From the NCBI GenBank assembly GCA_029931535.1, contig JAQPZY010001684.1, forward strand, positions 1,376,501 through 1,440,500: a stretch of DNA of 64,000 nt. Reading direction: 5' to 3'. A model generated the notes under the pieces. It had not been told where the DNA came from. It saw only the letters and a list, made by a program, of their open reading frames with translations, and did no database searches. Positions within the stretch are counted from its first letter, which is position 1, and every line of letters begins with the position of its first letter. Source of the DNA: Margaritifera margaritifera. Its lineage: Eukaryota > Mollusca > Bivalvia > Unionida > Margaritiferidae. Shown here one piece after another: positions 1 to 64,000 of this stretch. Position numbers and translations under genes: made by a program.

Positions 1-96
1 CAGTGGAAGACAAGGGCTTGAACTCAGATGAGCTGAAGAGAGGTGCCATATTGAGTACAAGGTTAGCAAGCGTGGCATAGATATGTCAAAAATAGA

Positions 97-401
97 TTAG
101 CAAGCATGGCCTAGACATGTCAAAACTGGACAAGTCAGAAAGGTCCTTGTTGTTGTCAATATTGTCTCTTCCATGATGTCTGAGATCATGAAATGGTATC
201 CCTTGATTGTGATAGGGGCTAGCTTCTTGTCTTCAAAGAGGAAAAGAAAGAAGTTAACCAGTTGGGTGATGGAGGCTGAGAGTGGTGTGATGAGAGCCAT
301 CTAGCTGTCATGCTGCTCTCCATAATCAGATCGCAGAACTCCTTTTCACACAGGGCATCCCTGCCAAGAGCCAGGCATGAAGGAGGAGTTTCTCCAGACA
401 C
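97..401 (-). pseudogene. DIRS copy A tyrosine recombinase, N-terminal SAM-like domain fragment
   Basis: Two overlapping frames (401-219 and 300-97) carry the core-binding region of a tyrosine recombinase. The diagnostic stretch is LVNFFLFLFEDKKLAPITIK followed by GYHFMISDIM, equivalent to V.FL.yLFe.k..s.sTIkgYrsAls in copies B and C. Upstream residues resemble the CLALGRDALCEK linker. The catalytic half (Arg, His-x2-Arg, Tyr) would be off the left edge. It is fragmentary and frameshifted. Confidence 0.7.
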
Positions 402-511
402 AAATGGAATACTCGTGACCTCAGCTGCTTAAGCAGCATGGGGATTGCTACCATTTTCCTGGGTATGTCCGTCGCTAGATCGCGCAGATCATTGATCCAG
501 GATCTGTCCCA

Positions 512-721
512 TCAGAAAGTGGCAATGAGAACTATTTTGCAAGGCCTGCACCTCATTTTCTGGATTAGTTTCGGTATTAGAATGATTGGAGGGATGGCAT
601 ATGCCCATATTCCCTCCCAGCTGAATGAAAGGACATCAATGGCCCATGCCTCTGGGTCCAGGAATGGAGAGATGAAGGTGAGCAGTTTGTTGTTCCATCT
701 CATCATGAATAGGTCTAGCAT
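512..721 (-). pseudogene. DIRS copy A RNase H/connection region fragment
   Basis: The frame reads FMMRWNNKLLTFISPFLDPE, then AWAIDVLSFSWEGIWAYAIPP and IILIPKLIQKM. It corresponds to the segment after RNase H in DIRS/gypsy polyproteins (DLFA.R.N..L..Y.S...D..A..VDAL...W.....YAFPP). The same module occurs in copy C at 24210-23818, supporting the assignment. Sequence between 721 and 1032 should hold RNase H proper but is too decayed to read. The fragment has no start of its own and is only part of the broken pol frame. Confidence 0.7.
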
Positions 722-1031
722 CAGTTGGCCCTATATGGTGCAGACTCAATGTAAGATGGACAGATGGAGAGACCACTCTGTATGTTCATATGATATTCGG
801 CACACCAACAAACGTACTCCCATATCAAAACGCAATGGTCTGGTGATTTTGCACCATCCCTCTCTTGCTGCTGACCGTCACGGAGTCTAGTAGCAAGTGT
901 GCCCCAAAACCTGACAAACTGGCATTTGTACAGATTGTGATTTCCAGTTGTGAGGTTTATATTCCCGCTGCTAGCCACTCCCTGTATTACCAATGAAGCA
1001 GAAAGTGCTTGATCAGGTGATCTAAACGACC

Positions 1032-2030
1032 TCAGATCAGCACCACTGTGCTAGAAGGACCATCCACAGAGGGCCCATGTAAAGGTGCCCAAGGTACAAC
1101 AGGTCTGCCTCCGCACTGAACAGGCTGATGGAGTTGAAGAAACTCCCTCGCTGAAATGAATGTCCTGGCAGATGCCTTCTCAGATGCATTAACTATACTG
1201 TCAATACATTTGGGAGGAAGACAAACAAGGTTGATACGAGTTAGAAACTCTATATCTAGATGAACAAAATGTTGAGAAGAGACAAGATCTGACTTTTCCA
1301 CACTGACTATTCCCCCTAAACTGTGAATGAGGTAGAGAAGGTTGTTCATATCATGAAGTGAACTTACTGAATGTTTTTGCATTATATTGTCCACGTTCAC
1401 TGCTGTCTCTGTGGAGAAGGACATCCTTAAGTGTGATATGGTGCAGTCCAACATCTTCGTGAAGGCCGAAGGGCTGAGACTGTGGCCAAATGGAAGAGCA
1501 AGGAATTGGTACACTAACCTGCAGTAACTGATGCGAAGGTATTTGCGTGATTCCATGTGAATAGGTAATGGAAATACACAACAGACACGTCGAGACTGTT
1601 TGCATATTCATCACACTGAATAGACAGACAGAGGGACCTTGCCATCTCCATCTTGAAATTTGGGGCAGTAACAAACTGACTCAGTCTGCTAAAGTCAATG
1701 ACAGGTCTCAATTTTTCTGTCAGTTTTTGTAACCAGAAAAAGTAAGAAAAAGAACCACAGGAAGTCCGATTTTTGGACTAGCGCCACTGTCTGCTTTATG
1801 AGCAAAAGCTGTATCTCCTTCTGTAAAATGTCCACCCTTGTGGGATTGCTTGGATCTCCGTCATGAAGGGGGATGACAAGTGGATCAGACTGGATGAATG
1901 AGATCCGGAGCCCCTCCAAAACAACTTGGATGGTCCAATCATTTGTCAAAAATAAGTTCATCACAGTCTGGTGGAACAGAAGGTGTCTGGTGCCCACAGG
2001 AGGTATGCCAGCAGGCAGGAGGGATGGCAA
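1032..2030 (-). pseudogene. DIRS copy A reverse transcriptase pseudogene
   Basis: Three overlapping frames together cover a DIRS-type RT. The segment at 2030-1695 has the pre-RT region with WTIQVVLEGLRISFIQSDPL. The segment at 1711-1514 has MRPVIDFSRLSQFV followed by FKMEMARS, which matches the fingers region (RPVIDLS..N.F, FKME). The segment at 1556-1032 has FLALPFGHSLSPSAFTKML (palm, LPFG.S.AP..FTK). The catalytic box expected as YxDD reads NVDN (codons 54-57 of this frame, 1397-1386), so one Asp is lost. A thumb-like LGGIVSVEKSDLV follows. Two frameshifts plus the altered active site make it non-functional. Confidence 0.8.
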
Positions 2031-2239
2031 ATGACAGTTGGTGGGAGACTTGGGGGAGGAGAAGCTTCATCCATTCTCTGTTATGCCCCCTGACAGGGTT
2101 GCACAGAGATAGGGGCTTGCACATTGAGCTGATAGGGCAACTCCTGTGCCACCTGCTTTCTCACCTCCTCAATTCAACCTCCAAACAGATCGGGGAGAAC
2201 TGAAGGAGAGGGAGCACAGGGTTGCAGCATTGTTGGGTT

Positions 2240-3903
2240 TAAGAGAAGAAGAGTGCATCTCTTCTTATCAAGTTGAGGTTACAAGAGGCCATTAGGGCAT
2301 TTGCCATCAAGTGGTGAGCAACCCGATAGACTACCTTGGCAATACAGCATACCGATTCCCAAGCATGGTCACTTTGGGCCTTCTTGGCAAGGTGAAAAAT
2401 CACAAGATATGCCAGATAGAGTAGGGAGGAAGTTGACACTACATTCCTAACCAACTTAAAGATGGTGTTAAACACTTGGCTGCAGACATGTTGATGGCAG
2501 TAATATCCTTGAATAGACTAGGTACATCTAAATGATAAACATCAGTATGTGATTTGTACCAGTGTGGTGAGAAAGTTGAAGGCAACTGACTCACCAAAAG
2601 GAAGGCCATCAAATTACAGGGGTCATGAATTTTATCAGAGAGATGCTAGGTAATTTCTGAAATCTTTGACATCTGTGGTGAAATTCTGAAGGATGGATGT
2701 TCGTCATCTTCATCAATGTCCAGCAAGACCTTGAACTTATATAAATTATTGACTGCCGGTGGAGGAGTACTTTTACGATGCAGGCAAAATTCTGTATATC
2801 CCTTCAATTTCTGCCTTAAAATTTAATCCTGTCCTTTCTATTGTTTGATTGGAATGTTCAGGCAGGTCCATGTTGCACCCTCTCATTTATAGGGGGGTGA
2901 GGGAGTAGTCCTCTTGCTGTATACTCTGCATCCAGGGGTATATCATTCCATACAGCAGTAATGTAGCCAAATCGTCACCATGCATAAAAAAAGGTTCTAC
3001 CTGTCCATATATGCTAGTAGGGCTGGCCAAGCCACGTCCAGCACAAAGCATGGTCGGCTTGTGAATGCTGGTCTGGTACAGTCAGCTGGGCCAGGATGGA
3101 TGGCTCCAATTGTAATGCTGGTTCACCATGCTGTACTTGTATCATGGATATGGTCTGTCCGGCTGGTTGGCCAGGCAGTCTGCTGGGAACAGGACGTCAT
3201 CACTGTAGGAACTGTCAAGCAACCTGCTGTTCACCAGTCCAAGATGACAGCTTCATGACTGCCGAAACCATACACTGATTTTCTGGATGGCTGGACTGGT
3301 TGGTCGGCAGCTGGGATGGCATACAGCAAATGATACATAACTTGCCAGCTAGTCTGGCCAGCAAAGTCGGAAGGTAATCCCATATGTCCAGTTCAATGTT
3401 CTTAAGTCCATGCAGAGGCAGGGATAGGGGACTTTTGACCAGTGGACTGCAAGATTGGGTTAAAAATGGTCCTAGTTTTGTCCAACTTGCAAAATTCTAG
3501 ACGACCAAGCTTGCTGTACTATGCCTATCATACGCAATTCCAATATAGCTTCAGTGGAATCGCTTGGTGTAGTTTCTACTGGATCTGAAATAATCATCGC
3601 CACAGGCACTGTTTTAGGTATCTTCATCATGGTTGGGGGTGGCATCTTGATGTCCTCCATATAATTGGTAAATGATTCTGAATTTGAACAAATGTTTAAT
3701 ACTTTGTGTTCGGAAGATTTAGAGCATGCCCTTTTCTCGCGGCACTTCAATTGCCTTTTCAAGACACTGGACCAAACATCTTCTGTCTACATTGCACACA
3801 CGCTACTCGGGTGTGAGGAAGAACATTTTGTGCAGGCAAAGCACATCTTGTGCTTATCCTCCACAACTTTAAAGCATCCACACTTCTTGCACTTGACTGA
3901 CAT
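2240..3903 (-). pseudogene. DIRS copy A ORF1 (gag-like) pseudogene
   Basis: The start is taken at the ATG at 3903-3901. It opens with MSVKCKKCGCFKVVEDKHK and then Cys-x2-Cys spacings (CKKCG, CFACTKC), a putative zinc ribbon typical of DIRS ORF1 in invertebrates as I recall it. A stop follows near 3817, and the frame resumes with TEDVWSSVLKRQLKCREKRA, feeding the open stretch that ends at 3472. Near 2780-2460 an open stretch reads PPPAVNNLYKFKVLLDIDED and continues to about 2460 with at least one internal stop; the piece at 2475-2239 is the likely C-terminal part. GC-rich sequence at 2980-3260 lies between. Its role would be nucleic-acid binding and particle formation. It is broken and unlikely to be functional. 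Confidence 0.6.
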
Positions 3904-4282
3904 TTCTGTAATGAAAGAGAGAAGAAAACACAAAAGAGTGTATACAACAAAGATACAAACTGTTCAAATAGGTGAACTCGCAATACAGAGATGATCTAAG
4001 AAGTGCATAATAAACCCAAATTTAAAAGTGCAATGCAATTACACCAGTAAAAACTTGAGTATTACCAATCGATATCACATGGATATAAACTGGTGAGAAA
4101 AAAAAGCAGCACGAAAACAAATAAATTCACCATTTGATTTACCATACCACTGAAAATAAATGTTGAATGGTCCAACTGATTATAAATTACAATGCATTCT
4201 CTGGCGGCACTGTTCACAGTTGCAAACAAAAGTTTAACTGGTAAACAGCCAGGATACTGGCAGCCACATAGCGGGAACAAAG

Positions 4283-4410
4283 GGGAATTAATATGTAAGA
4301 GTTGCTTCCCTTTGTTTATATGATATATTGACAAAAGACGTTTTTCGTCTTTCAGGGAGGGCTGAATTTGGAGGTAGTAGAGAGTAATTTCCTAATGTAA
4401 ATGTGATCAG
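4283..4410 (+). repeat. Inverted-repeat partner (GGAGGGCTG motif), left copy
   Basis: The stretch AGTTGCTTCCCTTTG...CAGGGAGGGCTGAATTTGG, then GAGGTAGTAGAG and CTAATGTAAATG, matches the reverse complement of 8240-8345 over about 100 bp with gaps. The two copies face each other across 4 kb that includes UBE2L3 exon 3. AAGGGAAGTAACT-like ends are common in molluscan short inverted-repeat elements (recollection). It may be one of two dispersed MITE remnants. Confidence 0.45.
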
Positions 4411-4514
4411 GTAATGTAACTGACGGAGAAAGTAATTTGCTGATCCAATCAGTAAGGAGAACATTGATAGAGCAACTAGAAATTGGTTGAAGTCAGAACC
4501 TGGATGAAACTCAC

Positions 4515-4701
4515 CTTGATCTGTTTTGGTTGCAGGTTTCCAGTTTTCAGCACTAATTATTGGTAAACATACTTGACCCTTCTCATCTATATTAGGATGG
4601 TATATCTTTGTCTTAAATGTGATCTTAGGAGGTTTAAATGGATACTCTGCTGGGAAATCTATCTGGATCTTAAACGCTCCTTTGTTATAGGGTGGGTTTT
4701 C
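4515..4701 (-). CDS. UBE2L3: UBE2L3-like E2 ubiquitin-conjugating enzyme, exon 3 (catalytic)
   Basis: E2 enzymes take ubiquitin from an E1 as a thioester on a cysteine and pass it to E3-bound substrates; UBE2L3 (UbcH7) works with HECT and RBR E3s. The exon encodes 62 residues plus one base. Motifs in order are [37 protein letters not shown] (the E2 HPN region) and [20 protein letters not shown]. The Cys of VCLP falls at residue 86 when counted on the known UBE2L3 architecture and is the active-site cysteine. The acceptor is TTCCTTCCAG before 4701 and the donor is GTGAGT after 4515, giving entry phase 0 and exit phase 1. The expected next exon (C-terminal helices) was not found, and the region downstream is a DIRS element. 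Confidence 0.95.
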
Positions 4702-4762
4702 CTGGAAGGAATATATAGAAGACATTATACTTTTATGCATTCAAAGGTGAATATACTACTGT

Positions 4763-4965
4763 ATATACTCATTTATAAGTCGAGTTCAACTGCGTACAAG
4801 ATAGATGCTGATCTGCATAATGTGCCTGCAGATCAGGGTCTATCTTTTTTGTTTTACTGAACACTCCTAACAAACTGCATAGACCAAGATCTGCCAGCAT
4901 ATTATGTGATGGCAGATTGGGCCTGTGCAGTTTGTAATTGGACTCAACTTATAAGCTAGTACATA
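4763..4965. mobile_element. Palindromic MITE, copy 1 (UBE2L3 intron)
   Basis: The ends are inverted: TTATAAGTCGAGTTCAACTG near the left and TTGGACTCAACTTATAAG near the right. Inside lie two palindromic modules, each built around a GATCTGC..CATTATG..GCAGAT core (about 4806-4845 and 4888-4922). A second copy with the same two-module plan lies at 18005-18196. It is short, non-coding and hairpin-forming, typical of a MITE. It lies about 60 bp upstream of exon 3 on the transcript strand. Confidence 0.65.
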
Positions 4966-6190
4966 CAGTATTTAAAATCGACATGAATGGCACAAGTTAT
5001 GACAACACTGCAAAATACTCTCCATGGCTCAGATGTTGGTCTTCCAAGAAGGAAGCATGTACAGAGCTCTCTGTAAGCACTTCCAGCACATCCGGGCCCT
5101 TAAAATACTATTGGGACCTCCAAATATTCTCAGACTGTGCACCCTGTGGAATTTTAACACAGAGCCAGAGACCCTTGATTTTTCTGAAACTCTGAATCCT
5201 GTGGATGTATTTTTCCCCAAAAGATTAAAGAAACAGGCTCAAGCTGGCAAAGAAAGGTACTTACATGAGCAGAAATAATGAATTTTATATTAAAAAAGTG
5301 AAGATATAGGTGAAAATGTAAATGAAACCAAAATATAGTAATAATTATAGCAAATAAATTTTAGTACAGGAAAATTGTATTAACTTGCCTTTACATTGAT
5401 TTAATGCCCACTAGTGGACTCCCCCTTTTCTTACCTTGATCCCCCACTTTTACTATCAGGACCCTCAATTTCTGAAGACCAAGGCTCCATGACTCCCAGT
5501 GTCAAAAATCTACAGACAACTCCAAAGTAAACCAGAATGTAATCAATGATTATAAAGTTCACCTCTATGAAACATTTAGTAGTCTCCAGCAGCCATTGTA
5601 AACAATAATTATGATGCATAAAAAAAAATTCAGATAAACTGATCCTGACATCAAAATGTTGGCCCATGTGACATGGCATAAAAGACATAAAACAATAAAA
5701 AAGAACATTCTTTTCTATGATATCAAAGAAGATCTACTATAATGAGTTGATAAAAACCAATGATTCATTTTGTTAGTCTTTTTTTAAAAAATCACTGTTC
5801 TTAAAATTGGCTTTAGAAACTATTATCAGTATCCACCAATAGAAGTCAGATTTACTGGGTGGAAGTCACAGGCTTATCACCATTATTACAAGCATAGTTC
5901 ATGCATCAGTTATTACCATGATCAGCCACTACAGTGAAGGCCTCACATGCATGCAGACCACTCATCTAATTCCTATACTCATTCACATGAACAATACACA
6001 GTTAACAGGTTGAGGGTAGCCTATCACAATATATAATACAGTCATTAATATGCACAGTTTAACACTGAATAAATATATTTATTCCCATTCCAACTGCACT
6101 GATTAGAAAGGACATTCTGTGTAATCTAGGATGTATAGTGCATGGAAATATATATGTCGTCATGAGCTAAACACCAAATATTTAACCTAT
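4966..6190. other. Intron, no supported feature
   Basis: This is AT-rich intronic sequence. Short open frames at 4938-5278 overlap in two phases and show no recognisable domain. No RNA gene or repeat was identified. Confidence 0.5.
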
Positions 6191-6194
6191 GTTC

Positions 6195-6995
6195 GCAACA
6201 AATAAATTATAGTCATGGTGACCTTCTTTTGTTGTAAGGGTGTAGTACTAACAGAGATGCATCTAATTATCAAGTTTCATGATTCTAACATAAAGAGCAC
6301 ATAACAAATGAACTTTAAACACAAAATTTAAACAATGTCACTGAGGTATGAAATATAGGTCACAGAGACCTCTTTTTGCAATAGGAGTGTAGTACTTATC
6401 AAGATGCATTCACTCATTAAGTTTCATGATTTTGGAAGGATATTATGAATATAGCATGTAAAAAATTCTTGGGGTCATCAGTTAAATGCAAAACCTTACA
6501 CAAAGCCAGTAAAACATGAAATATACAAGTAGTTCACAATGAGCTTCTTTTGTTGTAAAGGTGTGGTACTAACACTAGTAACAGAGAGGTACATATAGTC
6601 ATCAATTTCTAACATGAGCACTGCATGAGAAATGAACATTAAACCTAAAATTTAACCCACGTCAGTGAAGCATAACATACTGTATGGGCCATAATGACCT
6701 ATTTCTGCAATGCGGTGGTAGTGCTCATTAAGATGCATCCCCTCAACAAGTTCATGATTTTAACCAGTATTTATGTAGCATGCAAAAAACCTATGTGGTC
6801 ATAAGATAAACACTAAGACTTAACCTAAGCCAGTGAAATGTGAAATGAAGGTCATAATGACCTACTTTTTTGTATGGAGGTGATACTAAGAGAGATGTAT
6901 ACAATCATTTACTTTAGTGATTCCAGCATGAACAGTTCAAACACAAAATTTAACCTAAGTCTGTTAACCATGAAATATGGGTCACAGTGACCAAC
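6195..6995. repeat. Degenerate tandem array of about 130-175 bp units with GGTCA-n3-TGACC palindromes
   Basis: Six recognisable units start at about 6211, 6357, 6532, 6685, 6847 and 6977. Each carries a palindrome related to AGGTCATAATGACCT (best at 6849-6863) followed by a TTTTG-rich stretch, a 'gtgtagtact' segment, 'agatgcat' and a 'aagtttcatgatt' segment. The same unit recurs at 48655-49190. It is an old, diverged satellite or repeat family. Confidence 0.75.
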
Positions 6996-8239
6996 TTTTG
7001 TGATGCTAGAAAAAGACCCTGAATGTAAATAGTGAATGTTTTGAACTAATATCAAACCCATGGTTGTTATTATGATATAATAACCTAACTGATGTCACAA
7101 GAATTCAATAACATTTCACTTTATACAGTGCTCCAGCTAGAAAGAAACGAAGGGGTGTCCCATTGCCTTTCTGAATTGCAAACTTAGTATCATTATAAAC
7201 ACTACATGTATGTCATTTCCCTTATATCTTGCTACTTAAAATGGTTGTGTGAACTGTTTTTCAAACCTGAATCATTTGCTTACATGATTCCAAACCATAT
7301 TCTAATCATATTAACTAAAGTGGAAAGTAATGCATGTGTTCTCACTCAAGCTTAACTATAAGATCAAAGGCATTACTGCAAGTGGTCCAGCTTGGAAGTG
7401 TATCATTAAAGTTCACCAACCCCAAAGATGACTTTGCTTGATCTTTCTGCCACATTAAATAATAAGCATCAAAGCCTAAATATTCTGAAAATAATCCATA
7501 CTTTTCAATTAGCCCTGATGCAACTATAAACTTTGCAATTTCACAATGGCTGTTCGAGTGATTAATGCATACGGTACAACAATGCAGATTGAAAAATGTT
7601 GCATTTCCCAGATAGAAAATCAGAAAAAAAGTTGCAATGTGCAACCATTCCATAACCTCTTTCTGGCAAACAAGAGCTCTTCTTAAATATATAATTTGTC
7701 TGAGATGACAATTTTTACTGGTTTTCTCATACTTTTAATTCTTAGGTTTGTCATTTTATTCCAAGAAGAGATAATGAACCAATATACACTATTCCAATTA
7801 AGATGTTCAGCTGATTCAAAGTTTCAAGTAATGATATGCCTACATTAGGGAACACATATAGGTAAGGAATGAAACAGGCATACATGTTACATCAACTTAG
7901 AAGTGCTTAGTCTACTTGTAGTTTTACTTCTCACATTGGTATTATTAGTTTTTGAGATCTACGCCATTAATTGATTTGATAAGTCTTTACAGTGTCAACA
8001 TGAAAGGTGAGGACTTTTTCTCCAGTTATCTTCACATTTGAATCTGTCTCATGTATATTACTGACATGTTATCATTTACTGATAATGGGTAGAAATTTCT
8101 GACTGGAGTGCTGCTTATAGCAACATAAGCGATAGTATCAGGCTATGGAAACCGAATAAGTTCTTTTTTATTTCATTATAAAATAACTGGCATAACATTA
8201 AAAAGGAAATTGTTTAGTAAATTATGTTTTGCTGAGAAT
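6996..8239. other. Intron, no supported feature
   Basis: This is AT-rich sequence. An open frame on the minus strand at 7653-7342 (103 codons) has no family I recognise and lacks clear splice sites. Nothing else is supportable. Confidence 0.5.
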
Positions 8240-8345
8240 ACTTACCATGTCCAATTACCATTAGAAAAGTAACTCTGCTACCTCTGAATCCAGCCCTCCC
8301 TGTATGTAGATCAAACAGATGAAGGGAAGTAACTTTATCTCCGCT
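8240..8345 (-). repeat. Inverted-repeat partner (GGAGGGCTG motif), right copy
   Basis: Reverse complement of the repeat at 4283-4410: on the minus strand it reads AGTTACTTCCCTTC, then CAGGGAGGGCTGGATTC and GAGGTAGCAGAG. It is followed on the plus strand by a C-homopolymer (about 8348-8361). Confidence 0.45.
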
Positions 8346-9056
8346 TGCCCCCCCCCCCCCCTCCGCCAGGTGGCAACTCATATTCTGTATGTTTACCAGT
8401 TAAGCATGCATAAAGCCAACAACAGGATGCTCGCATCTGCAGGAAAGGGTGGGAGGGATTGATAGTAATGTCATTTATATTAAGTATTTTACCCGATCAC
8501 TTTAACATTAGGAGAATAGTTAAGAAAAGGAGGAAATGCTTGAGTATCTAACCTCTACCCACTTCACCCTCTAGGAGCACAATGACTGAATGGATGAACT
8601 TCTCCTAATGTGACGGCAACACAACTTTAGATTATGCAATTGTAAACATCATTCAAAGGAGACTGCTGTAGAATCGCACACCAGGTTATTGCCTTACCTG
8701 CAAAAATTGACTGGGTGAATCCAGCAAAAGCTATACGGTTAAGCCAGGACTGAGGCAATGCTGTCATTAACTGGGCATGGTAACTGTCTGGACAGCTACC
8801 AGTGGCCTGATGAGATTCAGCTCTCTTCTTTGCGAGGCCATGTCCCATAAGTAGAAATTGGAGAAAGTAGACTGCGCATGCCAGCCAACTGACTCCACTA
8901 TGTCTTGAATTGAAACATTATGTTCAAAGGCCAGGCTCATCAAATTCTCTCATATTTCGTGACCAAGATCTTCCATGAGGTGTACCTAATCCTGTAAGAG
9001 CTCAGAGTACGCCGACCTAATAACCCATTTTAGCCACCAGACTAGTGCTCATGGGG

Positions 9057-9660
9057 TTATGTCTTCCTTTCCTGCTTCAGACTAAAACTGAGAGAGCAAA
9101 CCAGGTCCTGCAGCTTCACCTCTCTCAACAGGTCAATTGAAGAGAGTGGGTATATTACTGGTCTCAATTTCCCATTGTCTTTCATGGCCAGAAAAAGCCT
9201 GAAGTAAAGGTCAGGGGAGTCCGGTTTCAGGGCTAACTCCACCACCTGTTTTTATGAGCAAATGCTCCATCTGATTCTGTAACATGTCTGCCTTCATGGG
9301 ATGCCATGGGGTCTCTATTATGAAGGGAGATGACAAAAGGCCTGAGGGCTGGATAAACAAGATCTGGAGCCCCTCCAAAATGACTTGGATCACACAATCA
9401 TTTATCGTAAAGAGGTTGATCAAAGTCTGTCAAAACAGAAGGATTCTTGAGTCTGCAGGAGAGTCACTGGCAGGAAAGTAATTGTCAGTAAGTGGAAGGA
9501 AGAACTCTGTTTTCTCTCCTCCCCTCCCCAGCCTGTTGCTGAGAAATACTCCTGTGCCCAAGGATATAACATGCCACATGGCAGGGATGACACTCTGTCA
9601 TCACCATGCATGGTGTGGTACCCACCTACCAGGTATGCAAGCAAAGTCACCGCTACCATA
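9057..9660 (-). mobile_element. DIRS-type RT fragment, copy D
   Basis: The minus-strand frame at 9423-9211 reads NDCVIQVILEGLQILFIQPS with LQNQMEHLLIK, homologous to the pre-RT region of copy A. It overlaps 9245-9057, which reads ALKPDSPDLYFRLFLAMKDN then GKLRPVIYPLSSIDLL, the start of the RT fingers (YSRLFLV.KK.GK.RPVIDLS). An upstream frame at 9659-9420 may be the end of ORF1. No palm, RNase H or recombinase segment follows, so this is a short truncated relic inside the UBE2L3 intron. Confidence 0.65.
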
Positions 9661-9799
9661 TCCAGCGTGAAACATGGTCCTGCTGGAGAATGTTTTCATG
9701 GGATGGTCAGTCGGATTGGGCCAGATTATATGGATCGGCGGCACAAATGGTATGGCTGATCCTCTATACATACCTGCCAAACCATACAGAGGTATAAAA

Positions 9800-10855
9800 G
9801 TAACCTAAGTGGCAAAAAAGCGTAATCTGAGCATAAAAAGTGTAATTTATATATTTCATGCCATAATTACAATAAACTCTAAGAAAAATGTTTTGCTACT
9901 AACCTGAATCTGCAGCTGGTTAAAGTACTTGTCACAAATGGGCAAAATCCATGTGGATTAGTACCAGAATACAAACCACAAACATACTGACAAATTATAT
10001 GTACACAACACTCACTTTAACTAGTCTACATGTCTCACTTTCACTGAGTGATCGTAAAGTCAACTCCACAAATTCTGCAATGATCATTACCATGTGCTCA
10101 ACCTGAGTGCTGTATTACCCCTCTCATTTTCTTCTTTCTAAATTTGTAAAGAACTATTGATTTATCCTTTTTTCTGATCTGATATGTTTTAAAGTTTAAA
10201 AAGATCCTTCTTCTCTAACATTTTTCAGTCATATAATATCCGAGAGTCACATCGATAAAGCCTGTTTCACTTAACATCTGCCGCCATTTTTCTAAGTATA
10301 GACTAGTCCGCTAACAAATTCTGTGTATTAATATAATGAATCTATGAGACAAGTTTTCAAATTGAAGAAACCAGTCTGTTTTCTTGGAAATGTGTCATAT
10401 ACAGCTGCTATAAATAGAAAATAAGAAAAGTACATGGAGGTCTATGACAAATGTACTCTTATGCTATTCTTATGCAGCAGTCTTCTTTTTTAGAATATTC
10501 TCAGATTTATATGATGCGTGGGATTAAAGAGATGATAATAAAAATGACAAACACAACTTTTTATTGCTTTGTTGACTTTTATAAGACCCCTATTCAATAC
10601 CATGTTCTTCAACAACTTGCCCTATTACATGTTATCTTTTCAAGAGTATAATGAATACAAATGGAAATGTTGTGTGTTGGGGAGGGGGGAAGAGGTGTGA
10701 AACAAATTTTAATAATCTAATACTTAACTGTCACTATTTTCTTGCTTACCTATTCCATGATGGAATTTCCCTTGTGCACATTTATAAAATTTCCTCCTCC
10801 CACAGACAGAACATTTTAGAAAGTCTAAAAGATAAAGAACACAGACCCAGGCTCA
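9800..10855. other. Intron, no supported feature
   Basis: This is AT-rich sequence with small unconvincing open frames only (for example 10451-10651). Confidence 0.5.
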
Positions 10856-11149
10856 TGTGCAGTAGCTGTCCTCTTTTTTTTGGACCCAGAGGACTTGTGG
10901 GACATCTGAGTGGGGTGGAAGGAGGGAATCTTGCAACAGCGACAGGTAAGTATTACATTATTAAAATTAGTTTACCACCCGCCAAAAAAGTACATTTTAA
11001 TAGCAGTGATACAATACCTGCCACTATTGCCTTGCTGAACTTGCCAATTCAGAGGGAGGCTGATGGCCTAAAAAAATTGATAACAAATTTGATATACTCA
11101 CCTTTACGGTAGGGGTGTCCACTACTATAAGTTGGTGGTAGGCTGGGCA

Positions 11150-12154
11150 ACTTTGATGCTTAACTATTGGGCCAAAGGAAAATATGCCTTCGCTCTGGTG
11201 CGCCAAAGACTGAAGGTAGGAGGAGAAAGTAGTATGTAACTGCCAAAACGTGACTCTCATGACATCCTCCAATAACAAATGAGTTAGATAGACCCACGAA
11301 GTAGCAATATCCCTAACTTTATGGGCTTTAATTCTCACAAAGGAAAGATCCATCTCAGTGAGGGACTAATAAATCTCTCTTGATAGTGGGGATAATCCAC
11401 CTGGAAATGGTGGGTGCCAAAAAATATCAGCATAGCTGTTAATAGTTAGGAAAAGACATTTCTTCTTACCCTTTCTTCTCCCTTTAGAAGCAGTCAAATA
11501 GAACCATGAAACCCTTATTGGGCACAGAAGTCTATCTTGATCATCACCAGCATCAATACAACTGACTAGGGATCTCAACAGGAAGTGGAGCTACAAAAGG
11601 CATCTGGTTCTTTGCCAGAAAACTAGGTCCGCAAAGGAGTGAAATGGACTCCTAATTACTAGTGAACTGTAAACAACTTTATTGTACTGACAAGGCATTA
11701 AGCTCACTCTTTCTCCTCACATATGCTATGGAGAGTAGGAAGACAGTTTTAAGGGTAAGGTTGTTGAAAGAAGCTTCACCCAATGGTTCATAAGCGGGAT
11801 TTGACAAGCCCACAAAACACACAAGCAATTCCATCTAGGCATTAGTGAACATGATACAGGTCTCTGCAGCTCAAATTATTTTAAAAGACTAGAGAGATGA
11901 GGATCAGAGCCAAAAGCCCAACCCTCAGAGAACTTGAGCATGTTAGACAGGGCTGCCCTATAGCCCTTAATAGTAGAGACCAAACTTTCTCTCTCTTCGA
12001 ACAGGAAGAGAAGAAAGTCTGCCACTACACTTACAGACAGGCAGCTAGTATCAAAGCACTTCCTACTGCACCAATCAAAGAAGATTCTCCCCTTTGCATC
12101 ATACATAAATGTTGGAAATGGACCATCTCTTAGCTTGGATGATGCAGTTAGCAA
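11150..12154 (-). pseudogene. DIRS copy B tyrosine recombinase pseudogene
   Basis: The N-terminal part (12154-11876) reads DTSCLSVSVVADFLLFLFEE then STIKGYRAALSNMLKF, the SAM-like core-binding domain. The catalytic C-terminal part (11353 onward) reads VRIKAHKVRDIATSWVYLTH, including a His-x2-Arg motif (HKVR), then EDVMRVTFWQLHTTFSSYLQ, which holds the Trp and a candidate nucleophilic Tyr. Between them (11876-11366) the frame is broken. The enzyme would circularise and integrate element DNA without target-site duplication. It is inactive here. Confidence 0.75.
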
Positions 12155-12536
12155 CTTTGCTCAAAAAATTTTCCTGGGGGATAGATCCCTTAAAATGATC
12201 CATGTGTAAAGGTGGTGAATCTGTGGACTGATATGAAAAAGAGATACCCTGTGCAGCGACAGCAGGTCACTCCTCTGAGGTAACGACCTGGGGTATGTCT
12301 ACCAACAGGTCAGGTAGATCAATGAACCATGATAGTTGGGGCCACAGAGGGGCTATCAGAATGAGCTGAGCTGGAGCACTTGCGGAATCATTTTGAAGGG
12401 TGGGAAGGCATAAACGACTATCTCAACCTAGACTGAATGAGTCCACTGCCCAAGCCCTCTGATCTGGTACTATGGAGGCATAAAAGGAGAGCATGTTGTT
12501 CAGTCTCGTTGTGAAAAAGTCCACTAAGGGTCTCCC

Positions 12537-13358
12537 CTATGATCTGAACAGGAACTCTGGTATGGACTGGTGCAGAGACAACTCTTTGAGGACTATCTTG
12601 CCTCTCCTTGACAGACTGTCTGCCAGAATATTTTTCTTGCCCAGAATATGGCAAACGCAGAGGGTAATCCCTACCAATACTGCCCACCAAAGGAGGTTCC
12701 AAACATCCATGCAAAGAGAAGGAGCATGTGTGCCTCCCCGTTTCCTGAGGTATGCTACTACCGATGTGCTGTCGGAGGAAACCATCACACAACAACTCCT
12801 TATTTGGTTACGCATCCATGTAAAGCTAAGAACACTGCCCTTATTTCCAAACTGTTCATGTAATGGGTAGCTTCTTCCCAGGATAACAAGCCATAAAGAA
12901 CTACCCCTTCTGGCTCTAAGTCAGCACCCCAACCCGAATTTGCTTTGTTGGTATACAGTCAAGAGTGTGGTTCAGGTGAGTGAAGTGGGACTGCGGATAG
13001 AAACCAGTCCCAAATGGCCCACCAACACATGTGGTAATGAAAATCTGGTCCTTAAAATCCTAGCTGACAGGGAATCCCTCTGCAATCTCCAGTTCACCGA
13101 AAGAAGAAACTGGAGAGGGTGCAAGTACAGTCTTTCTAGGGGAACCAGGTCTGTTGCAGAGTTCAAAGTCCCCTGGAGGGATAGGTAAAGGCAAGCCCAC
13201 AAGGTCTTGGCTTGAAGAGCCACAAAAGAACCAGGATTCTGTCCATCCTGTCCAGTGGAACATGAACTCACCCTAAATTGGTCAGTAAGTTTATCCCCAC
13301 ATAAACAAAATCCTGACAAGGGAATAGCTGTGATTTCTCTAGGTTTGGAATAAATCAT
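12537..13358 (-). pseudogene. DIRS copy B connection and RNase H region
   Basis: The piece 13358-12972 contains LQGTLNSATDLVPLERLYLH, matching the lG.LnaatdlVPlgRlh.RPLQ connection. The piece 12815-12537 has SSDSTSVVAYLRKRGGTHAP, then CVCHILGKKNILADSLSRRG, i.e. the RNase H TDN.T.VAYI.KqGGT and RHIPG..N.lADsLSR signatures. Sequence on both sides is frameshifted. The downstream frame 12795-12418 overlaps in another phase. Confidence 0.8.
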
Positions 13359-13740
13359 AGCTGGCTCACCATGGACCTACAGCGGCACAGATCTTGCAAG
13401 AGGGACTCTTTAAGACTCTTGTGCAATAACCAGCTGTTGAAATACTGGATGATGCAGATCCCCACGGTCTTCGGGTGAGTGGCAACTATTCCCATCACCC
13501 TGGTAAAAGCCCTGGGAACATAGGTTAGGCCAAATGGCAGGGCTTGAAACTTGAAACCCTCCCGATCCAAGCAAAACTGGAGGTATTTCCTGTAAGGAAG
13601 ACAAATTGGGATGTGAAGATATGCATCCTGAAGGTAGCTGGAGACTGCCAAGTTGCTGTGTGTTATAGTATTCCTGACTGAAGCGGTAGTCTCCATCTTG
13701 AATAGTTCCTCCTGAAGAAACGTGTTTAAGTTGGAAAGAT
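13355..13740 (-). pseudogene. DIRS copy B reverse transcriptase core
   Basis: The frame 13696-13355 reads METTASVRNTITHSNLAV, then YLQDAYLHIPICLPYRKYLQ (D.kDAYfHIPI...hrkyLrF), FKFQALPFGLTYVPRAFTRV (palm) and TVGICIIQYFNSWLLHKS. The catalytic box expected as YFDDWLLH reads YFNSWLLH (codons 85-88, 13444-13433), so both catalytic aspartates are replaced. The frame stops at 13355 and the thumb continues in another phase. It is enzymatically dead as written. Confidence 0.85.
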
Positions 13741-14420
13741 CAATGATAAGCCAAAAATTTCTGCCTTTTTTGGATATTAGGAAAATCTGGAAGTAGAAGG
13801 CCAGAGACTGGACATTGACAGTGAGGCAACTCTGATCTGATGGAAGAGCTCTCCTCAGAACTTATACAGCTAGATCTCTGCTCCCCCCTTTCAGGGTGGC
13901 TTGATCTGCTCATTGCCTTCACCTTTTCAGGGTGGCTTGATCCGCTCATTGCTTTCACTGGATTAAGAGCTTTGAGAGGGTCCTTCTCTTCCCTCACAGG
14001 TGGCGGTGGTGGTGGTGGTAACATCTAACTCTCAACCCTATTACTTCCTCCCTTAGTATGGATCATGGATCGAACCCTCACCAGCACTAACTGAGTCAGA
14101 GCAACCATCAGTGATCCTTGGGCCTCATAATTCTCTGAAGAGAAAGATCCCATACCCTTCCGAGATTGAGGAGTGCCCTTATCTGTAGAAAAGACAGATC
14201 CCATACCCTCTTGGAATCAAGGAATCTTCTTCTGAGCCCCTAAAGGCCAAGAGAAGGATCCCATACCCTCCTGGGATCTAAGAGTGCTTTTCTCTAATGA
14301 AAAGGTCTTCTTCTTCTGAGCCCTTAAGGACATAGAGAAGGATCCCATGCTCTTCTGAGATCAAGGAGTCTTCTTCCGAGTTCCAAGGGACTCAGAGAAA
14401 GATCCCACACACTCCTGGGT
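13740..14420 (-). pseudogene. DIRS copy B ORF1/RT junction with degenerate internal repeats
   Basis: Between 14140 and 14410 a GATCCCATACCCT(C/T)-type module recurs at intervals of about 60-70 bp, with 'tcttcttctgagccc' between modules. This is a degenerate tandem repeat within the likely ORF1. At 14024-13740 the open frame starts with a proline run and ends PDFPNIQKRQKFLAYH, which leads into the RT frame. No reliable start codon is visible. Confidence 0.45.
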
Positions 14421-14659
14421 GGAGGAGACAGGGAGGAAGAAGAGCCTTTTATTCTCCCCTTATATGTGCACAGACTCTCAGTATGGTCCTGGACCTCATC
14501 TTACCATAAACATTACAATTGACAACTGTAATTTGTGCATGAAAGACAGGTGGGGTGTGTGTCCCATGAGACATTTTATATCCACACTCTGTGACATTTT
14601 TATTCCGCGAGGATCATTTTCTGAAATAGACAGCAATAAACAAAGGTATTAATGATGAT

Positions 14660-14876
14660 AATGAATGGTGTGAGACCTCTGTTAAACATAATATTAATAA
14701 TAATGTAGTAGTGTGAGAACTCCTAAGAGCATCTTATAGATTCAGCATATAATATTAGTCAATGAGTGGTGTGAGACCTCTGAAACACAATACTGATGAT
14801 AACTGATGATGAACGGTGTGAAACCGCCAAAGAGCGTCTTATAGAATCATCATATAATATTAGTCAATGTACCATT
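14660..14876. repeat. Two-copy tandem repeat of about 105 bp
   Basis: Both units have 'tggtgtgagacctctg', an ATAAT-rich stretch, 'taagagcatcttatagattc' (second copy 'aagagcgtcttatagaatc') and end in 'catataatattagtcaatg'. It abuts the left end of the pogo-like element. Confidence 0.6.
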
Positions 14877-15659
14877 GCAAAATATATACTGTAGTATCAG
14901 AAATTTGGGGGGGTGGGGAACAATTTTTGTGGTTTCTGTTGTTGCCCCAAACCATGAATTTAAATACCCAACAAAAAATTTGCCACATATGATGATGATG
15001 ACCCCCCCCCCCGCTCATTTTCTTACTGTGTGTCGTTCCTAGAGATTAAGGAACCTACTAGTATTTCATAAATCAACGTCAATACTATAATTTGGTAATA
15101 AAATATTAGCTTTTACACGTATTTGTTTTATTTTAACCCTTTGAAAAAAGAATTATAAAGCATTTTATATTGTTTCAATGCACACATGTCAATAAGATAT
15201 CCGATAGCTGTAATTTCCACTCACTGCCTTAAATCGATATGCGAGATAAGTAAGGATAGAGAGAAATGAGAAAAAGCATAAGGTATTCAAACACAAGTAA
15301 TGCTGAAAATGAAAGAAAGAATAATAAAAAATACTCGGATATGAAAATTAAATTTAATACTTATTCAAATCGATCCTTCATTCGAGTACAAAGGTTGTTG
15401 AACAATTTAAATCCTCCTGAAACCACATTTCATTTTATCCACGCATTTTTAATCCAAAAGAGCAACAAGCCTTTAAAATACTAGAATTATTGCTGATGCA
15501 CTATTATTAATGAAACACTATGTATATGCACTAATTACAGTAGAGTATTAAAGCTCACACTTCACTGATTTTCGGACAAAGCAACTGTATCAACATCGTG
15601 TCAATCAAGTCTCAATGTACACACAAATGCTTCTCATGTAAATAATCCCCAAATTGCAG

Positions 15660-16018
15660 AATTAAACAAGTCCAGCTTTCTCCAAACCACTGATAATTAG
15701 GTCCCATCTTTCACTCATTGTCACGTGAGCTGCAATTATCCATTTAGCCTGAATTGGCTTGATTAATGAGGTTGCTATCAGTGATCGTCATAAGTAACAT
15801 CTTCCTTTTTTTGTGATGGCCTCCATGACTGTTTAGTATACCAGTTGTGGAAGTGTGATTTTAATTATTCTTTGTACTCTTTATTTATTGTCAAGTCTAG
15901 TGGTTGAGGCAGGCACAAAACACGCGTGATTCCATTGTCTTTCAATTTAGTTAGCATCTTCTCGCATTGATGGGCTCTAAACACATCAAATATTGGCACT
16001 GTCTGCTGATCACATTGA
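15660..16018 (-). pseudogene. pogo-like DDE transposase fragment
   Basis: The minus-strand frame reads QCDQQTVPIFDVFRAHQCEK, then MLTKLKDNGITRVLCLPQPL and DLTINKEYKE before a stop, then LKSHFHNWYTKQSWRPSQKK. This matches the second-Asp block of pogo transposases (.lviFDvfrgq..) and the following lqPLDl.vNk..K region. A later phase reads QAKWIIAAHVTMSERWDLI then SGLEKAGL, the usual C-terminal motif. It lacks its N-terminal DNA-binding domain and carries stops. Confidence 0.7.
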
Positions 16019-16103
16019 GCAAAGGGTCACGTGTTTTGTTCCCTTTATGGACAGTGGTTTCAGTTAGAGATCATTCAAGTGTACTTTAATAACCGATTGA
16101 CTT

Positions 16104-16336
16104 AGTGTTGTTGGCTGCATCAGCTTCCTTAGATGCCAAGCACTCAGACGATAACAAGGTGTACGTGATTGATCTTGACATGTGTTTTATTTGTGATCAT
16201 TGAGGCGGTAGTATTGTTTTAGTGTTGTTGGCTGCATCAGCTTCCATTGATGTTATTCACTTGGACAAAAACAAGGTGTCAGTATTGAACTTGTCAGGTC
16301 TTTGATTTGTGCTCATACATGTGGAAGTATTGTTAT
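16104..16336. repeat. Tandem duplication, two units of about 115 bp
   Basis: Both units start 'gtgttgttggctgcatcagcttcc' (16106 and 16222) and contain 'aacaaggtg', 'ttgatttgtg' or 'ttatttgtg' and 'gtagtattgtt' or 'gaagtattgtt'. They lie inside the pogo-like element. Confidence 0.6.
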
Positions 16337-16559
16337 AAACATTCAAGTGACCGCCGTTTGCATCGGCATAGTTTTATTCTTTTTAGTCTTTATTTTGGGT
16401 AGTTGTGGAGGTTAAACCACGAAATTAAACACTAAGTAATATGCAAACTTTGACAGGCAAAACCACAAATTTAAGTACCCACAAAAATGTCTTTTTTTAC
16501 ACAAAACCATGAAAATTGAGCCTCACAAAAATAAATGATACTGCAGTTCTCAAAATATA

Positions 16560-18000
16560 TATATACATGTAGGAAGTCACACAAATTTCGGATGTGAAAG
16601 GGGACAATGATACCTACTATAAATGCTGTAAACGTCCAAAATAATTATATAATGATACCATGGTTGCAAATTTTGGATGCCAATAGGAATTGCTATTACC
16701 TATCCTATCATCAAAGAGTATAACAAAAGGTCACCACTGAAAAAATGGCACAATAATACCTCAAATCTCACAAGACAGCTTAATACAACCACTAAATATA
16801 CAAAGGACTGAGGGTATTATCACTCTAATAATATGGAGAAAAAAAACATCTGGATGCCCGAATGCATCTTTGACACATGAAAAAGGTAATTTTTCCAAGA
16901 GTGATTTTAAACTTACTGATTAACTATGGAGTCCACAGAAAAAGAGGATGGCTACTGCGCATGGGCCTATGACATGGGACTTAGACTGGATCTGCATTAT
17001 TTATGTTCTACACTTTGTAGAACATTCTATCTATGGGATGATGAAATTTTATAATGTGGACGAGGGTAATTCCTGTCTGGAAATGATAAGCAAGGCAATA
17101 GTCACTGTGATAGATAATGTATTACTCTTACTGTCTTAAAATTCAGAAATTTGACATATGATGACCTTGTCAGTCGGAGTTTGAATTTCAGGTGATTTAG
17201 CAGGTTTGAACTTAAGTAAATTTCAAGCATTTTTTAGTTCTTTTTTTTAAAATTTAAAGTATAGCAGTTTCAAAGATGTTTCAAAATAATAGTAAAAAAC
17301 ATGGCCCTTTGATTCAAGTGGAACTCTAGTCAGGATAAATGATTTTTTAAAGCCACTTGCCCTGAAAAACCACTTGCTCTGAGAAACCACTTGCCCTGAG
17401 CTTGTGTCACAAAAAGAGTTTCTCTGAGCACTGTTAATATTTTTCACCATATCAATACTTAAAAAAAGGAACCACATTCATTCCCTTCTGTAAAATATGT
17501 ACAATTTTTACATTATTTATTAAATTAAGTTAGGGATAATTTTAGCACTTATTTTTAACAAACTGGATGTGCACTCATATATACCATAATGCCTTCAAAA
17601 CTTTCTGAAGAGAACCCTGAGGCCTGTTAGCTGTAACCATTGATGGTCAAGTGGAACCAAGTTTGTTGAAGCTTAAACAATAGGTATGTTTTCTCCTTAG
17701 GCCTCAATTAAAAATCAAGTTCAAAGATCAACATCAACAACAGCAACCATCACCCTGGGTTCCTATAAACATGTAATTCATGGCTACAGAGAAAACCAGA
17801 GGATCTGGATCAACTGAAGCAATAAAGACTTTTTCTTGTTCCTGCTCTTTTTGAACTTGTTGCTGAACATGCATTTTACACAAACCTCTTATCTAGCCAA
17901 TTCTATCTGTTCTAAAAGCACATTACAATGAATACCACATGTTTTGGGATTTCAAAACCATGATTGACATGCCATGACATACGAGCTTCAAAAGCAACTT
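16560..18000. other. Intron, no supported feature
   Basis: This is AT-rich sequence. Open frames at 16948-17139 (+) and 17477-17247 (-) have no recognisable domains. No repeat beyond short low-complexity runs was seen. Confidence 0.5.
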
Positions 18001-18004
18001 GTCC

Positions 18005-18196
18005 TTGTCGCTTTTAAGTCTAGTCCAACTGCAAACTACAAACACCCAAATCTGCCAGCACATTATGTAATGGTAGATCTGGGTCTGTGCAGTTTGTTAG
18101 GAGTAATCAGTAGAACATTGATCTGCCGATGCATTATGCAATGCCAGATCAGGGTCTATGTTGTTTGCAGATGGACCCTACTTATATGCAAGTACA
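18005..18196. mobile_element. Palindromic MITE, copy 2 (UBE2L3 intron)
   Basis: This copy has the same plan as 4763-4965. The left end reads CTTTTAAGTCTAGTCCAACT and the right end GGACCCTACTTATATGCAAG. Two internal palindromes read TCTGCCAGCACATTATGTAA followed by TGGTAGATCTGGG, and ATCTGCCGATGCATTATG followed by CAATGCCAGATCAGGG. It is followed by a small (TA)n and the duplicated text 'cccaatgacagtggtaaaaat' (18209 and 18237). Confidence 0.65.
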
Positions 18197-18259
18197 TATA
18201 CCCAATGACAGTGGTAAAAATATATATATATATATACCCAATGACAGTGGTAAAAATGA

Positions 18260-19531
18260 CCTAAAGTATGTTTTCTATGGAATGTTAGGTCTTACCTGTG
18301 AAGTGTGTTATAATGCATGATACATGGCTTTCAAAAGAATATCATACAAAATCTGTACACTGTTGACGATCAGGGATTTTCTTTATATCGTAGAATGTAG
18401 CAAGAATTTTGCAGTTTTAATTTTATTTATTTTATACTTTTGAAAATGTGAGGAGTTCCATGCCAAATTTTACCCCTCTTCAAGAATAAGGACCTATTCC
18501 TACTCTCTGTATTGGATCAATGAGAAACCATTGTTATGGAATTATGTATCATCTTTTTAAATTATAATATAGTTTTATTTGGTTTATGACCTTTGTATTA
18601 TAATCTAATAGCCGTTGTTTTGTATAGTGCACATATACGGTATTTCAATGTGACCAAGTACATTGGTCATGGAAAAATCAATAATATTGTCGGTTAAGCA
18701 TGAGTCATGTCATGTGACCTAGCACATGAATTTTTGTACTTTTGTTCTGACCTGGATTTCGCAATTCAAAGAATGATTCATTTGTTGATCAGAAATTAGA
18801 CTGTAAGGTCGTAATAATAAGATGTTTATTTAAGACGGAATTAAGAAATGTGTTTTATTTGTTTTAAAGACGCAGTATAGAATACTATAAAAGAAATGTA
18901 ATCTCTGCATTCAGGATTCTTATATTTACATCAGCTTTGGAGGTCATAAACGAGATTGGTTCATTGTGTCACTGTGTGATTATCTACTTCAGAAATATTT
19001 CCAGACTACATTTTTGGGATTAAGTACTGACATTTAAAGATTTAAGAATTGTTCAGCTCTGTTGGAATTATTGGAAACTTTTTTAGAACTTGTGTGATAT
19101 TCTACATTCACAAGGATTTTTTTGGAATTAATAATATTTGGATATAACTGATTCTTTTTAGTACATCAGCACAGTGGTGTTTTCATTCGGAACATTCTTC
19201 ATTCGGAATATTTTGGATAACTTCCAGATCAGTGAACAATAGAACAATTTAGGAATTTCTAAACTGTAAGTGAATTTTAATTCTTTCACTTTGTTTGTTT
19301 GAAATATTTAATATTTTAAGAAATTAAATTTGTTTGTAAATCTTGAAAGCTTGTTTGAGTAATTCTTTCTTTTGTTACATTACCCCTAGTCATAAAACCA
19401 TGGATAATGTTTCCACATCTGCCCATGCCAGAAAGCTGCATTTTGCGAACTGCTGAGATATGCAAGATAAAAATCAGTGAAAAATCCCCCACTGTCCTTA
19501 ATGAATCACTCCCAGCTAACTTCAAACTTAC
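18260..19531. other. Intron, no supported feature
   Basis: This is AT-rich sequence downstream of UBE2L3 exon 2 on the transcript strand. Nothing coding or structured was recognised. Confidence 0.5.
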
Positions 19532-19627
19532 TGGTACAAGCAATCCCTGCCATAGCAATATGTTTGAGTCATCCACTTGAATATTTTTAAGTATATTGTT
19601 CTCTGATTTCCTGATGTCACTCAGTTC
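19532..19627 (-). CDS. UBE2L3: UBE2L3-like E2 ubiquitin-conjugating enzyme, exon 2
   Basis: The exon encodes exactly 32 codons, phase 0 on both sides: ELSDIRKSENNILKNIQVDD then SNILLWQGLLVP. It aligns with residues 10-41 of UBE2L3 (EL..IRK...N..NIQVD..N.L.WQGL.VP), the N-terminal helix and first strands of the E2 fold. The acceptor is TTTCTTTTGCAG and the donor GTAAGT. The phases match exon 3 at 4701, 14.8 kb downstream. Residues after IRKS (ENNILKN) differ from the usual GMKNFRN type, so this may be a diverged paralogue. Exon 1, about nine codons in the family, was not located upstream. Confidence 0.93.
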
Positions 19628-19639
19628 CTGCAAAAGAAA

Positions 19640-21125
19640 TTGCAAGTCTGTTATTTTCTGCAATACACAAAGGTATTTCGACTTTTGCCAACGTACATCT
19701 GACAGATTTTTGTGAAACTTTCGAATACTATAACTATTTATGGATATAACATTCCTTAATTACTTTAATTACCAGGCAGTGTTTCTCTTAAAAGTTGGGT
19801 CCATGGTGGTCACAAATTTTGGGGCAAAGAAACTGCTTAAAACAGACATTTTATTGAACCTTTGAGTCAAAAAATATAAAAACAAAAGAAATACTCATGT
19901 ATCAAAAATATTAAAATTCTTGTTACAGGTAGTTTAATTCAGTAAAATTGCTGTACGACTTTGTTATTATTGCAAAAGATGGTAACCCTGAAAAAATCAG
20001 GTGATAGATATTGAGGTACATGTTCTTTCTTTCCACTTTTACAGGTTGAAATACGAAATCAACTTGTTTACTTTTACTACCAATCAGCCTAGAAACCTCC
20101 ACAGAGTAATATTTGCTCATGATTGGGCTACAAAATTCATGAAATTTAACCCATTTATTTTTCAAGCGGATGAGCTGGTACATATAGTTTTTGGAAAACA
20201 AATTTCTGGCCCCCAAATACATGTAGCTTGAAGAATATACCCTTGTGCTGATTTGTAGAAAAAAAGAGCCGACTAATTATATCAATGAGATTACTTGGAA
20301 ATGAAAATTATCTCGAGACAAATAAGAAAAAATATACTGGCTGAAAGGACCCCCCCCCACCACTATGATTAAATGTTCGGTCCCTTACCCGAACTTCATG
20401 TGTAAATCTCAAAGATTAAAACGTAATTGCAGACATAAATAATCATTCAATTCACACAAAAGTTAATCATAGCACAAAATAAGATGTTTAAACTGTTTTA
20501 CATTGCACATTAAACAGAAAAAGGGACAAAATAGTTGATACATATAGTGTACTTAGAATATGAAAGCATCCAGTGGCCTGAATAGGGGGTGGGGTGGGGG
20601 TGGCAGTAGGAAAAAGGCAGTCAACTTCATTTTCTAAGACTATCTGGAAGAAATAACATGTAATAGGGTGACTACTTCACTCTAATCGCACCCTAGCATG
20701 GACCCTGTAAAAGTCTTCTACTTTAAAAACCATAACACTGTAGCCATCTACTTATAAAACACAAGTTTTTTTTTTAATACTTTGTTGCATTGACTGAGCC
20801 TTGTACTTCTGACTTTGAGTCAGCTACATCTTAAGACAATGAAGACTGGCTTTGTATTATATGTATGCTCTATCAATATTCAATAGAAACTTTAAAAAAT
20901 TCAGTTGTCGCAGTTATATTTATAAAAAATAGTAGTTTTTTGGGGTGTAAAATTAATTTTAAGGATGTAATACCTATTTGTTGTTATTGCATAGCTGTAC
21001 TTTTCTGGGGGGAAAATACCCTGACCGAGTGTTGAAAATTCGTCCTATCAATTAGTGAGAACAAGAAAGTTCCAGAACACCAGACTGTATAGTGCGCACA
21101 CTCTGACAGGCAACGTAGGTTCATT
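19640..21125. other. Upstream intron/flank, no supported feature
   Basis: This should contain the first intron of the E2 gene and perhaps exon 1, but the exon is too short to recognise safely. Overlapping frames on both strands at 19923-20231 look like chance. A C-run is at 20348-20356 and a G-rich stretch at 20586-20606. Confidence 0.4.
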
Positions 21126-21508
21126 CTTTTCGAGGGCGCATCTTATGTAGTGGGACATCAGAGTGGGGTGGGAGGAGGGAATCTGGTAATAGCAACAGGT
21201 AGGTATTACATCGTTAAAACTAGTTTACCCCCCAGGGCTGAGCAAATTTTTTTTTTAACCACTAGTCCAGGACAAGTGGTTTCAGAAAATTCACTAGTCC
21301 CACCTTACTCTTCACTAGTCCCACCTTACTTTTCACTGGTCCCAAAATGGTCATCAATACTTGCCGAGATTTTATGAGATGTATGTACTTAATCCATAGA
21401 AAAAACAAACGAAATAATATACGACATAATTATTTCTTAAAAGAATTTAATTTTTCAAAAACATTGGTTGTTATACATTTGGCTTTTACAGGTTCATGTA
21501 TATATGTT

Positions 21509-21768
21509 TTAGCTCATGGATTTGAACAAATGTCCATGTATATGTCTGCCACCTGCACCAGCACTAAGCCAGCAGTTGATAGCTGTGTCTGGGTTGAAGT
21601 CCTCAAGTTTGGATCCATTTGCAGAAATGTTCATTAGCATTTGTAAACTCTTTTGGTTTAAGGAATTCCTTAAAGAAGTCTTGATTAAGTTCATTGAACT
21701 AAATCCTCGTTCACACTCAGCAGTGGATGGGCTTATAACAAATACGATTTCTAATAGTTTGCATAATT
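21509..21768 (-). pseudogene. hAT transposase C-terminal dimerisation region
   Basis: The frame reads VISPSTAECERGFSSMNLIK, then TSLRNSLNQKSLQMLMNISA and NGSKLEDFNPDTAINCWLSA. This is the conserved end of hAT transposases (SP.S.A..ERgFS.m..iKt..Rn.l....l..Lm.i..ng....fd...ai..W). It is followed downstream by the element's left end. The frame is intact over about 80 codons, so this part is younger or less decayed than the surrounding DIRS copy. Confidence 0.85.
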
Positions 21769-21823
21769 GACTGAGACTAGGTGGAGAATATTTACTAAGA
21801 GTGTTCCAAGAATTCTCTGTCTC

Positions 21824-22105
21824 TTAGAAGTGTGATATTTGACATTTTTTTGCCATCACAGATTGTTGCTTATGTCTCTTTGGAGAAATAGCTGCAGCAC
21901 ACTCAGTATCAGTCTTACGTTTTATGCCTTCACTTTCAAACAAATTTTCCTTCTCCAAATCGCCGTTTTTACCTTCCTTGCGAAAATAATTTAGCAAACT
22001 CATTTTATCCACAGAGTAACTATCAGCTTGCTTGACAACTACTTCTAAAGTGATCATAACATACATTTTCTCTTTTAAATACGAACAGAGCTCATTAATT
22101 AGCAT
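21824..22105 (-). pseudogene. hAT transposase N-terminal fragment
   Basis: A 93-codon open frame contains KMSLLNYFRKEGKNGDLEKE and then IKRKTDTECAAAISPKRHKQ. It has the basic, low-complexity N-terminal style of hAT transposases related to the ZNF862/ZMYM group, where a short LL.yF.k motif precedes a Lys-rich linker (recollection). It lies between the element's right end and the C-terminal fragment with the zinc finger and catalytic core missing. The assignment is by position and style. Confidence 0.5.
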
Positions 22106-22797
22106 AATTGTTTCGCTTCAAACGCAATATCGCACGTATATGTTAATCATCTGTATAATCAATTAAAAATTCAAGAATCATTACTGTCATTTAATCAGTT
22201 CATAAAAGAAACCAACACTGATGTCGGTACAGTACCTTTCATTAATTTAATTACACTGACTCGCTGGATTAAAATCATAGTGAGTCGCTCGTGATAATCT
22301 GGCTTGAGTAAACTCAATGCAACAAAGCCACTTAAAACACTACTACTGGCTTTCTTTTGTTTGACGTGTTTTGATTTGCCGATAATTTGGTCGCTTAGCC
22401 CAATATGCAGTCAAGCGGTAACAGGATGTAAATGTATACACGAAGAGGGGTAGAATCAAATATTCAGTACACCCAGAGGACATGATTGGCCAAATAAAGG
22501 TAGATATTGTGATTAAAGCACGAAAATAGGGACTAGCCCGACTTTTTTAAAAAGCACTTGTCCCGGACTAGCGACTTGGAAAATTTTACTTGCCCGACTT
22601 CAAAAATGACTAGTCCGGGACGTCGGGCTATGGGATATGCTCAGCCCTGCCCCACCAAAAAATACTTCATTTTAATATCAGTAATAGTCTACCCGTTGTT
22701 ATTGGATAGCTGAATTTGTCAGTTTGGTGAGAGGCTGATGAACCCACAACTGGCGAATAACAAACAATATGAGGAATACTCAGAGAAGAGCAGATGA

Positions 22798-23800
22798 CTA
22801 CTGTGGAACGGAATCTGCCTGGGCCATTTTCTGAGTGACGACAGTCGGGCCCAGTGAGAAAATGCCTTCGCTTTGGTGGGTCAACAAGTGAAGGTAAAAG
22901 GAGGAAAAAGTAGTGCGAGAGTGCCAAAATGCAGCTTTCATCACATCCTCCAAAGAGGAATGTGTTAGATAGGCCCATGAGGTAGCAATGGCATGAACCT
23001 CATGGGCTTTAATTTTCATGAAAGACAGGTTCCTATCAGTAAGGGACTGATAAGGTCTCTTGACAGTTAATGTAATCCACCTAGAAATCATGGAAGCCAA
23101 AATATCAGCTGAACCTTTAATGGGTATGAAAAGATGCTTCCTCCCCTTCCTTCTCTCTTTAGAGGCTGCCAAATAAAAATTTCAAGCCCTAACTGTTCAT
23201 AAAAGTAGATCTTGATCATCCCCAGATACGGCTGACACTGGGGATCTCAATCGGATGTGGTGCAACTGAAAGAAGCTGGAGTTTTTTGCTAAAAAAACTG
23301 GTTGATAGAGAAGAGAAACTGACTTATAATTCACACTGAACCTGATACAGCCCTGTTTTATGGATAGGGCATGAAGTTCACTCCTTCATCTTGCAGATGC
23401 TAAGGCAACCAAAAAGGCCATCTTGAGGGTGAGGTTCTCAAAGGAAGTTTCACCCAAAGGCTGGGGGGGGGTTAAGAGACCACAAGACACAAGAGAGATT
23501 CCATTTAGGCATTAGAGAGCGAGACACTGGTCTTTGCAATTCAAAAAATCTGATCAGGTCTCCCTGAGAGTCTGTGCCGTTGTCTGGGCCCTTTGAGAAT
23601 TTAAGAGTGTTGGAAAGGGCTGCTCAATAACCCTTAATAGTTGAGACCACGCATTGTATCTCTTCAAAAAGAAAGAGAAGAAAATCAGTTACAGCACTCA
23701 CAGAGGGACAGCTAGGATTGACATGTTTTCTACTACACCAATCACAAAAGATTCTCCATTTGGCATCATATATCTTGGATGTCGAGCTTCTCCTGGACTG
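22798..23800 (-). pseudogene. DIRS copy C tyrosine recombinase pseudogene
   Basis: The C-terminal block at 23172-22798 reads LSFMKIKAHEVHAIATSWAY, then EDVMKAAFWHSRTTFSSFYL. The His-x2-Arg of the family reads HEVH here, so the second catalytic Arg is lost, while the Trp and a candidate Tyr remain. The N-terminal SAM-like part (about 23720-23560) is visible only as broken pieces around the LFLF and IKGY regions. It is inactive. Confidence 0.7.
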
Positions 23801-23817
23801 AATGATACACTTGGCAA

Positions 23818-24640
23818 CTATGAATGAAAACTTTTCCTTGTGGAAAGATCATTTGAGATGAGCCAAGCGTGAAGGTGGAGAATCTGTGGACTGCTGTGCA
23901 TGAGAGAGCCCAAGTGTTGTGACAGGAGGTCCCTCCTCTGAGGCAAGGTCCGTAGATGGTCCACCAGCAGATCGAGAAGATCACTGAACCACGAGTGCTG
24001 GGGCCACAGAGGGGCTATTAAGATGAGCTGGACAGTGGAGTGCAAGACTTTGTGAAGGACCTGTGGAATCAACCTGAATGGTGGGAAGGCGTAAATGAAT
24101 AGACGATCCCAGTTCAGGCTGAAAGCATCCACTGCCCAGGCCCTCTGGTCGGGGACTAGGGAAATGTCAAAAGGGAGTTTGTTGTTCAACCTAGCGGCAA
24201 ACAAATCCACTAGGGGAGGTCCCCAAAGTTGGAACAGGGAGTCTGCTATGGATTGGTGGAGCTACCATTCAATAAGGACTAACTTCCCTTTCCTGGACAG
24301 ACTGTCCGCCAAAATGTTTTTCCTGCCCAGAATGTGGCAAACTCAGAGGAAAACTCCTTCCAGAGTTGCCCAGCGAAGGAGGTTCCAAACCTCCATGCAG
24401 AGAGAAGGTGCATGTGTGTCTCCTGTCTCCTGAGGTATGCAACCACCGACGTGATGTCATCAGAGATAATCACACAGCGACCTCTTATTTGAACACAGCT
24501 CTCATTTCAATATTATTTATGTGGAGAGTCAATTCTTCCAGGGACCAAGAACCCTGAAGAATCAGTCCATCTGGCTCTAGGTGAGTGCCCCACCCTGAAT
24601 CTGATGCATTTGCGAACAGATAAGAGTGGGGTGCATGGGG
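23818..24640 (-). pseudogene. DIRS copy C RNase H and connection
   Basis: RNase H motifs in order are ASDSGWGTHLE (first Asp), INNIEMRAV (Glu), IISDDITSVVAYLRRQE (second Asp region, 24473-24279), and then the H.lG...f.ad.LSR region, frameshifted. The connection at 24210-23818 reads MDLFAARLNNKLPFDISLVP, then AWAVDAFSLNWDRLFIYAFP and PLWPQHSWFSDLLDLLVDHL. It is homologous to 721-512 of copy A. Reading frames overlap with shifts. Confidence 0.75.
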
Positions 24641-25721
24641 GCTGCGGCCAAAAACCGATCTCGATTTGTCTACCAATTGAGATGAAGGTGAAAGTCCAGA
24701 CTCAGAGGAATCGGAGTTATCAGAGAGTCCCTTAGCGGTTTCCACACTGCTAAAAGGAGAAACCAGCGAGAGAGCTCCTTGATTGTCATCGAGTGCAGGA
24801 ATAACAAGAGATCTGGTCAAGAATTTGCTTCAGAAAGTTTCTCCAAGATGCAAAGAATTTTGTAGTCACCAGGACCTGAATATTTGGGACACAAATCACT
24901 GGGTAAAAGGTGGTAAACCTCATTAACCACTTTATGAAATGACCGTGTCTTCTCCTCCTCTGCCTCCTTAGCCAACAGTTGGGATGGGGCAGGGGACCCG
25001 ATGGGATGGGAAGTCACATCGACCTGCTCTGTGACAAACTTGTTTGCATCAACAAGGACAGAGAGGACATCCTCGTCTTGTTCCCTCTCCTGGGAGATTG
25101 GATTACGCGACCCAATGTCTCACTGTCTCTGGGGAGACACTGGGGGAGGAGGAACTTGTGGTAACTTCTCTCGCATAGATAAGGGATTGGCATTCACAGT
25201 GGTCTCCACTGGAGGTTTAGGGCAACTCTGCAACCATCTAGGGTGTATTGGGGAAGAATGTCTATTTCTCTTCCTCTTACCATGCACAACCTCGCAAGAC
25301 AACGAAGGACCACTATCGGCAGTCCTGACACCACTAACATACGGCCAAGATTTGAAAGCCCAAGGTTGCATGTAGGGAAAAGGCCCAATGTCCCCCCATG
25401 TGGTGGAAAACCCCACATCCCATAGGGATTAAGAGGGATCAAAGGGAACAGAGGGCATGCCGATCCGATCCCCTTCCTTAACTTGGCATTTGTAAACCCG
25501 GTCCCAATCCCCCAAGGGATGAAACAGTAAACTGTAAAGGCCCTGAAGACCTGTGACCAGTCACCAGGCAAGGACTCATTAGGCAAATCAGATCTGTAGG
25601 AAGACCCTGCCCCAGACCTGATAAACTTAGATCTGAGCTCTCTGCTCTCCCGGGGGCTCAATCCTGTCATGCCGACAATGGAAAGGTCCTGCTCCCCCCT
25701 TATGGGGGAGGCAAAACTCAC
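24640..25721 (-). pseudogene. DIRS copy C ORF1 fused to RNase H start
   Basis: The frame 25721-25194 starts SPIRGEQDLSIVGMTGL and is Gly/Pro/Leu-rich. The frame 25017-24817 reads LLAKEAEEEKTRSFHKVVNE then VYHLLPSDLCPK, a gag-like helix-rich motif seen in DIRS ORF1. The frame 24820-24485 follows with a Ser-rich stretch (ETAKGLSDNSDSSESGLSPS). It then enters the RNase H beginning (ANASDSGWGTHLE, GSWSLEELTLHINNIEMRAV). The junction bypasses the whole RT. Confidence 0.65.
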
Positions 25722-25751
25722 TACCTGCCCTAACCGAGCTGTGGGTCAGTA

Positions 25752-26185
25752 CATTTTATCCATCCACTTGCATGTGAATTTTCCTTCTCTGAATCTTCCT
25801 TATTACCTTTGTTGCAAAAGTAATTTAGTAACTCATTTTTTCCACATACTAAAGATCACCTTGATTGTATACTACATCCAAAGTGATCATAATATACAAT
25901 TTGTTGTTAAATATAAATCCACACACCTCCTTATTAGCATATGATTATTCTCTTGTTTCAAATACAAGATCACAAAATCAAACAAAAAATGTAAAGAATT
26001 ATTACTGTCATTTAATCAGTTCATAAAGGAAACAGACTCTAATGTCCATAAAGTACCTTTCATTAATTTAATTGCATTGATCCACTTGATTGAAATTAAT
26101 GGGTGATCTGCTCACGAGCACATGGGTCGAGTAAACACAACATAACAAGCATGTTTAAAATGCTCCTAACTAATCAGACCTCTCT
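25752..26185 (-). mobile_element. hAT fragment, copy 3 (truncated)
   Basis: The text 'gtgaattttccttctctgaat', 'gcaaaagtaatttagtaactcattttttccaca', 'aagtgatcataatata' and 'tcatttaatcagttcataaa' follows the order of copy 1 at about 21945-22340 with scattered changes. Terminal repeats and the C-terminal coding part are absent. It abuts the ORF1 end of DIRS copy C. Confidence 0.65.
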
Positions 26186-26341
26186 ACAATTTGTTCTATA
26201 TAAGGGATGACACTCTCTAATGATGTTAATAAGTTAATCTGTGTAGTTTTCATTCCACATATTTTATCAAGTATCGTGAATATGCAGATTTATAAAATAT
26301 TTAAAGTCAGTATCTGGAATCTTCCATTCGGAAACAGGTGA

Positions 26342-26680
26342 CTACAGGGCAACTTTAAGTAAACTATCATTACCTTTTATAAAAAATCTGACTAGGTAGT
26401 CAATAGTACAGAATACTTTTCCCAGATTGTATGAGCACATCATAAGATTTTGCATGACTTTCAATGTGGAAAGGGAACTTGACAAGATGATGAAATTTGT
26501 TTTTTGAAAGGTTTCAATGTAATTCAAAGATTTTAGTATGGCTGTAATTTCAGCATTAAAAACTGTGGCTTTATCCGGAAACCAGTTCAACATGGTGCCA
26601 AGGAGTGTTGCAATGGCAGCTCCAACTCTGTCTTCATCTTTCAAACCATCTGTATACAGGGACATATGGCCTTGATACAA
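26342..26680 (-). pseudogene. Non-LTR RNase H domain fragment
   Basis: The frame reads HMSLYTDGLKDEDRVGAAIA (TDGSk, first Asp), then ATVFNAEITAILKSLNYIET (Glu helix), then NFIILSSSLSTLKVMQNLMM, where the family has SDS.s.l.ai. The second catalytic Asp is therefore changed (SSS). It follows the RT and post-RT region in the correct order. Length is 112 codons against about 130 for the domain. Confidence 0.8.
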
Positions 26681-27362
26681 GGCTCTGATTTCACTGAATT
26701 TACTGGTATTATGAGAAAGGAGATTTGTTGATAACTATCTGAATTGGCAAAGATCAAATGGTGATCTTGGAACACAGAAGTTTGCAGCATTTCCAATATT
26801 GAATTTTGCTATTTCTAAGTGAGGACAAATTCATATGCCAAAAGGTGGAATTAAATTTGGTTTCTGAGCATATAAGGTTTGGTATTTTGGCCTAAAGATG
26901 ACATCAAATGTTTGATTAGAGGATAGTTTGGTAGCATAATGAAGTGCCAATTGTTTGTCTGAGATAAAGTGATGGTTTGTTTGCCTCAACATAGAGACTT
27001 TCTTAAAGAGAAGTTTTAAATGTACCCAAAGTCTAAAATCACTGATTGTGTATTGGATCATGCATCTGGAGGTAAAATTTTCAGGCTGATCAATACACAA
27101 TAAAGCCATAATCAACTTTAGATCTTACTAATGACCTGTATAGCTGGAGCATGGCCTCCCCAATTTGTGTTTGCCATGACTCCTATTAAATCCAGTACTT
27201 TTTAACATTTGTCCCTAACATATCTAATAAGGAAACTTAGTTTACAGTCAAAACTTAACACTAAACATTTGGTCTCCTCCACAAGAGAATAAGGCAACCA
27301 TCAAGACAGAGCTTGGGATCATCATGAATTTGATGTTATTGGCAGAAGTTCATACAAACAGT

Positions 27363-27653
27363 TTAAGATTTCAAAAATTTTAACCCGTTTTCTTCTGCCC
27401 ATTTCTGAATTCTATTTAAGCTTATCTGTAGTTGACATTCAATAGTATGCATACTCTTTGGTCTATAGCAGATCAAAAAGTCATCAATATACAATGAAAA
27501 GACAGTTCTCAGATTAAGATATTTCACTATGCTGTCAATTTTGACATTGAATAGGGTGACTGACAACATGCTGCCCTGAAGTACACCCATCTCCTGAGGA
27601 TAGCTTTCCAGAAGGGTGCAACCTACCTTGACTGTAAAATTTATATCTTTCAA
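27363..27653 (-). pseudogene. Non-LTR reverse transcriptase core fragment
   Basis: The frame reads YPQEMGVLQGSMLSVTLFNV (RT motif G.pQGSvLSvtLF), then VFSLYIDDFLICYRPKSMHT with the catalytic YIDD intact (codons 55-58, 27491-27480), then LQISLNRIQKWAEENGLKFL. The upstream fingers (28069-27660) are broken into other frames. RT would prime on nicked target DNA and copy element RNA. It is only 96 codons, so not functional. Confidence 0.85.
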
Positions 27654-28598
27654 AGAATTGGAAATTAAGTTAGGTGGGCAGCCCCTGAGGCCTAGGTTGA
27701 ATAAGCTTTCTCCAAGTCCAAAAAGATTTCAACTGTACGTTCTTTCTTTATGAAAGCTTCTCTAATAAATGCTTCAAGTCTGACAGGATGGTCAATTGTG
27801 ATTCTCTGGCATCTGAATCCACACTAAATGTTTCACAGTAGTTCGTTGGATTCAAGATAACAGAGAAGTCTATAATTTAATTGGTTTTGCAAATACAGTT
27901 TATTAATGATATGGGATATCTGGAAGGGTCTGTTTGGTTCTTTCCATGTTTGGGTACTGGTATCACAATTGCTTCTCTACAAGACTACAGGAAGTCACCA
28001 GTTTCCCAAATTTTACTGAAAATGTTTAGCAGTTTATTTAGATCTATATCAGGTAAATGCTTCAGAAGTTAACAGTGGATATCATCTTGTCCTGCTGAAA
28101 TGTCATGGGCTCGATCAAGATAGTCTTGGAATTCTCTGAGAGTGAAAAGTTTATTGTAATCTTCTGCATTATCAGATTTGAAATTGAGAGGAACTTTTTC
28201 TTTCATGTTTTTGACACAGTGGAAGTCTTCAGAATAATTCTCTTGTGGGGAGTTTTTCAAGAAGGTTTCGGACAATGTTATTTGAGATTTCTGGTAAAGT
28301 TAGGTCCATTTCATCAGATTTTTTTAAATGTCTGATACAGCTAGTTTTATTTTTGCCAAGGATTTTTCGTACCATATTCCAATGTAACAGAAAAGCAAGA
28401 CCTCAACATAGAAACATAGGTACTCCATGTTTTCCTCTTGCTCTAATGGTACGAGGATCTTTAGCTCGGTATATGTGGTATTTATTCAGAATTTCAGTTG
28501 TTGGGTTGGCATTTAAATGTTTAAGAACCTTTATCCATTTATTGATGGTGTCTTTGCATGCATCATCAATAAAAAACAATGGAAAGTTACGATAAAAT

Positions 28599-31093
28599 GA
28601 AATACCCATATCTATACAATAAATATATACAATGAGTGCAAGCGAGACCTCACTCCTCCTTCCAATTTGACCGTCATCTTTGTTTTTTTTCTCGCCTCAA
28701 AATCACAAAAATATTTAAAATTTACACATATCCATTCAACAGACAATAATGTACTTATGCATAAATCGCAGAAAACCATAATTTAAATCTAATCTGGCAA
28801 ATAAACCCGTCTTTTCAGCATTACCCATCATAAAGTCTTTTTACATAACTCCAACCAGTGGAAGTAGCCAATTGTGGGGTGAATAAACCCGTCAAAATAA
28901 TATCATGAAATAAAATACTTGTCAGGGTTCACCATAGGATTTTTAAAGTCGCAGTACTGGACTCCTTCCTTGGAAAAAGTTGCAGCCCCAGCCCTAAAAC
29001 TTGGAATCCCAATAACTATGCTTTTTTCCCCCATGCAATAATTCAAAATATGTGTGTTGTTGTGTCACCAGATTGCTAATGCTTATTCATTGTGAAATAT
29101 TTAAAATTAGGCCAAATAGCACAAATATATGTGGTTCTGGTCACCCGACAAACCCTATTTTTTTTTACTGCTGACCCTATATTTTTGGGGGGAAAACAAA
29201 ATTGATTCAGAAAAAAAAAAAAAAAAAAAAAATCAACAATCACAAGGTTGTATCTATGATCAAAGTTTAATTTAGGATGCAAATGATGCTTGTTTTCTAG
29301 TTTATGCTTCCTTTCAGTCAGTCAAGACAAACAACAACAAAAAACTGCCTACCAGAATCTCACACATTTTTCTTATTTGGCCTTATAATAAATGAACGAA
29401 AAATTAAGGCAGTTGATAACAGAGATAATTGTTATTGTTTGTGATTTTTCAACTATAACAATTCTCAGTACCTTTACCTTGCTATTCTTTACTTTTGCGT
29501 ACAACTAGAAAGAATCAAGGAAGAGATTACACTTTCTTTGCTGTATTAATTTATTTAATTAGCTTAATTTCATTTCAGATCAATAAATTTTAAAAGAAAC
29601 TGGAAATAGAAACAAATGACCATATTCAATTAAATTTTTTCATATCGTTTTTATGCAACACAGCATGATACATTCACTTTTTTCTTAAACAAACTTTAAC
29701 AATTTCTCCACAGCATGTTTATGATAAAATTCCTTTATTTATGGACCTAGTGTTCCTTGGGTTACCATTGCATTTTTCTTTCCAATTACAACACCATGTG
29801 CATAAAGCTAAAACTGTACCATTGTTTTCTTGTTTTTCGGCCAATGGGACTGTCCTAATCCATGATTCATTCCATGAATCTTTAGTCTCTTTGGTGTTCT
29901 GTTTTCTTTATCAAAACTAAATGCATCTACTAATGTCTGTCAGCAAGTCTCACGAGAATCATGCTCATCTGCTGCCTTGCCCTTGGCACCAAAGAAATTA
30001 TTTCAAGTTGCCATGGGAAAAGTACCCATATGATAATCACTCAAAAACGAATATGTACATGACACTGAAAAACAGCTGACTTTAGAACGATTTATGACGA
30101 ATTACATGGGAGTTTGTATTCCTTCAAGAAACAAAAATGTTTAAAAATATTTACTCTATTTTTCTAAATATGGCACACAATAAAATGCAAGTGTTCCAAA
30201 CATCACGTATGTATTTATAATATGATGGATTAAAACTGTTGAGTAACGCTCATCAAAGACAGGTGTCAAATCACACATGCGTATACTTAGTCTTTTGATC
30301 AAAATTATCATTAGGAACTGACAGTACATTAACAGGTGTCTTAATTTTCTTGTCTGCTAATATCTAACTTATGCAGCTTCATCTAATTCCATTACAATCA
30401 CTGTAACTTTGTTTGATAGCTTGCATACTGCATGATTGATACTTGCTTTGTAGAAACAAACCAAAGAGAATTTTGCTGACAAAAAAAACTTGCATACTTT
30501 TACACGGATTTCGGCATATCAGAGTGCCTTTTATTTCCGAATTTATCATATAACAGTTTGATAACAATTTCCAGAAGAAGAACATTTCTTTAGAATTCAG
30601 AAAGTAGAAACGTCAAACATCAGTGTCAATACAGATGCTGGATCCAGTTGATTAAAAATTGGATTGGATCAATTTTATGGAATTTGCCAGCAGGTAGAGT
30701 CATGATAGAGTCATTACTCTTGGCAAAATAAATCAATAAATCAATCAATCAATTTCACATAAGAAAACACAGAATCTGCAGGATGTTCGATGTGAGCATT
30801 AGAGCCCAACACTTGATTTACTGCAAGGTAAAATCTGGTACAATTGGCTACTTCTGCCTGATGGAGACATGCTGAAAAAGAAATGCTGATTTGCTGGATT
30901 AGATTTAAATCATGGTCTTCTGCGATTTATGCACATGTACATTGGTGTCAGTTGAATGGATATGTATAGGTTTTTCAATCTTTTTGCGATTTTGAGGTGA
31001 GAAAAAGACTCAAGACGACAATCAAACAGGAAGGAGGGGTCGGATCTCGCTGCACTCCTTGTGTATATTTATTGTATAGATATGGGTATTTCA
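28599..31093. mobile_element. 2.5-kb element with about 200-bp terminal inverted repeats, inserted in the I-like retrotransposon
   Basis: The left arm (28599-28805) runs from GAAATACCCATATCTATAC through 'gagtgcaagcgagacc', 'tttctcgcctcaaaatc', 'atatccattcaac' and 'tgcataaatcgcagaa' to 'aaatctaatc'. The right arm (30891-31093) is its reverse complement with substitutions, ending GATATGGGTATTTC. The interior is AT-rich with no transposase recognised, so this looks like a non-autonomous DNA transposon. The flanks carry minus-strand endonuclease-linker sequence on both sides. Confidence 0.7.
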
Positions 31094-31420
31094 TTTTTTT
31101 AAAACTTTGTGTTGTTTTTTACTGATGAAACTCCTGTGATCAAACCATGGTTTGTTGACACATTCAGGAACTAGATAAGTTTTTGTTATTGTATCCCCAG
31201 CAACATCCTTGCGTATCGTTGTAAACAAGGGTATTGGATCCACTATGTTATCTGGAAAATACTCAAATTTAAAGGTTTGCTCAATTTGTTTCCAAACTGG
31301 AATTACAGTTTTCTTGCGTACAATGGACAACACAAAACCAATATGTCTCCCTCCCATGTGTGTGTGTGTGGAGGAAGACTTAATACGACCATCGGTAACG
31401 TTGCTATACAGGGTTCTCAA
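31091..31420 (-). pseudogene. Non-LTR endonuclease C-terminal fragment
   Basis: The frame ends LVPECVNKPWFDHRSFISKK then QHKVLKK, matching the linker between endonuclease and RT (..PWf.d.ck.ai..R.kalk). It is separated from the rest of the retrotransposon (28609 downward) by the inverted-repeat element. The linker on the other side (PLFFIDDACKDTINKWIKVL) seems to repeat part of this motif, so the joint is not a simple insertion. Confidence 0.55.
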
Positions 31421-31761
31421 TAGACGTGTACCCTCGGGTTTTGAGACTTAAATTTGACCCATTTCTGACACATGGAAATTCCAACCTGTGCATTTTTATG
31501 ACATCTGATTTGTACCGGGGCATCAGTCTTAATTACCCTTGATTCACCTCCAACATAATTTCATACTGAGTGCGCACTGTGCATAACAAAATGACTGCAT
31601 GCACCAGTGATCAACATTTACTAGACTACTGTTTAGACCTTATCGACCAATAATATTGCACATCTGGGCAGACCTAACAGGCTACTGATGTCATGCTTAG
31701 GTGGGCATGACTGAATCAAGGTTAGATTGTTTTGAGACTATCTTTGATGTTTATGACAAAG

Positions 31762-32594
31762 CAGGGCTGAGCACATTTTTTTTTTCATCCACTTGTCCAG
31801 GGCAAGTGGTTTCATAAAATTCACTTGTCCCACCTTACTTTTCACTTGTCCCAAAATTGTAATCACTTGCCAAGATATGATGAAGAAAGAATGAACAAAA
31901 TAATATACAACATAATTAATTCTTAAAAGAATTTAATTTTTCAAAAAACATTGGTTGATATACATTTGGCTACTTCAGGTATATATGTTTCAGCTGCTGG
32001 ATTTGAAAAAAAGTCCATGTACATGTCTGTCATCTGTACCAGCACTAAGCCAGCAGTTGATAAATTTATTCAGTTCATAAAGAAAACCAATATGGATGTT
32101 GGTAAAGTATGTTTCATTAATTTAATTACACTGACTCACTGGATTAAAAATCAGAGTGAGCCGCTCGTGAGGATCTGGTTTGAGTAAACACATGCAACAA
32201 AGCCACTTAAAACACTTCTAATTAATCATACCGGTTTTGTTTTGTTTGACATGTTTTGATTTGCTGATAATTTGATCGCTTAGCCCAATATGCAGTCAAG
32301 CGGTAACTGAACATGCACATATGAGACAGTTATCACTGACCACCTGTAGTTGTTATACAGGATGTACATGTATACATGGAGAGAGGTAGAATCAAGTATT
32401 CAGTACACCCGAAGGGCATGAATGGCCAAGTAAAGGTAGATATAATGATTAAAGCATGAAAATAAGGACTTGCTCAAGTTTTTTAAAACAGAAAAAAATC
32501 ACTTGTCCTGGACTAGCGACTTGGAAAATTTTACTTGCCCAACATCGAAAATGAATAGTCTGGGACGTTGGGCTATGGGATTTGCTCAGCCCTG
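31762..32594 (-). mobile_element. hAT deletion derivative, copy 2
   Basis: The ends read CAGGGCTGAGCACATTTTTT and, reverse-complemented from the right, CAGGGCTGAGCAAATCCCAT. Internal text matches copy 1: 'aaaagaatttaatttttcaaaa', 'tccatgtacatgtctg', 'agcactaagccagcagttgata'. It then jumps to 'ttattcagttcataaag', so the transposase middle and N-terminus are deleted. The flanks tgacaaag and tagaggaa do not form a clear 8-bp duplication. Confidence 0.75.
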
Positions 32595-32599
32595 TAGAG

Positions 32600-35500
32600 G
32601 AAGAGAGAATCAATCTTGACTTGATTAACTTTTGATCAAATATCAGCATTTGTTTGATTGCCCATCAAATTATAATCAGTTAGACAAAACTGTGGAAAAT
32701 ACAGTAGCTCACTAAGCCTGTTGTCAAATGTAAGTGGACAAACTTTGCGTTTAATTGGCGATTAATTTGCTTCAATCAGTGAAACATAACAAATTTGGGT
32801 GTTTTAATTAATGTATCATTGAGTAAGAATTTACTGGACATTATGCTCAGTGATTTATTTCGTGATTTGGAATTATAACCAGATTTTTAAAAAATGTATA
32901 TTAAATGTATTTGTGAACTGTTAAATCACAATGGTGCAAAAAAGTATATTTTCTTTTCTGCCTCAGTCCATACATGCCATACATGACGTGTCATGCGAAA
33001 AACACAATTTTGGACTCCCATATCCCCCGACACGGTCGTGTTTAGAAAAACACGATTTTTAGCAATCTTTGCACACACAAAATTTCCTACCAAAAAAAAC
33101 CAAAACAACATTTTTTTAACACTATGATATATGCCCATAATCTGTGGTATGTATAAACAGTAAACAGTCTTGCTCAGAGCTCATGTAAAACTGTCCTCGG
33201 GGCAGTTTATACAGTTGTTTTAGAGGTAATTAAAAGGTAAGGCGGTGAGAGATAAACAGACACCTTTCAGAGATTTACTGAACTGGCTCACAATAGCTAG
33301 GGTGATGTGTCGTGTCAAATCCTTTAGGCACTGCTGCAGGAGAGCCCATTAGGCTAATTTGCATAGGTAAAGTACACTAAGTGGAACAACCCAATTTGTC
33401 TGAAGTTAAGTACATCAAACAGATGCGTGTTGAAGAACAAATGTTATTACACATCACTGACTGCATTGAATGAGAATGTTGAAGACATCTTTATTAAAGT
33501 TTGTGATCAGTGGCAAAGTTTCTTTGAAGTCGGAGTTTTACTCCACATATAAAATTCAAAACATGATTATTTCGGTAGGACCATTCAATCTCTAATACAA
33601 TGTTGCACCTAGGATCCCAAGGTCAGGGGACACTGTCCCTCATCTTCATTGTAAATTGTAGTACATAATGCACTAGAAGTGTTAAAAAAATGAGATAATC
33701 TTATTTGCTTCTACAGTTTTTCCACCTTAACTTTCTCATATTTTCCTTGGACATTTACATTATTGCAATAAATGTTTTATCATGTGATCAAGTAACTCAT
33801 GAAAACATAACATGTTTGAATATCTGGTTAACCTGAAATGAACTGCACCATGGAAATTTAATAATTTAAAATTATTAAATCATTAATCAAATGACAAATT
33901 GTGTATTTGCATAAACTTGTCCCTTTTTCATTAATTCAGCCTGAGAATAAATTAAATCTTCACTGCCGTAGGTGTGACTTTACCCGGAAAATCGGCCGAC
34001 TACCACAAACCGTGAATGTTTTCATTGCCAGATTCATTGTTTTTTAAATGGATATTCATTGCCATCTTACAGGTTTTATCACTTTTAGCGACTTTGGCCA
34101 TTGCTAGTGCCAACATAGACGTGGATGCACATCCATGAAGGAAAAGTGTAGGCATATTTGTGAACACAAATGACACCTGCATTACCGTCAAACCAACTAA
34201 TGAACTACTGAAAGCAGCAAAGACTGCATGTAATCAAAACTACAATCCACTGTCCAATGGATTCTAAAGATAGTAACTTGGTGTATTTTTGTATTTAATG
34301 TCTGTCAGGTTGTGACCATGTGTGTGTTGATGTTATCTGACAATGCTACGTCTACCATTTTTTGTTTGTAAGTATATTAAATGCTTCGTAGAAAGCAGAA
34401 GGTGTTTTCCTTTATTCACATTTGAATTTCCAGTCATTTGCTATAGGCTGATTTGAAAAGATAGCTTATTCTCACTTGGATGGCGTCGCTTTTTTTTGGG
34501 GGGGGGGGTCATGCGCACTGACCCCCCTTGGGACCTCAAAACAGACTTTTTGAGTCTCAAACAACCCCAAACACTGTCTGGGAATCTGGCAAGTATGTCA
34601 GTCTCAGAAACGACCTGCCATTGATGATCATTCCTACCCTCAGACTCCAAAAAAAACAGAAAGTTAGTAACAAATCTGAGAAGAAGGAGAATACATTTCC
34701 TAAAGTTGTAAGAAATCTTAAGTATCAGTCTGCTCTACGAATAAGGAACAATCCCAGCTACAAGCTCATGACTCAAAAACAAATGACTCTTGAGATTTCA
34801 GTTCTGACTCAAGATTTTCATTTTGACTTTTGAGATTTTGGCGTCATGGGTCAAATGATTGTTCATTTTTGAAATCTACTGAGAACCCTGGGTATAGAAT
34901 CAACTGCAGACCTTCGAGACGATTCCGATCAACAAAACAGGGTATGAGTCAGCCGAAAGGCAAACAGAAGGTTTACCGGCAATTTAACGACATTGCTATT
35001 GTCCATTCGTTCAAATTCATACAGATATAACTGAAAATATGAGAGAAATATCTACTTCAGTGTAAAATATGTCGAACTTTCATCAAACATGTATAACCGT
35101 TTCTACCTTTTGAAGCCGCCTGGTCGCTGCCATCTTAGAAATATCACGTGACGTACATAGCAAGCAGTTACCGAACAAGGATGTTGTTGGTCTTGTAGAC
35201 CAAAGCCCTCCGTTTTGTCCTCAGAGCACCCCATTTCCCTTGGTCCCTGTTGTCTATTATTAAAACTATTATAAATAACTGTCATCAAAACCGTCGTAAG
35301 GGGCGGGCGATACAGACGACCGCCCCAGCCCCAAGAGCGGGGGCCGCCATTTCGCGGAGTTTGCGGTATTTTCTTGGGGGGGGGGGGCCGTTTCGTCTAG
35401 CGCAAATTTGCGACGGCCCTGTTATTGAGACTCAAGGATCTAGCTCACGAATAGCTGAAGTTACCTTAGCTAACCAAGTCCCTGGTTATACCAAAGGCAT

Positions 35501-35815
35501 CGATATATATGTCTTTAGTAAGAATGAGGGTGGGAACTTGAGTTTTAGAGCGCAGGTAACCTTAGCTAACCGTTGCTGCATGGTGAAACATCAACGTTAT
35601 GCAACGTTTTTTTTTTTAAAATCGATAAAAAGGAAAAAAGTAAAGTAAGTAAAAATAGTGATATACATAGACACAATTTATTTTTAGTAGGAATAAACAT
35701 TATAGAAAGAACACTATATGTCTATTTTTACTTACTCAACTAAGTAAATTTCATGGTGCAGGCTGGTTCGGATCATGGCTGATTGGGACAAGGCTTAATT
35801 GGGCCATATTACGGG
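32600..35815. other. Intergenic sequence, no supported gene
   Basis: This is AT-rich with scattered short open frames lacking domains. Notable simple features are a T run then a G run (34491-34508), a G run (35376-35387) and a short repeated text 'gttaccttagctaacc' / 'gtaaccttagctaacc' (35460, 35555). Nothing coding is supportable. Confidence 0.5.
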
Positions 35816-35824
35816 CTGATTCGT

Positions 35825-36045
35825 TGTTATTGTTGTTGTTGTTTTTCAGCACATGATAGGCTATACATGGCGGCCAGTATATTTGGTGGAGGAAGAACCC
35901 AGAAAACCCCGGGAAGAACCACCGACCCACGGGAAGCTACTGGCAAACTTTCTCACATACCCACTTTGGCCGAGCGGACAGAGGTGAGATGTCAATGATC
36001 TGTAAAGGCGAGCGCCTTAGACCACTCGGCCACCCGGGGCCCCTT
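35825..36045 (-). mobile_element. tRNA-Leu-like derived SINE
   Basis: On the minus strand the 5' end reads GGGTGGCCGAGTGGTCTAAG, with an RNA polymerase III A box (TGGCCGAGTGG, plus 36022-36032). The body contains TCGGTGGTTCTTCCCGGGG and TTCTTCCTCCACCAAATAT. The 3' end is a (CAA)n-rich tail (plus 35826-35846). The B box is degenerate. The body text is of a type common in bivalve and gastropod SINEs (recollection). Confidence 0.7.
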
Positions 36046-36593
36046 AGGCTAATTCGGAGTAGTAGTATATAATAGGGGTATGAAAACAAACACACGTCGT
36101 TAATTCAAAAATCAATCAATCATTGTGAGCTGACCAACGTATACGGCCGAAAAGCCGCACACGTCGTAAATTGCAAAATAAGTAAGTAATTATCAGCTGT
36201 GGATGGTCTGGATGTCTCACGGTGTTGACCACTCTGTTTGATATTCGAGTCAAATGAAGCAGTTAGGAGTACCACCTAACTTCCGATGTGAACACAACAG
36301 CGTAGATTGCAGGCAGTTTATAAGGTTAGGACCTCAGAAGCCGTTCACACTAGCGACCGGGTGCAGTGGTTATGCGAAAATAATATTTTTTGTTTGTTTG
36401 GTCACACCTGTTTTCGAGAAATATCTGCTAATTAGGAGGCAGCATGTTTATGTTGACTATATTATTGTTTAAATAAAAAAATGCTAGCTGATTTATGTTG
36501 TCTAAATTATTGTTTACATAAAAATGCATGTTTTTTGTTGTTGTTGTTTTTTTGTTGTTTTTTTTTTAGAGAGAGAGATAAGGATACTTGTAT

Positions 36594-36899
36594 ATGATGG
36601 ATTGGAAAGAACACCCTGTCTATAATCTTTATGAAGCTGTGACAATGGCGACGTACGACATATCTTGCGTTATAAAATTCTTACCAAAAAATCCGAATAA
36701 TAATGGCTACATACTGATCGCAGTATCTAACATTGGCAAGTGTCAGAAAGTATTGAGCGCACACGGATTTATTTTCGAATGTCATTATGGTATCATACCT
36801 GATAATATGATCATAGACCACATTAATGGCGACAGATCTGACAATAGAATTGCCAACCTGGAAGCTTTCACAAGGCAGATTGGCAAACACAAAAAATAG
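36594..36899 (+). CDS. HNH-type homing-endonuclease-like protein
   Basis: The start is the ATG at 36594, giving 101 residues. Near residue 80 it reads MIIDHINGDRSDNRIANLEA, the signature of HNH_3/NUMOD-associated HNH nucleases (DHINgdr.DNR..NLr.). The DH and N residues of the metal-binding fold are visible and the frame is uninterrupted. The N-terminal part (WKEHPVYNLYEAVTMATYDI) has no separate DNA-binding domain I can name. Such proteins occur in phages, giant viruses and virus-like elements and nick DNA. It stands at the left edge of the virus-like block. Whether it is expressed is unknown. Confidence 0.75.
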   Translation: MMDWKEHPVYNLYEAVTMATYDISCVIKFLPKNPNNNGYILIAVSNIGKCQKVLSAHGFIFECHYGIIPDNMIIDHINGDRSDNRIANLEAFTRQIGKHKK

Positions 36900-37247
36900 T
36901 ACAAAAAATAGCATGTCGTGTGGCAGCGACAAATATAGATAAGGCTGAACAATAAGTTTTCAATTACATGTATCAAGCAGAAAATACGTTAAGCACTAGT
37001 CGTCAATCTATTTTATTCTGCTACTGATATGAAACGTGCTTCGGTTTCAGTGTCATCCGCCTGTTGCAGAAACACTACGCGTATGCCCACAGAAATTTTA
37101 TGCCGCGATGTAAGCACAGCTCCTTAGAAAAAAATTGTTTTATGCTTGGCTTTGCTAACGTTGTAAAATATCAAGCGGTATTAACTTGCCATTTTTCAAG
37201 GCAAACGTTTTGTCGCAGTCGGCAAAGGCCCGCTTGCTATTGTTTCT

Positions 37248-37523
37248 CTACTTGCTAATTTTTAATATCTCTAACAGAGTATCTTGGCTGAAGCATGATA
37301 CGCTATGACGCATCAACAAGTCGCTGTCGTAGCAAATGTTGATCATGCCATGTGTTTTAAGTAGTTGCCTCTGTTCGTCTGTAAGCAAAATCGGCGTTTT
37401 AGATAAATTGTCTGCTCCAGAAGCAGCATTTTCTGATATCACACTGAGATCCAAATTAATATATGAATCAGGATTTTCATACATCGATTTGACAGCATTA
37501 AAAATCAATTCTGGATGTTCCAT
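37248..37523 (-). CDS. Small unknown protein of the virus-like block
   Basis: The likely start is the ATG at 37523 (the open frame continues further upstream to 37643), giving about 91 residues. It opens MEHPELIFNAVKSMYENPDS and contains LLTDEQRQLLKTHGMINICY. The composition is acidic and Leu-rich, mostly helical, with no membrane segment. I do not recognise a family. It has no internal stop and lies head-to-head with the small plus-strand gene at 37589. Confidence 0.4.
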   Translation of the reverse strand: MEHPELIFNAVKSMYENPDSYINLDLSVISENAASGADNLSKTPILLTDEQRQLLKTHGMINICYDSDLLMRHSVSCFSQDTLLEILKISK

Positions 37524-37588
37524 GTAAACGTCTATAATATAAACAAATGTATATGACGTGATATATAACGTTGTTTGATCAAAATGTA

Positions 37589-37849
37589 TGATAGTGATGA
37601 AAACGAAGATGCCATTGTACGCGACTACGATGACTACAATCAAGTCGAAATGCGCACCTGTATTATAATATGAGGCCGCAAAAATATATCAGAAAATATC
37701 ACATCAGAAACAAGTTGGAGCGGTTTAATCTGTCCTACGAAGAAACAGCGCAATTCAATCGGATCTTTGACAGATTTATTACATTAGACTTGCCAAGAAG
37801 ACAGAAATTTATTAAGTTTGATTACGTATTCAATAAAGTACTGTACTAG
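37589..37849 (+). pseudogene. Possible viral late transcription factor (VLTF3-like) fragment
   Basis: A first short acidic frame (MYDSDENEDAIVRDYDDYNQ) from about 37589 stops at 37673. Overlapping it, an ATG at 37670 opens 59 codons: MRPQKYIRKYHIRNKLERFN, then LSYEETAQFNRIFDRFITLD and LPRRQKFIKFDYVFNKVLY. The pattern of helices followed by RR..F..f.yv..k.l resembles the C-terminal part of VLTF3-type factors of large DNA viruses. The resemblance is from memory and weak. The 3' end overlaps the next minus-strand gene, as in compact viral genomes. Confidence 0.35.
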
Positions 37850-38131
37850 TCATCACACGTTCATCTTCTTCTGTTGGCGTGAATTCTTTGATGATTTCTT
37901 TGACAGGCTCCAATGGAACAGCCGGCTGTGGCACTGGAGCTCCCATAATCTTAGATACCATTTTTTGTCCAGCTACTGATCATACTGCTCAAGCGGCACT
38001 TTTTGAAGCACTACTGACAAGTGGAGCAATTCGTTTGACTATGCCTGGTACTACAATAGAAATTGTTGAAAACAGCGTTGATAAAAAAAAATCTTCCCAT
38101 GATCTTTCCGCGCTTAATTCGTCTTAGCTTC
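37830..38131 (-). pseudogene. Hydrophobic/basic small virion-type protein, pseudogene
   Basis: It starts MKLRRIKRGK at 38131; a frameshift at the T-run (38087-38095 region) changes phase. The second phase reads EDFFLSTLFSTISIVVPGIV then KRIAPLVSSASKSAA, a hydrophobic or amphipathic segment, two stops (TGA), then MGAPVPQPAVPLEPVKEIIK, ending near 37830. A short basic N-terminus, an amphipathic centre and a proline-rich tail recall internal virion proteins of adenovirus-like elements (inference). It is immediately downstream of the minor-capsid-like gene. Confidence 0.4.
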
Positions 38132-38146
38132 ATTTATACAACACGG

Positions 38147-38886
38147 TTACATAGTTTTAGTTTGCGCTCGCAAATGCAGATATAATGTTACTCGCTCGTT
38201 GTTAAGATTGACGTTGTTTCCAGATTGATCTGTGATTGACATTGCGATTTCTGTATACATTATTGATGGGATAATAAATTAGCGGCGATGGCTTCATTGG
38301 CCATCAATGATCCTGGAGGCACATTAGGTTGAAGCCTACAGATAACGTGGCTATGGCCTCCTCGTGCATCAAATGATCCTTCTGCTATGGAACAATTGAT
38401 GAGTAAGCTGTTTACGTCTCTAATGTTTACGGGAAAGTCTCCATCGTAAACACCATTTTCTTGTAGAATTTGCGAACTCAAACCTAATAGGTTTCTTAAG
38501 CTGCTGTCGATTGTAAAGTCAACTCGATAGCCACCCTTTGGCGTCAATCGTGTCTTAAGCGTACACTAGTTCGGCTCCATGATTATGCTATCGCGAATAT
38601 GACCTTTTTCGCCAATCATCCTTTTTATTTCATCAACGATGTCAACAATGTTGTACGCACCTGGAATGATGGTGAGCAATGCTCCTGCATCATTAACGGA
38701 AGTAAGATATTTAAACTTGTTGTTGCTTGCTGTAACATTATGAAACGAGTTCCACATTTCTGCAGAAATTGGCGCGATCTCATAGCGAGTATCCTGCGAT
38801 AACTCTATGCGCGTGATATATCTGACAGTAAAATTACTGCTGCTTCCTTGAGCCAACATGGAATCGAAGAGAAGAGTTTGCAACAT
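38147..38886 (-). pseudogene. Candidate minor capsid (penton-like) protein pseudogene
   Basis: The frame from ATG 38886 runs to an amber codon at 38568-38566 and continues in the same phase to 38260, then a frameshift leads to a third segment ending at 38147; about 247 codons in all. Visible segments are TVRYITRIELSQDTRYEIAP, LLTIIPGAYNIVDIVDEIKR, GGYRVDFTIDSSLRNLLG, HVICRLQPNVPPGSLM and TLYLHLR near the end. Beta-rich text with a YRVDF..s..L..LLG block recalls structural proteins of virus-like elements in invertebrate genomes (memory only). One stop and one frameshift make it non-functional. It is divergent from the fibre-like gene, with overlapping start codons at 38884-38887. Confidence 0.5.
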
Positions 38887-39969
38887 GGCTGTACCAAATC
38901 ACAGTACGCATATAAGTATGTAAATTCCAAAGTGTTGTTAATAGATACCAATACAAATTTTCCTCGAGAATGCTTACTTTCAGTAGGACAAAACTTGGCA
39001 TCGGCAATTACTAGCAATGAAATGTTAGTGTCAGCGCCATATGTCTAGCCGCTAGCTGGTGGAACTATGACTGACGACATCAAAATGGATTCTAAAAAAA
39101 TTACAAAATTAGCTGCGCCAGAAACTGAAGAAAATGCGGCTACAAAATCATATGCAGATGCAAAATTTAGCGCAGATGACGACATTTTGGTTAGCGTACC
39201 AGCTACAGTAAGCTGCAGATATATTGGAATGACTGCGGATCTGCCAGTGGGTAAATCCCTGTGTTTTGTTTTTGGTTCGCCCACAAGGCGGATTTTTGTT
39301 CAAATATCATCTGAGATATCTTATAGTCCAATCATTATTTAAGTGCTGAAGGTTTTAGAATTACAATACTATAAGCTCAGTTATGTTTGTAGTTACTGAC
39401 GCTGGAATCAATGCGACCTTTGCTCAGATAAAAAATGTGGGCGTGCCAACTGAGAGTGCAGATGCGACAACTAAAATGTATGTGGATTCCAAGCGAATAA
39501 AAAATACCATAGGACACATTACATCGCTGTCGTCCAATTCTGATAATCGCAATGGATTTGTAGCCTCTGCATCATCGGAATATTCAGCAACCTTTGGAGC
39601 GCATCTGGCTTTTGCTGACCCCATATCTGCTGCGTCAAATGGCGACTGGATACAGCAGGCGTTTATAATAATTTTTGGGTAAGAATAGATTGTCCTGTGG
39701 CGGTTACTATTTCGAGCTTTCAACATAGAGGAGATCAGTTGCAAATGAATACATCAACAAGTGGCGTCTAGAAGCGTCCAATGATAGCGCTAACTGGACC
39801 ACGTTTTACACCAGTGTGGATACATTAGGATCAGCTCTGGGTACGTTTGGTATTGCAAGACCCTGGCACGACAAAATATCGCCTCTACAGATTGTATTGC
39901 ATTTCTACGATGCAAGTCAATCCCGGTCTGACTTATTTCCAGGTTTTTAAGCTAGATAATCTTATGTAA
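38885..39969 (+). pseudogene. Tail-fibre-like protein with discoidin-like head, pseudogene
   Basis: Two shaft repeats are visible: GGTMTDDIKMDSKKITKLAA then ATKSYADAK (39057-39164), and AQIKNVGVPTESADATTKMY then VDSK (39422-39493). They match the fibre repeat G.m.g.i.m...kItnl..P....dA.TK.YvDsk of phage and viral fibres. After the second comes RNGFVASASSEYSATFGAHL, then NNFWVRIDCPVAVTISSFQH, WRLEASNDSANWTTFYTS and NPGLTYFQVFKLDNLM at the end, the pattern of an F5/8 type C (discoidin-like) receptor-binding fold. One in-frame stop (39051) and at least four phase changes break the gene. Confidence 0.6.
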
Positions 39970-40020
39970 ACAACATATATAAAATGTCATAATTGGTAAG
40001 AATTGCACGGGAATTTAAAA

Positions 40021-40356
40021 TGGTGTTGCTTGAAGAAATACACAATAGCGCGGGTTTTGATAACACGAGATTTAAGACGTATTATGATGAAATTTGTGAA
40101 AACAAACAATTGTACAAAACGTTTTTGGCGGATCCAGAAGGCGTACAAATAGATGATATCATGCTTAATCTTTTTTTTCGGTAACTCACGTGAGAGCGCC
40201 ACATTTGCGGAACAAGGTAAACAAATATGACAAATTAAAAAAGTTTTGCAATGACAATCAATCTGCCAGCGCTGCTAGAAGCATAGGAGCGCTCTTAAAA
40301 AACATTATAAACAAGCTGAATAAGGATACCTTACAATTATTGTATCTAACCAGATA
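40021..40356 (+). pseudogene. Small unknown protein of the virus-like block, frameshifted
   Basis: The first phase reads MVLLEEIHNSAGFDNTRFKT then LYKTFLADPEGVQIDDIMLN and stops at 40184. A second phase from about 40190 reads VRAPHLRNKVNKYDKLKKFC, then ASAARSIGALLKNIINKLNK, and ends at 40356. It looks like a helical, Lys/Asn-rich protein of about 110 residues. Its stop is followed after 16 bp by the ATG of the next gene (40372), suggesting close packing or an original single ORF. I do not know its function. Confidence 0.4.
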
Positions 40357-40371
40357 AATAAAACGCAGAAA

Positions 40372-41993
40372 AATGAACGAAAAAGAAACAAAAGATCTAG
40401 ATGTTGACTACGCATGCATGTACAATCAAGTCTGACGAAAAACACTTAGAAACCAAGAAAGACTTCAAGATCAAGTCGACAAGGGTTTTTTTTTTTTTTT
40501 TTTTTTTTGCAAAGAACTTGGTTTGGATTATGACAACGTAGAAACGATTCTAGAAGTGATGGCATCAAAAAAGACGGTGAAAAAGATCTTCCTGATGATC
40601 CGCAGCCACAACCTCCTTATGTAAAGCAGTCAGAGCAAGAAGCAGAAAAGCCGCAGCCACAACCTGTTGTAAAGCAGCCAGTGTTACCAAAACACAATCC
40701 AATTGTTGAAAAACAAGATGATATAAAAATGAAAAAGGTAGCAGAAGCATTTTACAACATTTTTAAATATGAAAAAGATTCTTGTAATCCTAAGCCATCA
40801 AGGGAAATTTACTATGTTAAAACAGGGGATCTAGCAGGCTTAAAAAAAATATTGTTGTTTCAGAAATACTTACTAGTTACTTTAATGAACCTGAACTAAC
40901 GAAAGATCAGATGCATGAACTAACAGAAGTTCAGGTGTATGAACTTGAACAAATACCAGACAGACTAACTAAATCTTATCACTCCTTTGCTAAGCTTGTG
41001 AATCCAACTCTTTACTAGCAGCTGATGAGCAAACTTGCGGTAGAATATCCACAAGATAATTCTAATCCTGAGCACAATATAAGCAGTCACAACCTGAAGC
41101 AGAGCAATCACAACCCGAAGCAGAAAAACCGCAACCACAACCTCAACCAAGACCAGAAATTATAAAAGTAGAAGCAGAGCAACCACAATAAGATGAAATT
41201 CCAGAAGTTGTGAAAAAAGGCTACTGAAGCTTGTTATCATATACTCAGATACAGAAATTATAATGTGTATGAAGACAATGTTCTTGCTGCAGCTCTTGAA
41301 TACATTACAAAATTAACACAAGAAGACAAACTTGCTCTTGCAAGATATAGTGATAAGATTCCATTAACACTAAAAGAAAACTAAGATTCTGCTGCATCCA
41401 CTGATGATAGCATATGGAATTTACTGCTCAATAAGTATTTTGTAGACTCACCAAGTCCAGATGAAGAAAACAAAAGTCAATTTAAAGGTCGCTTGATTGA
41501 TATGACATCTCACAAAGAAAACCTTGTTACAACAGCAAAAAATATTTATGATAGAATACCAAATATTTGTAATATTTTATTTGCATTAGAACTAAGAAAC
41601 GTATTTAGTGCTACGATGAAATCATTAGATATCGCGTAACACGGCGCTATGACTCAAATTTTCTTGCTGGTGCAATTACTTATTTAAAGTCAAAACCTGA
41701 TGGTAGAATTGGAATGATAAGTGCTTATTATAATTCAGAAAGAAAGTTTACCTATTATCCTTTTTCTCATGATTCGCAAATTCCAACAGAAGAAACGAAA
41801 GCAAACTTTAAGAGATATCATACGTCCATGACAAAATTCGAAGTGAAAGCGTTGATACTGGTGATATTAAAGCAGAGGACAATGGCGGATTTATAAACAA
41901 TTTCTACTATGAGGAGACACTAAAATTGGGTACCATCTATACTTGTCTTGACAAAATCGTACAAAGTTTTCTCGCCGCCAAGCTTATTGTATA
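40372..41993 (+). pseudogene. Long Pro/Lys/Glu-rich unknown protein of the virus-like block, pseudogene
   Basis: The start ATG at 40372 opens MNEKETKDLDVDYACMYNQV, followed by a stop and a 24-bp T run (40485-40508). Later segments are EAEKPQPQPVVKQPVLPKHN (low-complexity), AEAFYNIFKYEKDSCNPKPS, IPDRLTKSYHSFAKLVNPTL, NVLAAALEYITKLTQEDKLA, SQFKGRLIDMTSHKENL, LFALELRNVFSATMKSL, DTGDIKAEDNGGFINNFYYE and CLDKIVQSFLAAKLIV at the end. Several stops and phase changes intervene. At about 540 codons it would be the largest protein of the block. The second half looks globular and conserved in style; function unknown. Confidence 0.45.
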
Positions 41994-41999
41994 ATTCTC

Positions 42000-43260
42000 C
42001 TAGCACGCGTATTGATTTTTCTAGTTCTATTGCGATATCTGCGTAAAAATAAATATGTTAAAGATGTTCCTTTGATGTCTGGTAAATAGTTTTAAAAGCG
42101 TCCTTGACAAACTTGTATGCGCTATTTAACGTCAAGATTTTTGTGTGTCATCCAGCTGACGTCCTCAATATTCCAGCCTATAGAAAACTTTACCCTTTGC
42201 GGCGTATGCTCGCTCGTATGCTGCCATTATTCGTCTCCGAACATTGTATAATACTATTCTTTCTTTTTCTCTAATTAAAATACAAATTTGACGCAATTTT
42301 GATATGGCGCCCTTGATCGTCCTACTGATCGTCCTACCATAGTTAGGTTCATGAGCAGTGTAATTGTATGTGATCTTAAAAAGTTTCAAGGGCAACACGG
42401 CGACCAGCTTACTGCTAGGATACTTTTTCGTGATACTATCTATGGCGTCAGAAATGCAATCATGTTGGTCGTGGACGCTTGTGATAATATCATATTCATT
42501 TTCAAATTTGTATATGTCATATATTTTCATGAGACATCTGTCAAACCAGTGAGCGTACTTAAATATGTTGTTTATTGTTTCTCTGTCAACGTTATCTCTG
42601 GGAGTTTGACCCCACTGCGTAAAGAAAGCAGGTCTTGTCCGTATTTTTCACGTTGATACAAGCCTATTTGCTTTTCACCCATTCAGGTAATTCAATGTAC
42701 ATTTCACCCTTTAGTGGTTTGAATTCAGCCACTTTTAAATAAAGAGCCTCTTATGAAACATTTCGTGGTAACTATAATCTTTGACTAAACTGAGTAATTA
42801 AACTGTCAAATAGTTCCTAGAAAAAAAGAAAATAAAAAACTTGTTAAAATTTGAATGATATCCGCAACTTTGGTGGTGTCGAAAAAATTGTAACGTTTCT
42901 TTTTCCTCCTGGCCAGTTAAAAGCTGAGTATATTTTTGTAATATAACTTGCAACTGAAGTTGGGTCTTAACAGATTTGATAGTTTTTTTAAAAAAATATT
43001 TCCCTCGATGATATAAATGATGCTTGCTTTAACCTGAGAAAAGAACAGGTAATAATCTTTGTTGTTGTCATCAGTAAATTTGTATGCGTTTACTTTTTGT
43101 CGTTTAATGCTTTTAATTTTCTGACCCAAATTTCTTATTGTTGCTCTCGTTTAAGTTTTCTCTTTTCTCCTCTTGTTTCTCCTTTGTTGGTCTTGTCTCT
43201 CTTTTTTGACTATTTCTTCTGGCATTTCTTCTACTTCTCGGATTTCTTCCCTCCTGGGTA
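42000..43260 (-). pseudogene. Possible polymerase-associated protein region, pseudogene
   Basis: From the right: a Glu/Lys/Arg-rich stretch (EVEEMPEEIVKKERQDQQRR, about 43230-43170), then YKFTDDNNKDYYLFFSQVKA and SIIYIIEG (43129-42917), then FKPLKGEMYIELPEWVKSK, a stop, and ACINVKNTDKTCFLYAV (about 42720-42615). Next, in another phase, DNVDRETINNIFKYAHWFDR and the frame 42530-42165 with ISRTIKGAISKLRQICILIR and RRRIMAAYERAYAAKGKVFY. The YI.LP..vk.k.a.iNvkN.D..CF.ya block resembles a domain preceding B-family polymerases in virus-like elements (memory). No polymerase motif (DxxSLYPS, YxDTDS) was seen, so this is tentative. Confidence 0.35.
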
Positions 43261-43269
43261 ATACGAAAT

Positions 43270-45030
43270 GAGGAAGTTTTTACGTAATGTTTTTAATTTT
43301 GTTCCCATAATGCTACTAAATCCAGCTCAAAATATAGATAATGGATTCAACTTTTCACCACAATTAGGCACGTGTGTGATTTTTTCGTCCTTTTTTCCAA
43401 TGTTCAAGTAGTGTATTTATGCGGCAGGAATGTTTTCAAGTTAGGCACTGAAAAGGTGTTTGATTTCTTTATTCATCAAAGTTTTGTTTTTCACTGCCTG
43501 TTTTTAACCATATATTTGTCGTGAATCTTTGTCTTTACATAAAGTGGACAATATTTTATTGTTGTCTTTCTTGCTCACCCAAATTCAACGATTTTTTCCC
43601 CCATTGGTGACCTAATCTTTCTTTTTCAATTGGTATTCATCTTGTTTGTGCAGATTAGACAATACAAGTAGATGTTACTCCATTTTGAAAATTCGTTTGG
43701 AACGTTAAACTCTTTGCACTTGCCGCATTAAACTTTTATAAATTCACACCATTGTTTTGGATTGGCGATACTTTCAAAAGGTAAGATGGTTTATTGATTA
43801 CTGCCTTTGAATACGCAATACCAGCAGCATTTGGGCGTTCCCATCAATACTAATTGTGTCATTTTACAAAGTTTGGAAGATCACGTAGTACGGATCGGTC
43901 GGTTCTAATACGAGAAGTTGAAGATATTAAGTTTTTATTCAATTTTTTACGATTTTGTTAATTCTGTCAATACCATTTGTCATTTACGTTTTGGTACATT
44001 TGGAAAATAAGTTCGACCACCATGTGCTTAAGAAGGTGGTTTCTTAAACATCCGCCTATCGGAATTATTCGTTTTGTGGTAGAAAAATATCACAGCGTAG
44101 GATTTCAAAGAAACACACGTTCCTTTTGACGTAAACTTATATATTCATCACTAAAAATAGCATAGAGAGTCAGTATTTGTTGCATTCCCATTCTGGCTTG
44201 AAATAATTGTATTTAGGTATTATTTTTTTTACATCCGCACGTAGGTACCTTTGCAACGAAGTGAAGTTTCACTGACCTGGATGCGCTTTGGATTATATAT
44301 AAACTGTACATAAAAAAAACTCCAATATAAATTTGTACTGCCAAAAGGGGATATTAATAAAAACAAACACCACAATTATGCTCTGTTGTGAGTCGGAGAA
44401 AGAAATCGTTTGATATGGCTTGGGGACGAAGTCTCTGCCTGACGGTATATATGTATTCCAACTAGTCTTTCCGTGGACTCGGAAAAATATTCGAATGTAG
44501 TTTTGTGTATATCTTGCAATATGTATAGTTCCAACACAATCGTAGTATCTGGGGTGTAGAAGATGTTCGGTTCATTCTTTATTTAAAGAAAAATACGTTC
44601 TTACGTACATACGTATGTACGTATATATGTTCTTGAAAACCATTTGTAAAATGTCTTTAAAAAACATATTAGATCAAATTTAAAAATCCTACGCTAAAAC
44701 TGTATCCATGAAACAAATCTGAAAAGCAAAATACCTATAATTCAATGGAAAGATGGTTCTACGTCCTGATTGGGAGACGCTCTAAAGGAAGAGATAGTGC
44801 TTCCGGATTGGAAAGTGCGTGCATATGTTAGTGGTATTTGTACTGACCAATGAAACATGCATTCTGATTATGAATATAAACTATGCTTTTGGAAGCCTGG
44901 ACACTATATAAGAAGTTTCCTTCGTAAAATGAAAAGTATTTGTTAGAAACGAAAGGAAATACATTTGAGTAATGATCGTCAATACTGAATCCATTTCATT
45001 TCTTAAAAGTTCGTGACAGTGTCATTTGAA
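43270..45030. other. No supported feature
   Basis: This is AT-rich. A minus-strand stretch near 43745-43640 reads CKEFNVPNEFSKWSNIYLYC then LICTNKM, a possible C-x2-C containing remnant of the virus-like block, but stops surround it. The remainder shows no coding signal. Confidence 0.4.
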
Positions 45031-45035
45031 AGGAG

Positions 45036-45039
<4 letters not shown>

Positions 45040-45118
<79 letters not shown>
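45040..45118. repeat. (AT)n microsatellite
   Basis: About 39 uninterrupted AT dinucleotides. Confidence 0.98.
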
Positions 45119-45123
<5 letters not shown>

Positions 45124-45564
45124 CGCTACATATATAAGTTTGATAAATTGTTGACTGTTTGTAAGTGTCCAAGATATTGGTTATATTGACATAAAGTATG
45201 CTTGTAATGTTTCAGTATCTAATCTAACCACTCTTAGCTGTATCCTTAATTATCTATTTGCTGATATAGGACTTTCGCGTTTACCACATGTACCTCTGTA
45301 TAACAGCCTTGATCCTGTATATAACAGAAAAGCTTTCTTTCAGAATATGCATGTAATGAGTAATGCTATTTTCTGCTCACATGTAAGCACGTCCGTATAG
45401 TTCTTTGAATAAAAATAATAATAAATATAAAGCATTGATCTGAAAGCGTTGTTACCTCAGACGGAAGTTAACACGAGTTTTAAACTTTTTGCATTTGAGA
45501 AATCGACCGATTCTCAGAGTACGTGGCTGAGATAAAAATTAAATGTTGTATATCTCCATGACTG

Positions 45565-45632
45565 TGAGTAAACTTCTATTATGGGTACCGTTTGATATTG
45601 TCCAGAATCAATATAAACTTAGATATCTTTCT
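45565..45632 (+). repeat. Perfect 68-bp direct repeat, left copy
   Basis: It begins TGAGTAAACTTCTATTATGG and ends CTTAGATATCTTTCT. It is identical to 47211-47278 at every base. Confidence 0.95.
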
Positions 45633-45781
45633 TTATTATATACTCATTTTTTTCTCCGTTAACTTTGCATTGTCAGAATCGTGCAGTATTTCTCCATACT
45701 GCACGGCTTCATACTGCACGACACGAGTGTCTAAAAATAGTATCGCGTTTTAGGAACTACTTTTTTTATTGTAAACAAACA

Positions 45782-46110
45782 ATGTACGCAAATGAAGCAG
45801 ACACCGGAGCTTTTGCTTTATTAGATTTGTCTGTGGATGAACTAAACAAGCTGTTTGAGACTAGAGATGATAAATCTGACGATGTGGATGAATTCATGGA
45901 GTCACAAAAGAATCTTTCAACCAAGCAAGTGAGTGAACGTGATATTCACAATGTACTGCGGTGGCTTTATGACAACAAACGTGAGGCATGCAGTATTGAA
46001 AATATCATTCTGATCATTTAAACACTTATTTAGCCGATGGTTCAGACTACGAACCGTGCTCTCTAGAGTCTATAAAAATATAGCATAAAAAGGCATCTTA
46101 TGACCAAATG
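45782..46110 (+). pseudogene. Crypton/KIAA1958-like tyrosine recombinase N-terminal fragment
   Basis: The start ATG is at 45782. The frame reads ALLDLSVDELNKLFETRDDK, then ERDIHNVLRWLYDNKREACS, and stops at 46021. The next phase continues NTYLADGSDYEPCSLESIKI. The acidic Dls.deL..l.e.kd...t..... region followed by L..Yl....dGs.YEP.SL.siq is the pattern of the N-terminal region of Crypton-derived proteins (KIAA1958, QRICH1-like) and related recombinases in invertebrates, from memory. No catalytic recombinase domain follows. It lies inside the segment bounded by the 68-bp repeats. Confidence 0.5.
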
Positions 46111-46300
46111 ATATTCTGTTTCTCTCAGAGACCGCCAATTTTACAAGTCAGTCCAAGCACTAAATTCGAAAAAATACAACTAAAGAAGGCGGGTTTTGGT
46201 ATAAAAGCAAGTGCCTCGGAACCAAGAAGCCACGATAACGAAGAAGCCTTATTTTGCGCTGACGAAATGGGCTCCACACCCCAGCCGCTTTGCAATTTTG

Positions 46301-46340
46301 CCTGTTTTTTTTTTTTTTGTTTGTTTTTTTTTTTTTTGAG
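46301..46340. repeat. Poly-T tract
   Basis: Two T runs of 13-15 bases are separated by GTTTG. They may be the reverse complement of a retroposed A-tail, but no element body was recognised. Confidence 0.6.
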
Positions 46341-47102
46341 AAATTGTTTGGATAAATAGTGACAGTACATATAAATATGTCATCTATAGCTGGTAATAAG
46401 AATGGCAAAAAATGTACTTAATTTTCTGCATCTTGAATTTCTTCAAAATGTACTTTCTGATCCACGGTGCGAAATTGCACTGCAATCTAGACTACGATTC
46501 CAACAGAAATCACATTCCAAAGGAGAATTTACTGCACTCCAAAACGAAATGAATTTGATATTCCCTAAAAAAAATATTTAATCCTGCATCTTCTTGAGAA
46601 TTTCACTTAAAAGAATTTCATATTTTGTCCACCTTATGATTCCAAACTATCAATGGCAGGACAGTAACACATGTGTAAGCTAGCTTGCTGTCGAGGCCAG
46701 TCCCTCTAGCTACATGTACAGCGTACGTAATAGACCCAGCTAAAAACTAAAAGAGCAGAATTTAGTTGAATCGACAGAAAAACAAAATCCCTCCATTCCC
46801 GATCAACTGGGAAAGTTGTTCCAAGGCGCAGTCATTCACAATATGACTCAAAATTTCAATTTTAAGTAGACCAAAATGAGATTTCTTTTTGAAACAAATC
46901 ACTGTGCGCGAGGTACTCTACCAAGTTCAAAGGTCACTGGGCGGTGCCATGTGCGCATGAATACTGTTACTGTGTATTGGTTTAACTTCGGTTGTGTATT
47001 TACATTAGAATATAGCAGAAATTCAGTTACTTTGTTTCTTGTAGTGTGTTCTTTTTATTATTCAGCCTTAGGTAGAAAAGCAAAATGAGTATATAATAAA
47101 AA

Positions 47103-47200
47103 GGTTACTGCATTTGTATGGGAAAATATGAACTCGTTTTTTCTGAGCTATACTGCACTCAGAAAACTCGTTCATATTTTCCCATACAAATGCAGTAACC
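47103..47200. repeat. Inverted repeat/hairpin, 38-bp arms
   Basis: The left arm (47103-47140) starts GGTTACTGCATTTGTATGGG; the right arm (47163-47200) ends with its reverse complement CCCATACAAATGCAGTAACC. About 34 of 38 positions pair across a 22-bp loop. It lies 10 bp before the right 68-bp direct repeat. MITE-like. Confidence 0.85.
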
Positions 47201-47210
47201 TATAAATACT

Positions 47211-47278
47211 TGAGTAAACTTCTATTATGGGTACCGTTTGATATTGTCCAGAATCAATATAAACTTAGATATCTTTCT
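47211..47278 (+). repeat. Perfect 68-bp direct repeat, right copy
   Basis: Identical to 45565-45632, with 1646 bp between repeat starts. Confidence 0.95.
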
Positions 47279-47559
47279 ATACTGAGGATACAAATTAATC
47301 TTGCAGCTTAACTATGCAAGTCTTAAATTCGATATATATTTGTAACACGATCATTGTGTCAAAGGGACGGAATCAAAAGGAAACACGTGTTCCATTTAAA
47401 CATTTCAAAATCGAGTGGTTCATTTAAATGATAATCCAAAAAATCGTTGTATGTTACTTTAGAATTTATAGCCTTTAACTGACCTCCGCTGATTCAAAGT
47501 TTGGGAGATCTCGAAAAACATATTGAATTTTAAATACCTGGGATACTAGTGCAATATGC

Positions 47560-48040
47560 CATAAAGATTCAACGATGAGCCTCATCTTTATGGCACTCAT
47601 ATGCAATTCAACTATTCATACGTGTGTGTGTGTCCGTCTGTCCGTACGTCTATTCGTAACTCTATCTCCTAATAAACCGCTGGGTTGAAATTTATCAAAC
47701 TTTGTGCATAGGCTACCCATGTGATAAACATCTGCAAGGGAGGTATAGTTTTAAGGCCGCTCTACTGGTGTCCCTGGAAGGGGTTCAAAAGGTTGACCAT
47801 GAAAAAATTGAAGTTACAGTGATATATGTAACGCATTTGGGGTTACGACTCTTGTGTCAATGTCAGGGATGTTAAGGTTCGGGGGTAAGGAGATGTCGAA
47901 TATAAAAAAATTTAGTGATTTGAAATAGTCCATGTAGCCCGAGTTTATTCTTGACTTGTCTACTAGGTTCACCGACTTTTCGTGGTAAGGTCCCTTTCAA
48001 TTTTTTGCTTCGGGATATCTTTGAAAGGGAAGAAGTTGTA
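47560..48040. repeat. Probable dispersed repeat relic
   Basis: A hairpin (GCCATAAAGATTCAACGATG with CATCTTTATGGC nearby) is followed by 'gtgtccgtctgtccgtacg' and 'ctatctcctaataaaccgctgg'. That text is typical of a widespread bivalve/gastropod repeat (memory). No coding potential is visible. Confidence 0.35.
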
Positions 48041-48249
48041 ATAGTTACATGCGGCGGTAATAGATTATTAAATTACACAGCAGTCAGAATAGAAAAAAAA
48101 TAAAGCAATCGGCTATACAAGTTTTATTGATTATGCATAGTTACATAGTTATATTTAAATTATTAACGATAGATCTCTTTACAATGTTAATATTAATTAC
48201 GAATTCACACATGACAGCTTCAACGAGAAATGTCCTAGTTAACATACCC

Positions 48250-48275
48250 TCCCCCCCCCCCCCCCAAAAAAAAAG
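48250..48275. repeat. Homopolymer C then A
   Basis: About 16 C followed by 10 A. Confidence 0.9.
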
Positions 48276-48654
48276 AAAGATTTAGATACATGTTTCAGAA
48301 ACATCCTACCCGGCTTACAAATATACGCGTTGATCATTTAAACATACATTTATAACACAAACATTGAAATCGTTATGACCACATATATTTGGCAAGAAAT
48401 GAATTTATCGGGAAACAGCAAATGCAGCTATCAGAAGACAGCAAAGCTTGCATGCACATATTTATTTAGAAAAAGACTTTGTTATTCTTCAGTACTTAAG
48501 AAGATCAATACTATGTGATGAGTAAGACAAACTAAGTGCTTTTTCTTCGAAACGGCGATGCTGTACTTCTCAGGTTGTATGCTCATATCCAATTTAATGA
48601 CTGTACAAGCACCAGGGTTAAAAAAAAGTCACAAAGACATCAAAAATGTACATT

Positions 48655-49190
48655 ATCAACAAAGTGTAAAAAGCATGTCACGCTGACCTACTTTTGATAT
48701 CGTGGTGTAATACAATTCTTCAGAATTCATGTACGTATCAAGTGTTATGAGTGTACAAGCAACAGTGAGAAATTCACCTAAACATGAAAAGTACACATGG
48801 TGAATGGAGAGGGAAAAGAAGGTCACAATGACCTGATTTTCGTATGGTGGTATAGAACTTCTCATGATGTATGATGGATCTATTTCCGTGACTGTACACG
48901 CAACGGTATCGCATAAACTGACCTAAATATAAATAAGTACGTGATCAATGGAGCTTAAAAAGTAGGTTACAATGACCTGCTTTTATTATAATGGTGTATT
49001 ACTCTTCATGATGTATGCACATATATAGTTTAAAGACTGTCTTCCAGAAACTGACAAACGTAACAAGTGTACATGATCACTGGAGCATGAAAAGTAGATC
49101 ACGGTGATCTACATTTAGCATACAATTTCATGACTCTACAAGCAACAATGTATGAGAAATTGATCTAAACATAAAATGATTACATTTGCT
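48655..49190. repeat. Second array of the GGTCA-n3-TGACC repeat family
   Basis: Four units start at about 48671, 48820, 48965 and 49096. Palindromes read TGTCACGCTGACCT, AGGTCACAATGACCT (perfect, 48820-48834), AGGTTACAATGACCT and AGATCACGGTGATCT. Each is followed by 'ACTTTT' or 'GATTTT', a 'ggtgta' segment and 'tcatgatgtatg'. Units are about 130-150 bp and in the same orientation as the 6.2-kb array. Confidence 0.75.
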
Positions 49191-49199
49191 AACGCCAAA

Positions 49200-50735
49200 G
49201 TTGACAGACGAGTATCACATCAGAGGTATTGTATAAGCTCTCCTGCGCTGGCAGGTGAGTTAATAAACAAGAGCAATAAAAGCTGGCTTTACAATTGTTA
49301 GTACAGTTTTTATTTTTCTACTCAGCTCAACTTTATTTACACTAAGGTCAATATGAAAGTAACATACGGAGGCATAAAGACATGTATAATTAATGTTCAA
49401 AATTATGCTTGCGAAAAAGACACATGAACTGTATCAATTTTAATCATTGTATAAATAAACAATTTAGGAGAAATGACAAATAATCAATTAACAACAGTCA
49501 CAGGACTAAACGTAACATTATTATTTGAATAAATGTACTGATATATCTTAATATTTTGAATAATTTTTACTGATATTTGTGACTATGTTGTTTTCATTTC
49601 CTTTGATTGGGTCATGAAATCATTAGGATGCTTTTAAAGCAATATATATATATATAAATATAAAATGCAGTCTATAAAGTAAGTTGATTTTTTTAGACTA
49701 ATAAATACCACAAAAGATCAGCGTGCACTCTTTCAACTGAAGTATTATTTTCAAACGTCCACAATTCGCATCAATATATTAAGATAGGCACGATTGTTCT
49801 GATGTTAAGTTTTAATAGACATTCTATAGACATATTGAAATCTTCAATACTTTGCTTTCAAAATAAAGATAGCTTTTTCAGCTAAAAATAATGACTTTGG
49901 TATATCATTTTTGAAACAAAACAAACTTGAAGATATTCATATTCATTTACAATTTTGGTAGCACATTCTTGTATATAAATGGCAGTCTATTTATTTATGT
50001 AACTTCCAAATATTATAAGTATTTTATTTAAATTTTACAGTCAGTTTCCTAATATCACAGTATATAACAAAATCATCCGATATAGTTGGAAGATCTTGTG
50101 CATTTTCTGAAAAAATAAATTTGTCATCTGCTTGAGTAGAAGTGAAGCTTTCATATATACAAGGAAATCTAAACTCTATACATTTAAAAATATGTAAAAC
50201 AAAGTGGTGAAATATTTTCACTCTCTCGTACACCCATAAACAATTAAAATTCAAGAAATTTATTCATTTAATTGTATACAAGATTTTCTATCATTTTAAA
50301 TATTCTTAATTGCATTGAAACATTTTTTGTAACACAGCAGGATTTTTATTTTTTTTCTTCATATTCCTATTTTTTAGAGATTGAAAGTATGTTTGAAAAT
50401 CTGCGATTATACCAACAACAAAAAAAAGTTCTTTATTACAAGCGTTAGGAGATTCACTCAAAAATAATAATACAGAAGTAGTATCTTGAGTCGAAAAGGG
50501 TTTTCTAAACCCGTTTGGACTCAGTAATATGTAATATCGATACATTGTGTAAGTCTTGAATTTAACATAGATGTAAGGACGATACCCAAAGAGGAAAGTT
50601 ATATTATTGATCTGTAATTTTATGGGTTTCTGGGTCCAGTATATTTTATTATTGATTTCATGATTCCAACAGTCCAAGAATCTTAAATGATGCCAGCATC
50701 AATAACTATGTGAAAAAGAAGTATATAATCGCATG
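49200..50735. other. No supported feature
   Basis: This is strongly AT-rich. Open frames at 50254-50024 and 50677-50306 on the minus strand have no recognisable motif. The latter may be a far-diverged downstream part of the CR1-like element at 50740-51430. Confidence 0.45.
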
Positions 50736-50739
50736 AGCA

Positions 50740-51430
50740 AATGTGACTTGTTAATATTTTCATCCATATCATTATCAAAAACCTGAAGTTTTCCATTTTT
50801 AATTTTCATCGCCGCAATTATTTCTTCATTTGTAATATTCTAATTCAGAATAACATCTGCTTGGGAGTTAAATTTGCTTACAATTATTTCTTCCTTTGTA
50901 ATATTCTGATTCAGAATAACATCTACTTGGGAGTTAAATTTGCCTACAATTATTTCTTCCTTGTAATATTCTGATTCAGAATAACATCTGCTTGGGAGTT
51001 AAATGTGCTTGCATGAGAAGCAGAGTTGTTTTCATCATCACTTTTATCTTCTACTTTAGCATTCATACTCTAAAAGTAATCAAATATCGTGTTAAACTAT
51101 TTGGAATAGAAGTGCTAGCTTTGTTCACGCTATTGCTTAGTCTCCTGTACTGCTTAAGATCTTTGTTCTTATTCTAGTAACTCTTTTTCCTTTCGAATGG
51201 TTAGTTTATTCTTAGAACTAATTTTTAAAAAAGTTTTCTTATACAATTTACACGCAGCTACCATATTTTATCCAGTTTGTTTAGACATGTCAACACTGAA
51301 TATTCTTTCAGCTGTATGAAAACGCCTTCTAGCGCATTTACAATCCTTGCCAAACCAAGACTTCTTACACATTTATCCGTTATTATATGATTGGTGTTGT
51401 GCAAAATCACGTTTCACACTATGTTTAAAA
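50740..51430 (-). mobile_element. CR1-like non-LTR retrotransposon fragment (endonuclease-RT linker)
   Basis: Minus strand near 51395 reads KSWFGKDCKCARRRFHTAER, then after a stop MVAACKLYKKTFLKISSKNK, the linker after the endonuclease in CR1-type elements (kpWfg.dCk.ar..y..ak, lyKktl). Further down come NSQADVILNQNIT-like text and NEEIIAAMKIKNGKLQVFDN, equivalent to the start of RT (it..Ei..ai..lKngKs.g.Dn). A 66-bp unit within this region is present three times. RT catalytic motifs are absent. Stops are frequent. Confidence 0.55.
50812..51012. repeat. Three tandem copies of a 66-bp unit
   Basis: Units contain CAATTATTTCTTC, the palindromic ATTCTGATTCAGAAT (first copy ATTCTAATTCAGAAT), and CTTGGGAGTTAAATTTGC. 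On the minus strand each encodes about 22 residues of the CR1-like linker, with NITKEEIIV in two of the copies. Confidence 0.8.
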
Positions 51431-51939
51431 TGTCTACTGTTATCCATCAACTTTTATAGTATTAGAAGACGATACCTTACATACAGAATTACTATTAGTA
51501 ATGTATTAACATGAAAAGCAAATCAACCGTTAACATCCGATAATAATGTACTATATTCTAATACTTTAAATCACGTTACTAGCAAACCCATCAACTGTGT
51601 ATAATTGGTAATCTATAACAATTTTACACTGTGTTGTAACTTTACCTATATTTGTACCTTCATTCAACCTACCATTTACAATACCCACATTACAGTTACA
51701 ATTATTTAGAATGGAATCTTCCAAAACACATGTCAAATATTTAAAATATTGGTTTGAACAAAATCTCACACCTATTAATCTCCTTCAGGAATTTCTCTAT
51801 GATAATATACACGGGAAGAATGGTTTCATAATATTTTTGATAGTTATGTACGATGGAGGTGTTTTTAAATATGCACATATTCTACAAATCTTGCCACTTT
51901 GAATTGAATTTATATCCACAGGAATAAGTCTGTATGCCA

Positions 51940-52690
51940 ATGCTTTATAGGGACAATGGGAAATTAACATCAGTCAGGTGTGGCTCTATAGGGACAATGG
52001 AAATTGAACATTACGCGTCAGTCCATAGGTTTAACATTGTGGGTCTGTATGGCGACAAGGGAAAACGTAATGTTTAAAACGTCCATATGTTTAACATTAT
52101 GGGTCTTTATAGGGACAAGATGATCTGACATCCAAGACCTAGTTATCTACTATCTAAAACCTAGTGTCTACTATTCAACACCCAGTGGTCTACTATCCAA
52201 CACGCCGTTGTAGTGACCAATATCCAGCGATTTGCTATCAATACCCAGTCATATACTATTCATTACCCCCACATTTACTATCCAGCACCCCATATTTACT
52301 ATCCAACACGCTGTTTGGAGTGACCAACACTAACACCCAGTCATGTACTATCCATTCCCCACAGATTTACTATCCAGCACCCCATATTTACTATCCAACA
52401 CGCTGTTTGGAGTATCCAACACTCAGTCATGTACTATCCATTACACCCACATTTACTATCCAGCACCCCACATTTACCATCCAACACGGCGTTTGGAGTG
52501 ATCAACACCCACTCATCTACTAATCAACGTGTAGGAGTGCTCAGACATAGACAACCATACTTATACACTATCACACATGGAGTGAAAGGAGAGAACATGA
52601 GGGAGATAAGAACAAACACACATTTTAGGACATTCATTGGCTTACTTTTACAATCCAAACACAAACATATCCGACATCGGCATTAATGCT
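51940..52690 (+). repeat. Foldback left arm
   Basis: Outer units ending CTTTATAGGGACAA, about five repeats of a 'tttactatccagcacccca' / 'ccaacacgctgtttggagtg' module between 52190 and 52510, then the unique inner block ending GGCATTAATGC. Confidence 0.75.
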
Positions 52691-53407
52691 GTATGAAGCC
52701 AAGTGGGGTTTAGAATTTGTAATACTAAACATATTGGCAGAAAGTTTTATCGCAATGCCAATACTTTATGGTCCAGATTTGGTTCTTCACTTTGTTATTA
52801 ATTTACGGTTCGCCACCATGGATTTAGTACATTGACTGACCTTACCCAATTTCAGCTCATTTAGTTACAGATGTGTGTATGTTGTTTTAGATTTAATACG
52901 ATGAGTGAAATGTAACCTATGAAGAGAGGCAAGACTTAAATTGGCCACCAAGTCAGAATTTGACCTGAAGCCAAGGTTGTAAGGTTGTGACATCAAAGTT
53001 ATGCATCGTACATATTAAACAGGATGGAGAGAAGAACAAACACACACTTAAGGACATGCATTGGCATACTTTTACAATAGAGAAAAGTGAAAAATTATGA
53101 TTTTGCGTGCGGATATATAATGAAAATGGACATTGTTTTCTCGTAATTATTAGAAACAGGATAGATGATGATTCTTAGCCACCTTAGTTTTCCTCAACTA
53201 TACTAATTTATATTGCATGGCTTCGTCATGTAAAAAAAATCGATAGGAAGCTGAGGATATAGGGGTTGGTCATCTATCCTACTACTCCTTAAAATGTTTT
53301 TGCAGTAGAACAATTAAATTCATATCATTTTACAAACATGGTAAAATAAAAATACACAAGGACTGCGAGAGAGAAAATACGGAAATAATTAAATTGTATG
53401 AAAGAAT

Positions 53408-53411
<4 letters not shown>

Positions 53412-53480
<69 letters not shown>

Positions 53481-53527
53481 ACTGTGTTTAAGCTTCAGCT
53501 TCAGAAAGAGGAAAGGGAAATAGAAAT

Positions 53528-53558
<31 letters not shown>

Positions 53559-53576
53559 AGGAGAGAGAGAGAGAGA
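53412..53576. repeat. (GA)n microsatellites, two blocks
   Basis: GA runs at 53412-53480 and 53534-53576, separated by a unique GA-poor spacer containing AACTGTGTTTAAGCTTCAGC. AACTGTGTTTAA follows both blocks, so this is probably a duplicated module. Confidence 0.9.
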
Positions 53577-53924
53577 AAAAAAAACTGTGTTTAACAATGC
53601 GGTGAAAGAATTGATACACCGGAGCACACATGGGAGAGTAACTGTGTTTTAATTCACGATTTAGTTGATGAATGACAATTTGTGCCAATTAATTAATGGA
53701 TTTATGACTTAATAATTAACAAGCAATGGTCCTTATCATTGTTTTTCAACTCAGTTTAACACTCCAGTTAACCGAGACATCGTACAACAATTGAAAGAGA
53801 TGTAAATCTATTATATTTGCGCAGTTTACTTTTTTACACCAACTAACTCGTATAGGTCAGTGTACTAAATATAGGGTGGCAAAAACCAAAAACCGTAAAT
53901 ATGTAACAAACTGAAGAACCAATT

Positions 53925-54190
53925 TAGTGACGAAACTGACTTTTACTGTTGCAGTATCACATATTTTAGTGAAGAAACTGGCTTTCACTGTTGCAGTAGC
54001 ACACATTTTAGTGAAGAAACTGACTTTTACTGTTGCAGTAGCACATATTTTAGTGAAGAAACTGACTTTTGCTGTTGCAGTAGCACGTATTTTAGTGAAG
54101 AAACTGACTTTTGATGTTGCAGTAGCACATATTTTAGTGAGAAAACTGACTTTTACTGTTGCAATAGCAAACAATCTATTGCAGAAAAGG
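53925..54190. repeat. 42-bp minisatellite, about six units, open on both strands
   Basis: The unit is GAAGAAACTGACTTTTACTG plus TTGCAGTAGCACATATTTTAGT with few substitutions. As 42 is a multiple of three, both strands stay open: the plus strand repeats LTFTVAVAHILVKK and the minus strand KVSFFTKICATATV. There is no start context or flanking coding text, so this is a repeat rather than a gene. Confidence 0.9.
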
Positions 54191-54544
54191 TTCTTACTGT
54201 TGCCAGCGGGCCATTATAATTTCTGCCAGGCCCTAGTTTATTGACAGTTATTACAATCACAGTTTAAAATATTTTCTTATCAAAACTCATGTATGCTGGC
54301 ATATATAGCACGTACAAAGAGGATGCATATTATATGTGAGGACTTGGCGCTTTGACCCCTGTGTCAAAATTTTGTGATATGAGTAAATGACCGAGGAGAG
54401 GATCATTGGGGAATTATGCAGTAGAAAGAGTAAGGATGGCGAGGCATTCAAGTTGCACTAGTTAAACATTTGAAATAATATAAACATACAGACATGCTCA
54501 AATGATAATTAGGTCTTATTGAGAGATCCTTAAAATCATCTTGG

Positions 54545-55540
54545 CTATATATGCATTAATGCCAGCGTCAGATAGGTTTGTATTTGGATTGTAAAAGTAA
54601 GCCATTGCCTGTCCTTGAGTGTGCGTTTGTTCTTCTCTCCATCCTGTTCTCTCTTCTTCACTCCATGTGTGATAGTGTATAAGTATCTTTGTTAGCAGAC
54701 ATACCCGCTGATTAGTAGATGAGTGGGTATTGATCACTCCAAACGGCATGTTGGATACTAAATGTGGGTGTAATGGCTTGTACATGACTCTGTGTTGGTC
54801 ACTCCAAACGGCGTGTTGGATAGTAAATGTGGGGTGCTGAATAGTAAATGTGTGGGTAATCGATAGTACATGACTACCGAGTGATGGTAGACCACTGGGT
54901 GTTGGTCACTACAACAAAGTGTTGGATAGTAGATCACTGGGTGTTGGATAATGGATAACTAGGTGTTGGATGGTAGATCATTTACCATCTTGTCGCTATA
55001 AATTCCCATCATGTTAAGCCAATAGACATTTTTAACATTAAGTTTTCCCTTAACGCCATATAGACCCATAATGTTAAACCGATGGACGTTTTCAACGTTA
55101 CGTTTTCCCTTGTCAACATACAGATCCACAATGTAAAACATATGGACTAACAGCGTAATGTTAAATTCCCGTTAGTCACCATGTCGACTCACACATGTTA
55201 AACCTATGGACTAGACGCGTAATGTTAAATTACTGTTAGTCGCCATATCGACCCACACATGTTAAACCTATAGACTAACGGTGTAATGTTGAATTCCCAT
55301 TGCCGTCATAGAGCCAGTTACACCTGGTTAATAATAATTTCCCATTGTCCCTATAGAGACCCGCACATGTTAACCTACGGACATTTTTTAACATGAGATT
55401 TCCCATTATATCCTCAGATCGCCTCATAACGCGAGATTTCCCATCTTGTCCCCAGATCGCTCCCCACATGTTAACCTATGGAAAAATCAGTTTTAACATA
55501 GGATTTCCCATCTTGTTTATAGAGTACCCCCTTATACTAC
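54545..55540 (-). repeat. Foldback right arm
   Basis: Reverse complement of the left arm but longer. It starts GCATTAATGCCAGCGTCAGA, then carries 'ccaaacggcgtgttggatag' modules (54735-54960) and at least eight outer units of about 60-65 bp to 55520, with alternating CCCATTGTCC and CCCATCTTGTC texts. Confidence 0.75.
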
Positions 55541-55559
55541 TCCTATACAACAAGCCTTT

Positions 55560-56720
55560 TATAACCATATCGACAAAAGTATGCAAATATCCATGAATGA
55601 AACTTTTTTATCTTTGTCAAAACTTTCAAAATTCTTCTGCAAACTGGCAAACATTTATCACGGCAAATTAAACTATAATTATTCTACACAGACTTGAAGC
55701 TATCATCAGAACAGGCTAAGGTAAACGTTGATATAAAATTGAATTCTAAAAGGCACAAAAAGTTAATGTGCATATATGCCATTACAATAGGAGGACAAGG
55801 AAAAATAATATATATGATCATGACATCAATTTAAGTTTTTTCTGTGTCATAAAACTGAAAGGAGAGCAAAATATGATAAATCCTAAAGACCTATGTTGAC
55901 TTTACCCGTCGCCAAAGTCGCCAATGGCTATCAAAATTCTCAGCTGGCGATTTATTTCAATTTATAAAAAAGACATTAAAAAGCGTGATTGAAAATGTAG
56001 CGACATGTTCGGTTTGTCTGCAGATTTTCGATTTGAAGTCGCTGGCATCATCTAGTGTGACTTAGTTTCAAAGTTGTATAATTGATATAAGGATACAATT
56101 TCTTAACAAAGGAATATGCCAAAAGGCATTATTCAGCAATCAATACAACGTTTATTGCTTTGAGAAAAAAAAACAACAACAAAAGATTTCAGTTCAAGAG
56201 CTGAATTATATATGGAAAATGCAAGTTAATGATGGGTAATAAAAAAAAAGCTAAATTGAATTCAGATCCGGAACGACATATTGTATAATGCATCTGTTTT
56301 CTCGTACACTAGATAGTCAAACATGTCAGTATTTTCAGAAAAATATTTGGTGGCTGCTTGGTCAAATCTAGCGCCAACCTAGTGAAAATGAGGGGGAGGA
56401 TGGGTAACTGTGAATCTGACCCACATTGCTGTTTTTTTTTTTTTGTTTTTTTTTTTTGTGGAAAAAGACAGACATTTGTACCATCACTACCCATAGTAGT
56501 ATCGGAAAGAAATCTGCGAAGAAAAAGTTTATAACAAAAATATAATACTTTAGTCTCAACAAAAGCTTTCATATATTCTTGCAATTACTATTTCCTGTTC
56601 TCCTGAAATGGAACAAAAAAGCAATGACTGTGTGTCAATAGTTATTTTTACACATATCTCGTGTTCACACAAATGATAACAGTGGTTTTGATAATTTGGC
56701 TTTTTATACTGATTATTTTT
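55560..56720. other. No supported feature
   Basis: This is AT-rich. T tracts at 56432-56457 resemble a reversed A-rich tail. Open frames at 56584-56309 are interrupted by that tract and have no family. Confidence 0.5.
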
Positions 56721-56724
56721 TAAT

Positions 56725-57475
56725 CTGTAATTGATTTTAGATGTTGTACAGTCATTAATGCTGAGTGATCTGTAATTGATTTTAGATGTTGTACAGTCAT
56801 TAATGCTGAGTGATCTGTAATTGATTTTAGATGTTGTACAGTCATTAATGCTGAGTGATCTGTAATTGATTTTAGATATGATGTTGTACAGTCATTAATG
56901 CTGAGTGATCTGTAATTGATTTTAGATATGATGTTGTACAGTCATTAATGCTGAGTGATCTGTAATTGATTTTAGATATGATGTTGTACAGTCATTAATG
57001 CTGAGTGATCTGTAATTGATTTTAGATATGATGTTGTACAGTCATTAATGCTGAGTGATCTGTAATTGATTTTAGATATGATGTTGTACAGTCATTAATG
57101 CTGAGTGATCTGTAATTGATTTTAGATATGATGTTGTACAGTCATTAATGCTGAGTGATCTGTAATTGATTTTAGATGTTGTACAGTCATTAATGCTGAG
57201 TGATCTGACAGTCAATAATGCTGAGTGATCTGTAATTGATTTTAGATATGATGTTTGTACAGTGCAATTAATGCTGAGTGAATCTGTAATTGATTTTAGA
57301 TATGTGAGTGTACTGTCATTTAATGCTGAGTGAGCTGATGATGCTGATGTTGTACAGTCATTAATGCTGAGTGATCTGTAATTGATTTTAGATATGATGT
57401 TGTACAGTCATTAATGCTGAGTGATCTGTAATTGATTTTAGATATGATGTTGTACAGTCATTAATGCTGAGTGAT
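56725..57475. repeat. 50-bp minisatellite, about 14-15 units
   Basis: The unit is CTGTAATTGATTTTAGATAT followed by GATGTTGTACAGTCATTAAT and GCTGAGTGAT. The first three copies and one later copy lack five bases (45-bp form). Copies around 57200-57350 are scrambled, while the central units (56870-57130) are identical, indicating recent homogenisation. Confidence 0.97.
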
Positions 57476-57479
57476 AAAA

Positions 57480-59325
57480 GTTGTCAATGAGTGATTTCGT
57501 CGAATACACACGCGTTTGTCAATTTAATTTATTTTTCATCTACATTCACGGCATGCTCAAATAGTTTGAAGTGGTAATATTCACCATGGTGCGGTTCTGT
57601 CACACAAAAGAGACAAGGATATAAACTGTTGCTTTTGTTTTTACAGTTCTTGTTGCTCTTGTAATCTAAGAAAGTCTGTTCATTCTCAAAAGTAATCTCG
57701 CTATAAACATATGTTATAAGTGGTTTTGTGTATGTTTTTGTGAAAATGTGTGCCTACGGAGCAAATGTGATGAATTTTGACGAGAGATTAAACGTGATAA
57801 CCATGAGTGGAATCATAAAGATACAAGTGACCTTTTGACTATATCCAATCAATTTTAAACGAACGTTTGATTCACCACGATCACACAATATATTGAGATT
57901 GATTTTACACACCACAATCACACAATGTATCAATATTAATTTGATCCACAACAATCATACAACATATCAAGCGGTATACGGAACATTAAGTTTTCTAAGC
58001 TCTGTAATATCTGTACACGAGGTTCTGTGATTGGTGAACTTCTTTGTCTAAGTGTCCAGATTCTAAATAATCTGAATGGTCACGCAGAAGTGTATGTAAC
58101 GGGACATGTAATTCGATATGTTTTTATATTATACAAACAAAGAAAAGAAACTTAGAATACAGAAAATTTTGTGCTGGTACATTTTGATCTTACAGGTAAA
58201 GTGAAGTGGTTGAAAACAGAATAAAAACATCATACTTAATGATAAGTATCTTTCTTGACGTCTGCGCGTCGATATTTTTAGATGCCCTGGCTCAAGCTTT
58301 TAAAAATTTGCTCTGAATTACATTCATACTGTTAAGCTAAAAATATTTCGAAAGCGTAAAAGAGGGGGATGATATGTAATAAATACAAAACCATATACGT
58401 GTTTCCTTCAGAGCCGGGGGATAGAACTCGTGTGATATGGCGTCTCGGCATATCTCTACGCAATATCAAACTCGTTCTTTCCGCCGACTCCCAACAAAAC
58501 CCATATGTAGTTTTGTGTATCTATCGTCTACTATCATCAGTAAAATTTTGTAATATACTGTTTTGCGTTATTGTTGCTAAATTAAACAATCATCGAGAGG
58601 TATTAACTTGGCAATATACACCTTGGATATGTATATTTGTTTTGCAGTCTGATAGGTTGAAACCAAGCACTTAAACAGCAGAAACGAGACTTAGTCTGCC
58701 ATCAAGTGAGTTATTAAAATGTCAATGTGGATAAAAGTCTCCTTTTATTTTACTTTTAAGTTACCTCCCTTCATACCATGATGGGGAAATAGATTGAAAC
58801 AGTATATCTGACAACGACATGGAAATGAAGACAATCGTGAATCGGACAAATTGCACACATAGTTGTACTACCCATTAAGTGCTGTAAACTGTGGACTAAG
58901 ATTTTATTTACCGTTTTCCTCTGTCTTTATACTTTTTCCCGTGCAAAAATGTCTAAAATTAAGAGAATTATGAGACGTAGTGATTCGAGCTTGAGCCAAG
59001 CGCAAATCGTAGTTAAATATGATCGTGAGTCAGACGCATTTTCTTGTGACGCAAATGCCAAAGGAAGGCGACTCATTTCACGTGAAGAAGTGTTTTCTTA
59101 CTATTACAGATGAGTATACAAAAAATATAGAAATGGAAATAGGTAATGTCTGAACCAAATTTTGTCCGACTTTAGATTAGTTTACTAGTTATGATATTCA
59201 GGGCTTAACCAAAGGAACATCGTCCAAATACTGAGAGTTTGACTTAATTTTAAAATATTTATCTCTGTATAATACATAAAAAAATCATGTTACTATTTAC
59301 CAAATTACTCTTAAATATTTACCAA
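57480..59325. other. No supported feature
   Basis: This is AT-rich. A short text near 58437-58518 (GATATGGCGTCTCGGCATAT, then CATATGTAGTTTTGTGTA) is partly repeated at 44413-44508, so it is a dispersed relic. The open frame at 58369-58674 covers it and has no domain. Confidence 0.45.
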
Positions 59326-59329
59326 ATGA

Positions 59330-59549
59330 GTGCGGTGGCTCAGTGGTTAGCGTATCGGACTCACGACCGAAAGGGTGCGGGTTCGAATCCTTCCATATGA
59401 CCAGCCTAGGTCAGCACCGTGGTGTGTCCTTTGGCAAGACACTTTACTCCCATTGCCTCGGCACTAAATAACCTACTTGTGTTGCTGTGCCGTAAAGCAC
59501 CAAACCATGGCGACCGTAGTCGCAAAAAAAAAAAACAAAAAAAAAAAAG
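59330..59549 (+). mobile_element. tRNA-derived SINE with A-rich tail
   Basis: The head has an A box TGGCTCAGTGG (59337-59347) and a B box GGTTCGAATCC (59381-59391) at tRNA spacing. The body reads GTGTGTCCTTTGGCAAGACA then CTTTACTCCCATTGCCTCGG, a central motif shared by several invertebrate SINEs (memory). The tail is A12-C-A12 (59524-59549). It is not a functional tRNA: no acceptor stem closes after the B box. Confidence 0.88.
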
Positions 59550-59654
59550 ATTCAACACACGCATTCTTTTCCGTAGAAGTAAACTTCTTCAGAGATCTTT
59601 TTTTTGGACAAAGAACATTGACTCATTTTTTAGTTACCTAAATACCACTTCCAA

Positions 59655-60132
59655 ATCTGGCATCTAAATATCTCTGTCACATCTTTGGCCATCTGTCCAC
59701 CAGTTTTCTCCACACTAGTCGGGCCGTGTCCTTCTTTCTTGTCAACTTCATAGAGAGTACAAACTTCTCTATGGTTTGCTCGATTTTGTCCATTCTTGAA
59801 GTAACATACACCTGGAAGATTTCGTTAAGTTGTTAAAAACTCTATCAGGCGAAGGAAGGTACCAACTTCATCCCGATTCTCCATGTCAAGATGGATGAGA
59901 AAAGCTTAGTTACATACAGAAACAGATTGACTGTTAAATATTCCTTGTAACTGAATTTGATGCATATATAATTGTATAGAGTGTCTACTGAAGATATCTC
60001 TACCCTGACGTTTCCTGGATCTGCATAAATCTCGTTCCTTATTACTTCAACCCCTGTGGGGGTGGGACCAATATTCTTGAGGAAACTCGGGACTTTAAAT
60101 TTCTCATAAAAGTCTTTAATTAAATCCATAGG

Positions 60133-60135
<3 letters not shown>
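59655..60135 (-). other. Unassigned possible coding remnant
   Basis: Minus strand from 60135 reads MDLIKDFYEKFKVPSFLKNI, GPTPTGVEVIRNEIYADPGN and VRVEISSVDTLYNYI. A different phase near 59890 reads HLDMENRDEVGTFLRLIEFL, and another near 59790 reads RMDKIEQTIEKFVLSMKLTR then LVWRKLVDRWPKM. Protein-like text in three phases suggests a decayed gene or mobile-element ORF. No family was recognised and no convincing splice sites join the pieces. The right side ends in an (AT)n tract. Confidence 0.35.

Positions 60136-60137
<2 letters not shown>

Positions 60138-60204
<67 letters not shown>
60138..60204. repeat. (AT)n microsatellite
   Basis: About 33 AT dinucleotides. Confidence 0.98.
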
Positions 60205-60208
<4 letters not shown>

Positions 60209-60389
60209 GCAGGTTATATGCTGCAGACATAGCTGATTGGAAATTCTCTTCCACAGCTTTATCGCTTAACAGTCATCACATGCCGATAATGGTGTCATTT
60301 TAACAACCTTCACACCTTCACACGCGATGCTTCTGCTGTGCTGTCACTTAGTTATGTCGTTGTTTTGTATTGAAGAGGTATGTTTGTAA

Positions 60390-64000
<3,611 letters not shown>

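What the first reader, a model, noticed from the sequence alone, without database searches (positions are those of the whole stretch)
36594..43260. A dense, degraded virus-like gene block embedded in animal DNA
Seen: nine or more closely spaced intronless frames on both strands, including an HNH nuclease signature, fibre repeats, a beta-rich structural candidate, a hydrophobic virion-type protein and a long Pro/Lys-rich protein, each with few inactivating changes. Nothing else in the window has this density. Known: Polinton, adintovirus and related integrated DNA viruses carry such constellations. Inference: this is an endogenous copy of a little-described lineage with a fibre and an HNH gene. 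Integrase, ATPase and protease were not seen.
Basis: partly seen in the sequence, partly recalled or inferred. Interest (0 to 1): 0.88.

Follow-up and report, generated by a model that had tools for sequence, protein, structure and literature searches.

The report
Broken virus-like gene fragment near UBE2L3
A roughly 6.6 kb stretch of animal DNA just upstream of an ordinary cell gene looks like a decayed piece of an integrated DNA virus: one nuclease gene and one fibre repeat are well supported, but the viral family cannot be named from what is left.

Summary
The block is partly real. Supported: a stop-free HNH_3 nuclease frame (36582-36896 +; Pfam E 1.3e-16) with its motif residues kept, and a broken fibre gene (about 39049-39947 +) whose first repeat matches 10 phage records, all 10 annotated tail fibre. 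The penton-like, hydrophobic, P/K-rich and VLTF3-like frames have no match above a curated cut-off; their names rest on reading and recall. Six-frame Pfam of 34-48 kb gave only HNH_3 above cut-off. The claim that nothing else in the window is as dense fails by frame counts: 11 of 88 outside windows have as many frames of 80 aa or more. The fibre and P/K-rich genes carry several breaks. The window is animal DNA: three coding exons of a UBE2L3-like gene lie on the minus strand, the presumed first at 35107-35133, so the block begins about 1.4 kb upstream of it. Most likely it is a dead piece of an integrated eukaryotic dsDNA virus, Polinton-like or a relative. Polinton/adintovirus hallmarks were not met or inconclusive. 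Animal genomes could not be searched (genome search did not answer in eight tries).

The parts
36582..36896 (+). HNH_3 endonuclease frame, no stop, motif residues kept
   Evidence: Pfam HNH_3 60.4 bits, cut-off 24.8, E 1.3e-16; PHROG HNH families, best 1.9e-16; tblastn 256 phage records at E up to 1e-5; 20 viral contigs; aligned with 8 of those 20 loci and P0001: H57 P69 H76 N78 D83 N84 R85 I86 N88 L89 invariant; PDB sequence search only noise, I-HmuI at E 0.74; Foldseek top hit I-HmuI at E 0.19 on a low-confidence model
37251..37523 (-). open frame of unknown function (about 91 aa)
   Evidence: sequence only; the longer frame 37251-37688 has no Pfam or PHROG match
37634..37846 (+). frame that resembles, by recall only, the C-terminal part of VLTF3 late transcription factors
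   Evidence: no Pfam match at E up to 10; best PHROG E 0.1, unknown function; no viral-contig relative
37833..38123 (-). hydrophobic, virion-type candidate, broken by stops
   Evidence: sequence only; no Pfam or PHROG match; not searched in viral contigs or proteins
38150..38898 (-). beta-rich, penton-like structural candidate: one frame with one stop (38263-38898) and a C-terminal piece in another frame (38150-38278); the name is recall
   Evidence: sequence; no Pfam or PHROG match; PDB none or noise, 8 chains at E 0.56 or worse; no protein relative among 199 candidates; no viral-contig relative; model of one piece uninformative, pLDDT 37.5
39049..39947 (+). fibre gene remains in three frames: repeat 1 (39049-39339), repeat 2 (39359-39679), possible F5/8 type C tip (39619-39947)
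   Evidence: repeat 1: tblastn, 10 phage records at E up to 0.1, all 10 annotated tail fibre, best 52% over 42 residues, E 3e-5; at least one phage is present twice; PHROG head decoration 1.1e-4, tail-fibre PHROGs only 0.015 or worse; PDB top hit tail fiber gp9 at E 0.53. Repeat 2: PHROG tail 0.0049, phage tblastn best E 0.1. Repeats 1 and 2: 1 of 300 shuffles as good. Tip: F5_F8_type_C E 0.013, 16 bits, cut-off 28.2; PDB noise, E 1.1 or worse
39993..40354 (+). open frames of unknown function
   Evidence: sequence; best PHROG E 0.055, unknown function
40534..41893 (+). P/K-rich gene remains with repeated stretches and PQPQP linkers, several breaks
   Evidence: two 51-nt stretches 78% alike; protein pieces PK4/PK6 0, PK1/PK3 2 and PK5/PK6 2 of 300 shuffles as good, among 55 pairs tested; only sub-cut-off Pfam and PHROG matches, best E 0.0075
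41923..42750 (-). broken gene in several frames; its start recalls, by memory only, the N-terminal part of Polinton/adintovirus-type polymerase
   Evidence: sequence; pieces tried have no Pfam or PHROG match, no PDB match, no protein candidate, no viral-contig relative
42920..43150 (-). open frame, weakest member of the block
   Evidence: sequence only

Best explanation
The block is a decayed piece of a dsDNA virus of eukaryotes that became fixed in an animal genome about 1.4 kb upstream of a UBE2L3-like gene. In life, the fibre would have bound the cell with a repeat shaft and perhaps a lectin-like tip, the penton-like and hydrophobic proteins would have belonged to the virion, and the HNH protein would have nicked or cut DNA, as a homing nuclease or in packaging. 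Shown: the HNH domain, fibre repeat 1, the breaks, the animal exons in the window. Inferred: that all frames belonged to one virus, the other gene names, and every function. Of the genes that could be identified by a database, only HNH is still open end to end.
For: HNH_3 and a fibre repeat about 2.2 kb apart; frame counts above shuffles; 16 of 23 hand-picked pieces score best in their assigned frame when codon usage is learned from the non-overlapping others, against 0 to 6 of 20-23 for automatic picks in six other stretches and a mean of 3.9, maximum 12, for 300 random frame choices; UBE2L3-like exons in the same window. HNH_3 genes and phage-like fibres, with discoidin domains in one case, are reported among Polinton-like viruses of protists (PMC12220804, passages seen).
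Against: No hallmark virus gene was verified. Seven pieces have no viral-contig relative. The 23 pieces were picked by eye, so the codon test is partly circular; automatic picks in the block itself gave only 5 of 20, within the range of shuffles (mean 13%, maximum 30%); and the assigned frame scored lowest of the six fixed offsets (16 against 18 to 21 of 23), so the test shows a shared phase, not which frame codes. The clearest database matches are to phages.
Confidence: 0.6

Rival explanations
1. A special case of the best explanation: the block is a remnant of an ordinary Maverick/Polinton element of animals, with integrase, polymerase and capsid genes lost or outside.
For: Mavericks are reported across all analysed genomes in a mollusc survey (PMC10294476, passages), and a clam genome paper has a Maverick row with counts 7091 and 6453 in two columns whose headings I did not see (PMC8905726, passages).
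Against: No rve integrase, PolB, ATPase or protease domain in six-frame Pfam of 34-48 kb; no inverted repeat of 30 nt or more encloses the block in 30-50 kb. Whether the host is a mollusc was not tested.
Confidence: 0.33
2. It is a fragment of a larger eukaryotic virus that entered the genome, so the small gene set reflects a piece and not a small virus.
For: An HNH gene and the VLTF3-like reading (recall) would fit; frames lie on both strands.
Against: No giant-virus domain above cut-off; no viral-contig relative for the non-HNH pieces tried.
Confidence: 0.15
3. HNH and fibre pieces came from a bacteriophage or bacterium, and the neighbouring frames are chance or unrelated.
For: The significant database matches are phage-type.
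Against: Identities are low (52% over 42 residues for the fibre, about 38% for HNH in the 10 phage rows listed); the other frames have no PHROG better than E 0.027; the hand-picked pieces share a codon phase.
Confidence: 0.17
4. The frames are chance or host coding sequence.
For: Frame density is not unique in the window; the automatic codon test in the block is not above shuffles.
Against: HNH E 1.3e-16; the UBE2L3-like exons found lie outside; 0 of 200 shuffles reach the frame counts at 60, 80 or 100 aa.
Confidence: 0.06

Closest known systems
Polinton-like viruses (PLVs) of protists
   Same: As a group they are reported with phage-like fibres, with discoidin domains in one case, and with HNH_3 genes in a few (PMC12220804, passages seen); the passages do not say that one virus has all of these.
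   Different: Here in animal DNA, broken, and without a verified capsid, ATPase or integrase gene.
Adintoviruses / Mavericks / Polintons of animals
   Same: Animal setting, small mixed-strand gene block; penton-like, hydrophobic and polymerase-start readings are by recall only.
   Different: The defining OTU-bearing PolB, hexon and rve integrase (definition seen in passages of PMC11071296) were not found; the term HNH does not occur in that paper's main text.
Meldvirus with tyrosine recombinase (Meld19810)
   Same: A figure legend names a virus with a tyrosine recombinase and adintovirus-type virion proteins (PMC11071296, passages); recombinase-like frames lie 2.6 kb beyond the block here (recall only).
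   Different: The recombinase reading has no support in Pfam or PHROGs, and its link to the block is not shown.
Tailed phages (fibre and HNH genes)
   Same: Fibre repeat 1 and the HNH domain match phage proteins.
   Different: The other frames match no phage family with support.

Membership tests
Adintovirus / Polinton | rve integrase | tested here: not met
   no rve domain in six-frame Pfam of 34-48 kb; outside that, only the minus strand of 20-29 kb and nine single frames were scanned
Adintovirus / Polinton | type B DNA polymerase with OTU-like N-terminus | tested here: inconclusive
   no Pfam PolB; 41923-42750 - recalls the N-terminal part by memory only, no relative found
Adintovirus / Polinton | hexon-type major capsid protein | tested here: inconclusive
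   no Pfam match; whether the library holds a fitting model was not checked
Adintovirus / Polinton | penton | tested here: inconclusive
   candidate frames without relatives
Adintovirus / Polinton | packaging ATPase and adenain-type protease | tested here: inconclusive
   no Pfam match in 34-48 kb; whether the library holds fitting models was not checked
Polinton | terminal inverted repeats | tested here: inconclusive
   (30-50 kb, 30 nt or more): none of 24 pairs encloses the block; (22 nt or more): 25 of 43 pairs were listed, none of those encloses it; 18 were not seen, and a truncated piece may have none
HNH_3 endonucleases | HNH_3 domain above the curated cut-off with conserved motif residues | tested here: met
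   60.4 bits, cut-off 24.8; residues kept against nine relatives
Phage-type fibre repeat proteins | repeats similar to annotated tail fibres | tested here: met
   repeat 1: 10 of 10 records annotated tail fibre; repeat 2 only at E 0.1 or worse
Fibre with F5/8 type C (discoidin) tip | F5_F8_type_C domain | tested here: inconclusive
   16 bits, cut-off 28.2; the neighbouring pieces had no Pfam match

The most novel reading that the evidence does not exclude
The block is a remnant of a little-described lineage found in an animal genome that combined a phage-type fibre with a lectin-like tip and its own HNH gene, and that integrated with a tyrosine recombinase, whose broken remains would be the frames at 45800-46080 +, rather than with a retrovirus-type integrase.
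Probability: 0.12. Interest if true: 0.55.

Novelty: new member of a known kind. Interest (0 to 1): 0.36.

Why it matters
If the block is viral, it records a past virus in an animal lineage that carried a phage-like fibre and an HNH gene, features that the passages I read describe for viruses of protists. It would give a starting point for finding intact relatives, and for asking whether such viruses infect animals or came with their protist guests. As it stands it is one broken fragment and settles none of this.

Tried and rejected
Frame density as proof of a virus: rejected, other stretches are as dense by most counts. Exons of the one host gene recognised: rejected, its exons lie outside. 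Model of one penton-like piece: pLDDT 37.5, not searched further. HNH model from 10 sequences: mean pLDDT 57.9, top PDB match I-HmuI at E 0.19, no match at E 0.001 or better. Rfam and tRNA in the window: none. Boundaries: the 71-nt direct repeat at 45565-45635 and 47211-47281 frames another stretch; of the listed repeats only low-complexity T-rich ones (36529-36567 and 43132-43153, 77 to 86% over 22 nt) lie at both ends of the block, and I give them no weight. Internal repeats: of 55 piece pairs, six passed the print limit (6 of 300 shuffles or fewer); two of these (PK5 with a 39993-40354 frame, PK6 with fibre repeat 2) I take for chance, about what so many pairs would give. Papers: seven searches; by titles and abstract starts alone none reports this block, and one search listed nothing. 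Five papers were opened for passages only (PMC11071296; PMC12220804; PMC10294476; PMC8905726; PMC10120064); none was read whole. The library lacks most subscription papers.
Full report
What was checked. I listed the frames, compared their density with shuffles and with the rest of the window, and ran pieces against Pfam and PHROGs; chosen pieces also went against solved structures, viral contigs, proteins and phage records.

HNH. The frame 36582-36896 + carries Pfam HNH_3 at 60.4 bits, E 1.3e-16, and PHROG HNH families, best 1.9e-16. It has no stop. Aligned with 8 of the 20 viral-contig loci and one protein (one of 5 candidates, E 1.5e-3), its motif residues are invariant. tblastn finds 256 phage records at E up to 1e-5; the ten listed have 36 to 38% identity. 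A PDB sequence search gave noise, with I-HmuI at E 0.74. A model from ten sequences is of low confidence (57.9), with I-HmuI as top but weak match (E 0.19).

Fibre. The piece 39049-39339 + matches 10 phage records at E up to 0.1, all 10 annotated tail fibre, best 52% over 42 residues and E 3e-5; Synechococcus phage S-B28 appears twice. It matches a head-decoration PHROG at 1.1e-4 and tail-fibre PHROGs at 0.015 or worse, and in PDB a tail fibre at E 0.53. The second piece, 39359-39679 +, has a tail PHROG at 0.0049 and phage tblastn matches only at E 0.1 or worse: 53 records at E up to 1, 41 of them Pectobacterium phages that were not listed; of the 10 listed, 9 are annotated fibre, spike or head decoration and one has no annotation. 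The two repeats resemble each other (1 of 300 shuffles as good). A tip of F5/8 type C kind is hinted at by a sub-cut-off Pfam match (16 bits, cut-off 28.2); the neighbouring pieces had none and PDB gave noise. The pieces lie in three frames.

The other frames. The penton-like, hydrophobic, VLTF3-like, P/K-rich and minus-strand pieces have no Pfam match above cut-off and no PHROG better than E 0.027; P/K-rich pieces had Pfam matches down to E 0.0075, all below cut-off. Six-frame Pfam of 34-48 kb gave HNH_3 and one match at E 0.12. PDB: none or noise. Viral contigs: none for seven pieces. Proteins: none for two. The hydrophobic and P/K-rich pieces were not searched in contigs or proteins. My names for these frames are recall and stay guesses. 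The P/K-rich pieces hold repeated stretches, which makes a former gene likely; one search tested 55 pairs, so a few good scores are expected by chance.

Density and coding signal. The block has 38 frames of 60 aa or more (16.9 expected), 19 of 80 or more (4.7) and 10 of 100 or more (1.3); 0 of 200 shuffles reach any of these, 6 of 200 reach its longest frame. But of 88 outside windows 11, 21, 14 and 39 reach it for frames of 80 aa or more, 100 aa or more, summed length and longest frame; only for 60 aa or more is it highest. The densest outside window starts at 21001. The minus strand of 20-29 kb holds reverse transcriptase at about 27.4-27.7 kb (E 2.5e-8) and a sub-cut-off hAT match; most frames at 22.7-25.7 kb had no Pfam match and look DIRS-like only by recall. 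When codon usage is learned from the other hand-picked pieces, 16 of 23 choose their assigned frame. Automatic picks give 5 of 20 in the block, 0 to 6 of 20-23 in six other stretches, and shuffles average 13%, maximum 30%. Random frame choices average 3.9 of 23, maximum 12 in 300 trials, but the five other fixed offsets of the same pieces score 18 to 21, more than the assigned 16. So the pieces share a phase; the test does not say which frame codes, and picking by eye biases it. For that reason I set the confidence at 0.6, not the 0.62 of my draft, and raised two rivals by 0.01 to 0.02 while lowering the Maverick one by 0.02.

Setting. On the minus strand lie UBE2L3-like coding exons: about 4516-4701 (E 1.7e-36), 19532-19627 (E 1.7e-6), and a presumed first exon at 35107-35133 followed by GT, one of 8 pattern matches and the only one that resembles the start of the known protein, by recall. 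Splice signals flank exons two and three. The block begins about 1.4 kb upstream of that first exon. Reverse transcriptase: 61362-62123 - (E 8.4e-29); 1035-1607 - and 13358-13861 - only below cut-off.

Reading. An HNH gene and a phage-type fibre repeat about 2.2 kb apart, among broken frames in animal DNA, are best explained by a fixed piece of a eukaryotic dsDNA virus. Protist Polinton-like viruses as a group are reported with both kinds of gene (PMC12220804, passages). Adintoviruses are defined by an OTU-bearing PolB, a hexon and an rve integrase (PMC11071296, passages); none was found here, so I do not file it there. The same paper's legend names a virus with a tyrosine recombinase and adintovirus-type virion proteins, so a recombinase beside such genes would not be unheard of; I lowered the interest of the novel case from 0.6 to 0.55 for this. 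Animal genomes could not be searched: the genome search did not answer in eight tries. The question of relatives stays open.

Noticed in passing
35107-35133, 19532-19627, 4516-4701 (-): Three coding exons of a UBE2L3-like ubiquitin-conjugating enzyme gene; the first is too short for a database match and rests on a pattern. The block lies just upstream.
   Followed up: yes
45800-46080 (+): Broken frames that recall a Crypton-type tyrosine recombinase by memory; Pfam and PHROGs give no support for the frame 45623-46018.
   Followed up: partly
45565-45635 and 47211-47281: A 71-nt direct repeat, 99% identical, around about 1.6 kb that includes the recombinase-like frames.
   Followed up: no
47102-47201: A 39-nt inverted repeat, 95% complementary, 22 nt between the arms.
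   Followed up: no
1035-1607, 13358-13861 and 22.7-25.7 kb (-): Frames that look like DIRS-type retroelements by recall; RVT_1 below cut-off for the first two, no Pfam support for the third.
   Followed up: partly
61362-62123 and about 27366-27668 (-): Reverse transcriptase RVT_1, E 8.4e-29 and 2.5e-8; LINE-type by recall.
   Followed up: partly
21512-21823 (-): hAT dimerisation region, E 0.0013, 18.9 bits, just below the cut-off of 21.4.
   Followed up: no
56740-57474: Tandem array of a unit of about 50 nt, about 15 copies in two adjoining rows.
   Followed up: no
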